The translations under genes and the position numbers were made by a program. Positions 1-58,134 of a stretch of 58,134 nucleotides of DNA are shown here, piece by piece. A model generated the notes under the pieces. That model was not told the origin of the DNA. It ran no database searches and saw only the letters and a list, made by a program, of their open reading frames with translations. The stretch's first letter is position 1. Each line of letters starts with the position of its first letter. Source of the stretch: Gammaproteobacteria bacterium (lineage in GTDB: Bacteria > Pseudomonadota > Gammaproteobacteria > Poriferisulfidales > Poriferisulfidaceae); NCBI GenBank assembly GCA_026713705.1, contig JAPONY010000084.1, positions 1 to 58,134 of the forward strand. The letters run 5' to 3'.

Positions 1-173
1 AAATCGCCCCTCAAACGCTCGAAACGGGTCCCTTCGCGACGAGTCGGCCTGCCCGTTCGCCAGAATTTACGCGGGAATCCACCCCGGGCCGCCTCTCGTG
101 CATGGAAAAACTAGAAAATCGCGTTAGCTCGGAGATCGGGGATGTCTGTGTCCCACCGCAAAGAGGCTCTCAT

Positions 174-182
174 TGCTATAAT
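174..182 (+). promoter_or_regulatory. extended -10 promoter element upstream of mlaC
   Basis: The sequence TGCTATAAT is a perfect TATAAT hexamer with the upstream TGn of an extended -10 promoter. No good -35 hexamer is seen 17 bases upstream, as expected for extended -10 promoters. Transcription would start near 189, just before the ATG pair at 208 and 211. This argues against the upstream in-frame start at 142 and suggests mlaC opens its own transcript. Motif match only. Confidence 0.45.
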
Positions 183-207
183 TCGCAAATTAACCGTTGT
201 GAAACTG

Positions 208-867
208 ATGATGACGAACATTGCATCGTTGCGTTTGTCCGGGGGCGCGTTTGCGCTTGCCGCCCTATTGCTTTGGGCGGGCGCCGGGGCCACTGCGGAT
301 TCTCCGCAAGTTCGCCTGCAAGGCGTCAGCGATGAATTGCTGGAACAAGTCCGCTTGCGCTCGGAAGAGTTCGAACGCAATGACGAAGCGCTGTTCGGCT
401 TCGTGAATGACACGCTCGGGGGTGTGCTGGACTACGACCAGATCCTGAAGATCATCCTGGGCAAGAAGGTCTACCAAGGGGCTTCGCCCGAGCAACGCAA
501 CGCATTCGCCGAGTCGCTCAAATGGCAGCTGATTCGGCTGTACGCGAAAATCATCCTCAAATATTCGGACGGCGAAATTCACTATCTGCCGTTCGAACTC
601 CAGCCGGGCAAACCCTATCAGGTGGTTCAAACGGAATTCCTGATGTCCGGCAAGGCTCCGGTCGATCTGACCTACCTGATGCGCGAAATCGAAGGCGAAT
701 GGTACGTGTTCGAGATCCGCGCCGACGGGATTTTCCTAATCAAGAGCCTGAAGGACAGCCTGCGTCCCGAAATCAAACAGAATGGCTTGGATGCCGTGAT
801 TCAGCGTCTGCGTGGCGAAACGTCCGGGAAGACTTCCCGGCGATTTACGCCGCATGCGCACGGCTGA
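208..867 (+). CDS. mlaC: MlaC-like periplasmic phospholipid-binding protein (Ttg2D family)
   Basis: The protein is about 219 aa and has an N-terminal signal peptide: a hydrophobic stretch ending near ATA-DS. The mature part matches the MlaC/Ttg2 toluene-tolerance family, including the segment VFEIRADGIFLIKS near the C-terminus. MlaC shuttles phospholipids through the periplasm between the outer-membrane MlaA complex and the inner-membrane MlaFEDB ABC transporter. The start was set at 208 (211 also possible) because an extended -10 element lies at 174-182; an in-frame ATG at 142 would lie upstream of that promoter. In relatives this gene usually sits between mlaD and mlaB. Here none of the first 141 bases looks like the end of mlaD, and mlaB and ibaG are missing before murA. 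Confidence 0.88.
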   Translation: MMTNIASLRLSGGAFALAALLLWAGAGATADSPQVRLQGVSDELLEQVRLRSEEFERNDEALFGFVNDTLGGVLDYDQILKIILGKKVYQGASPEQRNAFAESLKWQLIRLYAKIILKYSDGEIHYLPFELQPGKPYQVVQTEFLMSGKAPVDLTYLMREIEGEWYVFEIRADGIFLIKSLKDSLRPEIKQNGLDAVIQRLRGETSGKTSRRFTPHAHG

Positions 868-885
868 GCCGCGTCCACTTTTCCG

Positions 886-2142
886 ATGGACAGGCTGCTG
901 ATCGAAGGCGGGACGCCGCTGTGTGGCGAGGTGTCAATCTCCGGCGCCAAGAACTCCGTGTTGCCCGTGCTAGGCGCCTCGCTGATGAGCGAGGAGCCCC
1001 TGATTATCCAGAACGTCCCGCATCTGCATGACGTGTCCTCGACCATGCGGCTCTTGGGCAGCATGGGGGCCACGGTGACGCTGGGCGAAGACAACAGCCT
1101 GCGCGTCGACACCTGCGGGGTCAACCGTTGCTACGCCTCGTACGACATCGTGCGGACCATGCGGGCATCCATTCTGGTGCTGGGGCCGCTGTTGGCGCGC
1201 TACGGCCAGGCGGAAGTCTCGCTGCCGGGAGGCTGCGCGATCGGGACTCGGCCGATCGACCTGCACCTGCGTGGGTTGGCGGGAATGGGCGCATCCATCG
1301 ACGTGAGCAACGGCTACATCCGGGCCCGGGCCAAGCGCCTTCAGGGTGCCGTCCTGGCCTTGGACCAGATTACGGTGACCGGGACGGAGAACCTGATGAT
1401 GGCCGCGGCATTGGCTGAGGGAACGACCGTGATCGAGAACGCCGCTCGCGAGCCGGAGGTCGAGGATCTGGCGCGCTGCCTAGTGGCGATGGGCGCGTGC
1501 ATCCGCGGTGCCGGAACCAGCCGGATCGAGATCGAAGGCGTCCGTGAATTGCACGGCGCGACGCACCAGGTGCTGCCCGACCGGATCGAGGCGGCGACCT
1601 ACCTGGCCGCAGGATGCGTCACCGGTGGAAAAGTCCGGGTCAGCCAGGTGCGGCCGGACACCATGGAAGCCGTGCTCAGCAAATTCGGCGAGTGTGGTGC
1701 GGACATTGAACTGGGGGAGGATTACGTGGAACTCGACATGCAGGATCGCCGACCCCGGGCTTCTGATATCTACACGGCGGCCTACCCGGGCTTCCCGACC
1801 GACATGCAGGCGCAGATGGCGGCGGTCAGCACGGTGGCGGAAGGCACCAGCACCATTACCGAAACGATTTTCGAGAATCGCTTTATGCACATCCAGGAGC
1901 TGGTCCGGATGGGGGCGAACATCGAGGTGCACGGCAGCGCTGCCGTGATCCAGGGCGTGGACCGGCTGTCCGGTGCGCCGGTGATGGCCACGGACCTGCG
2001 GGCCTCGGCCAGTTTGATTCTGGCCGGCCTGGCGGCGGAAGGAGAGTCGGTCGTGGACCGGGTCTATCACATTGATCGGGGCTACGAGTGCGTGGAGGAG
2101 AAATTCCGACGCCTCGGCGCCAACATTCAGCGCCTGAGTTGA
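886..2142 (+). CDS. murA: UDP-N-acetylglucosamine 1-carboxyvinyltransferase
   Basis: At 418 aa this is full length for MurA, the cytoplasmic enzyme that transfers enolpyruvate from PEP to UDP-GlcNAc, the first committed step of peptidoglycan synthesis. The PEP-contacting lysine lies in GAKNS (K22). The catalytic, fosfomycin-reactive cysteine is C117 in [12 protein letters not shown]. The repeated EPSP-synthase-like fold segments run the length of the protein. It follows mlaC by 18 bases, and its stop lies 11 bases before the hisG start, so it is probably cotranscribed with the his genes. The mlaC-murA-his order is typical of gammaproteobacteria. Confidence 0.97.
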
Positions 2143-2153
2143 GGAGGATTCCG

Positions 2154-2795
2154 ATGAGGATCGCTGTTTCCAAAGGACGCATCATGCGCGAGGCGCTCGA
2201 AGTGTTCGCGCGCGCCGGGATTGCGCCGAAAGAAGACCCTTCAAAGAGCCGGCAATTGATCCTGCCGTGCACCGAGGAGGGCATCGAACTGGTGGTGCTG
2301 CGGGCGGCGGACGTGCCGACCTACGTGGCGCTGGGCGCGGCGGAGTTGGGCGTGACCGGGCGGGACGTGTTGATGGAAACCCCCGTCCCCGGCCTGTATG
2401 AACCACTGGATCTGGGGATCGCGCGCTGCCGGTTGATAGTGGCCGGGCCGAAAGGGGGCGAGGCCTGCTTGGAACAGCCCCGGGTGCGGGTGGCGACCAA
2501 GTATGTACGCCTGGCTCGCGAGTTCTTTGCCGCGCGGGGCCGGCAGGCCGTTACGATAAAATTGTATGGCTCAATGGAGTTGGCGCCGCTGGCGGGGCTG
2601 TCGGATTGCATCGTGGACTTGGTGGAGACCGGTCGGACCTTGGAAGCCAATGGATTGGAACCGTATGCCACGCTTACCGAGATCAGTGCGCGCGTGGTAG
2701 TCAACAAGGGTGCGTGGAAGATGCGGCATGACCAGATTATGCCGATATTGGCACGCTTGCAGGAAGCCGTGGAAACGGCAGGGATAGAAGCATGA
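2154..2795 (+). CDS. hisG: ATP phosphoribosyltransferase, short form
   Basis: This 213-aa protein catalyses the first step of histidine synthesis, joining PRPP and ATP. Its length and its end at the catalytic domain mark it as short-form HisG, which lacks the C-terminal histidine-binding ACT-like domain. In known systems the short form needs the HisZ subunit for activity and feedback; no hisZ is in this window. The start at 2154 was chosen over an in-frame ATG at 2088 inside murA because GAGGAGG sits just before it and the family begins MRIAVSKGR. The stop overlaps the next gene by ATGA, indicating translational coupling. Confidence 0.95.
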   Translation: MRIAVSKGRIMREALEVFARAGIAPKEDPSKSRQLILPCTEEGIELVVLRAADVPTYVALGAAELGVTGRDVLMETPVPGLYEPLDLGIARCRLIVAGPKGGEACLEQPRVRVATKYVRLAREFFAARGRQAVTIKLYGSMELAPLAGLSDCIVDLVETGRTLEANGLEPYATLTEISARVVVNKGAWKMRHDQIMPILARLQEAVETAGIEA

Positions 2796-3862
2796 AATAC
2801 CCAACAGACGACTTGCGAATCGCGAGTATGGACCACGTCATTCCGCCGGAAGAGGTTCTGGGAGAATCTCCGTTGACGGAAGCGGGGCAACGCACGGTGT
2901 TCGATGCGCGGGCGCAGATTCGTGAGATTCTGCAGCAATCGGATGATCGCCTGCTGGCGATCGTGGGTCCGTGCTCCATTCACGACGTGGAGGCGGCGCA
3001 TGAGTATGCGCAACGCCTGCAGTCCGTCCGGGATCGGCTGGCGGAAGACCTCATGATCGTGATGCGGGTGTATTTCGAGAAGCCGCGCACCACGGTCGGC
3101 TGGAAGGGCCTGATTAACGATCCGGACCTGGACGACAGTTTCCAGATCAACCGCGGACTGCGCCTGGCCCGGGGACTGCTGATCTGGTTGAGCGAGCAGG
3201 GGATTCCGACCGGCACCGAATTCCTTGACCTGATTACGCCGCAGTACGTCGCCGACAGCGTCAGCTGGGGGGCGATCGGTGCCCGCACCACCGAAAGCCA
3301 GTGTCACCGGGAGCTTGCTTCCGGGCTGTCCTGCCCGGTGGGCTTCAAGAACGGGACCAGCGGCGACATCCAGGTGGCAGTGGACGCATTGCGTTCGGCC
3401 ACTCAGCCGCATCGTTTCCTGTCGTTGACCAAGGAAGGGCGAAGCGCGATTTTTCACACGACCGGCAACCAGGACACGCACGTCATCATGCGCGGCGGCA
3501 AGCAACCGAACTTCGAGGCCAATGCGGTCGAGGAGGTCTGCGCACGCCTGGAGCAGGCCAAACTACCGGTCCGCGTGATGATCGATTGCAGCCATGCGAA
3601 CAGCCGGAAGATCCCCGAGCAGCAGGCCCGGGTCGCCGACAGCATCGGCGAGCAGATGCGTGCGGGAGACCGACGCGTCGTCGGGGTCATGGTGGAGAGC
3701 CACTTGGTGGGGGGCAACCAGAAGCTGGTTCCCGGTGAGCCGCTGCAGTACGGCCAGAGCATCACCGATGCGTGTCTCGGGTTTGAACAGACGGAACAGT
3801 TGCTCGAAGGTTTGGCCGAAGCGGTTCGGGCGCGGCGGCAGTGTGCCAGTCGGGCTGCATGA
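2792..3862 (+). CDS. aroG: class I 3-deoxy-7-phosphoheptulonate (DAHP) synthase
   Basis: This 356-aa enzyme condenses PEP and erythrose-4-phosphate to DAHP, the entry step of the shikimate pathway. Family signatures are GPCSIHD near residue 60, [15 protein letters not shown] near residue 97, [12 protein letters not shown] and the metal-site region IDCSHANS. Length and motifs fit the AroF/AroG/AroH type; which aromatic amino acid inhibits it cannot be told by eye, so the symbol is generic. It overlaps hisG and hisD by 4 bases each (ATGA both times) and is therefore embedded in the histidine operon, where gammaproteobacteria normally run hisG straight into hisD. Confidence 0.93.
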
Positions 3863-5172
3863 GCACGCCATTTCCTCGCATTCTGTCGGCTGGAGCGCCG
3901 GGCTTTGAAGAGGAATTTCAAGCACTGATTGACGGCCGGGCACAAGGCTCGCGTCCGGAACAGGCCGAAGCGGTCGCGGCCATCATCGAAGAAATCCGTA
4001 CGCGCGGCGATCGCGCCTTGCTCGAATACACGCGGCAATTCGACGCTCATGAAACCGATTCGGTTGCGTCCCTGCTTTGGGAGCCTGCCGATTTTCAGGC
4101 CGCATTCGAGGCACTGGAAGAACCCCTGCGTGATGCCTTGCGGGCCGCGGCCGACCGGATTCGGGATTATGCGCAGCGGCAGAAACTGGAATCGTTCGAG
4201 TTCGAAGATGACCAGGGTTCGCGGCTGGGCCAGCGGGTCAACGCCCTAGAGCGCGTCGGCGTTTACGTTCCCGGAGGAACCGCGGCGTATCCATCCTCGG
4301 TATTGATGAATGCGATTCCGGCTCGGGTCGCCGGGGTGGAAGAGATCCTGATGGTCAGCCCGACTCCGGACGGACAGGTCAATCCGGTCGTATTGGCGGC
4401 GGCGCATGTGGCCGGCATCGACCGCGGCTGGGCGCTCGGGGGCGCGCAGGCCATTGCCGCGCTGGCGCTGGGGACGGAAACCGTCCCGGCGGTCGACAAG
4501 ATCGTCGGCCCCGGAAACCTCTGGGTGGCCGAGGCCAAGCGGCAGGTTTTCGGTACGGTCGGAATCGACATGGTGGCCGGACCTTCGGAGGTCGTGGTCG
4601 TGAGTGACGGCAGTGCGGACCCGCAGTGGCTGGCAACCGACCTGATGGCGCAGGCGGAGCATGACGAGCAGGCGCAGGCGATCCTCCTGAGCCCGGACCC
4701 GGAGCACATCAACGCGGTTGCGGGCGCGCTCGCCGCACAATTGGAGGAAATGCCGCGCGCGGACATCATCCGTGCCTCTTTGGCGGCCAACGGTGCGCTG
4801 GTACAGACCGACGACCTGGGGCAGGCGGTGGAACTGGTCAACCGACTGGCGCCTGAGCACTTGCAGTTGGCCCTGGCGGAGCCGGACGCGATTCTGGATC
4901 AGATCCGCCATGCCGGCGCGATCTTCCTCGGGGCGAACAGCCCGGAGGTGATGGGAGACTACTGCGCCGGGCCCAACCACGTGCTGCCGACGATGCGGGC
5001 TTCCCGCTTCGCATCGCCGCTTGGCGTCTACGACTTCCAGAAACGCAGCAGCACCATCCGGCTGTCTCAGTCCGGCGCTGCGGACCTCGCGGGCCTGGCC
5101 GAGTGTTTGGCGAAGGCGGAGGGTCTGGGCGCGCACGCCGCTTCGGCGCGCTGGCGCAGCGGCTCGAAATAA
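3859..5172 (+). CDS. hisD: histidinol dehydrogenase
   Basis: This 437-aa zinc enzyme performs the last two oxidations of histidine synthesis, from histidinol to histidine. Zinc and catalytic motifs are visible: [10 protein letters not shown] for the Gln/His ligands, [13 protein letters not shown], and a C-terminal HAASARWR that supplies the final histidine. The start at 3859 (MSTPFPR) overlaps the DAHP synthase stop as ATGA; the ATG at 3841 would give an atypical six-residue extension. It overlaps the following nif3-like gene as TAATG. Confidence 0.96.
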
Positions 5173-5930
5173 TGGTCGAACGCGCGGAGCTTTCCGCCTA
5201 TCTGGACGAACTGCTCCAGCCTTCGGCGTTTTCGGACTATTGCCCCAACGGGCTCCAGGTCGAAGGGCGAGACCGGATTGAATTCCTGATTTCGGGCGTC
5301 ACCGCAAGCCAGCCGCTGATCGAGGTGGCTCGCGAGCAGAATGCCGACGCACTGCTCGTGCATCACGGATATTTCTGGCGCAACGAGGACTCGGCGGTGA
5401 CCGGAATGAAGGCGCGGCGGCTTCGTGCGCTGCTGACCTCGGACACCAACCTGTTCGCCTACCATCTGCCTCTGGATGCGCACGAGGAGTTCGGGAACAA
5501 CATCCAGTTGGCGGAGCGCCTGGAATTGAATGTCACCGGCTTGCTGGAACAGGATTCTCCGGAAACCGGAAGAACCGGCCGCTTGAAGGAGCCGCGATCG
5601 GCGGAGGAATTTTCGGATTGGCTGGAGGCGCGGCTGGAACATCCGGTGGTTTGGGCCGGCCCTGAGACGGGAGATCCGATCACCACGGTCGGGTGGTGCA
5701 CCGGTGCGGGCCAGCAGTTCATCGAGCAGGCGGCCCGTCTGGGGCTGGACGCTTTCATCAGCGGGGAGATCTCCGAACAGACCGTGCATACGGCCCGGGA
5801 ATGCGGAGTGCACTACTTCGCCTGCGGCCACCATGCGACCGAACGCTACGGCGTACAGGCCGTTGGCCGGCACCTTGAGGAGAAATTCGGACTCCGACAC
5901 CAGTTTGTCGACATACCGAACCCGGCTTGA
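5172..5930 (+). CDS. Nif3-like dinuclear metal centre hexameric protein (YbgI family)
   Basis: This 252-aa protein belongs to the conserved NIF3/YbgI family, often annotated as GTP cyclohydrolase I type 2. The metal-binding histidine clusters are visible as HHGYFWR near residue 57 and ACGHHATERYG near the C-terminus. The true cellular role of the family is not settled. The start at 5172 shares a base with the hisD stop (TAATG), so it is translationally coupled to the his genes. A Nif3 gene between the his genes and petABC is a common arrangement in gammaproteobacteria. Confidence 0.9.
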   Translation: MVERAELSAYLDELLQPSAFSDYCPNGLQVEGRDRIEFLISGVTASQPLIEVAREQNADALLVHHGYFWRNEDSAVTGMKARRLRALLTSDTNLFAYHLPLDAHEEFGNNIQLAERLELNVTGLLEQDSPETGRTGRLKEPRSAEEFSDWLEARLEHPVVWAGPETGDPITTVGWCTGAGQQFIEQAARLGLDAFISGEISEQTVHTARECGVHYFACGHHATERYGVQAVGRHLEEKFGLRHQFVDIPNPA

Positions 5931-6019
5931 GGAGGAGTGGCGCGTTTGCGCGTTTCACCTGTTTCAGGGCGGAAGGCCTCATATGTTAAAATTCTTCGCC
6001 GCAAATGAAGCAGACATGG

Positions 6020-6055
6020 CCGACCCGTGGAATGGGTAGCGGCTATGTTTTTTTT
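6020..6055 (+). terminator. possible rho-independent terminator before petA
   Basis: An imperfect hairpin (CCGACCC pairing with GGGTAGCGG across a 7-base loop, with a 2-base bulge) is followed after five bases by eight T residues. It lies between the nif3-like gene and petA and could end the his transcript. A TAAAAT element at 5987-5992 lies upstream of it, so a promoter in this gap would have to read through the hairpin. Moderate to low confidence. Confidence 0.4.
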
Positions 6056-6078
6056 GATCGCCTAGAGATTCCCGACAC

Positions 6079-6678
6079 ATGTCAGATGACACAGTTGATG
6101 TGGGCCGCCGCCGGTTTTTAACCGGCAGCACGGCCTTGGTGGGCGGAACCGGTGCCGTGGTGGCCATGTGGCCGTTCGTCGCGTCCATGTCGCCCAGCGC
6201 CCGCGCCCGCACCGCAGGTGCCCCGATCGAAGTGGATATCGGGCAGATGGATTGGGGTCAGAAGATCGACCTGATCTGGCGCAAGCAGCCGATCTGGATT
6301 ATTCGCCGCACGCCCGAGATGGTGGCGATGCTTGAGTCCGAACCCAGTTATCTTCGCGACCCGAATTCCGCTCAAAGCCAGCAGCCGGAATTCGCGCGGA
6401 ACTCGCACCGCTCGCTGAATCCGGAGTTCCTGGTTCTGGTGGGTGTGTGCACGCACCTGGGTTGCAACCCGACTTACCGTCCCGATGCGGCCCCGGAGGA
6501 TCTGGGCTCCGACTGGCCCGGTGGATTTTTCTGCGCCTGCCATGGCTCCCGGTTCGACTTGTCGGGCCGCGTGTATGACCATGTGCCGGCCAATGCCAAC
6601 CTGCGAGTGCCCCCATACCGTTTCGTCAGCGACACGCGGATCCTGATCGGCGAGATGCCGGAGGACGCTCCCGCATGA
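6079..6678 (+). CDS. petA: ubiquinol-cytochrome c reductase Rieske iron-sulfur subunit
   Basis: This 199-aa subunit of the cytochrome bc1 complex carries electrons from ubiquinol to cytochrome c1. The 2Fe-2S ligands are in CTHLGCNP and CACHGSRFD. The N-terminus has a twin-arginine-type motif (GRRRFLTG) followed by a hydrophobic membrane anchor, consistent with Tat export of the folded cluster domain to the periplasm. Its stop overlaps petB by ATGA. The 148-base gap upstream holds a possible terminator and a TAAAAT element, so pet transcription may begin there. Confidence 0.96.
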   Translation: MSDDTVDVGRRRFLTGSTALVGGTGAVVAMWPFVASMSPSARARTAGAPIEVDIGQMDWGQKIDLIWRKQPIWIIRRTPEMVAMLESEPSYLRDPNSAQSQQPEFARNSHRSLNPEFLVLVGVCTHLGCNPTYRPDAAPEDLGSDWPGGFFCACHGSRFDLSGRVYDHVPANANLRVPPYRFVSDTRILIGEMPEDAPA

Positions 6679-8066
6679 AGGCCTATTTCGGTGGCCTGAT
6701 CGGTTGGATCGATGCCCGTTTCCCGCTGATGCGGCTATGGAACGAGCATTTCGCGCACTACTACGCGCCCAAGAATTTCAACTTCTGGTACTTCTTCGGT
6801 TCGCTGGCGTTGCTGGTGCTGATCATCCAGATCGTCACCGGCATTTTCCTGACCATGCACTACAAGCCGGACGCGGAACTCGCGTTCGCTTCCCTTGAAT
6901 ACATCCGCCGCGACGTCCCCCTCGGCTGGCTGATTCAATACATGCACTCCACGGGTGCGTCGTTCTTCTTCATCGTGGTGTACCTGCACATGTTCCGGGG
7001 CATCATGTACGGCTCCTTCAAGGCGCCGCGCGAGTTGATCTGGCTCCTCGGCATGTTCCTGTACATGGCGCTGATGGCGGAAGCCTTCATGGGCTACCTG
7101 CTGCCCTGGGGCAACATGTCGTACTGGGGGGCGCAGGTCATCGTCAACCTCTTCAGCACCATTCCCTGGGTGGGGCCGGACATCGCGATCTGGCTGCGCG
7201 GGGACTTCGCGGTGTCCGATGCGACCCTGACCCGATTCTTCGCGCTTCACGTGTCGGCCATCCCGCTGGCGATTCTGGCGCTGGTGATGTTGCACATCAT
7301 GGCGCTGCACGAAGTGGGCTCCAACAACCCCGACGGAGTCGAGATCAAGAAGCATAAGGATGCCGACGGCAAGCCGCTCGACGGCGTTCCGTTCCATCCG
7401 TACTACACCGTCAAGGACATCTGGGGATCGATCGCATTCCTGTTCCTGTTTGCACTGGTGGTGTTTTTCGCCCCCGAGATGGGCGGATACTTCCTGGAGC
7501 CGGACAATTTCACGCCCGCCAATCCGCTACTGACTCCAGAACACATCGTTCCGGTGTGGTACTTCACGCCGTTCTATTCGATCCTTCGGGCGATCCCGGA
7601 TCCGCAGTTCGGTGCGCTGGCCATGCTGTTGTCCATCCTGGTCCTCTTTTTCCTGCCGTGGATCGACCGCAACCCGGTGCGGTCCGTGCGCTACCGCAGC
7701 CAGCTGTACAAGCTAAACCTGCTCTTGTTCGTGGTCACCTTCGCGGTGCTGGGCTATCTGGGCTTCAATGCGCCGACCGCGCTGTACAGCGAACTCGCGC
7801 TGCGCTTCGGCGAGTGGTACTTCCTGTTCTTCATCGCGCTGTGGTTCTTCAGCCGCCCGCGCCGCAACATCGAACGCCTGGTGAGCCTCGCGGTGGTTTT
7901 GGGCCTGATCAGTCTCTACGACGTCGTCAGGATGGAACCCGGCCACGAGATGCTGGTATTCCTGGGCTGGCTGATGCCGGCCGCATTCGTGACCGTCATG
8001 TTCCTCGGCAGCGGAATCGAGAAACTAGGCCGCGACCTCCCGGTGCCGGATCGGGTAACCGAATGA
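6675..8066 (+). CDS. petB: cytochrome b subunit of the bc1 complex
   Basis: This 463-aa inner-membrane protein has many hydrophobic helices and the conserved histidines that bind the two b hemes (around MHSTGASFFF and in ALHVSAIPLA). It forms the Qo and Qi quinone sites. The Qo-site motif reads PVWY (in HIVPVWYFTPFY) instead of the mitochondrial PEWY, a variant known from beta- and gammaproteobacteria. The C-terminus extends beyond the eight-helix core. It overlaps petA and petC by 4 bases, forming a tight petABC operon. Confidence 0.96.
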   Translation: MKAYFGGLIGWIDARFPLMRLWNEHFAHYYAPKNFNFWYFFGSLALLVLIIQIVTGIFLTMHYKPDAELAFASLEYIRRDVPLGWLIQYMHSTGASFFFIVVYLHMFRGIMYGSFKAPRELIWLLGMFLYMALMAEAFMGYLLPWGNMSYWGAQVIVNLFSTIPWVGPDIAIWLRGDFAVSDATLTRFFALHVSAIPLAILALVMLHIMALHEVGSNNPDGVEIKKHKDADGKPLDGVPFHPYYTVKDIWGSIAFLFLFALVVFFAPEMGGYFLEPDNFTPANPLLTPEHIVPVWYFTPFYSILRAIPDPQFGALAMLLSILVLFFLPWIDRNPVRSVRYRSQLYKLNLLLFVVTFAVLGYLGFNAPTALYSELALRFGEWYFLFFIALWFFSRPRRNIERLVSLAVVLGLISLYDVVRMEPGHEMLVFLGWLMPAAFVTVMFLGSGIEKLGRDLPVPDRVTE

Positions 8067-8809
8067 AACGCACCCTTCTCCTGGCGGCCCTGTGCCTGGG
8101 TCTGACCGGACCCGCATTCGCCGCGGGCGGAGCCGAACTGCCCGGATATCAGGTGGTGGTCGACCTTACCAACCGGGCTTCCCTGCAGCGGGGCGCCAAG
8201 TACTTCATGAATTACTGCCTGGGCTGCCACTCGGTGAAATACAGCCGCTACAGCCGGGTCGGAGAGGACTTGGGGCTGGACATGGAAATGGTGAAGGACA
8301 ACCTGATCTTCACCGGCCAGCGCGTCAGCGAAAGAATGGAAATCGCCATGGCCCCGGACGAGGCCGAGAGATGGTTCGGGGCGTCGCCGCCGGATCTGAG
8401 CATGATCGCCCGGCAGAAAGGCGCCACCTACATCTACCAGTACCTGATGACGTTCTACGCCGACGAAGACCGCCCGTGGGGGGTCAACAACTGGCGTTTC
8501 CCGTATACGACGATGCCGCATGTGCTGTGGCGGGAGCAAGGCCTGCAACAGGCGGAATGGAAGGAAGTCGAGAATGGGAATGGAGAGAAGAAGCCGGTCA
8601 TCGCGGGCTTGACGCTGGAGAGCCCGGGGCTGAAGACTCCCGAAGAGTACCAACAGCTTGTCGTCGATATCACTTCATTTCTGGTGTACGTTTCGGAGCC
8701 GGCGCGGTTGACGCGCGAAAGCGTCGGGACATGGGTGCTGTTCTTCCTGCTGGTGCTGGGAGGTTTCGCCTATTTCCTCAAGCGCGAGTATTGGCAGGAC
8801 ATTCACTAG
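8063..8809 (+). CDS. petC: cytochrome c1
   Basis: This 248-aa protein has a signal peptide ending near AFA, one covalent heme site CLGCH at about residue 54, a distal methionine region (TTMPHVLW), and one C-terminal transmembrane helix (WVLFFLLVLGGFAYFL) ending in KREYWQDIH. It accepts electrons from the Rieske subunit and passes them to soluble or membrane cytochromes. It starts at 8063 as an ATGA overlap with petB and is followed 6 bases later by sspA, as in many gammaproteobacteria. Confidence 0.95.
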   Translation: MKRTLLLAALCLGLTGPAFAAGGAELPGYQVVVDLTNRASLQRGAKYFMNYCLGCHSVKYSRYSRVGEDLGLDMEMVKDNLIFTGQRVSERMEIAMAPDEAERWFGASPPDLSMIARQKGATYIYQYLMTFYADEDRPWGVNNWRFPYTTMPHVLWREQGLQQAEWKEVENGNGEKKPVIAGLTLESPGLKTPEEYQQLVVDITSFLVYVSEPARLTRESVGTWVLFFLLVLGGFAYFLKREYWQDIH

Positions 8810-8815
8810 CCCGCC

Positions 8816-9424
8816 ATGCTCCTATTTTCTTCCCCTCAGTGCCCCCAGTGCCACCGCGTCCGCATGGTCCTGGCCGAAAAGGAAACACAAGCCCGCTACG
8901 CATTTACGGATGATCCGCAACACCGCGAGGATCTGGCGGTCATCAATCCCGAAAGCACGACGCCGACGTTTACCGACCGGGGAATGACGTTGCTGGAACC
9001 CCGAATCATCATGGAGTACCTGGACGACCGCTTCCCGCATCCCCCCTTGATGCCGGTCGATCCGGTCGGCAAGGCGCGGGCGCGGGTCTGGCTGCTTGAA
9101 ATCGAGCGACGCCTGTACGGCCAACTGGATGACCTGCACTCGCCGGGTGCGAAAAAATCCGCCAGGGCCCGGGAAACCATGCGGAATTTCCTGATCCGGG
9201 TGACGGCGGAACTGAAGCAGCGGGAAAACAAGAAATTCTTCACGAGCGACAGTTTCACCTTGCTGGACGCCTCGCTGGCGCCGATTCTATGGCGCCTGAA
9301 AAGCTACAAGATCGAGATGCCGCGCAGTTCCGGGCCGCTGTGGAAATATGCCCGGGAAGTCTATGCACGCCCGTGCTTCCAGCGCAGTTTGACTGAAGTC
9401 GAGCGAGACCTGCATCTATCCTGA
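8816..9424 (+). CDS. sspA: stringent starvation protein A
   Basis: This 202-aa protein has a GST-like fold: a thioredoxin-like N-terminal half starting LLFSSPQCPQCHRVR and an all-helical C-terminal half. SspA binds RNA polymerase and helps acid tolerance and stationary-phase gene expression; it is not an active glutathione transferase. It lies 6 bases after petC and upstream of sspB, the usual order. The N-terminus is slightly short, but the ATG at 8816 is the only good start. Confidence 0.92.
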   Translation: MLLFSSPQCPQCHRVRMVLAEKETQARYAFTDDPQHREDLAVINPESTTPTFTDRGMTLLEPRIIMEYLDDRFPHPPLMPVDPVGKARARVWLLEIERRLYGQLDDLHSPGAKKSARARETMRNFLIRVTAELKQRENKKFFTSDSFTLLDASLAPILWRLKSYKIEMPRSSGPLWKYAREVYARPCFQRSLTEVERDLHLS

Positions 9425-9451
9425 CAGGTTGATTCCTGCACCGGTTCGTCG

Positions 9452-9829
9452 GTGACCTCCAATCGTCCCTACCTGATTCGCGCCATCTACGAGTGGGTGG
9501 TCGACAACGACATGACTCCGATGCTGGTGGTCCGCGACGGAGGCTCCGACGCAGGGACGGCGCTGGAGGAAGATCAGCTCACCGTCTACAACATTGCGCC
9601 CCGGGCGGTTCGCGACCTCGTGATCGACGAGGACAGCGTCCGTTTCCATGCACGCTTCCAGGGCGTCTCGAAACACGTGGTCTTGGACGTGCAGACGGTG
9701 GCCCGCATCTTCTGCCAGGAAAACAACGAGGGACTGGTATTTCCTTGGGGCGGGGAAGAGTCTCCGTCGCCTTCGGACGAGGATCCGACTTCGCCGAAGG
9801 GGCGGCCCCACCTGAAAGTCGTCAAGTGA
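9452..9829 (+). CDS. sspB: ClpXP protease specificity-enhancing factor SspB
   Basis: This 125-aa adaptor delivers ssrA-tagged and other substrates to ClpXP. The N-terminal substrate-binding domain begins TSNRPYLIRAIYEW and contains the conserved YNIAPRAV segment. A flexible acidic linker (EESPSPSDEDPTSP) leads to the C-terminal ClpX-binding tail PHLKVVK, which closely matches the known XB motif. It uses a GTG start 27 bases after sspA. Confidence 0.93.
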   Translation: MTSNRPYLIRAIYEWVVDNDMTPMLVVRDGGSDAGTALEEDQLTVYNIAPRAVRDLVIDEDSVRFHARFQGVSKHVVLDVQTVARIFCQENNEGLVFPWGGEESPSPSDEDPTSPKGRPHLKVVK

Positions 9830-9848
9830 AACCGGGGCGAAGCCGGAA

Positions 9849-10349
9849 GTGATCGAAGTCGTCGTCGGGGACATCACCGAGTTGGCGATCGATGCGATTG
9901 TCAACGCCGCCAACACCAGCTTGATGCCGGGCGGAGGGGTGGACGGCGCCATCCACCGTGCGGCAGGTCTGGAACTGGCTCAATACACTGCCACTCTGGG
10001 TGGCTGCGAGACCGGGGAGGCGAAGATCGCGCCCGGCTTCAATCTCAAGGCACGCCACGTCCTTCTCACGGTCGGGCCGATCTGGAGAGGGGGCGAAGAA
10101 AAAGAGGAGGCACTGCTCGCATCCTGCTACGACCGTTGTTGCCGACTGGCGAAGCAGGAAGGAATCCGGTCGCTGGCGTTCCCGGCGATCAGCACCGGGG
10201 TGTACGGCTACCCGAAGATCGAGGCGGCGCGGGTGGCGCTGGAGGCGCTGCGCCGGCATGAGGCCGATTTCGACCGCCTGGTGTGCTGCTGTTTTTCTGA
10301 ACAGGACGCGGAACTGTACCGGAAGCAGCTTTCCAGAGGAAAAGCATAA
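9849..10349 (+). CDS. macrodomain O-acetyl-ADP-ribose deacetylase (YmdB type)
   Basis: This 166-aa protein is a single macrodomain. It has the ADP-ribose-binding signatures VGDITELAIDAIVNAAN and GGGVDGAIHRAAG near the N-terminus and FPAISTGVYGYP further on. Members of this class remove acetyl from O-acetyl-ADP-ribose and often reverse protein ADP-ribosylation. It uses a GTG start 19 bases after sspB, so it may share the sspAB transcript. No ADP-ribosyltransferase partner is visible nearby. Confidence 0.9.
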   Translation: MIEVVVGDITELAIDAIVNAANTSLMPGGGVDGAIHRAAGLELAQYTATLGGCETGEAKIAPGFNLKARHVLLTVGPIWRGGEEKEEALLASCYDRCCRLAKQEGIRSLAFPAISTGVYGYPKIEAARVALEALRRHEADFDRLVCCCFSEQDAELYRKQLSRGKA

Positions 10350-10390
10350 AAAATCGCTTTGGTATGTTATTCTGAGCCAAGGGTTCAGGG

Positions 10391-11023
10391 ATGAATTTGT
10401 TCACAGTTTTGGAATCTAGTGAGACCATAAGAGTCCTCCTATTTCTCTTGCCAGGATTTGTGGCTGCAGGGGTTTTTCAAGCGTTAGTTTCAAACCCAAA
10501 GCCGAATGGGATTGAAGTTATAGTGCAGGCATTCGTTTTCACTATGTTTGTGCAATTGGCAGCATTGCCTGCCTTTTCAGGAATTGAAGCTATATGGCCA
10601 GATATCCTGTCCGACGATAAGTGGAAATGGGAGATCTCAACGTCAGTATTGGTGCTTGTGGCGGTTGTGCTCGGCTTGATATCAGCCCGCACCTGGAATC
10701 GCGACTGGTTGCATAGACACCTTCGTGACTGGGGGTTAACAAGAGAGAGTTCATACCGATCAGCACAATATTCAGCTTTCGCGTACCATAGAGACTGTTT
10801 TGTTGTACTGCACCTGAAGGGGGAACGCCGCTTATATGGTTGGCCTCAGGAGTGGCCGAGTCGGGTGGAAGATCAGCATTTCCTAATGGTCAAATGTGAG
10901 TGGTTGAAAGAGGCTAACAAACGAGAACCACTTGAAGGGGTTTCCCATATGCTGGTATCCGCATCCGAAGTAGAGATGATAGAATTTCTGCCTATGCCCT
11001 CTGACGAACAGGATACGGAGTGA
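10391..11023 (+). CDS. DUF6338-like two-helix membrane protein
   Basis: This 210-aa protein of unknown function resembles the DUF6338 family. It has a hydrophobic N-terminal segment (about residues 13-33), a second around residues 45-65 and a third around residues 83-98, then a soluble domain with conserved-looking GWPQEWPS and QHFLMVKCEWL segments. Base composition is clearly AT-richer than the flanking genes, suggesting acquisition. It is followed 3 bases later by a 42-codon proline-rich ORF, most likely in one operon. The assignment rests on recall of the family pattern, so it is moderate. Confidence 0.6.
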   Translation: MNLFTVLESSETIRVLLFLLPGFVAAGVFQALVSNPKPNGIEVIVQAFVFTMFVQLAALPAFSGIEAIWPDILSDDKWKWEISTSVLVLVAVVLGLISARTWNRDWLHRHLRDWGLTRESSYRSAQYSAFAYHRDCFVVLHLKGERRLYGWPQEWPSRVEDQHFLMVKCEWLKEANKREPLEGVSHMLVSASEVEMIEFLPMPSDEQDTE

Positions 11024-11026
11024 AGC

Positions 11027-11155
11027 ATGACAGATAAACCACCTATACCGAATGCGATGCCGGGTAGCAGAGAAGTGCCAGCACGCGGTGTGTCGCCAAT
11101 GCCTCCGAACGCTGTCAAGCCGCCACCGCCACCGCCGCCACCGCCCAAAAAGTAA
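11027..11155 (+). CDS. proline-rich microprotein paired with the DUF6338-like gene
   Basis: This 42-codon ORF starts at an ATG four bases after the preceding stop. It encodes a protein beginning MTDKPPIPNAMPGSRE and ending in nine consecutive prolines followed by KK. It contains no hydrophobic segment and would be disordered. Tight coupling to the DUF6338-like gene and the non-random composition suggest it is real. Polyproline stretches of this length normally need EF-P for translation. The function is unknown. Confidence 0.5.
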   Translation: MTDKPPIPNAMPGSREVPARGVSPMPPNAVKPPPPPPPPPKK

Positions 11156-11219
11156 TAACTAGACACGAGCGCTTTAGCTTATGCTAGGGCGGATTTTGCG
11201 AAAGGGCTTCCATCCCGTC

Positions 11220-12632
11220 TTACATTTCAGCATTGGGTGGGTCTGCAAACTTATCTGGATCCGGCAGGTTTTTCCCGGGATTGAGAATGCCGTCCGGATC
11301 GAAATCACGCTTGATCGCGTGCATCATCTTCAGCGAAGTAGGATCCAGTTCACGGGCGATGTGTTCCCGCTTCGCCATGCCCACGCCGTGTTCGCCCGAC
11401 AAGGTGCCGCCGAGGCGCAGGACTGCATCGAAGACCTCGTCCAGGCAGCCGTAGGCAATTTGCCTTTGTTCTTCCGAGCCGTCCGGCATGAGGTTGACGT
11501 GGATGTTTCCGGACCCCGCGTGGCCGAAGCAGACGATGGGGATGGCATGACGTGTGCGGATCCGGTCCAGTTCCTGCAATAGTTCCGCCAGCCGGGTCAC
11601 TGGCACCACGACATCTTCGTTGATTTTTTCCGGGGCGATGCGGCGCAATGCGGGTGAGAGCGTGCGTCGTGCCTGCCACAAAGTCTCGCGTTCCTCCTCT
11701 CCGAAGGCAATCTGGAAGTCGAGGCATTGTTCGGTGGAGGCTGCCTGGGCGATGGGTGCGGAGATCTGCGGCAACTGGTCGGCGTCGCCGTCGATGTCGA
11801 TCAGCAGGAGGGCCTGTGCGTTCTCCGGGAGATCCACCTGCCCGTCGTCGCGAATCAGGTCCAGGCAGGCGGCATCCATGAATTCCAGCGCGCACGGCAG
11901 ATTGGGCTGGGCGAGAATGGCTTCGATGGCTGCCATCGCGTGCTGGGGGTCGGCATAGACGGCCCGGGCGGTGGCGAGCGCCTGCGGGCGAGGGCGCAGC
12001 AGCAGGGTCGCCTCGGTGAATACCGCGAGCGTTCCTTCCGAACCGATCAGCAGGCGCATCAAGTCGAACCCGACCACGCCCTTGCGGGTCAGGGTGCCGG
12101 CGCTCAAAGGCTCTCCGGCCCCGGTGATGGCCTGGACTTGAAGGGTGTTGTCCCGGGTGGTGCCGTACTTCAGCGCGCGCGGTCCGGCCGCATTGCAGGC
12201 CAGGTTCCCCCCGATGGTGCAAAACGGCGCGCTGGACGGGTCCGGCGCCCAGAACAGCTGGTGTTCGCCTGCCGCGTCCTGAAGATGCTGGTTGATGAGC
12301 CCCGGTTCGACCCGCGCGGTCTGCTCGCGCGGATCAATGTCCAAGAGGCGGTTCATGCGCTCGGTGGAGAGAACGATACCGTGCTGCAAGGGAACGGCGG
12401 CACCGGTGGTGTTGGTGCCGAGGCCTCGTGTGGTCAAGGCAGTGCGATGGGCGCGGCAGAACCGGATCAGGTCTTGGATCTGGCTTGCCTCGCGGGCGAA
12501 CACCACGGCCTGTGGGGCGCTGTGTTGCCGGCTGTTGTCGTAGCCGTAGGTCCAGCAGTCGGCCGGATCGTCAAGCAGGTCTTCGGGATCAACCAGGTCG
12601 CGCAGTGCGGCCAGCCAACCGGGCTCACTCAT
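11220..12632 (-). CDS. FAD-linked oxidase (GlcD / D-lactate dehydrogenase family)
   Basis: This 470-aa flavoprotein has an N-terminal PCMH-type FAD domain (TTRGLGTNTTGAAVP, APFCTIGGNLACNAAG, GFDLMRLLIGSEGTL) and a C-terminal FAD-oxidase domain ending in GTLSGEHGVGMAK and the FDPDGILNPGK signature. Such enzymes oxidise D-2-hydroxy acids such as D-lactate, glycolate or D-2-hydroxyglutarate and pass electrons to quinone or cytochrome. No GlcE/GlcF partner genes lie nearby, which favours a single-subunit D-lactate-type enzyme. Its start overlaps the end of the upstream gmhA-like gene by 8 bases. Confidence 0.88.
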   Translation of the reverse strand: MSEPGWLAALRDLVDPEDLLDDPADCWTYGYDNSRQHSAPQAVVFAREASQIQDLIRFCRAHRTALTTRGLGTNTTGAAVPLQHGIVLSTERMNRLLDIDPREQTARVEPGLINQHLQDAAGEHQLFWAPDPSSAPFCTIGGNLACNAAGPRALKYGTTRDNTLQVQAITGAGEPLSAGTLTRKGVVGFDLMRLLIGSEGTLAVFTEATLLLRPRPQALATARAVYADPQHAMAAIEAILAQPNLPCALEFMDAACLDLIRDDGQVDLPENAQALLLIDIDGDADQLPQISAPIAQAASTEQCLDFQIAFGEEERETLWQARRTLSPALRRIAPEKINEDVVVPVTRLAELLQELDRIRTRHAIPIVCFGHAGSGNIHVNLMPDGSEEQRQIAYGCLDEVFDAVLRLGGTLSGEHGVGMAKREHIARELDPTSLKMMHAIKRDFDPDGILNPGKNLPDPDKFADPPNAEM

Positions 12633-13215
12633 GCGCGAGATTGTCGGTCAGGTCGCACAGGCAGTGCAGGATCAGGATATGGACTTCCTGGATCCGGGCC
12701 GTGGAATCGGACGGGACGCGCAACTCGATGTCGTTTTCACTCATTTGATCGCGCATGGCGCCGCCGTCGCGTCCGGTCAGGGCGATCACCCGCATTTTCC
12801 TGGACTGTGCCGCCTCGATGGCCTGCACGACGTTGGGGGAGTTGCCGCTGGTGCTGATCGCCAGCAGGATATCGCCTTCCTGCCCCAGCCCTTCGACCTG
12901 GCGGCTGAATACCCGGTCGAATCCATAGTCGTTCCCGATGGCGGTCAGTGCCGAAGTGTCGGTGGAGAGGGCGACGGCGGGCAGCGCTTCGCGCTCCTTC
13001 TCGAAGCGACCGATCAATTCGGCCGCGAAATGCTGTGCGTCTGCTGCCGAGCCGCCATTGCCGCAGCTCAACACCCGGCGGCCGTCCGACAAGGCCTGCG
13101 CCAGTAGGGCTCCAGCCCGGGCGATGGATTCGGCCATCCGGTCCCGGGAATCCTGATGGGTCGCGAGGTTGTCCTCGAACAGTTGACGGACCCGTTGCTC
13201 GTTGGTCGAACTCAT
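12625..13215 (-). CDS. gmhA: SIS-domain phosphoheptose isomerase-like protein (GmhA/DiaA)
   Basis: This 196-aa single SIS-domain protein has the phosphosugar-binding signatures SCGNGGSAADAQHFAAELIG and STSGNSPNV typical of GmhA, which isomerises sedoheptulose-7-phosphate for lipopolysaccharide heptose. The DnaA-binding paralogue DiaA has the same fold and sequence pattern, so that role is equally possible; the neighbours (a FAD oxidase and a DUF2182 protein) do not decide. The start at 13215 (MSSTNEQR) overlaps the DUF2182 stop as ATGA. Confidence 0.85.
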   Translation of the reverse strand: MSSTNEQRVRQLFEDNLATHQDSRDRMAESIARAGALLAQALSDGRRVLSCGNGGSAADAQHFAAELIGRFEKEREALPAVALSTDTSALTAIGNDYGFDRVFSRQVEGLGQEGDILLAISTSGNSPNVVQAIEAAQSRKMRVIALTGRDGGAMRDQMSENDIELRVPSDSTARIQEVHILILHCLCDLTDNLAHE

Positions 13216-14036
13216 GTGGCACCTTGGAGATGGAGGGATAACAGCCAGATGCCCGAGCCGGCCAGCAGCAACCCGGTGACCGTCCGGAACAGCCGCGCCG
13301 GGTTCGACAGGGCCTTCTCGACGATTACGAACAGCATGATGGCGGCGACCCACAGCATGTTCATCATGCCGACAGAGAACAGGACCAGCATGAGCGCCCA
13401 GCAGCACCCGATGCAGTAAAGGCCGTGTTCGAAAGACATCTGCAAGGCCCCGGATCGGCCGTCTTTCCAGCGGGCGAGCAGGAACTGCATAGGTGTCCGG
13501 CATTGGGTCAGGCAGGCGTCTTTCCACGGTGTCCATTGGTACAGGCCGGCCACGATCAGCAGGATGCCGCTGAAAAGCTGGCTTCGGCTGTTCATCATGG
13601 GGTCGAGCAGTCCCCACTCGTGGAGGGGCCACTGGATCACCGAAATGACCGCGGAGAAAACGGTCCAGGCAGCAAGGTAGCCGAAGAGAAAAATCGTCCA
13701 GGAGACGGATTGCAGGGTTTGCCGGCTCCGGTTCCGTTGCATGGTCCGGTACATTCGGAGCATCGGGATGGCGCTGGGCGCCATCATCGCGACCATCATG
13801 ATCGCCCACATGGCGAACAGCATCCAGAAATCGTATCCGCTCCAGCCGCCGGCCCCGGCAGGCGGGGGCATCCATGCGGTGGAAGGTCCACCCTGCATCA
13901 TGTCGCGCATGGCCCAGTCCATATACAGCATCCAGGCCCACCCGCTGGCGGCGACGGCGGTGACGGCGCCGATCAGAGCCCAGCGTTCCGCCGTCGGCAG
14001 GGGCGCGAATTCGGGGGTGGAGGCGGCGGCAGACAT
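13212..14036 (-). CDS. DUF2182 integral membrane protein
   Basis: This 274-aa, methionine- and tryptophan-rich multi-spanning membrane protein matches DUF2182, described as a predicted metal-binding membrane protein. Signature regions are MLFAMWAIMMVAMMAPSA near the second helix and FEHGLYCIGCCWALM near the end, with conserved Cys residues. The start at 14036 was chosen over upstream ATGs because AGGAG lies six bases before it. DUF2182 genes often neighbour DUF1326 genes; here the DUF1326 gene is 2.8 kb away on the other strand, with a restriction-modification system in between. Confidence 0.85.
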   Translation of the reverse strand: MSAAASTPEFAPLPTAERWALIGAVTAVAASGWAWMLYMDWAMRDMMQGGPSTAWMPPPAGAGGWSGYDFWMLFAMWAIMMVAMMAPSAIPMLRMYRTMQRNRSRQTLQSVSWTIFLFGYLAAWTVFSAVISVIQWPLHEWGLLDPMMNSRSQLFSGILLIVAGLYQWTPWKDACLTQCRTPMQFLLARWKDGRSGALQMSFEHGLYCIGCCWALMLVLFSVGMMNMLWVAAIMLFVIVEKALSNPARLFRTVTGLLLAGSGIWLLSLHLQGAT

Positions 14037-14232
14037 GAGGTCTCCTGTTGCCATTTTAACAGGTCGCGTTAGAGATTCTGAATGAATTTTTGCACCCTTC
14101 TCGCGTGTAGTAAACTCCTTTTTCATAATGCATCGAGGCAGACCGTGGACGCGCTTGAAGAAGCAATTTGGCAATCATTACCAAGGCTCAAGCAGGTGTC
14201 GCGATGTCTTGGGACAATAGAGAAGGGGTCAG

Positions 14233-15198
14233 ATGAAAGCAGTAAATCGAGACAAGCCCGACCAATGGAAAGCAGACATCATCCGATCAGTGGATATGTA
14301 CAACAAATGGTTTATCCGGTTTGCACCGAAAGCATACCGGGAGATGCGTGCACAGACCACGCAAGATGTCAAAGAGATGTTGACAGCGACAGACAACCTG
14401 AAGGAAATTGACGCGGAGTTGCTCAAGGGAACTCCCACCGTTTTGCCAACGCTACGGATGGCCACTTCTCCACCGCTGGCTGTAGACCGATTGGTTGGGC
14501 TTTCTGGAGTTTCGGCCAACCTTGTTAAAGTGATGGAAAAGAAAGGGAAATTGCCTTCGCGGATGTTACAGAGCGACTTAAATCGAGACCTGATGAAAAT
14601 CAGCAAGACGATCCGCAGGATGATTGATCCGGATATTTTTGTCTGGCTAGAGAACGGTAACAGTCCATCTAGACAGGATGTGTATAGGGCTGCGACGATT
14701 GTAGCCGACCGTCTTTGCGGTGCTATCGCAAATCCGGTTATCCGCAATGCACAAGAAAAACGCCAGCTTTCTACCATCGGAAAATGGCTGAAGAGACATG
14801 GCTATACAAAAATTCTGGCGGGGAAAGGTACGAAATATAATGAAATGAAACCGGGGACATATTCGTTCCGCCTGAATGTGCCAGTCGAACAGAATAGTGC
14901 TGACAAATCGATTAATATTCCAGTGGATGCCGTTGTGATGCCGAAAAACGCAAAGGCAGGAAATTTGCCATTTCTAATCGAGGCAAAATCTGCGGGAGAC
15001 TTTACAAATGTCAACAAGCGCCGCAAGGAAGAAGCTACAAAAATGAACCAGTTGCGGCGAACCTATGGCAGGAATGTGCGGTACATTTTGTTCCTATGCG
15101 GGTACTTCGACAGTGGTTACTTGGGTTATGAGGCGGCAGAGGGTATCGACTGGGTGTGGGAACATCGGACCGACGATCTCGGAAAATTTGGGCTTTAG
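14233..15198 (+). CDS. XamI-family type II restriction endonuclease
   Basis: This 321-aa protein resembles XamI-type restriction enzymes (XamI cuts GTCGAC). Family-like segments are WKADIIRSVDMYNKWF near the N-terminus and, in the catalytic region, PVDAVVMPKN followed by LPFLIEAKSAGDFTN, which supplies D...ExK residues of a PD-(D/E)xK nuclease. The downstream KMNQLRRTYG is also characteristic. The gene is AT-richer than its chromosomal neighbours and abuts its methylase with no gap. The start at 14233 is preceded by AAGGGG. The exact specificity is inferred from family only. Confidence 0.78.
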   Translation: MKAVNRDKPDQWKADIIRSVDMYNKWFIRFAPKAYREMRAQTTQDVKEMLTATDNLKEIDAELLKGTPTVLPTLRMATSPPLAVDRLVGLSGVSANLVKVMEKKGKLPSRMLQSDLNRDLMKISKTIRRMIDPDIFVWLENGNSPSRQDVYRAATIVADRLCGAIANPVIRNAQEKRQLSTIGKWLKRHGYTKILAGKGTKYNEMKPGTYSFRLNVPVEQNSADKSINIPVDAVVMPKNAKAGNLPFLIEAKSAGDFTNVNKRRKEEATKMNQLRRTYGRNVRYILFLCGYFDSGYLGYEAAEGIDWVWEHRTDDLGKFGL

Positions 15199-16785
15199 AT
15201 GACCAGGAACGAAATCAAGGCACTGGAGGAGCATCGTTTGATGCTTCAGGGGCAGTTGGATTCGGAAAAAAACCAGGTTGAGAGAAATCGGATGGGGCAG
15301 TTTGCCACACCTCCGGAATTGGCAATGGATATTCTCCGCTATGCCAAAGCCCATCTAGGTAGAAACGAGAGAGTTCGTTTTATTGATCCGAGCATCGGAA
15401 CCGGATCGTTCTATTCAGCCTTGCTCAGAGTGTTTCCACAGAGAAGTATCGCTGTAGCCGTAGGCTACGAAATCGACCCTCATTATGGAACCCCTGCGGC
15501 GAATTTGTGGGGAAAGACGGGCCTGGATGTCCGACTGACTGATTTTACGCGGGCTGAATCGCCGCCAGACGCTGAAAGATTTAATCTGCTGATCTGCAAT
15601 CCGCCTTATGTACGGCATCACCATATAGACAGTAGCGAAAAGCAACGCCTGAAGGCTCGTATGCAGGAGGCGTCCGGAATGAGGCTCAGCGGACTGGCTG
15701 GATTGTATTGCTATTTCCTTGGGTTAAGCCATGCGTGGCTGGCAGATGAAGGGCTGGCAGGATGGTTGGTGCCAAGTGAATTTATGGATGTGAATTATGG
15801 TGCGGCATTAAGGAGTTACCTGTTGAGTGAGGTGACATTGATGCATCTGCACCGATTCGATCCGAACGATGTACAGTTTGGGGATGCTCTGGTGTCTTCG
15901 GTCGTAATCTGGTTCCGCAAGGCAAAGCCGCCGTCCGAACACCAAGTCCGGTTTACCTATGGCGGCTCGCTTGATTGCCCGAGACTGGAGCGTCTGGTCC
16001 CAGCCAAGGTATTGGCTCGTAGTCCCAAATGGACACGCTATCCGGAAAAAGAGGAGGCTGATGGAGCAAATGTGCCGGTTTTAGGGGATTTCTTCAGCAT
16101 CAAACGGGGGCTGGTGACCGGGAGCAACCAATATTTCATCTTAACGCCGGAGGAAATTGAGCTCCGTGGGTTGCCGCGAGAAGCATTCCGGCCCATATTG
16201 CCAAGCCCGCGCTATTTGCAAAAGGATGAAGTGCCGGCCGACAAGGACGGAAATCCGGTATTGAAACGGCGCCTATTCTTGCTTGATTGCCGGTTGAGCG
16301 AAGCGCAGACAAGAAGAAGATATCCAGCCCTGTGGAAATATCTTGAAGAGGGGGAAGCGCTGGGTGTGGCCAAGCGCTATCTCTGCAGGCACAGGACACC
16401 TTGGTATACACAAGAAGATCGGCCGCCAGCGCCATTCGTATGCACTTACCTTGGGAGAAGCGACACGAAGAATGGACGTCCGTTTCGTTTCATACTGAAC
16501 CACTCTCGGGCGACTGCTGCGAATGTTTACCTCATGCTCTACCCTAAAGGGCCAATCGCTCAAGCCTTGGATGAGGATCCGACCCTGAAAAAGCGGCTCT
16601 GGGAATTTCTCAATGAGATTCATCCTCAGGTGATGCTGGGTGAGGGGAGAGTATACGGTGGAGGGCTGCACAAACTGGAGCCAAGAGAATTAAGCAATGT
16701 GCCAGTTTCGGCATTTTCGGAATTGCTGCCGGCGCAGGCACGATTGCAGCCCGAAAAGCAAAGGGAATTGTTCGTAGCGGTTTGA
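15199..16785 (+). CDS. type II adenine-N6 DNA methyltransferase of the XamI/PaeR7I group
   Basis: This 528-aa methyltransferase starts immediately after the endonuclease stop. Motif I is DPSIGTGSF and the catalytic motif IV is NPPY (in LLICNPPYVRHH), marking a gamma-class N6-adenine enzyme like those paired with XamI, SalI and PaeR7I endonucleases. The C-terminal half is a target-recognition region ending with LHKLEPRELSNV. It presumably methylates the same site the neighbouring enzyme cuts, protecting the host. Composition is AT-richer than the flanking genes. Confidence 0.88.
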   Translation: MTRNEIKALEEHRLMLQGQLDSEKNQVERNRMGQFATPPELAMDILRYAKAHLGRNERVRFIDPSIGTGSFYSALLRVFPQRSIAVAVGYEIDPHYGTPAANLWGKTGLDVRLTDFTRAESPPDAERFNLLICNPPYVRHHHIDSSEKQRLKARMQEASGMRLSGLAGLYCYFLGLSHAWLADEGLAGWLVPSEFMDVNYGAALRSYLLSEVTLMHLHRFDPNDVQFGDALVSSVVIWFRKAKPPSEHQVRFTYGGSLDCPRLERLVPAKVLARSPKWTRYPEKEEADGANVPVLGDFFSIKRGLVTGSNQYFILTPEEIELRGLPREAFRPILPSPRYLQKDEVPADKDGNPVLKRRLFLLDCRLSEAQTRRRYPALWKYLEEGEALGVAKRYLCRHRTPWYTQEDRPPAPFVCTYLGRSDTKNGRPFRFILNHSRATAANVYLMLYPKGPIAQALDEDPTLKKRLWEFLNEIHPQVMLGEGRVYGGGLHKLEPRELSNVPVSAFSELLPAQARLQPEKQRELFVAV

Positions 16786-16872
16786 GCTTGGCTCCAGCCC
16801 AAGTAGGCTCTAAGCCGTGCTATACTCGCCAACCGAATAACGATCAGCCATCCATAATAAGGAGGGAAAGCC

Positions 16873-17484
16873 ATGGCATCAGACAACTGGAGCATCAAAG
16901 GCAATTACTTTGAATCCTGCACGTGTGACCTTATCTGCCCGTGCATAGTGCTGAAACCCCCGACCACCGGTACCTGTACAGCATTGCTGGGATGGCATAT
17001 CGACGAAGGCCATCTGGACGACCTGGAAATCAACGATCTCAACGTCTCCATGTTCTTGCAAGCCCCCGGTCTTCTGACCGAAGGCGGCTTCAAGGTGGCG
17101 CTGTACGTGGACGAACGAGCCAGCGAGGCGCAGTTCGACGCCATTACCCAGATGTATTCCGGCCAGCTCGGCGGCCATTTAAAGGTCGTGTGCAGCCTAG
17201 TTGGCGAGGTGGTCAGCGTCAAGCAGGCCCCGATTGAGTACTCCGTGGACGGCAAGACTCGCCGCCTGAGAGTCGGTGACGGCATCGGCGAGAGTGAAGT
17301 CGTGGAAGTCGAAGGGGCCGATGGAAGCCAAGTGATTGTCTCTAACCCGCCTCTGGCTATCGCCCCGGGCAATGACATCACGATCAGTGATACCGTCAGG
17401 GTGTCGTACAACGACAACGGAATCACCCATGAGCACTCGGGCACCGTAAGCCTTGCTTCAAACTTCACCTATGGCCCGGATTGA
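16873..17484 (+). CDS. DUF1326 domain protein
   Basis: This 203-aa protein matches DUF1326. It starts SIKGNYFESCTCDLICPC, with the conserved cysteine cluster CTCxxxCPC, and continues with GFKVALYVDERAS and LGGHLKVVCSLVGEV. A possible metal or redox role is suggested by the cysteines, but the function is unknown. A strong Shine-Dalgarno AAGGAGG precedes the ATG. DUF1326 is frequently encoded beside DUF2182 membrane proteins; here that partner lies on the opposite strand beyond the restriction-modification genes. A hairpin terminator follows. Confidence 0.85.
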   Translation: MASDNWSIKGNYFESCTCDLICPCIVLKPPTTGTCTALLGWHIDEGHLDDLEINDLNVSMFLQAPGLLTEGGFKVALYVDERASEAQFDAITQMYSGQLGGHLKVVCSLVGEVVSVKQAPIEYSVDGKTRRLRVGDGIGESEVVEVEGADGSQVIVSNPPLAIAPGNDITISDTVRVSYNDNGITHEHSGTVSLASNFTYGPD

Positions 17485-17543
17485 TAAGATTCCGAGCGGT
17501 CAGGGTTCCCAGACAATAATAATAACTATTACCTCCAAAACTC

Positions 17544-17568
17544 AGGCCGCCGCAAGGCGGCCTTGTTT
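17544..17568 (+). terminator. rho-independent terminator after the DUF1326 gene
   Basis: A perfect 8-bp stem, AGGCCGCC and GGCGGCCT, with a GCAA tetraloop is followed by TGTTTT. It lies 60 bases downstream of the DUF1326 stop and just before msrA. It overlaps an in-frame TTG at 17563 upstream of msrA, which supports the later ATG as the msrA start. Confidence 0.8.
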
Positions 17569-17583
17569 TGTGTGGAGGGTGCC

Positions 17584-18189
17584 ATGACGGATGTCGGCGC
17601 AGTGACAGAGACGCGGGAGTTGCACCTGTTTACGCGCAATCCTCTGGTTCCGCCGTATCCGGTGGGCCTGTGCGTCGCGGAGTTTGCGCTGGGATGCTTC
17701 TGGGGGGCGGAACAGCGCTTCTGGCAGTTGAACGGCGTCTGGACCACCGCCGTGGGTTATACCGCGGGCGAGACTCAAGATCCCACTTATGAGGAAGTGT
17801 GCTCCGGCCAGACCGGGCATGCCGAGGCGGTCCGCGTCGTGTACGACCCGAACCTGATCACCTATCCGGATCTGCTGGCCTGTTTCTGGGAGGGCCACGA
17901 CCCGACCCAGGGAATGCGCCAGGGGAACGACATCGGGACCCAGTACCGCTCCGGCGTGTACGTTGCCGACTCCGAGCAGGAGGCCCTGGCCAACAAAAGC
18001 CGCGAGTTTTACCAGACGGCGCTTTCCGCGAAAAGCGGCGGCGCCATCACGACCGAAATCATCCCGGCCGAGACGTTCTACTTCGCCGAGTCCTACCATC
18101 AGCAGTACTTGGGCAAGAACCCGGGTGGTTATTGCGGCCACGGCGGCACCGGCGTGCCGTTCCCGCTGCGGGCGTTGCGCCAAGCATGA
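17584..18189 (+). CDS. msrA: peptide-methionine (S)-S-oxide reductase
   Basis: This 201-aa enzyme repairs methionine S-sulfoxide in proteins. The catalytic cysteine is in the hallmark [11 protein letters not shown]. Other conserved blocks are [33 protein letters not shown] and [12 protein letters not shown]. The start at 17584 follows a TGGAGG sequence and lies beyond the terminator hairpin. No msrB is fused or adjacent. The stop overlaps the next gene by ATGA. Confidence 0.96.
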
Positions 18190-18653
18190 TGGCGGCAGGA
18201 ATCGTCCCGGTTTCGCGACAGGAGAAAGGCCGGTGGATCGTTGGAGGGCTGGCCGGAATCCTGGCCTGCGCCTTGGTGATCCCGTTGCATGCGCGCGACC
18301 TGAACCAGCAGTACAAGGTCCAGGGCCTGGGGCTGGACACCTGCGCGAGTTTCCTGGACGTTCCGGTTGACAAGCGCGGGCTGTACTACAGCTGGCTGGC
18401 GGGCTATCTGACCGCGTACAACTACCTGGTGCGCGACACGTACAGCATCGCGGAATACACCGGGTTGACCCGCACCAATGAGTGGTTCGAAAAATACTGC
18501 GGCAAGCATCCCGGCAATATGCTGCACGAGGCGGCCCGGCAGTTCGTGACGGAACGCTACCGGATTCGGCTCAAGCAGAAGCCCGAGCTTGAGGACATGC
18601 TACGATTTCAGCAGCGGATTCCCCGTGAACCGGCTCAAAACCGGCCGCGCTGA
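18186..18653 (+). CDS. secreted hypothetical protein coupled to msrA
   Basis: This 155-aa protein has a signal-like hydrophobic stretch ([19 protein letters not shown], about residues 18-36) and a small mature domain. The mature part has two cysteines (in DTCASFL and KYCGKHP) and tandem aromatic residues ([17 protein letters not shown]). The pattern recalls small periplasmic proteins of the HdeA/Rap1a-immunity kind, but no family can be named with confidence. It overlaps msrA by 4 bases and precedes the nitrilase-family gene by 14, so it is part of an operon. Confidence 0.65.
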
Positions 18654-18667
18654 CCTTGCGAGAGAAG

Positions 18668-19495
18668 ATGGACAAGATTGCTGCCGTGCAAATGGCCTCC
18701 GGGCCGAATCTGGACGCCAACCTGCTGGAGGCCGGGCGCCTGATCGAAACTGCGGTCAAGAACGATGCGCGGCTGGTGGTCCTGCCCGAGAACTTCGCCA
18801 TGATGGGCCTGCGGGATGAGGATGTTCTGCAGTACCGGGAGCAGGAGGGAGAGGGGCCCATCCAGCAATTCATCCGCAAGCAGTGCCGCCGTCACCAGAT
18901 CTGGACCGTGGCGGGCACCATCCCGATGCATTGCGAAGTTGAGGACAAATCGGCCGCCGCCTGCATGCTGTTCGACGACCAGGGCGAAATCCGGGCGCGC
19001 TACGACAAGATTCACCTGTTCGACGTGACGCTGGTCGCCAGTGGGGAAAGCTACAACGAGTCCGCCACCATCCGCAGCGGGCACGAATTGGTGGTTGCCG
19101 ACTCCCCGTTCGGCCGCATCGGGCTGACCGTCTGCTACGACCTTCGCTTCCCGGAGCTGTTTCGTGCGCTTTTGGATCAGGGGGCGGAGATCATCACGCT
19201 GCCTGCCGCGTTCACGGCGCTGACCGGCAAGGCGCACTGGGAGAGCCTGCTGCGCGCGCGCGCGATCGAAAACCTGGTGTACCTGGTTGCCAGCGCCCAG
19301 GGGGGCTACCACCTGAACGGGCGCGAGACCCATGGTCATTCCATGATTCTTGATCCTTGGGGCACGATCAAGGGGCAACGCGCTCACGGAGCGGGCGTGG
19401 TGGTTGCAGACCTGGATCGCCCCCAGTTAGAGAAAATCCGGAAGAACTTCCCCTGCATCGACAACCGGCGCTTGACATGCCAAATGAACCCGTAA
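18668..19495 (+). CDS. nitrilase-superfamily amidase (Nit1/YbeM-like)
   Basis: This 275-aa carbon-nitrogen hydrolase has the full Glu-Lys-Cys catalytic set: Glu in VVLPENFAMM, Lys in RYDKIHLFDV, and Cys in VCYDLRFPELFR. The overall pattern fits the deaminated-glutathione amidase / Nit1 branch, which hydrolyses deaminated glutathione as metabolite repair; omega-amidase is an alternative. The ATG at 18668 has a GAGAGAAG ribosome site and was preferred over the TTG at 18656. The 3' end overlaps tldD by 19 bases. Confidence 0.9.
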   Translation: MDKIAAVQMASGPNLDANLLEAGRLIETAVKNDARLVVLPENFAMMGLRDEDVLQYREQEGEGPIQQFIRKQCRRHQIWTVAGTIPMHCEVEDKSAAACMLFDDQGEIRARYDKIHLFDVTLVASGESYNESATIRSGHELVVADSPFGRIGLTVCYDLRFPELFRALLDQGAEIITLPAAFTALTGKAHWESLLRARAIENLVYLVASAQGGYHLNGRETHGHSMILDPWGTIKGQRAHGAGVVVADLDRPQLEKIRKNFPCIDNRRLTCQMNP

Positions 19496-20937
19496 CCGAC
19501 GGCGCGGTCCGGCGCTATCTCCTGGATCCGGGGGAATTGACGCCGCAGACGCTGGAACAGACCCTCTCGCACGCCTGGTCGCGCGCCTGCGATTATGCGG
19601 ATGTGTATCTGCAGCATTCGCAGCATGAGTCGCTGATGATCGAGGATGGGGTGGTCAAGGATGCGGCGTTTACGCTGGAGCAGGGGGCGGGTGTTCGCGC
19701 GGCCCTCGGCGAGAAAACAGGATTCGCGTATTCCGAGGAACTGAGTCCCGGGCAGTTGCTGGAAGCGGCCCGGGCCGCGCGCTCCATCGCACACGGCGAC
19801 CGGCAGGCCCGCCTGCCGCAATCGTCCTCGACCCCGCCTCCCGCGGTTTGCGCCTACGACAATCCGCTGCAGGAACTGGACATGGAGCGGAAGATCGCGC
19901 TGCTGCGCGAAGTGGATGAGACCGCCCGCAGCCTGTCGGGCGAGGTCAAGAAAGTGACGGCCACCCTGGCCTCCACCTACGAGGTGGTCCTGGTCGCCTC
20001 GACGGAAGGCGTGTACCAGACCGATATCCGCCCGCTGGTGCGTCTCAGCGTCAGCGTCATCGCCGAGCGGGACGGGCGGCGCGAAGTCGGAGGCTATGGC
20101 GGCGGCGGGCGTTATGGCTACAGTCGCCTGCTGGAGGCCGGCGCCCCGGCCCGTTTCGCGGAGGAAGCGGTGCGCGTGGCGCTGCTCAACCTGGATTCCC
20201 AGGAAGCGCCGGCCGGCGCCATGACCGTAGTGCTCGGCTCTGGCTGGCCCGGCGTGCTGTTGCACGAGGCCATCGGGCACGGGCTTGAAGGCGATGCGAT
20301 TCGCAAGGGCACTTCGGCGTTCACCCACCTGATGGGCCAGCGCGTGGCCAGCCCCGAGGTCACCGTGGTGGACAACGGCACCCTGCCGGATCGCCGCGGC
20401 TCCTTGCGCATGGATGACGAAGGCACTCCGACCCAGAACACAGTCCTGATCGAGGACGGGATCCTGCGCGGCTTCCTCTACGACCGGCTCAACGCGCGGT
20501 TGAGCAAGACCGAGTCGACCGGGAACGGTCGCCGAGAGTCCTATGCGCACCAGCCGATGCCGCGCATGACCAACACCTACATGCAGGCGGGCACCCACTC
20601 GCCGGAAGAGATACTGGCGTCGGTCGACCATGGACTGTACGCGGTCGGGTTCAATGGCGGGCAAGTCGACATCACGTCCGGCAAGTTCGTGTTCTCCGCC
20701 TCGGAAGCCTACCTGATCAAGAATGGAAAGATTGCCCATCCGGTGAAGGGGGCGACCCTGATCGGGGATGGCCCCAGCGTACTGCGGCGCGTCAGCATGG
20801 TGGGTGACGACCTGGAGCTCGACGAAGGCGTGGGCACGTGCGGCAAGGACGGCCAGCAGGTGCCGGTAGGCGTGGGCCAGCCGACGTTGCGGGTCGACGA
20901 ACTGACGGTCGGGGGGACCCGGATGGATGGTGGCTGA
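19477..20937 (+). CDS. tldD: metalloprotease TldD
   Basis: This 486-aa protein is the metal-bearing subunit of the TldD/TldE(PmbA) heterodimeric protease. The zinc-binding HExxxH motif is HEAIGHGLEGD near the middle of the protein. Conserved GYGGGGRYGYSR and VTVVDNGTLPDRRGS blocks are present. The complex is known for maturing microcin B17 and degrading the CcdA antitoxin. The start at 19477 (MPNEPVTDG) lies inside the previous gene; the earlier ATG at 19357 would give 40 unrelated residues. pmbA follows directly with an 11-base overlap. Confidence 0.95.
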   Translation: MPNEPVTDGAVRRYLLDPGELTPQTLEQTLSHAWSRACDYADVYLQHSQHESLMIEDGVVKDAAFTLEQGAGVRAALGEKTGFAYSEELSPGQLLEAARAARSIAHGDRQARLPQSSSTPPPAVCAYDNPLQELDMERKIALLREVDETARSLSGEVKKVTATLASTYEVVLVASTEGVYQTDIRPLVRLSVSVIAERDGRREVGGYGGGGRYGYSRLLEAGAPARFAEEAVRVALLNLDSQEAPAGAMTVVLGSGWPGVLLHEAIGHGLEGDAIRKGTSAFTHLMGQRVASPEVTVVDNGTLPDRRGSLRMDDEGTPTQNTVLIEDGILRGFLYDRLNARLSKTESTGNGRRESYAHQPMPRMTNTYMQAGTHSPEEILASVDHGLYAVGFNGGQVDITSGKFVFSASEAYLIKNGKIAHPVKGATLIGDGPSVLRRVSMVGDDLELDEGVGTCGKDGQQVPVGVGQPTLRVDELTVGGTRMDGG

Positions 20938-22267
20938 ATCCGCCCCGGCGCAGGCCCTGCGCGCGTGCGTTCAGCAAGCATTGCACCAGGCCCGGCAACA
21001 AGGCGCGACCGCCGCAGCGGCTTCGCTGGAACGCGGCGAAGGACTGACGGTCGCAGTGCGGTTGGGCGAACTGGAGACCGTAGAGCGCGAGCAGGACCAG
21101 GGCCTGTCGATCACCGCCTACTTCGGGCAACGGCGCGGGACCGCCTCCAGCACGGACTTGCGCGAGGATTCGGTGGCGCGCACGGTCGAGGCCGCCTGCC
21201 AGATCGCCCGCAGCACCGAAGAAGACCCCTGTAACGGCTTGCCGGACGAGGAACGGCTGGCCTTCGAGTATCCGGAACTGGAACTCCACCATCCCCGGGA
21301 TCTCGACAGCGATGAAGCCACCCGGCTGGCGCTTCAGTGCGAGGATGCCGCCCGCACCGATTCCCGGATCGTTAATTCGGAAGGCGCGGAAGTCCGCCGC
21401 TACGACGGAGTCCGGGTGCTCGGCAACAGTTTGGGCTTCATGGGCGCCTACAGGCGCAGCAGCCACGATCTCAGTTGCTGCGTGGTGGCATCAGATGGGA
21501 ACGGGGCTCAGGAACGGGACTATTGGCACAGCACCCACTGCGACTGGCGCAAGGTTCAGGATCCTGAAACGGTGGGGCGCATTGCGGCGGAACGGACGGT
21601 GCGCCGTTTGGGCGCCCGCTCGCTTTCGAGCTGCGTCGCCCCGGTGCTGTTCGAAGCGACCGTCGCCCGCTCGCTGCTCGGGCACTTCGTCGGCGCGGCC
21701 AGCGGCCGGGCGCTATACCACGAGGCGTCTTTCCTGCTCGGCCGAAAGGACGAACAGGTCTGGGCTGAAGATATCCGCCTGATCGAACGCCCGCGCGAAG
21801 TCGGGGGTGTGGCCAGCGCGCCGTTCGATGCAGAGGGCGTGGAAACGCAGGAACGGGTCGTGGTGGACGGCGGCGTCCTGCGCGGGTGGTTCCTGGGCAG
21901 TTATTCCGCCCGCAGGCTCGGCCTGACCTCCACCGGCAACGCCGGGGGAGTCCGGAACCTTTCTCTGGAGACCCAGACGCCGGCGCTGTCGTGGGAAGAA
22001 CTGCTCCAGCGGCTCGGCCGGGGGCTGGTGGTGACGGAACTGATGGGGCAGGGAGTCAACCAGGTGACCGGCGATTATTCCCGGGGCGCGGCGGGGTTCT
22101 GGGTCGAAGACGGCGCGGTGGCGCATCCCGTCCACGAGATCACCATTGCCGGGTCCTTGCCGGACATGTATCGCGGCATCGTCGCGGTGGGGGCGGAGCC
22201 GGACCGCCGCGGTTCCCTCCAGACCGGAGCGCTACTGGTCGACCGAATGCAAATCGCCGGCGTCTGA
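20927..22267 (+). CDS. pmbA: metalloprotease subunit PmbA/TldE
   Basis: This 446-aa protein is the partner of TldD. It shares the fold but lacks the HExxxH zinc motif. Recognisable blocks are GLSITAYFGQRRGTASSTD, LFEATVARSLLGHFVGA and TGNAGGVRNLSL, with LVTELMGQGVN-like residues near the end. Adjacent tldD-pmbA order implies cotranslation of the heterodimer; in E. coli the two genes are far apart. The 3' end overlaps the convergent DUF3108 gene by 36 bases. Confidence 0.94.
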   Translation: MVAESAPAQALRACVQQALHQARQQGATAAAASLERGEGLTVAVRLGELETVEREQDQGLSITAYFGQRRGTASSTDLREDSVARTVEAACQIARSTEEDPCNGLPDEERLAFEYPELELHHPRDLDSDEATRLALQCEDAARTDSRIVNSEGAEVRRYDGVRVLGNSLGFMGAYRRSSHDLSCCVVASDGNGAQERDYWHSTHCDWRKVQDPETVGRIAAERTVRRLGARSLSSCVAPVLFEATVARSLLGHFVGAASGRALYHEASFLLGRKDEQVWAEDIRLIERPREVGGVASAPFDAEGVETQERVVVDGGVLRGWFLGSYSARRLGLTSTGNAGGVRNLSLETQTPALSWEELLQRLGRGLVVTELMGQGVNQVTGDYSRGAAGFWVEDGAVAHPVHEITIAGSLPDMYRGIVAVGAEPDRRGSLQTGALLVDRMQIAGV

Positions 22268-22942
22268 CCGGTTCAGACCGGTCAGTTCGAGCCGGATCTT
22301 CTCCTTGCCGCCCTCCATGCGCACGGTGCGGACCATCCATTGGTCGCGCTTGGGGTCGTGCCAAGTGACGATACGCGAGTCTTCGGCATTTCCGCGGATG
22401 CGGACCACTTTCCAGACCAGCCGCTTTTGACCCAGCACTTCGAGAGGCTCCAACAGCGGGGTCTCGAAGCGATACACTTTCAGCAGGCCCTTGGACAGCA
22501 CGCTGTAGTTGGGAGAAGGGTCGGGCAGGTCGCGGAGCAGGCGCACGGCCATGGCCGCCGGGTCCAGTGTCCCGTCTCCGAGCGGTTCCGTGGACTCGCC
22601 TTCGTGGGTCGTGACGAGCACCTGGTCATGGGGCCAGTCGTAGACGTATTTGTAGTGACGGCCGCGGCCGGAGTCGTGATAAAAATATTCCTGGGGCCGC
22701 AGGTTCTGGCTGGTCATGGTGCCGCGCTCGATGATGGTGCCTTGCCCGAACAGGCGGGCCAGCAAGTTCGGCTTCGCGACGGCCTTGTAGTAGGTGTGGA
22801 CGGCTTTTCGGGTGACGGTGACGGCGACGGTTCCCGTCTGCGCGCCTTTGTAGTACAGGTCGTAGGTGGCTTGGGTGGTGTCCGCGGCAGCGGAGGAAAA
22901 GCCAAAGAGTAGAAAGCCGAAGAGGCTAAGGACCTGCCTCAT
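22232..22942 (-). CDS. DUF3108 secreted protein
   Basis: This 236-aa protein has a cleavable signal peptide (SLFGFLLFGFSSAAA) and a DUF3108-type beta-rich mature domain, with the pattern ATYDLYYKGAQTGTV, YFYHDSGRGRHYKY, DPAAMAVRLLRD and a C-terminal VRMEGGKEKIRLELTG. DUF3108 proteins commonly sit downstream of purN in gammaproteobacteria, as here, with a 17-base overlap. The function is unknown; a periplasmic or outer-membrane location is likely. Confidence 0.85.
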   Translation of the reverse strand: MRQVLSLFGFLLFGFSSAAADTTQATYDLYYKGAQTGTVAVTVTRKAVHTYYKAVAKPNLLARLFGQGTIIERGTMTSQNLRPQEYFYHDSGRGRHYKYVYDWPHDQVLVTTHEGESTEPLGDGTLDPAAMAVRLLRDLPDPSPNYSVLSKGLLKVYRFETPLLEPLEVLGQKRLVWKVVRIRGNAEDSRIVTWHDPKRDQWMVRTVRMEGGKEKIRLELTGLNRSDAGDLHSVDQ

Positions 22943-23561
22943 AAATTAACGGTTTGTCGAGCCGTTCCCCGCGAAGGTAGGCGACGCCGTCTTCCATGTG
23001 CAGGAGGCCATCGCAATACCACTGGACTGCCAGGGGCAAAATCAGGTGTTCCTGTTCCAGCACGCGCAGAGCCAGGGCCCTTTCGGTATCGTCCGGATGG
23101 ACGGGCACGCTCGCCTGAATGATCAGAGGGCCCTCGTCCAGTTCCACGGTTACGAAGTGTACGCTGCACCCGTGGTGTTTTTCACCGGCTTCCAGCACTC
23201 GGCGATGGGTATTTGCGCCGCGATAGTCCGGGAGAAGGGAGGGGTGGATGTTGAGGATGCGCCCGTGATAGGGGTCAACCATGAGTTCGGACAGGACGCG
23301 CATGTAGCCGGCCAGACAAACCAACTCGACGCCGCGCTCCTGCAGGGCCGCGAGGGTTTTTTCTTCTCGGGCGACCCGGTCGGCATCGTCGATGACCAGT
23401 GTCTCGATCTCGGCCGCCCGGGCTCGATCCAATCCGTGAGCCTGCGGCTTGTTGCTGATGACGCAACGAATTTCGGCGTAGATGCGGCGCTGATGCACAG
23501 CATCGATCAAAGCCTGTAAGTTCGTCCCCTCGCCGGAGAACAGGATCGCCATCGGAATCAT
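22926..23561 (-). CDS. purN: phosphoribosylglycinamide formyltransferase 1
   Basis: This 211-aa enzyme formylates GAR with 10-formyl-THF in purine synthesis. Signatures are the N-terminal ILFSGEGTNLQALID and the catalytic Asn-His block ILNIHPSLLPDYRGANTH, with the C-terminal catalytic Asp in ELDEGPLIIQ. A usual family core is MKIAVLISGxGSNLQA; here GEGTN replaces GSGSN, a conservative change. It overlaps purM by ATGA and is translated from the same transcript. Confidence 0.94.
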   Translation of the reverse strand: MIPMAILFSGEGTNLQALIDAVHQRRIYAEIRCVISNKPQAHGLDRARAAEIETLVIDDADRVAREEKTLAALQERGVELVCLAGYMRVLSELMVDPYHGRILNIHPSLLPDYRGANTHRRVLEAGEKHHGCSVHFVTVELDEGPLIIQASVPVHPDDTERALALRVLEQEHLILPLAVQWYCDGLLHMEDGVAYLRGERLDKPLIYEAGP

Positions 23562-24598
23562 GGAGAGTTAGTATATATCGTCTTGGGGGGGCCTTCCGAA
23601 GCGACAACTTCACCGATGATCCGGGTGTCCAAGCCGGTTGATCGGATTCCTAGGACGAGGGCTTCCGCGTCTTCCGCTCGGGTCAGTGCGACCATGCCGA
23701 TCCCGCAGTTGTAGACGCATCGCATTTCTTCCTCTTCGACATTTCCCTGCGACTGGATCCAATCGAACAGTTCCGGGCGCTCCCAGCTTTCGAGGTCGAT
23801 TTGCGCGGACAGGCCTTCCGGCAGGATGCGCGGGACGTTTTCGGTCAGGCCGCCACCCGTGATGTGGGCCAGCGCCAGCACCTTACCGGAATCGATGGCT
23901 TCCCTCAGATGCGGCTCGTAGATCGTGGTAGGTTGCAGCAGCGCATCCATATGCGTCGGATCTTCCGGGGCTGCATCCAGCAGGCTGTTGACGAGGGAGA
24001 AGCCGTTGGCGTGCACGCCGCTTGAGTTCATGCCGATCAGAACATCTCCCGCCTGGAGGTCCGACCGGGGGAGCAGCCGGTCGCGGTCCACGAGGCCGAC
24101 GCAGAACCCGGCGAGATCATAGTCGCCCGGCTGGTAGAGCCCGGGCATTTCGGCCGTCTCTCCGCCGAGCAGCACGCAGCCGGCCTGCTGGCACCCAGCC
24201 GCGATTCCGCGGACCACCTCTTCTGCTTCCTCCACGCTCAGCGTTCCGCAGGCGTAGTAGTCCAGAAACAACAAGGCGCGCGCGCCGTGCGTCAGGATGT
24301 CGTTGGCGCACATGGCCACCAGGTCGATGCCGATGGTCTCGTGTCGCTGGAGCCTCTGCGCCAGGCGCAGTTTGGTGCCGACTCCGTCCGTTCCGCAAAC
24401 GAGAACGGGTTGCGCGCAGTCCTGCGGCAGCTGGTAGAGCCCGCCGAACCCGCCGAGATCGGCCAGGACCTGTTCGTCGAAAGTCTGCCGCGCGAGCGGC
24501 GCGAGGCGCTTCACCAGGCGGTTGCCGGCGTCGATGTCGACTCCGGCCTTTCGGTAAGCAGAAGCGGAAGACTCTTTTTGTGGCACGGGATCGCTCAA
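23558..24598 (-). CDS. purM: phosphoribosylformylglycinamidine cyclo-ligase
   Basis: This 346-aa AIR synthetase closes the imidazole ring in purine synthesis. Family marks are SAYRKAGVDIDAGNRLV at the N-terminus, VCGTDGVGTKLRLAQ (ATP/substrate region), LLGGETAEMPGLY and the C-terminal EEEEMRCVYNCGIGMV. It is the first gene of a purM-purN-DUF3108 operon. The 50 bases to the divergent pgsA-like gene hold an AT-rich CATATAAAAT stretch that probably carries promoters for both directions. Confidence 0.96.
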   Translation of the reverse strand: MSDPVPQKESSASAYRKAGVDIDAGNRLVKRLAPLARQTFDEQVLADLGGFGGLYQLPQDCAQPVLVCGTDGVGTKLRLAQRLQRHETIGIDLVAMCANDILTHGARALLFLDYYACGTLSVEEAEEVVRGIAAGCQQAGCVLLGGETAEMPGLYQPGDYDLAGFCVGLVDRDRLLPRSDLQAGDVLIGMNSSGVHANGFSLVNSLLDAAPEDPTHMDALLQPTTIYEPHLREAIDSGKVLALAHITGGGLTENVPRILPEGLSAQIDLESWERPELFDWIQSQGNVEEEEMRCVYNCGIGMVALTRAEDAEALVLGIRSTGLDTRIIGEVVASEGPPKTIYTNSP

Positions 24599-24648
24599 TA
24601 CGCGCCGTCATTTTACTCTCTGCATATAAAATGTGACCGGAAAACTTC

Positions 24649-25200
24649 ATGGTTCAACATATTCCCAACCTGATTAGCGTCCTGCGCCTGCTTCTGGTGC
24701 CGGCGTTCGCCATGTTGTTGTTGGAACAGCAGTTTGGTTTGGCACTGATCCTGTTCATCGTGATGGGAATTTCGGACGCCATGGATGGCTTCCTGGCTCG
24801 CCGCTTGAATGCCACGAGCGCATTGGGGGCCGGACTCGATCCGCTCGCGGACAAGGTGATGCTGATCGCCGCCTTCGTGATGCTGGGGCACCTGGAACTG
24901 CTGCCGCTTTGGTTGGTGATGCTGGTGGTGGGGCGCGACGTCCTCGTCGTCGGAGGGACCCTGCTGAATTACCTGCTCCATCCCGGGCGGAAGACCGCGG
25001 TCCTTAAAGTCGGAAAGATTAATACCTTCATACAAATCGTCACGGTGTTCGCTTTCATGGGGAACCAGCTGGTCATGCTGCCGCCCCTGATACTGGACAC
25101 GCTGCTGTGGGCGACCGTGATCGCCACGCTCATCAGTGCCATCGGATACATGCTGGTCTGGGGCGGATTGCTGGCAGACCCCGGAGACGCTTCGCGATGA
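24649..25200 (+). CDS. CDP-alcohol phosphatidyltransferase family protein (PgsA-like)
   Basis: This 183-aa membrane protein has the family signature DG-x2-AR-x8-G-x3-D-x3-D in SDAMDGFLARR through GLDPLADK (about residues 42-69) and several transmembrane helices. It would use CDP-diacylglycerol and an alcohol such as glycerol-3-phosphate. Canonical pgsA usually sits beside uvrC; this copy between purM and hda is the second, less characterised gammaproteobacterial paralogue, so the acceptor is uncertain. It overlaps hda by ATGA. Confidence 0.88.
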   Translation: MVQHIPNLISVLRLLLVPAFAMLLLEQQFGLALILFIVMGISDAMDGFLARRLNATSALGAGLDPLADKVMLIAAFVMLGHLELLPLWLVMLVVGRDVLVVGGTLLNYLLHPGRKTAVLKVGKINTFIQIVTVFAFMGNQLVMLPPLILDTLLWATVIATLISAIGYMLVWGGLLADPGDASR

Positions 25201-25904
25201 GCCAATTGATTCTGCCTCTCGGTAGCAATCCGCGGCATACCTTCGCCAATTTCTGCACGGACGGCAACCCGGGAATTCTGGAAGCGCTGGAATCCCTGCC
25301 GCAACAGGGCGGGTCCCTGTGGCTGCACGGTCCGGAGGACAGCGGCAAGACGCACCTGCTGCAGGCGGTCTGCCACCAGGCGAAGACCCGGGACCAGTCC
25401 GCGGCCTACCTGCCGCTGAAGCAGATGCGGGAATTGGGCCCGGAAGCCCTGGACGGCCTGGAGCAATGCACGTGGATCTGCCTGGACGAGGTCGATGCCG
25501 TGCTGGAACAAGAAGATTGGGAACAGCGTCTGTTTGGTTTGGTCAACCAGACGGTGGATCATGGGGCCAGCCTGCTGATGGCGGCGCGCCGACCCGCATC
25601 CAGTGTCCCAGTGCAACTGCCCGACCTGCAATCCCGGCTTCGCGGTGCCGTATCGTTTCCGCTGCAGCCCTTGGACGATGACCAACAGACCGAGGCGTTG
25701 CGCCGCCGTGCGCGCAGCCAGGGCTATGACCTGCCCGAGGACGCGGTGCGCTACATGCAACGTCACGTGGTACGCGGCTTGGGTCAGTTGTGTCGGGTGC
25801 TGGATCGGCTGGAGCAGGCATCGCTCAGCCAGCAACGCCGGATTACCGTGCCGTTCGTGCGCGAGGTATTGGATCAGCCCCCGGCTTCGGAGGGCAGGGT
25901 CTAG
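25197..25904 (+). CDS. hda: DnaA regulatory inactivator Hda
   Basis: This 235-aa AAA+ protein is related to the central domain of DnaA. It starts SQLILPLG, matching the clamp-binding motif by which Hda docks on the DNA polymerase sliding clamp to stimulate DnaA-ATP hydrolysis. The P-loop is degenerate but recognisable (LHGPEDSGKTHLLQA) and the Walker B region is WICLDEVDAV. The start at 25197 is an ATGA overlap with the upstream gene. Alternative name: DnaA-like protein; the clamp motif makes Hda the better call. Confidence 0.93.
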   Translation: MSQLILPLGSNPRHTFANFCTDGNPGILEALESLPQQGGSLWLHGPEDSGKTHLLQAVCHQAKTRDQSAAYLPLKQMRELGPEALDGLEQCTWICLDEVDAVLEQEDWEQRLFGLVNQTVDHGASLLMAARRPASSVPVQLPDLQSRLRGAVSFPLQPLDDDQQTEALRRRARSQGYDLPEDAVRYMQRHVVRGLGQLCRVLDRLEQASLSQQRRITVPFVREVLDQPPASEGRV

Positions 25905-25906
25905 TT

Positions 25907-26515
25907 TTAGTCGGACGCCGACCTGATTTTCTGAGCGAGCAGGGCAAGGCGCCGGCCCAACGTCCGGCAGACGGCGATTTCATGCTCGGTCAGGGCCGCG
26001 GATTCTTCGCGGCCGGCCCAGTGGCTGGGCCCGTAAGGCGTGCCGCCGCTCTGCGTGGCGTTCAGTGCCGGATCCTCATAGGGCACCCCGACGATGACTG
26101 CGCCGTGGTGCAGCAGGGGAATCATCATGCTGATCAGAGTGGTTTCCTGACCGCCGTGCAGGCTGTTGGTCGAGGTGAACACGCCGGCCGGTTTGCCGGT
26201 CAGCGCACCTGAGTGCCACTGGCCTCCGGTCTGGTCCCAGAAGTATTTCATTGGCGCGGCCATGTTGCCGAAGCGGGTGGGTGAGCCCAGAGCCAGTCCG
26301 TCGCAGTGCTCCAGGTCTTCGGGTTGGGCGTAGGGCGGGCCGTCTTCGGGGATGTCCGACTCGGTCTTCTCGCAATTCGCCGAAATCGGCGGGACGGTGC
26401 GGATTTTCGCGCTTGCGCCCTCCACCTCCTCGATTCCGTGCGCCACCCGGTTCGCCATGTCGGCGGTGGTGCCGTAGCGGCTGTAATACAGCACCAGGAT
26501 CTCGACGTCGCTCAC
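25907..26515 (-). CDS. wrbA: NAD(P)H:quinone oxidoreductase WrbA-like flavoprotein
   Basis: This 202-aa flavodoxin-fold protein starts VLYYSRYGTTADMANRV, the FMN phosphate-binding loop. It contains GSPTRFGNMAAPMKYFWDQTGG and a second block FTSTNSLHGGQETTLISMM, both diagnostic of WrbA. WrbA enzymes reduce quinones by two electrons and limit oxidative damage. It converges with hda, with only 2 bases between the stops, and overlaps the arsC-like gene by ATGA. Confidence 0.94.
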   Translation of the reverse strand: MSDVEILVLYYSRYGTTADMANRVAHGIEEVEGASAKIRTVPPISANCEKTESDIPEDGPPYAQPEDLEHCDGLALGSPTRFGNMAAPMKYFWDQTGGQWHSGALTGKPAGVFTSTNSLHGGQETTLISMMIPLLHHGAVIVGVPYEDPALNATQSGGTPYGPSHWAGREESAALTEHEIAVCRTLGRRLALLAQKIRSASD

Positions 26516-26865
26516 AGCAGTTTCAGGACGTTTTCGGGGGGGCGCCCGATCGCCGCGGCCTGCGGCGTCACCACGATCGGCCGTTCGATCAGTTTCGGAT
26601 TCTCGACCAGCACACGAAGCATCTGCGCGTCACTGGGGGGATTCTGGTCCAGCCCCAGTTCCTTGTACAAGGATTCGCCGGTGCGGGTCAGTTCGTGTGC
26701 AGAGAGCCCGAGTTGTTCCAGGATGCGGGCCAGCGTCGCCTCGTCCGGCGGCGTCTTCAGGTATTCGATGATCTCGGGCTCGATGCCCTGTTCGCGGAGC
26801 AGCTGCAGCGTTTGTCTGGATTTACTGCACCGCGGGTTGTGATAGATCGTGACGTTTGCGTCCAT
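26512..26865 (-). CDS. arsC: ArsC-family arsenate reductase (glutaredoxin-dependent type)
   Basis: This 117-aa protein has the ArsC signature: catalytic cysteine in YHNPRCSKSRQTL and the arginine-bearing NPKLIERPIVV block. It could reduce arsenate via glutaredoxin, but chromosomal YfgD-type copies without an ars operon often have an uncertain role. The ATG at 26865 (MDANVTIYHNPRC) was preferred over the longer GC-rich upstream extension. It sits between wrbA and a lipoprotein gene, in the same direction. Confidence 0.88.
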   Translation of the reverse strand: MDANVTIYHNPRCSKSRQTLQLLREQGIEPEIIEYLKTPPDEATLARILEQLGLSAHELTRTGESLYKELGLDQNPPSDAQMLRVLVENPKLIERPIVVTPQAAAIGRPPENVLKLL

Positions 26866-26876
26866 GCGCCGGGGGT

Positions 26877-27614
26877 TCAGGGGATGGGCAGCATGATGAT
26901 CGCGCCCATCGTGCGCACGGCGGCCTGGTGGGCGCGGTCCCGCCACCCGTGCGTGATGCTCACCAGCACCCGCTGGTGCCCGACCAGTTGGTCCAGGATC
27001 TGTTCGGCGGTGGGTTCGGGCAGGCCCGATTCCTGAAGTCGCACCTCGCCCTCGTGGTGCAGCAACGGTGTGCCGTCCGGCGCGGTTCGGCGCTTGAGGC
27101 TTGTGCGGACGATTTCCAGGTTATTGGCAAAATTCTCGAGATTCTCGGAGTCCAGCCGGTTCAGGGCGAAAAACTCCAGCTTGTCGTTGTATGCGATCCG
27201 CATCTGGCTGACGATGCCGACCATCAGAGCGAACACCCGGTCCCCGATGAAGCGGGGCTCGAACGCCAGCTGCATCGCCTCGGTGCCGCGGTGGCTGTTC
27301 AGTTCCCCGAAGCGCAGTTCGTCGTAGGTGCGGTCCGGCAGTAGCTGGGCGACCCGTTCGTCGACTGTGGCATCCGGCATTTTCGCCAGTTCCCCGGGAT
27401 TCAGCCGGTACAACTCCCGCATTAATGCCTCAAGCCCCCCGGTCGTGGCATTCAGGTGCGCATCCAAGGCGTAGTCCACGCTGGTCTTGGCGATTCCCTT
27501 GACCTCTTTGGGGATGTCTTGGGTGGTGAAGAGATCGTTCTTGCAGCCGACCAGCGCCAACGCCAGCGTCAGCGCCAGGCCAATGCGGATTCCATAAGGG
27601 TGAATAGTGTTCAT
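26877..27614 (-). CDS. predicted lipoprotein of unknown function
   Basis: This 245-aa protein begins with a lipoprotein signal: positively charged start, hydrophobic LALTLALALVG and the lipobox cysteine in LVGCKN. The mature part is mostly helical, with segments such as NLENFANNLEIVRTSLKRR and a C-terminal GWRDRAHQAAVRTMG. No family is recognised. It overlaps the upstream von Willebrand factor A gene by ATGA, so the two are translationally coupled. The start at 27614 was set from that overlap and the signal peptide. Confidence 0.78.
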   Translation of the reverse strand: MNTIHPYGIRIGLALTLALALVGCKNDLFTTQDIPKEVKGIAKTSVDYALDAHLNATTGGLEALMRELYRLNPGELAKMPDATVDERVAQLLPDRTYDELRFGELNSHRGTEAMQLAFEPRFIGDRVFALMVGIVSQMRIAYNDKLEFFALNRLDSENLENFANNLEIVRTSLKRRTAPDGTPLLHHEGEVRLQESGLPEPTAEQILDQLVGHQRVLVSITHGWRDRAHQAAVRTMGAIIMLPIP

Positions 27615-29842
27615 AGAGTGATGCGGCGGTAGATGTCGGATACCTTGGTCGGAAGTTTTTCGATTTGACTGACCACGGCGAAGTTGGAGGCCCCGTACAT
27701 GTGCGGAAGGTACTCCATGCCTTCCTTGTCTATGGTAATGCAATACGGATGTATTCCCAAATGTCGGGCCTCGTTCAGCGCCTGACGCGTGTCCTCGATG
27801 CCGTAGGTGCCCCGGTAGCCGTCCTGGTCGTCCGGCTTGCCGTCGGACAGCGTGATCAGCAGGCGGGTGCGGGCCTCCGTGTCTTTCAGCAGTTGCGTGA
27901 GGTGGCGGATCATGACGCCCATGCGGGTGTAGTTCCGGGGCGTGATGCCGCTGATGCGGCAGCGCACGTCGCCGCCGTAAGGTTCGTCCAGGCCCTTGAT
28001 CGGGTACAGCTCGCAGTTGCGGTGGGTGCGCCCGGAGAATCCGTAGATCGCGTACCGGTCGCCCAGGGCTTCCAATGCGCCGCACAACAGGACCAGCGCT
28101 TCGCGCATCAGGTCGTTGATCCAGCCGGAGGTGGAACTGCTCATGTCGACCAAAAACATCACGGCGATGTCGCGGTCCAGTTTCTTCATCCGGGTGAACA
28201 GCCGCTCGTCCAGTTCCGAGCCGCCGACATAGTCGCTGTAGGCGTTGATGAAGCTGTCCAGATCCACTTCGTCGCCGTGCAACTCCCGGCGGACGCGCTT
28301 CTCCTCGTCGCGCAGGGCCTCGAACGTGCGCCGGAGCCCGGCGAGCAGGCGGCGATACCGATCCAGCGTATCCAGTGCGAATTGTTCGCTGGAGCCCGTG
28401 ATCGGGCGCTCGTACAGCTGGCACCAGTCGGGCCGGTATTTCTGGCGGGAGTGGTCCCATTCCGGGTAGACGTAATCGGCGTCTCCTGTTTCAGGCTGGG
28501 TGTCTTCCTGTTCTTCCGAGGCCGGGGGATAGGCGCCCATGTCGGCCGGCTCGAGGTATTCGTCGGGAATCTCCCCGAGATCCTGGATGATGGACTCCAG
28601 CAGTTGCTGGACATCCTCCGGCGGGGTGACGGCTTCGTCGCCGAACTCCAGGGAGAACGCGAATTCGTCGGCTACCTGATCCGTCTCCCTGCGTACGGTG
28701 AAGCGTTCGCTCTGTTCTTTCTCGGACTGGAAGGGAGACAGTTCCTTTTTCATGCTGAGCAGGGCGTTCGCCAGTTGATGTCGTTCCTCGTCAACCCGTT
28801 TGACCAGAATGTCGGCCGCGAGTTCGGGGCGCAGCACGCCCTGGTACGAGACTTCGGGAAGCGTCGCCGTCGTGGGATACAGCGTTTCGAGCAGGCGCAG
28901 GGAGTCTTCTACCGTGGCCTGCGGGTCCGAGATCTCCTCGACGGCGGCTGTCCATTCGTCGGGCAGACCCTGCCATGCGTCGGGCGGATTATGGCGTTTG
29001 AGGATGCGGCCGATGCCGGGCATGTCGTGCCGGAGCCGGGCATCCAGGCGAAGCATTTCCAGTGCGTGGAAATATCGGCGGGCGCGAGCACGATCCGAAT
29101 AGCCGGAGAAGGCGTCGGCGGGTGCCCGGTACGTTCCGTAGCGGGTCTGCGCCCACAAGTGTGCAGCGGTGGCCTTGAGCAGGTCGAAATTCTCTTCGCG
29201 GGTGTCGCAGGTGTCGAGCAGGTCGGGCAGGTAGACGGTCTCCGTGTCGGTGTACGGTTCGGCCGCGGATTCGACGTTAAGGGTGCGCCCGCCGAAGCCG
29301 ACCAGCAGGGACTCGATGAGCCGGTCCACATCGTTCAACCGGACGCTGCGGGCGCCGCCGAGCACTTTCTGCAGATAACTTTCCACCTGCTGCATGGCTT
29401 CTACGGCACCGGTGACGCCGACGCGGTCGTAGCAGGTGCCAAGGTGGGCGAGCCAGCCGTCCCACTGCTCTTCGTCGATCATGCGAAGCGAGGGGATTCC
29501 GAAATGGAAGAATTGGTATGCCAGTTCGACGTCTCTCTCGGCCAGGGCCTGTCCCGATTCCAGGAAGCGGCGTTGCTCGAAATGATTGAAGGCGACCAGC
29601 TGCTTCGCGGGTTCGTGTACGCGGCGCCGGTTGGAAAGGATGCGCTCGATGACCTGCTCCATGCGCAACTCCAGTTCGCGCTCGCCCATCCCGCCGTATT
29701 GGGCGCTGGCCCGGATGCGGGGGCCTTGCTCGATCAGTTCTTCCGGCAGCCGGGCCGAGCCCTGGCGGAGGTTCCGGTACAACTGCACCCACGGTGCGGC
29801 GAGTTTGTGCCCAAGCAGGGTCAGGAAAGAGGGAGGAGGCAT
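27611..29842 (-). CDS. von Willebrand factor A domain protein (NorD/CbbO-like)
   Basis: This protein of about 743 aa has a long helical N-terminal region and a C-terminal vWA domain. Its MIDAS motif is DMSSS at about residues 566-570, followed by YAIYGFSGRTHRNCELYPIKG and LLITLSDGKPDDQDG. The layout matches NorD and CbbO, which act with MoxR-type AAA+ ATPases (NorQ, CbbQ) to activate metalloenzymes such as NO reductase or Rubisco. No such ATPase, nor nor or cbb genes, lies in the window. The start is either ATG 29842 or TTG 29863. An acidic low-complexity linker lies near residues 440-460. Confidence 0.82.
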   Translation of the reverse strand: MPPPSFLTLLGHKLAAPWVQLYRNLRQGSARLPEELIEQGPRIRASAQYGGMGERELELRMEQVIERILSNRRRVHEPAKQLVAFNHFEQRRFLESGQALAERDVELAYQFFHFGIPSLRMIDEEQWDGWLAHLGTCYDRVGVTGAVEAMQQVESYLQKVLGGARSVRLNDVDRLIESLLVGFGGRTLNVESAAEPYTDTETVYLPDLLDTCDTREENFDLLKATAAHLWAQTRYGTYRAPADAFSGYSDRARARRYFHALEMLRLDARLRHDMPGIGRILKRHNPPDAWQGLPDEWTAAVEEISDPQATVEDSLRLLETLYPTTATLPEVSYQGVLRPELAADILVKRVDEERHQLANALLSMKKELSPFQSEKEQSERFTVRRETDQVADEFAFSLEFGDEAVTPPEDVQQLLESIIQDLGEIPDEYLEPADMGAYPPASEEQEDTQPETGDADYVYPEWDHSRQKYRPDWCQLYERPITGSSEQFALDTLDRYRRLLAGLRRTFEALRDEEKRVRRELHGDEVDLDSFINAYSDYVGGSELDERLFTRMKKLDRDIAVMFLVDMSSSTSGWINDLMREALVLLCGALEALGDRYAIYGFSGRTHRNCELYPIKGLDEPYGGDVRCRISGITPRNYTRMGVMIRHLTQLLKDTEARTRLLITLSDGKPDDQDGYRGTYGIEDTRQALNEARHLGIHPYCITIDKEGMEYLPHMYGASNFAVVSQIEKLPTKVSDIYRRITL

Positions 29843-29870
29843 CGCGTTGCGCGGGTCGAGCAATCCTCAA

Positions 29871-32800
29871 TCAGCCTGTCCGGGGTGTTGGAAGTTTGAG
29901 AATTTGAGCGATGTGACCGAGGCTCTCCTGATCGGAGAAGAAAAGAATGTGATGCTTTGCGAATTTCTCCTTAGTCCATTTCCCGTCGTCGTATCGTGGC
30001 TTCAGGTCGTCATACGCAGTGGCGGAGAGGATGAACGAGTCCAGCGTGATACCGCGCCGTCTGCTTTTTCGGGTGAGTTCCTTCTCGATATCGGGGAGCC
30101 GTTCGTGAAGCCGTGCCTTGTCGTCGTTCCGGTAATTTTTGGCGTGGATCATGCCATGCGGTTCGATGAAGACGATATGCTGCCGGTTTCCAGTCACATG
30201 CCACAGGATGAAGTCAGGATAAAAGCCATAGTTCTGGAAAAAGCCCACTCCCTTGCCGCGGCTCTGGTTCCGGAGGAGAAAGACCTCCGAGTCGGCTAGC
30301 GATTTATCCTTTTCGCGCTTCCAGTATTTCCTCAGGTCGCGCACGAATTTTGTTTCGCTGCCATTCATGGGCGGCGGTGAGATTTTTCCAATCTCTGTGT
30401 TCTCGATGAGAAGGGGTTGATAGATGTGCCGGTCGAAATGGATGCGTTCCAAGCCATTAGAATTTTCTTGTTCGTACAGCAGGTCGGTCTGCCGGAGGAG
30501 CAGGTCTATGTGCTCAATCAGGCCTTCTTTCTGCCGGGATACGCTGATGATGTACCCTGCGTCGTCTGGATCCTCGAAGTCGAAGCTGAGGTTTGAGTTG
30601 CGCTGATTCAGAGTTTTGTATTTCATGTGTTGACTGGTCCAGCGACGACGTTGTTCGTTATAAAAATTGGTGGCGTAGGTGCGCAGTATGCTGGTAGCGG
30701 CTTCCTGCAAGGATTCCAGATCGGCAAGGGATTTCGGCTCTCTGGTGGATGGCGTGGCGACCAGACTGTAGGGAGGTGCGGTTCGACCGGTTCCAGCAAC
30801 GATCTCCTTCAATGCTTCCGGCGAGGGAATCGCTAGGTTGCCCAGTTGTTCCTGTTTCTTATGCTCAAGCAAGTCGAGATAGGCTTTTTCCCAATCTACC
30901 AGTCCTAGACTTTCGGCAGGAAGCGTGGCCGAATGCTTGGATGTGGCTTCGATAACTTCGCCACCGCTTTCCAGTATTTGTATTCTCGGAGACAGGTCAA
31001 CGTGAACTTTTGAGTCACAGTCATTTGGGTTGCCTTCGTCAAGTAGCAGGTTTACTTTATCCGTGAAGTTCAGGTCCTCGGCCATCTGGGGTATGGCCAA
31101 ATTTCGGTTCAGGAATGTCTTGTTGACTTTGATGGGCACTCTGATTTCAACAGGCTCGTCGATTTCCACGCCCTCACGCTCAAGGTAGTCCCGGAACTTG
31201 GCCATGTAGTTGGCGCGGATGGCGAAGATGTTCAGTGTTTCCAGCAGGTTTATGTGTTGCGGGGCCTTCCCGAGCAGCGCCGTGCTGCGCTTGAGCGTGA
31301 GGTCCTTGCCGCGCAACCGGATTCCGCGGCCAAACAGCTGGATGATCTCGGATCCTTCTTGGCGACCGATATTGAGTAGGCCCATGTTCGAGACCCGCCA
31401 GGAGTTCCAGCCTTCCATGAATTTCTTGGCACCGATCAGAATGTTGACTTCGGAGGCTGGATTGTTAATGCGTTCGAATAGGGAGGAACTGATGGCATCC
31501 TCTTCGAGCGCGATGTCCAAGTCGTCTTCTTCCAAGACTTTTTTGAATTTTCCGGTGTCCCCGATGTAGATGACTCCGAAGTACCGGTCAGCCCCGCTGG
31601 CTTTGAGGCCGAATTCTCCCGCGCTTCCCCGGATGCCACAAAGATGCAATCTTCCTCCCGCTCGGGCATGAAAGGTTCGTGCGAGGATGTCCGAGTAGCA
31701 TTCCTGCGATGAAATACCGACCTCGCGAAGGTATGGAAATTTTTCGTGGAAAACATCTTGTCCATTCACGGGGGGCAGGCCAGTGTTTCCATTGAGGAGG
31801 GATCGGATTTTCTTGGTTACCCATCCGCGCTTGTTCAGGAGGACGCGATGCAGGAAACGGGCGACGGTCATGACGTCGCTTCGTTTTTTTTCCTGCTCCG
31901 TGTAGACGGCGTTGACGGTGCTCCCGACGAAGGTCCACAGAGGCTTTTCGAGCAGGTAAGGGTGAATCTCACCTGCCTTGTCTTCGAACAGGCGCTGCTG
32001 CTCGTAGAAGGAGAGTAGATTCCCAAGCAGGAGCAGGTTCGTCTGTTCCTCGACGGTGTCCTGCTGCAAGTTGAGGACGCGGAAGTCTTTGCCATAGCCG
32101 TCGCCGTGGAAATAGCGGAAAGAGTAGTCGAAGACGATGGATTTCCCGTATTGCTGGGTCAGGTCTCCTTTTTTCGCGGCTGCCAGAGCCTGTCCGAATG
32201 TGGCGCTGTACTCGAAGGTGAATCCGGTTCTACCAAGTTCCTCACGAACCGCCCGCCATGCTTCTCCGCCGGAGCCCTTGTGCCCTTCATCGACGAATAC
32301 CAGATTATTTCCCTCGAATCTCTCGATCGGGACGCTGACCCCGTTGCCCTTTCGATTTTTGGTGAGTTTAGTGATTTCTATGACCTGAACCGTGTCCCTC
32401 TCATAGTGCGTGAGGCCGCCGTCAGCCATGTCGAAGAGTTTTGCGGGAATGCCGGACTTTTGCAGGTCGTTCAGGTGCTGTTTGCTCAACCCTTCATTCG
32501 GGGTGATGAGGAGGATGTTGTCCAGCGAGGTGCGCAGATTCATCGCTCCGTAGTGCATGAACTGATGGTAGTTGAGATGCATAATGAGGGTTTTGCCGCT
32601 TCCGGTCGCCATCCAGAAGGCTAGCGTGTTCAGGTCGCTATCGCGAAACTTTTCGTGAAGCGGTTCACTGGGGTGTTTTCGGGCGTTGTGTTCCAAAACA
32701 TGCGAGTTCAGCGAATCCAACAATCTGCCGCGCTGGTCGGCACGGCGGGCGTCCAGGAAGATTTCGGTGTAGAGAACTGCCAAGTGCTGAAAGTACCGTA

Positions 32801-33086
32801 GCCGTATCGGCTGGACTCTTCCGGCGTTGATGGAATTCAGGTGGTTGCGGACATTACGGTCGTAGCGTTCCAGGTCGCCCATGGAAAACTGGACCGAGTT
32901 GCTGCGGGATCGCAAACGTAGTAGCAGGTGGCTTTGACCGGATTCACAAAAGCCTTCATCCGCCTGCTTGAGGTCTTCGAACAGTTCTTGATTGCTAGTG
33001 TATCCAAGGTGGCCGTTAAGCCATGAGAGAAGCAGCAGTTGCTTCTCCAACTTGACGTAGGTATTGCTTGGCGCAAGCACGGTCAC
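29871..33086 (-). CDS. res: type III restriction enzyme, Res subunit (DEAD/DEAH helicase-nuclease)
   Basis: This 1071-aa protein has superfamily 2 helicase motifs: Walker A MATGSGKT (159-166), DEGH (266-269) and the SAT motif in YSATFG, with the RecA-like second half including GLLNIGRQEGSEIIQLFGRGIRL. Near the C-terminus, YPDFILWHV (PD at 957-958) followed by FIEPHGM (E975) looks like a PD-(D/E)xK nuclease with His in place of the usual Lys. It would translocate on DNA and cut unmethylated sites with Mod. It overlaps the HepT-like gene by ATGA. AT-richer than core genes. Confidence 0.88.
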   Translation of the reverse strand: MTVLAPSNTYVKLEKQLLLLSWLNGHLGYTSNQELFEDLKQADEGFCESGQSHLLLRLRSRSNSVQFSMGDLERYDRNVRNHLNSINAGRVQPIRLRYFQHLAVLYTEIFLDARRADQRGRLLDSLNSHVLEHNARKHPSEPLHEKFRDSDLNTLAFWMATGSGKTLIMHLNYHQFMHYGAMNLRTSLDNILLITPNEGLSKQHLNDLQKSGIPAKLFDMADGGLTHYERDTVQVIEITKLTKNRKGNGVSVPIERFEGNNLVFVDEGHKGSGGEAWRAVREELGRTGFTFEYSATFGQALAAAKKGDLTQQYGKSIVFDYSFRYFHGDGYGKDFRVLNLQQDTVEEQTNLLLLGNLLSFYEQQRLFEDKAGEIHPYLLEKPLWTFVGSTVNAVYTEQEKKRSDVMTVARFLHRVLLNKRGWVTKKIRSLLNGNTGLPPVNGQDVFHEKFPYLREVGISSQECYSDILARTFHARAGGRLHLCGIRGSAGEFGLKASGADRYFGVIYIGDTGKFKKVLEEDDLDIALEEDAISSSLFERINNPASEVNILIGAKKFMEGWNSWRVSNMGLLNIGRQEGSEIIQLFGRGIRLRGKDLTLKRSTALLGKAPQHINLLETLNIFAIRANYMAKFRDYLEREGVEIDEPVEIRVPIKVNKTFLNRNLAIPQMAEDLNFTDKVNLLLDEGNPNDCDSKVHVDLSPRIQILESGGEVIEATSKHSATLPAESLGLVDWEKAYLDLLEHKKQEQLGNLAIPSPEALKEIVAGTGRTAPPYSLVATPSTREPKSLADLESLQEAATSILRTYATNFYNEQRRRWTSQHMKYKTLNQRNSNLSFDFEDPDDAGYIISVSRQKEGLIEHIDLLLRQTDLLYEQENSNGLERIHFDRHIYQPLLIENTEIGKISPPPMNGSETKFVRDLRKYWKREKDKSLADSEVFLLRNQSRGKGVGFFQNYGFYPDFILWHVTGNRQHIVFIEPHGMIHAKNYRNDDKARLHERLPDIEKELTRKSRRRGITLDSFILSATAYDDLKPRYDDGKWTKEKFAKHHILFFSDQESLGHIAQILKLPTPRTG

Positions 33087-33424
33087 CTGCCATCCAGGAT
33101 CTCATCCAGCATGCTGACCAGATTTGGCAGGTCGTGCGCCACCGTGTCGAACAATATTTCCAGATCAAGGCTGTCGTAGCCGTGGGTCATCCTGTTGCGC
33201 ATGCCGATGATTTCGCTCCAAGGAATACGGGGACACTGTCCTTGAGTCTCAGCGGAAACCCGATTCGCTGCCTCTCCAATGATTTCAACCAGTCTCGTCA
33301 GCGCGAGTTGCATCATGCGGTTCTGCAAAAGGTCTTTTTGGTCTTTTGAACCCAGCATGGCAATGGCCTCGCGCGCGTGGGCACGCATATCCTCAAGGCT
33401 TGTCCGATCATCCCGCTCGCTCAT
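33083..33424 (-). CDS. HepT-like HEPN toxin (DUF86)
   Basis: This 113-aa all-helical protein carries the HepT motif RX4HXY as R76-NRMT-H81-G-Y83 (in GMRNRMTHGYD), preceded by the helix LVEIIGEAANRVS. HepT proteins are HEPN-family RNases, neutralised in known systems when MntA adds AMP to the motif tyrosine. The gene overlaps the MntA-like gene by 17 bases and res by 4. Its location between mod and res inside a restriction operon is unusual and suggests functional coupling. Confidence 0.88.
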   Translation of the reverse strand: MSERDDRTSLEDMRAHAREAIAMLGSKDQKDLLQNRMMQLALTRLVEIIGEAANRVSAETQGQCPRIPWSEIIGMRNRMTHGYDSLDLEILFDTVAHDLPNLVSMLDEILDGR

Positions 33425-33716
33425 ACTGCACTTCCGCTATGCGCAACACTTTGTCACGAAAACGAGGATTGAGGCCGGGCACGGTATGAATTTCCGCACG
33501 GCGTCCGAGAATTTGGCTTAGCTCGATTTCCATGCCGGACAGGCCGATAAAGCCGATAGGAGGATGGTTTGGCTCGAATTCCACCAGAATGTCGATATCG
33601 CTGCTTGGGGTGAAGTCGTCCCGCAGGACGGATCCGAACAATGCCAAGCGACGGATATGGTTACGCTGACAGAATGTAGTGACCTCTTCTCGGGGAATGT
33701 GGATTCTAGCAGTCAC
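33408..33716 (-). CDS. MntA-like minimal nucleotidyltransferase antitoxin
   Basis: This 102-aa minimal nucleotidyltransferase has the intact motif GS-x10-DxD: G28-S29 and D40-I-D42 in ALFGSVLRDDFTPSSDIDI. In studied MntA/HepT systems this enzyme polyadenylylates HepT and silences it. It overlaps mod by ATGA upstream and hepT by 17 bases downstream, so the four genes mod-mntA-hepT-res are translated as one chain. Confidence 0.88.
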   Translation of the reverse strand: MTARIHIPREEVTTFCQRNHIRRLALFGSVLRDDFTPSSDIDILVEFEPNHPPIGFIGLSGMEIELSQILGRRAEIHTVPGLNPRFRDKVLRIAEVQYERAG

Positions 33717-36700
33717 GCTTTAACCTCGGCGAACATGCGGGCTTTGAACAGGGGATCCAGTGACGTGGCTTCGCGAATCAGGGAGTCTCCGTTGACGAAA
33801 ACTTGGTTGGCACCAGCGGTAATCTTGTGCTTGGCGACGAATTTCTTGTCTCTCTCCAGATCATTTTTCTGCCAGCCGTCAGTGTTTCTCCAGATGATGA
33901 CAGTATCAAGGTCATCCCGAGTCTTGCCACGATAGACGAGGTACCGTCGTTTGCCATCGGACAGTAATTTCCGGGTGCAGACATGGAGGCCAAGCAGATA
34001 ATTGAAGGTTTCCGGGATATCCGCAGCCACTTCTTGAAGTCGGTTTCCAGCATGGAGTTTGTAGTCGAACGGATTCGTCAGTTTTTCGGTGTTGAGCAAC
34101 GTGTTGCTGTGCTTCGTCTCCCACTGGAGCATGTATCGGAGCAAGTATCCGTCCAGTTCCAGTGCTCTTTGTGTGGTTGTCTCGTCGAAATCTATGTTGT
34201 TGAGCGCGTCCTCATAGGACTCAAGTCGGATGTATTTGATGAGGCGCGGGCTACGCATGGATTCTTCTTGGGTAGGCTCCCGGTTTGGCATTCCGTCTTT
34301 CCACTCGGGCGCGAAGATTATTTTTTTTAGGCGAGGCAGAATGACAGAGTCAAAGTGGTTGCCCATTTCAGTCAGGACAAATTTTCTCTGTCCCCCATCC
34401 AAACGATTTAAGTTGATGACCGCATGGCCAGTAGTGCCGGATCCAGCAAAATAATCGCATACATATGCTTTTTTTCGGTCGGAGCCAGAAGCAAGCAAGC
34501 AATCTTCAACAAGGGTCACGGCCTTGGGATAATCGAACTCGTTGTTAGGCAAAATTTCTCTAAGGGCTTTGGTCCCATGATTGGCAGAAGAGTACAAGTT
34601 TTTCCCCCACCATGTTTTAGGCATGGACCGCATATCCATACGGGTCTTAAAGTCGATGCTAATTTCTCCATTTTTCCCGCGACGGACACGATATTCATTA
34701 GGCTCGCCCATTACTCTTTTCCATCCACGATGCCAGCGTTTTTCAATCTTAGTGCCATTTTCGTGTGTCACCGGCCACACAACAGTTTCGTTATCTTTTT
34801 GTTTCTCTAGAAGATCGTACTGACCTTCTTGTTCATTCCATTTCATTTTTGGGATGTAAATTGAATCATCTGCTCGTACATAGATGGGGTAAAACTGTTT
34901 AGGTCTGTGTCGCCGCAAGGCACCTGATCCGCTACGAATCAGGTTAGCCCAAGAGTACCTTCCTTGCTCATCTTCAAAAGGGTAGCGTTCAAGTTCTTTT
35001 TCCGTTTTTCTTAGGCACCCGGGTGCTGCATCTGATTTTCCGTAGAAAAAAGCATATTCGTGTGAGGGAGAAAAACAACCTGAAGATTTTCTTCCTGCGG
35101 GAGTTGATCTAACCGGAGCAATTCCGAGCTCCCGTTCAAAAATATTTTGCAGAAGTCCACGTAATCGCCATGCCTCTTCATCGTCAATTGCGACGCAAAG
35201 AATTCCATCGTTACTTAAGAGTGTGCGGGCAACAAGCAATCGATTTTGCATAAGGGACAACCATGACGAATTCTTGTAATCATTCTTATAGAGAATGGCC
35301 GACGCATTCGTGTTGTACGGGGGGTCAATGTAGATATTGCCAATTTTCCGATTGTATTTTTCAGCCAGAAAGGTCAAACTTTGAAAGTTTTCGCTTTTGA
35401 TTAGCAGGCCATCACTGATTTCATCCAAGTCGTCGAAACTTTCCAGCAATTGATCGATAAAATCCGGTGTGAAGTGTTTCGTGTCAAGAACCAAAGTTGG
35501 ATGCTGCTCCAGAAACAGAACACGTTTCCCCTTAGCGCCCTTGCCCGAATTGAAGAGATTGGCTTCCTCTTCGTCAATGTGGAGCAGTTCCTTCCATTCA
35601 TCCCACTGAGATTCGCAGGTTGCAATGTCCGGATAGAAGGCTGGGTCAATGTTTCCCATGGTGACGCAGTGCTGCGTTTCCGTGATGAATTTACGTTTCT
35701 CCCACAACATCTTCTGAAAGGATTCGATCTGGTAGAGGAAGTCGATAATCTGGTTGCCGACCGTCTTGATTGCGCGAACTTCCTGAAACCATCCTTCAGC
35801 AAGATCCTCTCCGGCATGTTCCATATCCTCAAGGTTCAGCATTTCATTCTTCAAGTAGAAATCCAGCTCTTGGGATAGAAAGCTCTTCAGGTTCTTGTGG
35901 ATGAAGAAGTCGGAGGTATTGCGACGCGTATACTGTCGCAGGTGGTGCTCCAGAATGCTTACCGGCTCGCCGTCGGTATTCCGGTGATGTTCTTCCAGTA
36001 GGGACGTTCGTGCTTCTTGTGTCGGAATCCGGTCGGGAATTTCCTCTAGGGTCTGGTCATTGATTTTGTCCTGTCGCTGCGTACGTTCGCCATTTTTCTC
36101 ATGTTCGTCCAGCGGCCGGAACTCGAAGGGGATGGTCAGTTCCTTCTCCTTTCGGTCCCATGCGATGTCCTTCGTCGCGGGCAGGAAAAACTTCTTGTCA
36201 CCTTTAATATTGTCTTGCTCCAGTTCTGCGGTCTGAACCCTGAAATGAACCGTGACATTCCTAACCTGGAACGTGTAATGATCGAAGTGTTCAGTCGTTT
36301 TGATGTAGTACTGGTCATGGTTGGCCCAGTGCAGATGCACCTCTTCGCCGTTATAGGGGATGGCGTACCGTTGTTTTCTTGAGTAGCGTTGCTTGGAGAT
36401 GAAGTCGCCTTCCTGATAGTAGCGACTAAAAAAGGCGAAAAGATGATTGAATATGGATGTTTCTACCACCGCGGTATTGCGGGCTCCTCGGTTTCTGGCG
36501 ACCAGCCGCAAATAGCGTTTGCCGACGGCGGTGTCCCGATAGGTATCAGCCAGGTTGCCGTCGCCGTCCACGGCATCTGGTCCTAGGTTGTCCCGGATTT
36601 TCTCCAGAACCACGTTGATTTCTTCGGCAAGATACGCCTGCTCGGATAGCATTCCCTCTTTCAGTGCATCAGAAACAACTTCCGGAATATCCTCAACGAT

Positions 36701-36823
36701 GAATTTCTCGATCACGTCTCGCTTGTGGTTCATGATCCGGTAGATACCGAAGTCCAGATCAGCACGATCAAATTGGAACAATTCCCGGAGGAGATCCTGG
36801 AATTTTTTCAAGGAGTCATTCAT
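33713..36823 (-). CDS. mod: type III DNA adenine methyltransferase, Mod subunit
   Basis: This protein of about 1036 aa has beta-class methyltransferase order: catalytic motif IV DPPYNT at about residues 500-505 and SAM-binding motif I DYFAGSGTTG at about 790-799. The roughly 490-residue region before motif IV is much longer than in classical EcoP1I-type Mod. The N-terminus KKFQDLLRELFQFDRADLDF is characteristic of this large subfamily. The ATG at 36823 (MNDSLKKFQ) fits the family start; a TTG at 36889 would add 22 residues. It lies 90 bases downstream of mutS on the same strand. Confidence 0.88.
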   Translation of the reverse strand: MNDSLKKFQDLLRELFQFDRADLDFGIYRIMNHKRDVIEKFIVEDIPEVVSDALKEGMLSEQAYLAEEINVVLEKIRDNLGPDAVDGDGNLADTYRDTAVGKRYLRLVARNRGARNTAVVETSIFNHLFAFFSRYYQEGDFISKQRYSRKQRYAIPYNGEEVHLHWANHDQYYIKTTEHFDHYTFQVRNVTVHFRVQTAELEQDNIKGDKKFFLPATKDIAWDRKEKELTIPFEFRPLDEHEKNGERTQRQDKINDQTLEEIPDRIPTQEARTSLLEEHHRNTDGEPVSILEHHLRQYTRRNTSDFFIHKNLKSFLSQELDFYLKNEMLNLEDMEHAGEDLAEGWFQEVRAIKTVGNQIIDFLYQIESFQKMLWEKRKFITETQHCVTMGNIDPAFYPDIATCESQWDEWKELLHIDEEEANLFNSGKGAKGKRVLFLEQHPTLVLDTKHFTPDFIDQLLESFDDLDEISDGLLIKSENFQSLTFLAEKYNRKIGNIYIDPPYNTNASAILYKNDYKNSSWLSLMQNRLLVARTLLSNDGILCVAIDDEEAWRLRGLLQNIFERELGIAPVRSTPAGRKSSGCFSPSHEYAFFYGKSDAAPGCLRKTEKELERYPFEDEQGRYSWANLIRSGSGALRRHRPKQFYPIYVRADDSIYIPKMKWNEQEGQYDLLEKQKDNETVVWPVTHENGTKIEKRWHRGWKRVMGEPNEYRVRRGKNGEISIDFKTRMDMRSMPKTWWGKNLYSSANHGTKALREILPNNEFDYPKAVTLVEDCLLASGSDRKKAYVCDYFAGSGTTGHAVINLNRLDGGQRKFVLTEMGNHFDSVILPRLKKIIFAPEWKDGMPNREPTQEESMRSPRLIKYIRLESYEDALNNIDFDETTTQRALELDGYLLRYMLQWETKHSNTLLNTEKLTNPFDYKLHAGNRLQEVAADIPETFNYLLGLHVCTRKLLSDGKRRYLVYRGKTRDDLDTVIIWRNTDGWQKNDLERDKKFVAKHKITAGANQVFVNGDSLIREATSLDPLFKARMFAEVKA

Positions 36824-36912
36824 CTTCAGATGACTTGCGCCAATGGTGTGCGTCGCGGAAAGGTGCGGCAAAGTAGGATTGCTTGCCAATCATAATACAT
36901 ACGGCTTACTGG

Positions 36913-39519
36913 TTAGTCGTCGATGTCCGAATCCGTATCCAGTTTCCGCAGTTCATAGATCAAATCCAAGGCCTCCTTCGGTGACAACTGATCGGGTTTC
37001 ACTTGCCGGAGACGTTCCAATGCTGCCGGGACGGATGGAGGTTTGGGAGGGGCGATGAACAGGTCTTTCTGCGGGTTGCTGCGTGCCCAGCGCTGGGTGC
37101 TGTCGTCCTCGAGTTCCAGCAAATACGCTTGCGCCCGTTCGAGCACCTCCGGGGGGATGCCCGCCAGACGCGCGACCTGTAGGCCGTAGCTTTGGCTGGC
37201 AGGACCGTCCTTGACGGCATGCAGGAAGATGATTTGCTGGCCATGCATCGTGGCGTCCAGATGCAGGTTGATAATTCCGGGATGAATCTCGGCCAGCTGG
37301 GTCAGTTCGAAGTAGTGCGTGGAGAACAGGGTGAAAGCCCGGTTGCGGGTCGCCAGGTGCTCGGCGCAGCCCAGCGCCAGTGCCATGCCGTCGAAGGTGC
37401 TGGTGCCGCGACCGATCTCGTCCATCAGCACTAGGCTGCACTCGGAGGCGTGATGCAGGATGTTGGCCGCCTCGGTCATCTCGACCATGAAGGTGGAGCG
37501 GCCGGAGGTCAGGTCGTCGGAGGCCCCGATGCGGGTGAAGATGCGGTCGATGGGGCCGACCCGGGCGCGCTGGGCTGGCACGTGGCTGCCGATGCAGGCC
37601 ATCAGGACGATCAGCGCGGTTTGTCTCATGTAGGTGGATTTGCCACCCATGTTCGGGCCGGTGATGAGCAGCAGGCGCCGCTGCTCGGACATCAACGTAT
37701 CGTTCGGAACGAACGGTTCGTTCCAGGTCAGCTCGATGACCGGATGGCGACCGGCTTCGATCTCGATGCCGGGCTCGTCGACCAGTTCGGGGCAGCAATA
37801 GCGATGCGCCTTGGCCTGTTCGGCGAAACAGCAGAGTACATCCAACTCGGCCAGTGCCGCGGCGCATTGCTTGAAGTGGTCCAGGTGCGGGACCAAGCCT
37901 TCCAGCAGGTTCTGATAAACCTGTTTCTCGCGTTCCAGTGCCCGGCTTCGCGCACTCAGGATTCGATCCTCGAATTCTTTCAGCTCCGGTATCAGGTAGC
38001 GTTCGTAATTCTTGAGTGTCTGCCGCCGCCGGTAGTGGTCGGGCACTCGCGCAGCTTGGCTGCGTGGGACCTCGATGTAGTAGCCGTGGACCCGGTTGTA
38101 GGCAACTTTGAGCTGAGTGATGCCGGTGCGTTCCCGCTCGGTCGTCTCCATCTCCAGCAAAAAGGAGTCGGCCCCCCGCGACAGTTCTCTCAATTCGTCC
38201 AGTTCAGTGTCGAAGCCCGGAGCGATGGCGCCGCCGTCGCGGATCGTCGGAGGAGGGTTTTCCGAAAGCGCCGAGATCAGATAGGCGGCCAGTTCGGGAT
38301 ATGACTGCAGGTTGTTGCGATAGGAATCGAATTCTTCGGCGTTGATTTCCTCCAGCAAGTGGCGCAGGCCTGGCAGGTGCTGCAAGGTCTGGGCCAGTCC
38401 GCACAGGTCTCGGGGCGAAGCGGTGTATAGAGCGATGCGAGCGACCACGCGTTCGATGTCGGAAGTCTTCCTCAATTGCTCGCGAATCGGACTCCGGTGG
38501 GTGCCATCCAGCAGATGGGAGACGATCTGGTGACGTGTCGCCAAGGTTTGGCGGTCGCGAAGGGGAGACTGGATCCACCGGCTGAGGCAACGGCGGCCCA
38601 TGGCGGTGACGGTTTTGTCCAGTACGCCAAGCAGGCTGTGCCGGGAGTCTCCGGAAAGGGCCTGCTCCAGTTCAAGGTTACGCCGGGTGGTGGCGTCCAG
38701 ATACACATGGGTGTCGCGCCGCTCACGTTGCAGACTCGTGATGTGTGGCAATGCCGCTTGCTGGGTTTCTTGGGCGTAGTACAGCAGGGCCCCGGCGGCC
38801 CCGATGATGGAAGGTGCATCTTGGCAGTCGAAAGCGGACAGGTCGTGGACTCCCAATTGCTGGCACAAGAGCCGCGTGGCGGTCTCGGCGTCGAAATGCC
38901 AGTCCGAAAGGGGTTGCCAGTGCGTATCCTCCCATTCCGGTGGCACGTACGATTCCGGGTACAGGATTTCCGCCGGGCGTAGCCGCTCAAGTTCTGCGTA
39001 CAGGTCTTCGACGGACGGAAGCTCCATGACATTGAAACGACCTGAACTCAGGTTCAGGCTGGCCAGCCCGATTGGGGCGTCCAGCCATAGCGCGAGCAGC
39101 AGGGTGTCGCGCCCCGCATCCAGCAGTTCGTCTTCGATCAGGGTGCCCGGTGTGACAATACGCGAGATCTGGCGTTCCATCGGTCCTTTGCCGGACGGGC
39201 TTTCGCCAACCTGCTCGCAGACCACTGCGGACTCTCCGAGCTGGACGAGTTTTGCGAGATAGGAGTCGAGCGAGACCACCGGAATGCCGGCCATCGGGAT
39301 GGGCTGTCCCTTGGAGCGCCCGCGCTCGGTCAGCACGATGTCCAGCAACTCGGAGCCGCGCTTGGCATCCTCGAAGAATAGCTCGTAGAAATCACCCATT
39401 CGGTAGAGCAACAGGTACTGGGGATATTGCGCCTTGAACTCAAGGTACTGGCGCATGCTGGGAGTATGCTGGTTCTGCGCAGCGGGGGAGGTCAATAGCG
39501 GAGTCGGTTGCAATGCCAT
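36913..39519 (-). CDS. mutS: DNA mismatch repair protein MutS
   Basis: This 868-aa protein recognises base mismatches and small loops. The mismatch-binding Phe-x-Glu motif is in [13 protein letters not shown] near residue 43. The C-terminal ATPase has Walker [15 protein letters not shown] and Walker [17 protein letters not shown], and the C-terminus carries the dimerisation helix region. In many gammaproteobacteria mutS lies next to pncC-recA; here the two are divergent and about 12.8 kb apart, with the sterol operon and two toxin-antitoxin-like modules between them. Confidence 0.97.
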
Positions 39520-39594
39520 TGCGCTATTTTGGCAAATTTTTTATGGCCTCAATAAAAGCTACCGGCGAGAGCCCGCGGTAGGCCTGATAGAGGC

Positions 39595-39984
39595 TTACTC
39601 CGCTGGAAGCCAGCCGTGCATTTCGTCGTGGAGATTTTTGATTCGATTAATCAATGTTTTGATATTCCGCGGGGCCGGAGATACTTGAGTCGCCTCTGTC
39701 CTGTCGACCCATAGGGTATCGGTGGCCTTGGACGACAGGTGGGCCAAACAGAGCAGGTTGGTCTTGAAAAGATTTGAATCCGGGAGCTGTTCGGCGATTC
39801 GCGCGACATCATGGACATTGATGTCCGGGATATCTTCTAATGCACACATGGCGCGTGCAAGTGATTCCGTTGCCTGATATGCCCAGAAAGCTGCATGATT
39901 CGGAGAGCTCGACAGGAGACGCTCCGCGGCACCGGCATCCTGTTCGGCGGCCTCAAGCAGCTTTAGAACAAGTTGGGATGCCAT
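39595..39984 (-). CDS. HEPN-domain protein, copy 1 (possible degenerate toxin)
   Basis: This 129-aa helical protein resembles the HEPN_DOMAIN (PF05168) group: AAFWAYQATESLARAMCALEDIP followed by NVHDVARIAEQL. It is clearly paralogous to the HEPN gene at 50453-50842, with which it shares length and the same gene order. The later RYP-type motif of copy 2 is replaced here by VDR, hinting at decay. It overlaps its nucleotidyltransferase partner by 22 bases. The role as toxin or partner is inferred from the pair organisation. Confidence 0.75.
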   Translation of the reverse strand: MASQLVLKLLEAAEQDAGAAERLLSSSPNHAAFWAYQATESLARAMCALEDIPDINVHDVARIAEQLPDSNLFKTNLLCLAHLSSKATDTLWVDRTEATQVSPAPRNIKTLINRIKNLHDEMHGWLPAE

Positions 39985-40508
39985 GATGGCGGGAACATGT
40001 CACGGTAACGTTTCCAGAAAGGGCCGCCGATGCGCGCATGGAGCAGTCTTCCTTCCCGGTCGACGGAGTAAGGCAGCATGCCGGGGATCTTCCGGTGCTT
40101 CGCGAACGTGGAGTATTTACAGGGAACCACATCCACCGGGACGCCGCATCCGACGACAGGCTTGCGGGCAGACAGGTAATTAAGAGCTCGATTGCTCGGC
40201 GTGACGACCATCAAGTTGAAGTTGCTGTCCGGTCGTGCTGTGCCGTTCGCGCGGCTGCCGAACAGAAAGATCGCGTCGGGGTCAAAAGCAACCGACAGGT
40301 TGGTTACGAGAGCGGACAACGCGACTTCCGTATTTCGGAAAGGACCGATGCTGTCCGTCGCCGCGTGGTGTTCCGTTTCGGATTTTTGACGAATGAATTC
40401 CAGGACCGAGGCGACCAGGTCAGGGTTGTTTTTCGTCGCATTGACCATTTTACGGATCGCGGTTCGCTGATCCGAAGGCACCCGGAAACTGATGATGGGG
40501 GTACTCAT
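39963..40508 (-). CDS. RHH-like/nucleotidyltransferase fusion, copy 1, with altered active site
   Basis: This 181-aa protein starts with a ribbon-helix-helix-like segment (IISFRVPSDQRTAIRKMV, then a second helix to about residue 41), followed by a nucleotidyltransferase core (AIFLFGSRANGT at about 79-90). The catalytic DxD, intact as D98-F-D100 in copy 2, reads N96-F-N98 here, so activity is probably lost. A downstream aspartate (in GVPVDVVPC) remains. The C-terminal VPGMLPY-like and GPFWKRYRDMFP blocks match copy 2. An operator-like inverted repeat lies 11 bases upstream of the start. Confidence 0.8.
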   Translation of the reverse strand: MSTPIISFRVPSDQRTAIRKMVNATKNNPDLVASVLEFIRQKSETEHHAATDSIGPFRNTEVALSALVTNLSVAFDPDAIFLFGSRANGTARPDSNFNLMVVTPSNRALNYLSARKPVVGCGVPVDVVPCKYSTFAKHRKIPGMLPYSVDREGRLLHARIGGPFWKRYRDMFPPSWHPNLF

Positions 40509-40518
40509 ACACGCCTCC

Positions 40519-40540
40519 TGTAATACAGAAGTGTATCACA
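40519..40540. promoter_or_regulatory. imperfect palindromic operator upstream of MNT copy 1
   Basis: TGTAATACA and TGTATCACA form an inverted repeat (8 of 9 positions) separated by GAAG. It lies 11 bases upstream of the copy 1 nucleotidyltransferase start and overlaps the likely promoter and leader. Position and half-site similarity to the perfect palindrome before copy 2 suggest the fused ribbon-helix-helix segment binds it for autoregulation. The GGAGG of the ribosome-binding site sits just inside it, towards the gene. Confidence 0.5.
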
Positions 40541-40634
40541 CTGCTTTTCGCGGCAAATAGAGCAGAGAGTAAGCAGTTAACCTTTCCCAGCAGAAGATAG
40601 TGAAAAATAGATGATCTTGTGGTTAAGACTTCAT

Positions 40635-41666
40635 TCAATCTTCCGAGCTCTGAGGTTTGCGAGCCAGGAAGAAAAACATTGGAGTAAAGATACCGGATTC
40701 GCCCCCCTCGACCAGCGCGTCCGCCCCTCTGTTCAGCAGCGTGCTGACCATGGTGGTACCTTCCGGAAACATCCGTAGTTTCTCCCCGACTCTTAACGTC
40801 AGATTGGTCAAGGCGCGCCCGATCGGTGTACGCGGAAGACTCGCGATGCTGAGATCGCGGCCCTGCAAAGCTCGATACCAAGGCGTTTCCGGATGCGATT
40901 CGGAGGCGAGGTCGCGGGCTTCCAGAAGCTCGAATCCGGCCATGCGCAATGCGTCGCAAATTTCCGTCGTGGCGGCGATGTCCGGTAGCCCGTCTCCCTT
41001 TTCAATGTCTTTCTTAATTCGAAGGTGTTCGGCATTCTCCGGATCAAAGTCGTCGGTGAGACCCCACTCGTAGCCTGTAAAACAAGTCCCCGGACGCAGG
41101 ACGCGGAAGACCTCCCGGAACGCCGCGGTTTTGTCTGGCGCGTGGGGCATGGATTCGATGGCGAAAGCAGCATCGTAGCAATTGTCGCTTTCAGGAATCT
41201 GCATGTAATCGCCGCGAATGAAACGGCATAATGACTGGACATCTTCGGTGTGCACTTTGGCGCGCTCGATCTGGTAGGCGTTATTGTTGATACCGACAAA
41301 ATTGGCCCCGGAGTAGTGGGCTAGAGTGTGCATCGGTCCGCCGATCCCGCATCCCACATCGAGAACCTGCATTCCTGGCTTCAGGGACAATTGATCGGAG
41401 AGGAAATGCTCGTGCCTGAGCAACGATTCCTTGAAGCTTTCGCCGCGGTGCCGGGGCGCAAAGTGAAAGGACTGGCCCCAGCCGAACTCGTAGAAATCAG
41501 TCACTAGATCGTAGTAGTGATTGACGAGCGTCTGGTAGTCCTCCTGTCTCTCTTCCAAGTCAGCATCATGGAGTCCGGCGTAGTGGTTGACCACTTGCAA
41601 CACCTCATCCGGAGTGAGATCTGCGAGAGAACGAGAATCTGATCGTTTGGCAGGTGTAAGTCTCAT
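40635..41666 (-). CDS. smt: sterol C24-methyltransferase (ERG6/SMT family)
   Basis: This 343-aa SAM-dependent methyltransferase matches eukaryotic Erg6/SMT along its whole length. It has the sterol-binding motif YEFGWGQSFHF (59-69), SAM motif I LDVGCGIGGP (102-111), the following VGINNNAYQIERAK, YEWGLTDDFD, and the C-terminal Sterol_MT domain ending GIFTPMFFFLARKP. It would add a methyl from SAM to C24 of a sterol side chain with a Delta24 double bond. It is the last gene of the sterol operon, 31 bases after the SQMO-OSC fusion. Bacterial members of this family are rare. Confidence 0.92.
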   Translation of the reverse strand: MRLTPAKRSDSRSLADLTPDEVLQVVNHYAGLHDADLEERQEDYQTLVNHYYDLVTDFYEFGWGQSFHFAPRHRGESFKESLLRHEHFLSDQLSLKPGMQVLDVGCGIGGPMHTLAHYSGANFVGINNNAYQIERAKVHTEDVQSLCRFIRGDYMQIPESDNCYDAAFAIESMPHAPDKTAAFREVFRVLRPGTCFTGYEWGLTDDFDPENAEHLRIKKDIEKGDGLPDIAATTEICDALRMAGFELLEARDLASESHPETPWYRALQGRDLSIASLPRTPIGRALTNLTLRVGEKLRMFPEGTTMVSTLLNRGADALVEGGESGIFTPMFFFLARKPQSSED

Positions 41667-41697
41667 TCGATTATTCTCCAGTTACGAAACTTTTTCT

Positions 41698-44600
41698 TCA
41701 AGAAGGGGCGTGCGCGCCGTGCGGTTCTTCTAATGCAGCGGCGGTCAAAGGTATCGTATCGTCCGCCGTTGCGTTGGGGGCGAGGGAGTCGGTGGTCGCC
41801 AGTTCCAGGCGGGTCCGGCGACGCCGCTCATAGAGGCCGAGTGCGCGCAGGGGGAAATACTGCCGATACAGGACGTAGTCCAGCAGCGCCGTGCGGAAAA
41901 AGACCCCGGCCATGTCTTGCTTGGGCCAGGCTCCATCCGCGTCCTGGGCGTCGAGCAGGAACCGGGCGCCTCGCGAAATCGCAGCCCAGTGTGGGTCTTC
42001 TGCTTCAAGGAGTGCAGTCAATGCCCACGCGGTTTGGATGACCTGGCTTTCCTCATGTGCGACATATCGGCCGATGAAGCAACCGCTGTAGTGCTCACCC
42101 CATCCGCCATCTTCCCGCTGACGATCCAACAACCACCGGCAGGCCAGGCGCAGTGCCGGGTCACCGGGCCGGGCTCCGGCGGCAAGCAGGCCTCTGATTC
42201 CGAAGGAGGTGCCGTAGATGAATTGAACGCCCCAGACCCCGCGCCACGCCCCGTCGCTTGCCTGGGTCCGGCGAAGCCAGGCGCCGGCCCGTGACATGGC
42301 ATCCGTCACGGTCTGATCTGTGATGTCCGGGAAGTGTTCCTTGCAGGCAGCGAGTGCCGCGAGGCAGGATGCAGTGCACTCGACATAGGAATGCTCGGTC
42401 ATCGACTCGCCGAACATCTCGGCTGGATTCAGCCATTCGAGTCCGATTGCGGAGCGCTGTGCCTCATAGCTGCCAAAGCCGCCATCGCGGTTCTGGCCCC
42501 GCAGCATGAACTGAATCGCGTCCTTGAGCATGATCGTATTCGTGGCCTTGCGGTGGGCGGCGGAAATTCCGAGCACTGCTTCCGCGGTGCAGTCGGTCAC
42601 TGGCCAGCCATGCCATTGTCCGGCAAAGCACCAGCCGCCCTTGGGGTCATTTCGATAAGCTTCACGGAATCCTTCGAAGCTGGTCTTGATTTGCTGCGTT
42701 TCCAGGAAGTCGGCGCCGCGTTGGAGGGCGTTTCGAACTTCCGGGGCCAGCTCGAGCCCGGACATCGTCTCCAGTGCCTGAAGGGCGAAGGCGGTATCCC
42801 ACGAGATGCTCCTCGCTCCGGTGACTCGCGCGCCACGTTCCTCGTCCTCCCAGATCCAGTCGTTCAGTTTCGCGAGTGCCTGTCGGCTGTCGGCATCGCT
42901 CGGGTCACGCAGCCATAAGGCCAGGATGTTGAGGAGCCCGCTGACTGGGGAGATGTTCGTATGGTTGGTGGTCTGCAGTTCCCATCGGATGCGCTCGGCG
43001 ATCGTGTCCGTGCATCGAGTACGCAGGTACTTGTTGTGGAATCGCTCGAACAGCCGCGCAAACTCGTATCCAATCCGGAGCCACACGCTGGGTCGTGCAT
43101 AGAGATCGGCTTCTCGCAAGCGGTTGCGACCCGCGGAAAAGTCAACGTTAGCAAAGCCTTGGGGGAACAATTCCTCTCGCAGCGATTCGATCAGCGGTGT
43201 GACGGGCGTCTGGAACCGACGCGAGTAGACGGTCGCCATCGCCATGTAGATGAGCCGGGTATGGCAGTACCAATTGGAAGGATGCAAGGGAATCCAGCGC
43301 GGCAGGCTCCACAGCTCCGGCAGGATGGCATTGACCCCGCGCCAGTCGTAGAGATTGAGGAGCGCCAGCCAAAACTTTCCCCAGCTCGGAATGCCGAGGA
43401 CTCCCTCGGTTTGCAGAAATTGCCGGGCCGGCTTGATCAGAGGATCGTCTCGCTCGACACCAAGTAATCTCGCCGCAACGTAAACCAGCGTGGTGACAAA
43501 CAGGTTGGGGGGTGGGTGCTCGTGCAGACTCCATGAGCCTCCTTTGAGGCGGGTCTGTTCGAAGGAACGCAGCACGCGCCGACGCCGGTCGGGTTCGAGC
43601 GGCTGCCCGATGATGTGGTGCAGCAGCACGTATTGCGCGGTGAGCATGGGACACCAAACCATCTCGCCTTCCCAGGCGCCATCCTCGTCCTGGAGATCCA
43701 ACAAGCGCGTGCTCGCGCTCTTCAATGCCGGGCCGGCATCGGGCGACTCGACCGTCCATGGGCGGGCGGGTCGAGAGTCGTCGGCTTTTGAGGGTATGGA
43801 GACTAAAAAGGTGCGGGACCAGGTCTCCCGAATCTGTTCGTCTTTCCCTTCGCCCGTGCGTCTCGCCCGGTGCAATTTCCGAGCGCCGAGCAGCAGCCAT
43901 TTGAAACGACCCGCGAGCGAGTGAAAGGTGTCGCGGGTCCGGCGCCAGGCGAGTCGGTCGAAGGACCGGGGTATCTCTCCGACCACGGCCCGGACCACCG
44001 TTGTGAAAAACGCGCGACTCAGCTGGGCCACCGATGTGTCTTCGCAGGCGAGCAAGCGCATGGTCCGATCGCGCATCGCGGAACTGGCCCGCCAACTCTG
44101 GTAGACCGCGCGTCTGAGCGCCGCCGCCTCGGTCCGATGATCGGCGAAGACCTCGTAGAGCCCCATGGCGAGGAACTCCGGGGCGCGGGTCGCTTGGAAA
44201 CGCTTCTTGGTGAAGTCGTGAAAGTCCTCGTTCTCGGCGAGCGTCAGCGCATCGCCGAAACCCAGGGTGATTCCGACCGCCGACATGGGGTGGTAGTGTC
44301 CGGCCGCATCGCCGATCAGCACCCGATGCGGGCTCCCGTAGCTGACACGCGGCCTCAGCTTGTTGCTGGCAGTACGGAACTGTCCCGCCCGCAGCGCTTC
44401 GACAAACGCGGGTCTGACCGATTCCGGCAACCAACGGGCATACGAGTCCAGCAGGAACCCAATCCGGTCCCGGGGTGTCCAGCGATCTGCCGGGACATCG
44501 ACGACGATGCGCACGCCGCGCTCTCCCAGACGGTACATGAGGACTGGTCCCGGTCCGCCCCCCAGCACGTACCCATAGCCCTCCAGAGGCAACGTCACGT

Positions 44601-45159
44601 CGTCGACCAGGACCCCGACCATCCATGAGCAGGTTTTATGGTTCGTCGACAGGCCCAGTGATCGACGCACGACCGAACCCCGGCCGTCGGCGCCGACAAT
44701 CCGCGTGGTCGCTACGGACGCATCGGTGCCGTTGCGGGTAAAAGTGATTCGTCCGTCTTCGATCTCACGGACCTGCGCGTTGAAAATAAAATCGATGCTC
44801 GATTCTTTCTCAATCGCTTCGTGCAGATGCGAAACGAGCACCGCATGTTCGCATGCCAATCCGTGAGCGCCGTCCGGATAGGGAAGGATGATCGGTTCCG
44901 AGTCGTCTTCCGGGTACACCACGAATCCGTTGCCCGCGCCGGTGGGGGGTTGCGTGTCGAGCGCGATGCCGATCTCGCGCAAGAGCCGAACGGCGGGGGG
45001 GTGCAGCCATTCTCCCGCCAGTCGCTTGGACGCTTCGGGGTTGGCTTCGAGCAGGGCGACCCGGGCGCCTTTCCGCGCGTGGGCGAGCGCACACAAACTG
45101 CCGACCGGTCCTCCGCCGACGATTGCGACGTCGTAGCGCCGGGGGGAGGCGCCGCTCAC
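41698..45159 (-). CDS. squalene monooxygenase - oxidosqualene cyclase fusion protein
   Basis: One uninterrupted frame encodes about 1153 aa with two enzymes. Residues about 1-430 are a flavoprotein squalene epoxidase: FAD-binding VAIVGGGPVGS (about 12-22), VGADGRG, and GDAAGHYHPMSAVGI (about 283-297). Residues about 465-1120 are a triterpene cyclase with QW-type repeats and the catalytic motif VTDCTAE (Asp at about 856), the oxidosqualene-cyclase form, not the DxDD of squalene-hopene cyclase. It would convert squalene to 2,3-oxidosqualene and then to a lanosterol- or cycloartenol-type sterol. The GTG at 45159 overlaps the CYP51 stop as GTGA; an ATG at 45228 would add a proline-rich 23-residue tail inside CYP51. 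A linker of about 40 residues rich in charge joins the halves. Confidence 0.93.
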   Translation of the reverse strand: MSGASPRRYDVAIVGGGPVGSLCALAHARKGARVALLEANPEASKRLAGEWLHPPAVRLLREIGIALDTQPPTGAGNGFVVYPEDDSEPIILPYPDGAHGLACEHAVLVSHLHEAIEKESSIDFIFNAQVREIEDGRITFTRNGTDASVATTRIVGADGRGSVVRRSLGLSTNHKTCSWMVGVLVDDVTLPLEGYGYVLGGGPGPVLMYRLGERGVRIVVDVPADRWTPRDRIGFLLDSYARWLPESVRPAFVEALRAGQFRTASNKLRPRVSYGSPHRVLIGDAAGHYHPMSAVGITLGFGDALTLAENEDFHDFTKKRFQATRAPEFLAMGLYEVFADHRTEAAALRRAVYQSWRASSAMRDRTMRLLACEDTSVAQLSRAFFTTVVRAVVGEIPRSFDRLAWRRTRDTFHSLAGRFKWLLLGARKLHRARRTGEGKDEQIRETWSRTFLVSIPSKADDSRPARPWTVESPDAGPALKSASTRLLDLQDEDGAWEGEMVWCPMLTAQYVLLHHIIGQPLEPDRRRRVLRSFEQTRLKGGSWSLHEHPPPNLFVTTLVYVAARLLGVERDDPLIKPARQFLQTEGVLGIPSWGKFWLALLNLYDWRGVNAILPELWSLPRWIPLHPSNWYCHTRLIYMAMATVYSRRFQTPVTPLIESLREELFPQGFANVDFSAGRNRLREADLYARPSVWLRIGYEFARLFERFHNKYLRTRCTDTIAERIRWELQTTNHTNISPVSGLLNILALWLRDPSDADSRQALAKLNDWIWEDEERGARVTGARSISWDTAFALQALETMSGLELAPEVRNALQRGADFLETQQIKTSFEGFREAYRNDPKGGWCFAGQWHGWPVTDCTAEAVLGISAAHRKATNTIMLKDAIQFMLRGQNRDGGFGSYEAQRSAIGLEWLNPAEMFGESMTEHSYVECTASCLAALAACKEHFPDITDQTVTDAMSRAGAWLRRTQASDGAWRGVWGVQFIYGTSFGIRGLLAAGARPGDPALRLACRWLLDRQREDGGWGEHYSGCFIGRYVAHEESQVIQTAWALTALLEAEDPHWAAISRGARFLLDAQDADGAWPKQDMAGVFFRTALLDYVLYRQYFPLRALGLYERRRRTRLELATTDSLAPNATADDTIPLTAAALEEPHGAHAPS

Positions 45160-46544
45160 TGGAATAGGCTGGCCTGCGGGCGGCGGCGGTAACGGACCCG
45201 GCAGGGTTCCTTCGGACCCGTCACCCAACTGCCGTAATTCGGTTCGGGAAGTTCAGCGTCGGAAGAGAAATCGAAGCGATCCAGCAGTACGGTCCAGATC
45301 GCTTTCATCTGCATGTAAGCAAAATGCTCACCGATGCACCGGTGTTTGCCGCCGCCAAAACTGATCAAGGCATAGTGATGCTGTTTGCCCTCGGAAGCCG
45401 GGGGGGCGAACCGGTCCGGATTGAAACGGTCCGGGTCGGCAAACAGGTGGGGCAGCCGGTGGGAAACCGACGGCGACACCATGGCCAGGGCACCGGCCGG
45501 CACGATATGGTCCTTGTAGTGCAGGGGCTTGAGTACCTTGCGGATCAGCATGATCAACGGGGGATGCATCCGCTCGCATTCACGGATGGCGTGCTCCAGC
45601 GTCACCTGGTGCTTGAGGCTCTCGAAGCTCACGGTTCCCGCCTCGCGGTAGACGTCTTGCGCCTCGTCCTTGACCCGTGCCAGATAGGACGGTGCCCGCA
45701 TGAGTTCCAGGAGGGTCCAGGTTGCGAGCACGGCGCTGGTGTGTTGGCCTGCGAACAGCACGGTCAGCAGGATTCCGGTAATCTCGTCGTCGCTCGGGGC
45801 GTGGCCATCCTTGTAGCGGGCGTCCATGAGGGTCTGCATGAAATCGTCGGGCTGGGCTTCGGTCCGCCGACGTTCCGCCATGACCTTGCCGAAGAGCTTG
45901 GCGACTTTTCGCCGGGCCCGGTCGCGGTGCCAATGTGCCGGAATCGGGAAATGGGGGAAAAAGAACCCCAGGGTGTTGATGCCGTTTTGCAGCTCGTGAT
46001 AAGCCTCGGCGAATCCCGTGTCCAGTTGCGCCCGGACCTCTTCCCCGATGAGGCAACGACTGGCGATCTTGACGGTGAGTTCGTTCATCGCGTGGGGCAG
46101 GTCGACTTCTCCACTCTCGCCGAGGTCCTCGGCAAACTGCCAGGTCTCCTCGAACATGATGCGGGCGAACCTGCGCATCGCGGATTCGTTGAGCGCCGGG
46201 TACAGAAATCCCAGTTGCTCGGCCATCAGCTCGGGGGAGGTGTCGTAAGCCACGCCGCGCCCGAAGATGGGCACCGTGAACTGGTAGACCTCCTTGGCGC
46301 TGAGCTGGTCTTCGGGGGCGTGGAAGTAGAAATCGTGGGCCTCGGGCCCGGTGAAGAGGAAAAACTCGCGGGGGCCGAGTCGGAACCGGATGAGTTCGCC
46401 CTGTTCGCGCCAGCCGCGCTGCAGCATCGCGATCGGGTCTTTCTGGAAATCCAGCAGATGGCCGAGCAACGGCCACCCGCCCGCGACCTCGGGTATGGCT
46501 CTGGCCTCCTGCGGCGAAAGTGGGGTGGAACGTACGGTGGTCAT
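45156..46544 (-). CDS. cyp51: sterol 14alpha-demethylase (CYP51)
   Basis: This 462-aa cytochrome P450 fits CYP51: VYQFTVPIFGRGVAYD (87-101, the B'-C substrate region), I-helix FAGQHTS (264-270), ExxR at 322-325 and the heme loop FGGGKHRCIGEHFA with heme ligand C403. It would remove the C14 methyl of lanosterol-type sterols as formate. The known Methylococcus enzyme carries a fused ferredoxin; this one does not, so a separate redox partner is needed and none is in the window. It lies 28 bases after the C14-reductase gene and overlaps the SQMO-OSC start. Confidence 0.93.
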   Translation of the reverse strand: MTTVRSTPLSPQEARAIPEVAGGWPLLGHLLDFQKDPIAMLQRGWREQGELIRFRLGPREFFLFTGPEAHDFYFHAPEDQLSAKEVYQFTVPIFGRGVAYDTSPELMAEQLGFLYPALNESAMRRFARIMFEETWQFAEDLGESGEVDLPHAMNELTVKIASRCLIGEEVRAQLDTGFAEAYHELQNGINTLGFFFPHFPIPAHWHRDRARRKVAKLFGKVMAERRRTEAQPDDFMQTLMDARYKDGHAPSDDEITGILLTVLFAGQHTSAVLATWTLLELMRAPSYLARVKDEAQDVYREAGTVSFESLKHQVTLEHAIRECERMHPPLIMLIRKVLKPLHYKDHIVPAGALAMVSPSVSHRLPHLFADPDRFNPDRFAPPASEGKQHHYALISFGGGKHRCIGEHFAYMQMKAIWTVLLDRFDFSSDAELPEPNYGSWVTGPKEPCRVRYRRRPQASLFQ

Positions 46545-46572
46545 GTCGTGCAGCGGCCTTGTCGCCGGATCC

Positions 46573-47664
46573 TCAATAGACGAACGGCAGCATCGCGAAA
46601 CGCACCCGCTTCGTGTACCGCTCCCACAACTCGCCGTACTTGGCGCGGCAGCGGCGATCGTCGCGTCTCGATCGATGCCACAACAGGCTCGCCAGCCACG
46701 CGGGCAGCAGGAAGGGCACCCAGGATGCGAACCCGGTGGTCAGGGCGAACGAAAGGTAGATGCAGATCTCGCCGGAATAGTTGAGATGCCGCCCGATGCC
46801 CCAGAATCCGGAGACCAGCAGGCGCCCGTCCAGGGACTCGGCGGGGTTCCCCCAGATCGTGACGCCGGGGTCGCGCTTGAAACGGTGCTTTTGCCCGTTG
46901 GCGCCGCGGAAGACCCAGAAACCGAAGACGAACAGCGAGGCAATCGCGGCGGCGGCGACGGGAGACAGGGGCTCCGGTGCATGGACCAGCCACCAGCCGG
47001 CGAGGCAGTAGAAAAACGGCACCAGCACGTAGTCTCCCCACACCAGCATCCACCCGAAGCGCTCGCTGACGATGTCCCAGGTGTGGACCATCCCGTATTC
47101 GAAGTGGAAGTAGTTGAACACGTACAGGAAGGTGAAAGCCTGGTAGAGCATCATCGCCAGGGTCAACTCGCCGTAGGTCTCGTACTGCACGACGGCAAAC
47201 GACACGTTGAACAGCGCCAGGCCGATGAGGGAAGGGCGGTAGCTGAAAAACTTCAGGTCCACCCCGAACCAGGTCGGATGACCCTCCACGCCGTAGAAGA
47301 AGCCTTCCAACCCCTTCGGAGATTCGTTCTGAGCCCGAATTCCCTGGTAGTACAGCAAGGCGGAAAAGGCAAACGCGAAGATGTTCGTCACCACGAACAG
47401 GGCGAGGAAGTGGGTATACAGCACCGAAAGGGAGAACCAGCCCAAGGCATGGGCGATCCCTCCCACCATCAGGGTCAGCAGGAACAAGGCGAGGCCGTTG
47501 CTTCTGTAGACCCTTGATTTCCCGTCAAAATCCGGCCCTGTAATCCGACGGCCGGGCAGGATCATCGAACCGAGGAACAAAAGGCCGAAAAATGCCAGCA
47601 GCATGGCTGTGGCGTCGAGCAGGGTGCTGCCGGACAGCGCGACCCACGGGAGTGATTCAGACAT
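46573..47664 (-). CDS. sterol C14-reductase (ERG24-like)
   Basis: This 363-aa membrane protein with about eight hydrophobic helices carries the ERG4/ERG24 family signature near its end, GFWGIGRHLNYSGEI (287-301), then HRSRRDDRRCRAKYG and the terminal VRFAMLPFVY. An earlier conserved block is FYGVEGHPTWFGVDLKFF. It would reduce the Delta14 double bond left by CYP51 using NADPH. A more generic isoprenylcysteine-methyltransferase-like call was considered but the full-length match and the operon favour sterol reductase. It overlaps sdmA by 8 bases. Confidence 0.9.
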   Translation of the reverse strand: MSESLPWVALSGSTLLDATAMLLAFFGLLFLGSMILPGRRITGPDFDGKSRVYRSNGLALFLLTLMVGGIAHALGWFSLSVLYTHFLALFVVTNIFAFAFSALLYYQGIRAQNESPKGLEGFFYGVEGHPTWFGVDLKFFSYRPSLIGLALFNVSFAVVQYETYGELTLAMMLYQAFTFLYVFNYFHFEYGMVHTWDIVSERFGWMLVWGDYVLVPFFYCLAGWWLVHAPEPLSPVAAAAIASLFVFGFWVFRGANGQKHRFKRDPGVTIWGNPAESLDGRLLVSGFWGIGRHLNYSGEICIYLSFALTTGFASWVPFLLPAWLASLLWHRSRRDDRRCRAKYGELWERYTKRVRFAMLPFVY

Positions 47665-48757
47665 AGGCGCTGCCGTTCTGCGCCTTGCGCGTCAGGTATT
47701 CCCTCCACTTGCGCACGGTCACGTCCTGGAAGGCCTCCACCACCGGGTTGAACTCGACGGAAGGGGCGTCCCAGTGTTTCTCGTAACCCTCCTGTTCCCC
47801 TTCGAGCGCATATTGATCCTGGCTGAGCAGGGGGCCGATGAGGAAGCGGTTCGAGACTTTCAGGACCAGGGTCATGGCGAAACGGGGAATGTGGATCGGC
47901 AGCATGGGGATCTTCAGCGACTTGAAGTAGAACAAGAAGAAGGTCCGGCTGGTCCGCTCGTCGATCGGAAGAACAAAAAGCCAGTGCTTGATCGCGTCAT
48001 CGGTGTTCGACCACTGGTAGGGGTACTGGTAACAGAGGTCCATGTGGTTGGTGTCCAGCTTCTTGTGGTCGACGAATCTCCCGGAGATGCGCCCGCGTCC
48101 CACCCGCGTGTCGTAGGAGAGATGCACGTCGTCACCGACCGTCTCGCAGCGGGTGAGGGTGGCGCCGACGAAGGGACGGTACTTGCGGTGCAGGTGCGCG
48201 TGGGTGAAGTCGCTCACGTTGTCGATCACCATCGAGTGGTGGGCCGACCAGGTGAAAGTGAGCGGGACGCAGGCCCATCGGTCGGGTCCCTCAAGCTCGG
48301 GGATGTCCGGGATCTGCCGCGACTCCGCCTTTTCCGGGTCTCCGGGGAACAACCAGACCAGGCCGTAGCGGACCTTCACGGGGTAGGACCGGATCGAGAC
48401 GTTCTCGCAGTTTTCCCCGAGGTGCTCGCGAGGCCCCCCGGCACGCTGCCCGTCGCCGTTGTATTGCCAGCCATGGTAGGCGCACACGAGCCGGCAGTCC
48501 TCCACATGGCCCAGGGAGAGTTTCAGTTGGCGGTGGGCGCAACGGTCCTCGACCGCGTGGAACGAGCCGTCTTTCGCCCGATACAGCGCGATGGAGTGTT
48601 TCCAGAAAACGACCTCGGCCACGGTTCCCGGCTTGACGCGGTGGACTTCTTCGACCGCGTACCAGTAGTCCGGGTCCATGCCCGCGGCGCGTGCCTGCTG
48701 GCGCAGGTTGCCGGCCTCCTCGAAGCCGGGAGGGCCGCCGTTCGTCGCTGGATTCAT
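47657..48757 (-). CDS. sdmA: Rieske-type sterol C4-demethylase SdmA
   Basis: This 366-aa Rieske non-heme iron oxygenase has the 2Fe-2S motif C73-A-H75 (in DRCAHRQLKL) and C92-A-Y-H95 (in VCAYHGWQYN), and a mononuclear iron site in NVSDFTHAHLHR. In Methylococcus, SdmA oxidises the C4 methyl group of sterols, and SdmB completes demethylation. The placement beside sdmB and other sterol genes supports this rather than a ring-hydroxylating dioxygenase. It overlaps sdmB by ATGA. No ferredoxin or reductase gene is nearby. Confidence 0.88.
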   Translation of the reverse strand: MNPATNGGPPGFEEAGNLRQQARAAGMDPDYWYAVEEVHRVKPGTVAEVVFWKHSIALYRAKDGSFHAVEDRCAHRQLKLSLGHVEDCRLVCAYHGWQYNGDGQRAGGPREHLGENCENVSIRSYPVKVRYGLVWLFPGDPEKAESRQIPDIPELEGPDRWACVPLTFTWSAHHSMVIDNVSDFTHAHLHRKYRPFVGATLTRCETVGDDVHLSYDTRVGRGRISGRFVDHKKLDTNHMDLCYQYPYQWSNTDDAIKHWLFVLPIDERTSRTFFLFYFKSLKIPMLPIHIPRFAMTLVLKVSNRFLIGPLLSQDQYALEGEQEGYEKHWDAPSVEFNPVVEAFQDVTVRKWREYLTRKAQNGSAYV

Positions 48758-49902
48758 TTCAGGCCTCCGTCGGGTGCGATGGATGCAGTTGGATCCGGCA
48801 TGAGCTCTTCCGCTTGTTTCGGGTCGTCCATGCTCGGGGGTTTCGCGTCCGGGTTCGTGATCGCGTTGCGTTGGTGGTAGTGAAAGGCGTAGGCTTCATG
48901 GACCGCGGCGCGGATGCTGGTGGGTCGATAGCCGAGTTCCTGTTTCGCTTTGTTGGTGTCGGCGTGACGGCACTTCTGCAGCAGGCGTATGGCGCCGGGG
49001 GTGAACCGCTGGGGGAAGTTCGGGTGGAACCGGCTCAGGTAAAAGCTCGCCACTTCCGAGAAGGCGAGCATCGCGCGGACCGGAATCCGCCGGTGCGGGC
49101 GCGGGATGCCGGAGACTTCCTCGTACAGGTCGATGATGTCGGAAATGGTTTTGTACTCGGTGCTGAAGATGTATTTCTCGCCCGAGCGTCCGCGATCCAT
49201 GCATAACCGATGCCCCTCGACGATGTCCCTGGCTGCGACAAACTCGAAGCCGCCATCGACGTAAGCATGCAGCTTGCCGTTGGTGTAGTCGCACATGGTC
49301 CGACCCAATCGAGAGGGGAAGAAATCGCTGCCTCCCACAACCGCGCAACACGTTGCGACCATGACATCCTGCCCGGTCGCCGCAGCGCGCCAGCACTCGT
49401 GTTCGACGAGCGTCTTGCTGCGCTCGTAGGGCATCGTACGCTCCATGGGGTAGAACCCCATCGTCTCGTCGCTGGGGGCGGAGGGATCATCCAGGCTGTA
49501 TCCGACCGCGCTGAAGGAGCCCGTCACCACTACCCGTCCGGCTTCCGCCTCCCGTGCCGCCTGCAGCATGTTGCGGGTACCGAGAACATTGCACTCGTAC
49601 ACCTCCCGGCGATGGGCGCGGTTGCCTTCGATGGTCGAAACCTTGGCTGCGACGTGATAGACGCCTTGGCAGCCCTCGACCGCGCGCCTGACGCCATCCA
49701 AATCCCGAAGGTCGCCGAATACGCGTTCGACCCCGAGGCCTTCCAGTGCTTCGTTGTTCTCCTCTTGTCTCAGCAGCACCCGGACCCGGGTGCCTTCGCT
49801 GAGCAGCCGGCGCACGAGATTGGCGCCCACATGTCCGGCCGCGCCGGTGACGAAAACAGGCGCTTCTGAAGAGTTGGGGGGGCTGCTCGATTCTGAAGTC
49901 AT
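48754..49902 (-). CDS. sdmB: NAD(P)-dependent sterol 4-decarboxylase/3-dehydrogenase SdmB
   Basis: This 382-aa short-chain/extended SDR protein has the Rossmann motif VTGAAGHVG (18-26), the catalytic Tyr-Lys pair Y159/K163 (in MPYERSKTLVEH), and a substrate region resembling 3beta-hydroxysteroid dehydrogenases (GTRNMLQAARE, YIFSTEYKTISD). Bacterial SdmB oxidises the 3-OH and drives loss of the C4 carboxyl made by SdmA. It is the first gene of the sterol operon; about 200 bases upstream hold an inverted repeat and a weak promoter. Confidence 0.88.
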   Translation of the reverse strand: MTSESSSPPNSSEAPVFVTGAAGHVGANLVRRLLSEGTRVRVLLRQEENNEALEGLGVERVFGDLRDLDGVRRAVEGCQGVYHVAAKVSTIEGNRAHRREVYECNVLGTRNMLQAAREAEAGRVVVTGSFSAVGYSLDDPSAPSDETMGFYPMERTMPYERSKTLVEHECWRAAATGQDVMVATCCAVVGGSDFFPSRLGRTMCDYTNGKLHAYVDGGFEFVAARDIVEGHRLCMDRGRSGEKYIFSTEYKTISDIIDLYEEVSGIPRPHRRIPVRAMLAFSEVASFYLSRFHPNFPQRFTPGAIRLLQKCRHADTNKAKQELGYRPTSIRAAVHEAYAFHYHQRNAITNPDAKPPSMDDPKQAEELMPDPTASIAPDGGLK

Positions 49903-49934
49903 TGGGTGCCCTGATTCGAACTTTTGCTATTCCT

Positions 49935-49963
49935 ATTCTGTTCGCAGTGGCGAGGACACGCAA
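49935..49963 (-). promoter_or_regulatory. weak promoter candidate for the sterol operon
   Basis: Read on the - strand, TTGCGT and CAGAAT are separated by 17 bases and end 33 bases before the sdmB ATG, giving a short leader. Both boxes match the consensus 4 of 6. This is the only reasonable sigma70-like pair found in the leader region; it needs experimental support. Confidence 0.3.
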
Positions 49964-50063
49964 GCAGAAACTTTAATGGTGGCAGGAACGCTGTCAGCAT
50001 CCTGCCGCTCAATGTCCGCCTTGTTTCAAGCCTATCGGCTGATCGCAATCATCGACCTGCCTG

Positions 50064-50089
50064 CCAGTCATCCCCCGCAATGTGACTGG
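50064..50089. promoter_or_regulatory. inverted repeat upstream of the sterol operon
   Basis: CCAGTCA and TGACTGG form a perfect 7-bp inverted repeat with a 12-base spacer, about 160 bases upstream of sdmB. It may be a regulator binding site. It is unrelated in sequence to the two toxin-antitoxin operators. No transcription factor gene lies in the sterol operon. Confidence 0.3.
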
Positions 50090-50160
50090 TCAAGCACAAT
50101 TCTAACAAACTCATAATAATAGTGCTAAAACGCTTTTGCAGTCACTTTGCGGGCAGACAA

Positions 50161-50304
50161 TTGATCAAAATCATCACTTGGAACATGGCGCACTGCCATG
50201 ATGCATGGCAGCACCTCGCCGAATTTGACGCGGACATTCTTATTCTTCAAGAAGTATGTGCTCCACCCGAAGACATAGAGCGATCATTGCAAGATTCGAA
50301 TTGA
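50161..50304 (+). pseudogene. fragment of an endonuclease/exonuclease/phosphatase (EEP) family gene
   Basis: The 47-residue frame reads IKIITWNMAHCHDAWQHL, then FDADILILQEVCAPP, the N-terminal strand and metal-binding region (Asn-Met and Gln-Glu) of EEP-superfamily hydrolases. It ends at a stop after about 47 residues, far short of the usual 230 or more, so only the beginning remains. A GTG at 50122 could extend it by 13 residues. It marks past gene disruption between the sterol operon and the second toxin-antitoxin-like module. Confidence 0.6.
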
Positions 50305-50426
50305 TCTAGAAGACGGGCTTCAGTGCGTGCCTTAGTCACGATAATGGCGGTGAAAATTGAAATACTGAAAGAAACAAGAAGAATCAATAGAGTCCACCTG
50401 AATGCGCGATCTGTATCGTAGCGCAT
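50247..50426 (-). CDS. possible small single-pass membrane protein
   Basis: A 59-codon frame starting MRYDTDRAFRW has one strong transmembrane segment (TLLILLVSFSISIFTAIIV) followed by a charged tail. Its 3' part lies antisense to the EEP fragment, which lowers confidence. No clear ribosome site is seen. It may be the remaining start of a longer membrane protein or a chance frame. Confidence 0.25.
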   Translation of the reverse strand: MRYDTDRAFRWTLLILLVSFSISIFTAIIVTKARTEARLLDQFESCNDRSMSSGGAHTS

Positions 50427-50452
50427 GACAGCCTATAGGCTCCTGGTAGGGG

Positions 50453-50842
50453 TCATGGAGCCAAGAGCCAGTCGTGGATTTCAGCTTGCATGCCTTTGAT
50501 CTGCTTGAGAGCGGCTTGAACTTCAGAAGGTTCGGGGGATCTTGGAAATTCGCCTTCAGCGTCTGGATAACGCCAGGCGGTTGCCGCTCCGGTAAGGCTG
50601 TCGAGCTTGGCCAGGCTTTTCCTGAGAGGGTGTTCCTGGGCTAGTTGTTCAGTAATTCGGGCGATGTCATGGGTGCGAAGATCTGGAAGCCCTTCGTGCA
50701 GGCACACGGCACGTGCGAGTTTTTCTACGGCCTGCTGGGCATGGAATGCTGCCAGGTCCGGGAGATCTGGAAGGAGGCGCTCGACGCCGGCGATATCCCG
50801 CCCGGCAGTTTTCAGGGGTACCAAGACGAGTGGAGAGGTCAT
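50453..50842 (-). CDS. HEPN-domain protein, copy 2
   Basis: This 129-aa helical protein resembles PF05168 HEPN proteins: AAFHAQQAVEKLARAVCLHEG followed by LRTHDIARITEQL and a later AWRYPDAEGEF. It is paralogous to the copy at 39595-39984 and overlaps its nucleotidyltransferase partner by ATGA. Unlike copy 1 it keeps the arginine-bearing RYP motif. The pair likely forms a toxin-antitoxin-type unit, with this protein as the presumed effector; this is inference from context. Confidence 0.8.
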   Translation of the reverse strand: MTSPLVLVPLKTAGRDIAGVERLLPDLPDLAAFHAQQAVEKLARAVCLHEGLPDLRTHDIARITEQLAQEHPLRKSLAKLDSLTGAATAWRYPDAEGEFPRSPEPSEVQAALKQIKGMQAEIHDWLLAP

Positions 50843-51372
50843 CGCAGAGGGAACATCTCGCGATAGCGTTTCCAGAACGGACCATCAACGCGCGCATCAA
50901 GCAATTTTCCCTCCCGGTCGACCGCGTAAGGGAGCATGCCGGGCACTTTCCGGTTCTTCTCGAACGCGGAATACCGGCAAGGAACTATGTCCACCGGCAC
51001 ACCACACCCGGAAATGGGTTTCCGGACCGACAGGTAATCGAGGGGCTGGTCGTCCGGAGTGACCACCATCAGATCGAAGTCGCTGTCTGAGCGCTCGGTA
51101 CCACATGCGCGGCTGCCGAACAGGAAAATGGCATCCGGATTGAATGCGGTGGCCAGGTTCGTGGTCAGAACGGAAAGGGCAGCTTCCGCATTGCGAAACG
51201 GGCCGACACTTTCGTCTGCCGCTGTGGTCGCGTGCCTTGGCCGGTTTTCATCGCGGACGTATTCCAGCACCAGGCCGAGCAGTTCCGGGTCGTCTTTCAC
51301 CGAGTTGACCAATTCGCGGACATCGGTCCGCCGGTCCTGGCGCACGCGGAAAGTGATGGTTGGAGTGTTCAC
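50839..51372 (-). CDS. RHH-like/nucleotidyltransferase fusion, copy 2
   Basis: This 177-aa protein starts at a GTG (MNTPTITFRV), aligned exactly with copy 1 (MSTPIISFRV). Residues about 4-41 look like a ribbon-helix-helix DNA-binding segment. The nucleotidyltransferase core has an intact G86-S87-x10-D98-F-D100 (in FGSRACGTERSDSDFDL) and a further Asp in GVPVDIVPC. An ATG at 51429 would put the operator palindrome inside the coding region, so the GTG with upstream GGGGA is preferred. A combined DNA-binding and AMP-transferring antitoxin is the simplest interpretation. Confidence 0.85.
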   Translation of the reverse strand: MNTPTITFRVRQDRRTDVRELVNSVKDDPELLGLVLEYVRDENRPRHATTAADESVGPFRNAEAALSVLTTNLATAFNPDAIFLFGSRACGTERSDSDFDLMVVTPDDQPLDYLSVRKPISGCGVPVDIVPCRYSAFEKNRKVPGMLPYAVDREGKLLDARVDGPFWKRYREMFPLR

Positions 51373-51382
51373 GGAAGTCCCC

Positions 51383-51407
51383 AGTGTGTTACATAATGTA
51401 ACACACT
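51383..51407. promoter_or_regulatory. perfect palindromic operator upstream of MNT copy 2
   Basis: AGTGTGTTACAT and ATGTAACACACT form a perfect 12-bp inverted repeat around a single central base, 11 bases upstream of the GTG start. This is a strong candidate binding site for the ribbon-helix-helix-like N-terminus of the adjacent protein and so for autorepression. The equivalent position upstream of copy 1 has a related, imperfect repeat. Confidence 0.75.
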
Positions 51408-51429
51408 CTATTGAAGAAGTGTGCCACAT

Positions 51430-51606
51430 AGGGGGCCGACTGCCAAGCGGGTTTGATCAGGTCCGGATGATGGTCTTGCTAATGAAAGAGACTAATGTGC
51501 GCTGGCCTGCCGGACAGTTCCACGGATTCGAATGCGGGGCGGGTGGTCTGCGGCAACGAGACGCTGGGCATGGGCGAAGCGGCTGTCTGGAGCCGCATGC
51601 TGAGCA
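51430..51606. other. gene-free stretch
   Basis: No convincing coding frame, repeat or RNA gene is seen here. It probably contains the promoter for the copy 2 nucleotidyltransferase-HEPN unit on the - strand and the end of the small membrane protein transcript. Confidence 0.4.
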
Positions 51607-51765
51607 TCAGAAACTTATTATTCCGCCGGCTAAGAGCATGAGGGTGACAACGCCAGTGAAATGACCGGATATTCCAACAACAATGGCCAGGGGAATTAAA
51701 AAATCTTCTCGACTCAGCCTGTCTGGGTGGCGGTGAAATCGAGCATTCTGATGGAGTCTGGTCAC
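51607..51765 (-). CDS. small membrane protein candidate (52 aa)
   Basis: A 52-codon frame uses a GTG start with GAGAGG six bases upstream. It has a basic N-terminal half (TRLHQNARFHRHPDRLSRED) and a hydrophobic C-terminal helix (IPLAIVVGISGHFTGVVTL). The arrangement and ribosome site suggest a real small protein. It lies on the same strand as, and 100 bases downstream of, the DUF1640-like gene. No family is recognised. Confidence 0.4.
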   Translation of the reverse strand: MTRLHQNARFHRHPDRLSREDFLIPLAIVVGISGHFTGVVTLMLLAGGIISF

Positions 51766-51865
51766 AATCTGCCTCTCAAGGCTCGTGCTTTCCGGGTTCC
51801 AATGCCCCGTAGCCTATCAGGTAGATGCGCATGGTCCACTTGGAGTCCTTTGGGCATGGAGACGT

Positions 51866-52177
51866 TCATTTAAAGAGAATCATTAAGCCGAGAATGCTGG
51901 TGTTGGCGACAACTATCCCGCCTGTAGCAGTCAGGATTTGCCAAGAGAGTTTATTGAACCGGGCTTCCATCTCGCCGCGCAACTTCTGTATTTCGCCAAG
52001 AAGGCTAGCCCCCATCTTTTCCATGTCGGTGCGCAAGGCGAGCTCCGTGTTCGCCAAGTCAGCCTTCGTGGCTAATTCGTTTTGCGCGTCCTGAATGGTT
52101 TCGACCAAGGTCACGGCTTGCTTGTCTCCGAATTCCGCATTCTTCAGATTCCTTGCGGCTTTTAGTGTATCAAAAGC
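51866..52177 (-). CDS. DUF1640-like coiled-coil protein with C-terminal membrane anchor, start unclear
   Basis: The recognisable part, about 103 residues, reads AFDTLKAARNLKNAEFGDKQ, a long coiled coil (ATKADLANTELALRTD, then GEIQKLRGEMEARFNKL), and ends in one transmembrane helix. This matches DUF1640/CCDC90-type proteins, whose short N-terminus normally starts a few residues before FDTLKAAR. No ATG, GTG or TTG lies in frame there; the first in-frame ATG is inside pncC on the other strand, and a nearby ATG is out of frame. The gene may have lost its start or use an unusual codon. Confidence 0.6.
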   Translation of the reverse strand, partial: AFDTLKAARNLKNAEFGDKQAVTLVETIQDAQNELATKADLANTELALRTDMEKMGASLLGEIQKLRGEMEARFNKLSWQILTATGGIVVANTSILGLMILFK

Positions 52178-52269
52178 GGGAGCCTGCGGAGCGGGTTTCT
52201 GGCCCCAGGAGAGACATCCATTCCGGGGAGCCTGGGTCTCGCGGTCCGGCGGGCAGGTAAGATTGGAGC

Positions 52270-52761
52270 ATGGACGATGCACCATTGCTGGAAGCGACAA
52301 AAGTGCTGGCGGACCGCAGCCGGGCGCAGGGCCTGCGCGTGGCGGTGGCCGAATCCTGCACCGGCGGTTGGCTGGCCAAGTGCTGCACCGACCTGCCGGG
52401 CAGCTCCGACTGGTTCGAGTGCGGCTGGGTGACCTACAGCAACGCGGCGAAAAGCCGGTTGCTTGGCGTGGACCCCGAGTTGATTCAGCGCGAAGGTGCG
52501 GTCTCCGGGGCCGTGGTCGAAGCGATGGCGGCCGGAATCCTGGAACGTGCACAGTGCGACCTGGTCTGCGCGATCAGTGGGGTGGCCGGGCCGTCCGGCG
52601 GGACGGAGCACGCGCCGGTCGGCTGCGTTTGGTTCGCGTTCCTGCGTTCGGGCGGGAAGGTGTACAGCGAACGACAAGATTTCTCCGGGGATCGCGATGC
52701 GGTCCGGCGGGAGTCTGTGCTGCACGCGTTGCGTCGGCTGGCGGAGGAGATTTCCCCGTAG
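52270..52761 (+). CDS. pncC: nicotinamide-nucleotide amidase PncC (CinA C-terminal domain)
   Basis: This 163-aa protein corresponds to the CinA C-terminal domain alone. Catalytic-region blocks are [36 protein letters not shown] and [17 protein letters not shown]. It deamidates NMN to NaMN for NAD recycling. Position before recA is the conserved gammaproteobacterial arrangement. About 100 bases separate it from recA. Confidence 0.94.
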
Positions 52762-52784
52762 TTTCAGCGTTGATCATCCCCGGA

Positions 52785-52813
52785 TTAATCCAGGGGTGTC
52801 GCTGTGGAATAAT
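52785..52813 (+). promoter_or_regulatory. putative recA promoter
   Basis: TTAATC and AATAAT are spaced by 17 bases and end 49 bases before recA. The -35 box lies inside the palindrome GGATTAATCC (52782-52791). A degenerate SOS-box-like CTGT-N8-ACGC (52802-52817) overlaps the -10; the canonical CTGT-N8-ACAG is absent. Low to moderate confidence. Confidence 0.35.
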
Positions 52814-52861
52814 ACGCTTGCGAAACCGGAACCGCCCTTTAACAGGGAGGTTAATCTACTC

Positions 52862-53911
52862 ATGGACAAAGATCGGAAAAAGGCACTGGAAGCAGCGCTT
52901 GGACAAATCGAACGTCAGTACGGCAAAGGCGCGGTCATGCGCTTCGGCGAAGGCGTTGCGGTGCCCGAGGTCGAAGTCATTCCGACCGGCTCGCTGGCAC
53001 TGGACGCGGCACTGGGCATCGGCGGCTTGCCGCGCGGCCGGGTGGTCGAGATTTACGGCTCGGAAGCGTCCGGCAAGACCACTTTGGCGTTGCATGTCGT
53101 AGCCAACTGCCAGAAGCAAGGCGGCGTGGCCGCTTTCATCGATGCCGAGCATGCACTGGATCCGGGTTATGCCGGCAACCTGGGCGTGCAGGTGGACGAC
53201 CTGCTGCTTTCGCAGCCGGATCACGGCGAGCAGGCGATGGAAATCGCCGACACGCTGGTCACGTCCGGTGCGGTCGACCTGATCGTGGTGGATTCGGTCG
53301 CGGCGCTGACGCCGCGGGCCGAGCTGGAAGGCGGCATGGGAGACAGCCACATGGGCCTGCATGCACGGCTCATGTCGCAGGCCTTGCGTAAGTTGGCCGG
53401 CAATATCAAGCGTTCCAATTCGCTGGTGGTGTTCATCAACCAGTTGCGCATGAAGATCGGGGTCATGTTCGGCAATCCCGAGACCACGACCGGCGGCAAT
53501 GCGCTGAAGTTCTACTCGTCGGTACGGCTGGACATCCGCCGCATCGGGGCCACCAAGAAAGGCGACGAGGTGATGGGGCACGAGACCCGGGTGAAGGTGG
53601 TGAAGAACAAGATGGCGCCGCCGTTCAAGAAGGCGGAATTCGAAATCCGGTACGGCGAAGGAATCAGTCGCCTGTCTGAGCTGCTGACGCTGGGGGCCGA
53701 GAACGGCTTGATCCAGAAGTCCGGTGCCTGGTACAGCTATGAGGGCGACCGTATTGGTCAGGGCAAGGACAATGCGCGCCTTTACCTGATCGAACACCCG
53801 GAAATCGCCGACGCGTTGGAGAGCAGCCTGCGCGAAGTGCTGCTGCCGAGTCGCGAAGCACCGACGGAACCTGAATCTGCTGAACCGGAGCATGCCGCAA
53901 CCGAGGCGTGA
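52862..53911 (+). CDS. recA: recombinase RecA
   Basis: This 349-aa protein polymerises on single-stranded DNA for homologous recombination and triggers LexA self-cleavage. Walker A is [12 protein letters not shown] near residue 64, Walker [19 protein letters not shown], and the DNA-binding loop region [20 protein letters not shown] is intact. The C-terminus is acidic ([13 protein letters not shown]), as usual. A GGGAGG ribosome site precedes the ATG. recX overlaps its 3' end by 20 bases. Confidence 0.98.
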
Positions 53912-54347
53912 CGCGGTGCAGCAGGCGGTCAGTCTTCTGGCGCGACGCGAACATTCGAGCCGGGAGTTGCGCGACAAGCTGCGGGCGCGAAGTTTTTCTG
54001 CCGAGGCGGTGGATGTGGCACTGGCGACGTTGCGCGAGCAGGATCTGCAGAGCGACTACCGTTTTGCGGAAGCCTGCACTCGTTCGCTGATGGAACGCGG
54101 TTACGGCAGCCTTCGGGTTGCGGGCGAATTACGCGAACGGGGCGTGTCGGGCGATATTGCTCAGGAGTTCGAGTCTTCGGCGAGGGAGGGAGATTTGAAG
54201 CGCGCGTGCGAGGCACTGCGTCAGAAGACAAGGGCGCGGACGCTGGAGCGGACGCAGATGCTGCGGTTCCTGAGCCAGCGAGGGTATCCGGGCGAGATCG
54301 CGAGACGGGCCGTCGATGCGGCGCTTCAGGAGAATCAGGATGATTAA
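53892..54347 (+). CDS. recX: regulatory protein RecX
   Basis: This 151-aa helical protein is made of three repeated three-helix units, with the family start [19 protein letters not shown], a central [19 protein letters not shown] and a last repeat [20 protein letters not shown]. RecX inhibits RecA filament growth. It overlaps recA upstream and alaS downstream, so all three are probably cotranscribed. Confidence 0.93.
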
Positions 54348-56940
54348 TCAAAGCGACGAGATTCGTCAGGCTTTTCTGGACTATTTCGCGGATCACGATC
54401 ATCAGGTCGTGCCCTCCAGTCCGTTGGTTCCGGCAAACGACCCGAGCCTGCTGTTTACCAATGCAGGCATGGTGCAGTTCAAGGACGTGTTCCTCGGCCA
54501 CGAAACCCGGACGCCGCCGCGGGCGGTCAGCGCGCAGCGCTGCGTTCGTGCCGGCGGCAAGCACAACGACCTGGAGAACGTCGGCTACACCGCCCGGCAT
54601 CACACGTTTTTCGAGATGCTCGGGAATTTCAGCTTCGGCGATTACTTCAAGGAAGAAGCGATCCAATACTGCTGGGAGTTCCTGACCGGCACGCTCGCGT
54701 TGCCGCCGGACCGGCTCTGGGTCTCGGTGTACCAGGACGATGACGAGGCGGAGCGGATCTGGCTCAAGGACATCGGGATCGATCCGAAGCGACTGGCGCG
54801 GCTGGGTGCGGAAGAGAACTTCTGGTCGATGGGCGACACCGGGCCGTGCGGGCCCTGCACCGAGGTGTACTACGACCACGGAGAGGGGATTCCCGGCAAG
54901 CCGCCGGGGCAAGGCGAGGACAGCGACCGTTACGTGGAAATCTGGAACTTGGTCTTCATGCAGTACCGGCGCGAGGCGGACGGAAGCATGGAGCCGCTGC
55001 CCCGCCCGTCGGTGGACACCGGCATGGGGCTTGAGCGCATCGCGGCGGTCATGCAGGGCGTGCACGACAACTACCAGACGGATCTGTTCATGCCGCTGCG
55101 GCAGGCCGTGTCCAAGATGGTGGATACGATTGATGCGCCGCATTCGGCATCGCTCAATGTCATCGCGGACCATATCCGCACCAGCGGATTTCTCATCATG
55201 GACGGCATGCTGCCGTCCAACGAAGGGCGCGGCTACGTGCTGCGCCGGATCATCCGCCGCGCCTTGCGCCACGGCAACAAGATCGGTCTGACCGAGCCTT
55301 TCTTCCACCGCCTGGTGGGGCCGCTGGTCGAAGTGATGGGGGACGCCCACCCGGACCTGGCGGAAGCTCGCGACCGGATCGGAGAAGCCTTGTTGCAGGA
55401 AGAGGAACGCTTTGCGCAAACGCTCCAGACAGGCTTGAAGGTTCTGGACGACGGGCTGGCCCAGCTTCAGGACGACACGATCCCCGGAGATCTTGCATTC
55501 CTGCTTTACGACACTTATGGCTTTCCGATCGACCTGACCCAGGACATTGCCCGGGAGCGCAACCTGACGGTGGATGTGGAAGACTACGAACGCCGGATGG
55601 ACGAGCAGCGTGACCGTGCCCGGGAGTCTGCAACGTTTTCAGTGGACTACTCCCAGCTCAAGGATGTCGCCCAGGACGGCCGCTTCAGCGGGTACGAACA
55701 GGTCGCCCAGGACAGTTCGGTGGCCGCGCTTTATGCCGATGGCCGAAGCGTACAGGAGGTGGAGGCGGGCGCCGATGCGGTGGCGGTGCTGGAGGAGACC
55801 CCGTTCTACGCCGAGTCGGGCGGGCAGGTCGGCGATACCGGATGGCTGCGTGGCACGGCTAGCCGGTTCGAGGTTCACGACACGCAAAAGCACGGGCAGG
55901 CTCATTTGCATCTGGGCCGACTGCGGGAAGGAAGCCTGAAGGTCGGCGATTCGGTGACTGCGGAAGTGGACGCGGAGCGCCGCCAGTCGATCGTGCTCAA
56001 CCATTCCGCCACGCATCTGATGCATGCGGCCCTGCGCGAGGTTCTCGGTGCCCACGTGATGCAGAAAGGCTCGCTGGTCGCTCCGGACCGGCTGCGCTTC
56101 GATTTCTCGCACCCGCAGCCCGTCACGATGGAGGAACTGCACAGGATCGAGGAGATGGTCAACGCCGCGATCCGGCAAAACTACGAGGCGGAACCGACGG
56201 TGATGCCGTTCCGGGAGGCGCTGGATGCCGGGGCGCTCGCGTTTTTTGGCGACAAGTACGGCGATGAAGTCCGGGTGTTGCGAATGGGCGACTTCTCGAT
56301 GGAGTTGTGCGGGGGCACGCATGTTTCACGGACCGGGGACATCGGATTTTTCTGCATCGTCGGCGAGTCGGGCATCGCCTCCGGCGTGCGGCGGATCGAG
56401 GCTCTGACCGGGGCGGTGGCGCACCGCTGGGTCTGGGAGCAGAAAGAGTTGCTGCGCAACACAGCCGAGTTGATCCGTGCCGTGCCGGACAATTTCCGAG
56501 AGAAGCTTGAGCGTCTGGTCGATCAGAACCAGAATCTCGAGAAGGAACTGGAACGAATCAAGAGCCGGCAAGCGCACCAGGCCGGTGGGGATCTGGCGCA
56601 GCAGGCGGTGGAGATCGACGGCATCAAGGTGTTGAGTGCCCAGGTGGATGCCGACATCAAATCGATGCGCAGTATGCTGGATCAACTTAAGGACAAGCTC
56701 GGCAGCGCCGTGATCGTGCTGGCATCGGTCGAGGGAGAAAAGGTCTCGTTGGTGGCTGGGGTAACCTCGGATCAGACCGAGCGGATCAAGGCCGGGGATC
56801 TGGTCAATTCTGTGGCCGTGCAGGTCGGCGGGAAGGGTGGTGGCCGTGCAGACATGGCGCAGGCCGGAGGGAACTCCCCGCAGGCTTTGAAGGAGGCACT
56901 GGAGTCGATTCCGCAATGGGTTCGCGAGAGGCTGAACTGA
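54340..56940 (+). CDS. alaS: alanyl-tRNA synthetase
   Basis: This 866-aa class II synthetase charges tRNA-Ala. The catalytic core begins [20 protein letters not shown] and includes [13 protein letters not shown]. The editing domain has the HxxxH zinc motif in [11 protein letters not shown], and the CGGTH that completes the metal site follows later. The C-terminal C-Ala domain ends [15 protein letters not shown]. The start at 54340 (MINQSDEIR) follows CAGGA and overlaps recX by 8 bases; the ATG at 54316 is too far upstream. Confidence 0.97.
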
Positions 56941-56941
56941 C

Positions 56942-58134
56942 ATGAGCCTCTGGGTACAGAAGTATGGCGGGACGTCGGTGGCCAGCACCGAGAAACTCTT
57001 GTCCATCGCCGAACGGCTTCAGGAGCAGCATAGCCAGGGGCATCGCCTGGTGGTGGTGCTGTCCGCGATGGGCGGGGAGACCGACCATCTGATGTCGCTG
57101 GCGCGCCAGGTCAGTTCGCAGCCTGCGGGTCCCGCACTGGATCTGCTGCTGTCGTCCGGCGAACGGGTCAGCATCGCGCTGCTGTCGCTGGCACTGCAGG
57201 CGCTCGGGTGCCCGGCCGTGGCGCTGACCGGGCGGCAGGCGGGCATCCTGACGGAAGGGCAGGCCAACAAGGCCCGGATCAAGAACATCGACAGCGACCG
57301 TCTGAATGGTCTGCTGGACGAGGAGCAGGTGGTGGTGGTGGCCGGATTCCAGGGCATGGACGAGTCCGGTCGGGTCACGACTCTGGGCCGGGGCGGGTCG
57401 GACACGACCGCGGTTGCGCTGGCGGCCTCGCTGGGTGCGGACGAATGCCACATCTACACCGATGTCGAGGGGGTGTACACGGCCGATCCCAGGCTCGTGC
57501 CGGAAGCGCGCAGGCTGGAACATCTCACCTACGAGGAAATGCTGGAGATGTCCGGGCTCGGATCCAGGGTGCTGCAGTTGCGTTCGGTGCTGTTCGCGGA
57601 AAAGTACAATGTTCCACTCCGGGTTCTTTCCACATTCGGAGCTGGTTCCGGAACGCTGATCTCAGAGGAGGCTGAAAACATGGAGCAGGCCACTATCGCC
57701 GGCATCGCGCACAATCGCGACGAGGCGCAGTTGACCATCACCGGCGTGCCGGATACGCCGGGCGTTGCCGCCCGCATCCTGGGGCCGATCGCCGATGCGC
57801 ACATCGAGGTGGACATGATCGTGCAGAACGTCGGGCAGGACGGCACGGCCGACTTCACCTTCACGGTGCACCGCAACGACTACGCCAAGGCGCTGGAGAT
57901 CCTGGAGCGGGTCGGCGGCGAACTCGGCGCGCGCGAGACCCGCGGCAACCGGGACATCGTCAAGGTGTCGCTGGTCGGGGTCGGGATGCGCTCGCATGCG
58001 GGGATCGCGAGCCGCATGTTCGAGGTGCTGGCCGAGGCCGGCGTGAACATTTCCATGATCTCTACTTCGGAGATCAAGATTTCGGTGGTGGTCGAGGAAC
58101 CGTTGCTTGAGACCTGCGTTCAGGTGCTGCACAA
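56942..58134 (+). CDS. lysC: aspartate kinase (3' end beyond window)
   Basis: At least 397 residues are present and the frame is open to the window edge. The kinase domain starts WVQKYGGTSVAS and contains GRGGSDTTAVALAAS and TDVEGVYTADPR. Two ACT domains follow, beginning near TITGVPDTPGVAARIL and SLVGVGMRSHAGIASRMF, with INISMISTSE-like residues (NISMISTSEIKISV). This is the single-function aspartokinase that follows alaS in many gammaproteobacteria; it makes aspartyl phosphate for lysine, threonine and methionine synthesis and is normally inhibited by those products. Confidence 0.95.
   Translation, partial: MSLWVQKYGGTSVASTEKLLSIAERLQEQHSQGHRLVVVLSAMGGETDHLMSLARQVSSQPAGPALDLLLSSGERVSIALLSLALQALGCPAVALTGRQAGILTEGQANKARIKNIDSDRLNGLLDEEQVVVVAGFQGMDESGRVTTLGRGGSDTTAVALAASLGADECHIYTDVEGVYTADPRLVPEARRLEHLTYEEMLEMSGLGSRVLQLRSVLFAEKYNVPLRVLSTFGAGSGTLISEEAENMEQATIAGIAHNRDEAQLTITGVPDTPGVAARILGPIADAHIEVDMIVQNVGQDGTADFTFTVHRNDYAKALEILERVGGELGARETRGNRDIVKVSLVGVGMRSHAGIASRMFEVLAEAGVNISMISTSEIKISVVVEEPLLETCVQVLH

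Follow-up and report, generated by a model that had tools for sequence, protein, structure and literature searches.

A HEPN/MNT toxin-antitoxin pair between mod and res of a type III restriction-modification operon, and the mod-res junction as a putative exchangeable slot for effector genes

On the minus strand of the window, i.e., the whole 58,134-nt stretch of DNA analyzed, the genes are in the order of mutS (36913-39519), mod (33713..36823), mntA (33408..33716), hepT (33083..33424), res (29871..33086) and a gene encoding a VWA-domain protein (27611-29863), and a leader on the same strand (36824..36912), delineated by comparing the junction with that of the sister genome G001, separates mutS from mod. 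The four ORFs from mod to res are all intact and overlap by 4 (mod/mntA), 17 (mntA/hepT) and 4 bases (hepT/res), and the ORF coordinates thus bear out the order and overlaps given in the first-pass annotation. A TTG at 36889, upstream of the mod start used here, is a possible alternative start. None of the three junctions between these genes leaves space for a separate promoter, and a scan of the coding strand from 33000 to 37050, which covers sigma-70-like sites only, found no sigma-70-like promoter upstream of mntA. We infer from this layout that mod, mntA, hepT and res are probably co-transcribed.

Mod (1036 aa) possesses an N6_N4_Mtase domain (PF01555) and is predicted to be a type III-like, beta-class N6-adenine DNA methyltransferase, with the motifs DPPYNT at residue 500 and DYFAGSGTTG at residue 790, whose conservation was read over 68 aligned rows. 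Res (1071 aa, GTG start) possesses a ResIII domain (PF04851) and the SF2 helicase motifs ATGSGKT, DEGH, SAT and GRG, and is predicted to be the restriction subunit. The PADLOC type III profiles span most of each large protein (MTase_III, E 6e-162; REase_III, E 6e-150). In the C-terminal, PD...(E)xK-like nuclease region of Res, the window sequence reads PDF...EPH; in an alignment of 59 rows, the lysine position is occupied by histidine throughout the clade of the window, while most relatives linked to an SNF2 gene have DPK.

The two small genes between mod and res encode a predicted minimal nucleotidyltransferase antitoxin, MntA (102 aa, GTG start), and a predicted HEPN RNase toxin, HepT (113 aa). 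Class I HEPN/MNT pairs, which act by polyadenylylation, are defined by PF01934 or PF08780 with RX4HXY in the HEPN protein and by a neighboring PF01909 protein with GSX10DXD (PMC7641770). HepT matches the HepT-like family PF01934 (E 2e-22) and carries R-NRMT-H-G-Y (RNRMTHGY, 33176..33199, minus strand), and MntA, whose gene overlaps hepT by the 17 bases, matches NTP_transf_2 (PF01909, E 6e-13) and carries GS-VLRDDFTPSS-DID (GSVLRDDFTPSSDID; 33591..33635, minus strand). The G, S, D and D of the MntA motif and R76, H81 and Y83 of the HepT motif are invariant in 14 aligned loci. The predicted structures of MntA and HepT have mean pLDDT values of 86 and 88, respectively. That of MntA is closest to MNT proteins, with Z scores of 10.6 (1wot) and 10.5 (7ae9), while that of HepT is closest to the HEPN toxins encoded in HEPN/MNT pairs, with a Z of 12.0 (6m6u); a Z of 12 is by itself weak for a helical protein, but the eight top rows of the HepT structure search all belong to this toxin group, and the family assignment by sequence concurs. 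Sequence, motifs and predicted folds together identify mntA-hepT as a class I HEPN/MNT (type VII) toxin-antitoxin pair. Its matches to the NCBIfam models for HepT and MntA (NF047751 and NF047752), at 35.1 and 32.8 bits, are below the curated cut-off of 60 bits, which places the pair as related to, yet outside, the named equivalogs. The first-pass claims that both motifs are intact and that an MntA/HepT pair is embedded in a type III mod/res operon are therefore supported by Pfam, PADLOC and the motifs.

Where dN/dS can be estimated among relatives, MntA has values of 0.06-0.20 and HepT of 0.11-0.35; synonymous sites are saturated in some comparisons, such as that of HepT between the window and G001. 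These values indicate that the pairs are under purifying selection and, together with the motifs, reject the reading of the pair as pseudogenes. The presence and invariance in the 14 loci of Tyr83 of HepT, the tyrosine in the AMPylation model, and the dead hepT at both loci that lack mntA are consistent with HepT being a toxic RNase that MntA would neutralize by adenylylation of that tyrosine.

A scan with Mod, taking one genome per species, yielded 79 loci, 52 of which belong to the clade lacking an upstream SNF2 gene and are resolved at both ends of the mod-res junction. Fourteen of these 52 junctions hold mntA-hepT, two hold a dead hepT alone, eight hold other cargo and 28 are empty. The survey for the same four-gene order suggested with the first-pass annotation thus found it in distant bacteria, including Pseudomonadota, Myxococcota, Chloroflexota, Planctomycetota, Latescibacterota, Poribacteria and Aminicenantes, and an arrangement unique to the window genome is rejected. 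The mntA/hepT overlap is 11, 14 or 17 bases in 14 unfused pairs (that of the window and 13 of the slot loci), and at L028 the two genes are fused to encode one protein of 235 aa with both Pfam domains. Few mobile gene pairs are as abundant as the HEPN/MNT pairs (PMC2701414, PMC7641770), and one might have landed between mod and res by chance as a neutral hitch-hiker. However, at a generous 1% per locus, the binomial chance of 14 in 52 is ~1e-16, the pairs sit on the same strand at one precise junction, with mntA starting no more than 4 bases from the mod stop unless other cargo intervenes (L019, with an internal mod stop, is unscored), and they are under purifying selection. The recurrence strongly disfavors such hitch-hiking, which we regard as very improbable, and the order turned out to be neither unique nor neutrally evolving, the combination that had been named as refuting the first-pass proposal. 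The pair was found neither among the inspected genome and plasmid loci of the SNF2-linked sister clade nor at five loci from a separate set of 398 genomes that sampled the host phylum, and a protein-pattern scan with Mod found no Mod relatives in the viral contigs of IMG/VR.

On the Mod tree, the 14 pair-bearing loci are dispersed, requiring 13 changes, and their grouping into one clade is rejected (AU p 2e-5). A single clade of slot pairs among free pairs is likewise rejected (AU p 1.7e-12), also when the same-site pair and two long branches are left out. Mod and Res distances are correlated (Mantel r 0.78, p 5e-4; some Res rows are partial), while those of the pair show no clear correlation with Mod (r 0.24, p 0.07) or with Res (r -0.02, p 0.54; some Res rows again partial). 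The pairs therefore follow neither Mod nor Res clearly, and both trees, as well as the Mantel contrast, reject the vertical passage of one ancestral four-gene operon. Slot pairs are somewhat more clustered than shuffled labels, which suggests that slot-to-slot transfer has probably taken place besides fresh recruitment. Between L005 and L017, 78-79% of the bases of the pairs are shared, compared with 68-69% of the flanking mod and res ends. The window genome has five hepT copies.

Other genes found at the mod-res junction include those for GmrSD_N proteins (L027 and L044, and L030, L059 and L070 by resemblance to L027), OLD ATPase/TOPRIM (L022), Fic (L052, L063, L069 and L081), RhuM (L045), AAA+DUF4276 (L060 and L083), a 23S-IVP protein (L008), an AAA_14/DUF4143 protein (L039) and, adjoining mntA-hepT, a class II MNT-HEPN pair (L005), and wherever a cargo gene can be named, it is on the strand of mod and res. 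The window genome itself has a second mod, 38% identical to the first, with its own res on contig C59, and the junction between them holds a gene for an AbiJ_NTD4 protein that overlaps mod by 11 and res by 4 bases. The five further loci of the independent 398-genome sample are SNF2-linked wherever the upstream end is visible; three of their slots are empty and two are filled, one with a RhuM-like ORF and the other with ORFs that resemble AAA+DUF4276 as judged by eye. Gene content across these loci identifies the mod-res junction as a variable, exchangeable docking place for putative toxin and abortive-infection genes in many phyla. It is possible, if doubtful, that this type III clade has at its mod-res junction a dedicated socket, in which back-up killing modules (HepT/MntA, AbiJ, Fic, RhuM, GmrSD, OLD and AAA+DUF4276) would be swapped among phyla, and that co-transcription with mod and res would enable the inserted module to sense, during infection, how restriction or host transcription is faring.

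The pair and the restriction genes also differ in their decay. In three sister genomes mutS adjoins the VWA gene, 35-62 bases apart. The sister genome G001 has a lone mntA-hepT without mod and res at the same chromosomal site between mutS and the VWA gene. The G001 proteins are 80% and about 62% identical to those of the window, and the first ~40 bases of the window leader are shared with G001, where they lie upstream of the lone mntA-hepT. In the simplest history, G001 descends from an ancestor with all four genes and has lost mod and res; the capture of a restriction-modification (RM) system around a pre-existing pair is a possible alternative. The pair is intact at L019 (TAA in mod and TAG in res), L050 (large in-frame gaps in res), L067 (frame change in res) and L074 (deletions and a frame change in mod, most of res missing). 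As mod and res together are ten times as long as the pair, survival of the pair next to one lesion counts for little, and a lone lesion in a metagenome assembly may be an error; the argument leans mainly on L074 and G001. Conversely, at L052 and L009, where mod and res are full-length, mntA is absent and hepT lacks RX4H. Across the loci sampled, an intact HepT is always accompanied by MntA, and the RM genes and the pair decay separately.

These observations bear on how HepT is kept silent. In the type IC locus PrrI, contact with the restriction enzyme keeps PrrC silent until restriction is inhibited by a phage, and R-M operons commonly contain HEPN genes (PMC3710099, PMC12707154); HepT might by analogy be guarded by Mod and Res, in line with the first-pass idea that it is released when either is blocked. 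A guard of this type has no dedicated antitoxin, whereas the window locus has mntA with its motif intact, the pair is retained where the RM genes are broken (L019, L050, L074 and L067) or absent (G001), and both hepT genes without mntA are dead although mod and res keep their full length. Release through Mod/Res blockage is thus not supported, and we consider such a guard improbable. Because the pair survives RM damage or absence and hepT is dead at both mntA-less loci, MntA, rather than Mod/Res, is the likely silencer of HepT.

Based on these results and on the S. oneidensis pair, we propose, with modest confidence, that the four genes form the operon of a large type III RM system with an exchangeable effector slot, in which mntA-hepT would be a self-contained toxin cassette tied to RM expression and acting as a back-up effector. 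MntA would be produced first and AMPylate the active-site tyrosine of HepT, keeping the RNase silent as in S. oneidensis (PMC7641770). Lacking space for a promoter of its own, the pair would depend on mod/res transcription for its supply. During infection, MntA action may fail through transcription shut-off or loss of ATP or protein; HepT, once freed, would cut RNA and stop the cell, and so may provide a second layer of phage defense behind DNA restriction. Two observations count against the back-up effector: 28 of the 52 related operons persist with an empty slot, and the pair is kept without RM genes and so can be maintained for its own sake.

The main rival reading is addiction, in which a mobile, selfish toxin-antitoxin module would gain stability in a co-transcribed gap and punish loss of the operon without any role in defense. 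It accords with the intact pairs left after RM decay or loss (G001 and L074), the death of hepT once mntA is lost, the movement of pairs independently of Mod and Res and the plentiful free copies, with five hepT in the window genome. However, the pair evidently failed to prevent RM loss in G001 and L074, and much of the slot cargo (GmrSD_N, OLD, AAA+DUF4276, RhuM and AbiJ) is not known as addiction modules. We regard addiction as a possible but less probable explanation. Back-up defense and operon stabilization, both raised in the first-pass annotation, are inseparable by sequence; the kind of cargo in the slot nevertheless leans toward a back-up effector over pure addiction.

The idea that restriction is coupled to suicide rests largely on PrrC and on gene-neighborhood predictions. 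The loci described here offer, at a single operon position of a single enzyme family, interchangeable toxins, a complete antitoxin and empty relatives, including a case where the antitoxin, rather than the restriction enzyme, appears to silence the toxin. They also offer matched natural variants, i.e., sister species that either have or lack RM at one shared site and a genome whose two operons carry different toxin genes, and the coupling question is therefore directly testable. The recurrent slot suggests a two-layer defense with a putative second layer.

Makarova et al. (2012, PMC3506569) and Anantharaman et al. (2013, PMC3710099) described HEPN toxins encoded within R-M operons and interpreted them as a suicidal back-up, and a 2026 study described back-up effectors of BREX loci (PMC12839542). 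No description of a HEPN/MNT pair between mod and res was found in open-licence full text, and earlier reports may exist elsewhere; while RM-embedded HEPN toxins are already known, a complete toxin-antitoxin pair in the type III mod-res gap, and the gap as an exchangeable slot, are apparently new. Like HepT/MntA of S. oneidensis (SO_3166/SO_3165) and other type VII pairs (PMC7641770), the window pair has the MNT gene first and the HEPN gene second, and it shares with HepT/MntA PF01909/PF01934, GSX10DXD, RX4HXY and predicted folds that match the solved pair; it is only 15-20% identical to these pairs over the structural alignment and, unlike HepT/MntA, is inside a mod/res operon without promoter space. 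It resembles PrrC/EcoprrI as a HEPN RNase gene in an R-M operon proposed as a second line of defense (PMC3710099, PMC12707154), but PrrC is an anticodon nuclease in a type IC R-M locus, whereas the window operon is type III, has a separate antitoxin and belongs to a family in which the pair is kept where RM is broken. R-M loci interpreted under the immunity-suicide coupling hypothesis also have toxins, including HEPN proteins, in type I and III operons with repeated toxin replacement, and apparently do not encode typical antitoxins (PMC3506569, PMC3710099); in contrast, the window has a full toxin-antitoxin pair and the cargo is confined to one precise junction. The auxiliary back-up effectors of BREX/DUF499 loci are likewise embedded HEPN RNases, some of them fused to MNT as in the fused MntA-HepT of L028, but the core of the window operon is type III mod/res (PMC12839542).

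The slot between mod and res is occupied differently among the related loci. In L028, mntA and hepT are fused into a single 235-aa reading frame (positions 13087-13794) lying between mod and res, and in L005 the slot holds two modules (13121-13907), with a class II MNT-HEPN pair placed ahead of mntA-hepT. Three extra genes are found between mod and mntA-hepT in L006 (3410-7394): one with a weak DndB-like match, one unknown and one encoding a D12-class methyltransferase. The window's own genome also contains a second large mod/res pair (L141, 5759-12799, on contig C59), whose Mod is 38% identical to that of the window and whose mod-res gap is occupied by an AbiJ_NTD4 abortive-infection protein.

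Four more hepT copies are present elsewhere in this 1.94-Mb genome, on contigs C50, C53, C91 and C41; three of the copies have an intact mntA that is close in type to the one in the slot. Upstream of mutS in the window, a second MNT/HEPN pair, class II-like (PF01909/PF05168) is encoded on the minus strand at 39595-40508. Its nucleotidyltransferase motif reads GS-x10-NFN in place of DxD, by which this enzyme is probably catalytically dead. The pair is nevertheless conserved, NFN included, at ~95% identity in sister genome G004, but was not found upstream of mutS in sister genomes G001-G003.

Motif alignment of the Res C-terminus (within res, 29871-33086, minus strand) revealed that histidine (PDF...EPH) takes the place of the PD-(D/E)xK lysine throughout the clade without SNF2, including the Res of the window, whereas most SNF2-linked relatives retain DPK. 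Operons of the latter type, SNF2 (DrmD-like)-Mod-Res, are carried by Klebsiella and Aeromonas plasmids (L082, L083, L086 and similar records), some of which are conjugative, with further matches on plasmids of E. coli and other enterobacteria. The Mod proteins of these plasmid-borne operons are 38-39% identical to that of the window; mod of the L086 copy is interrupted by many stops.
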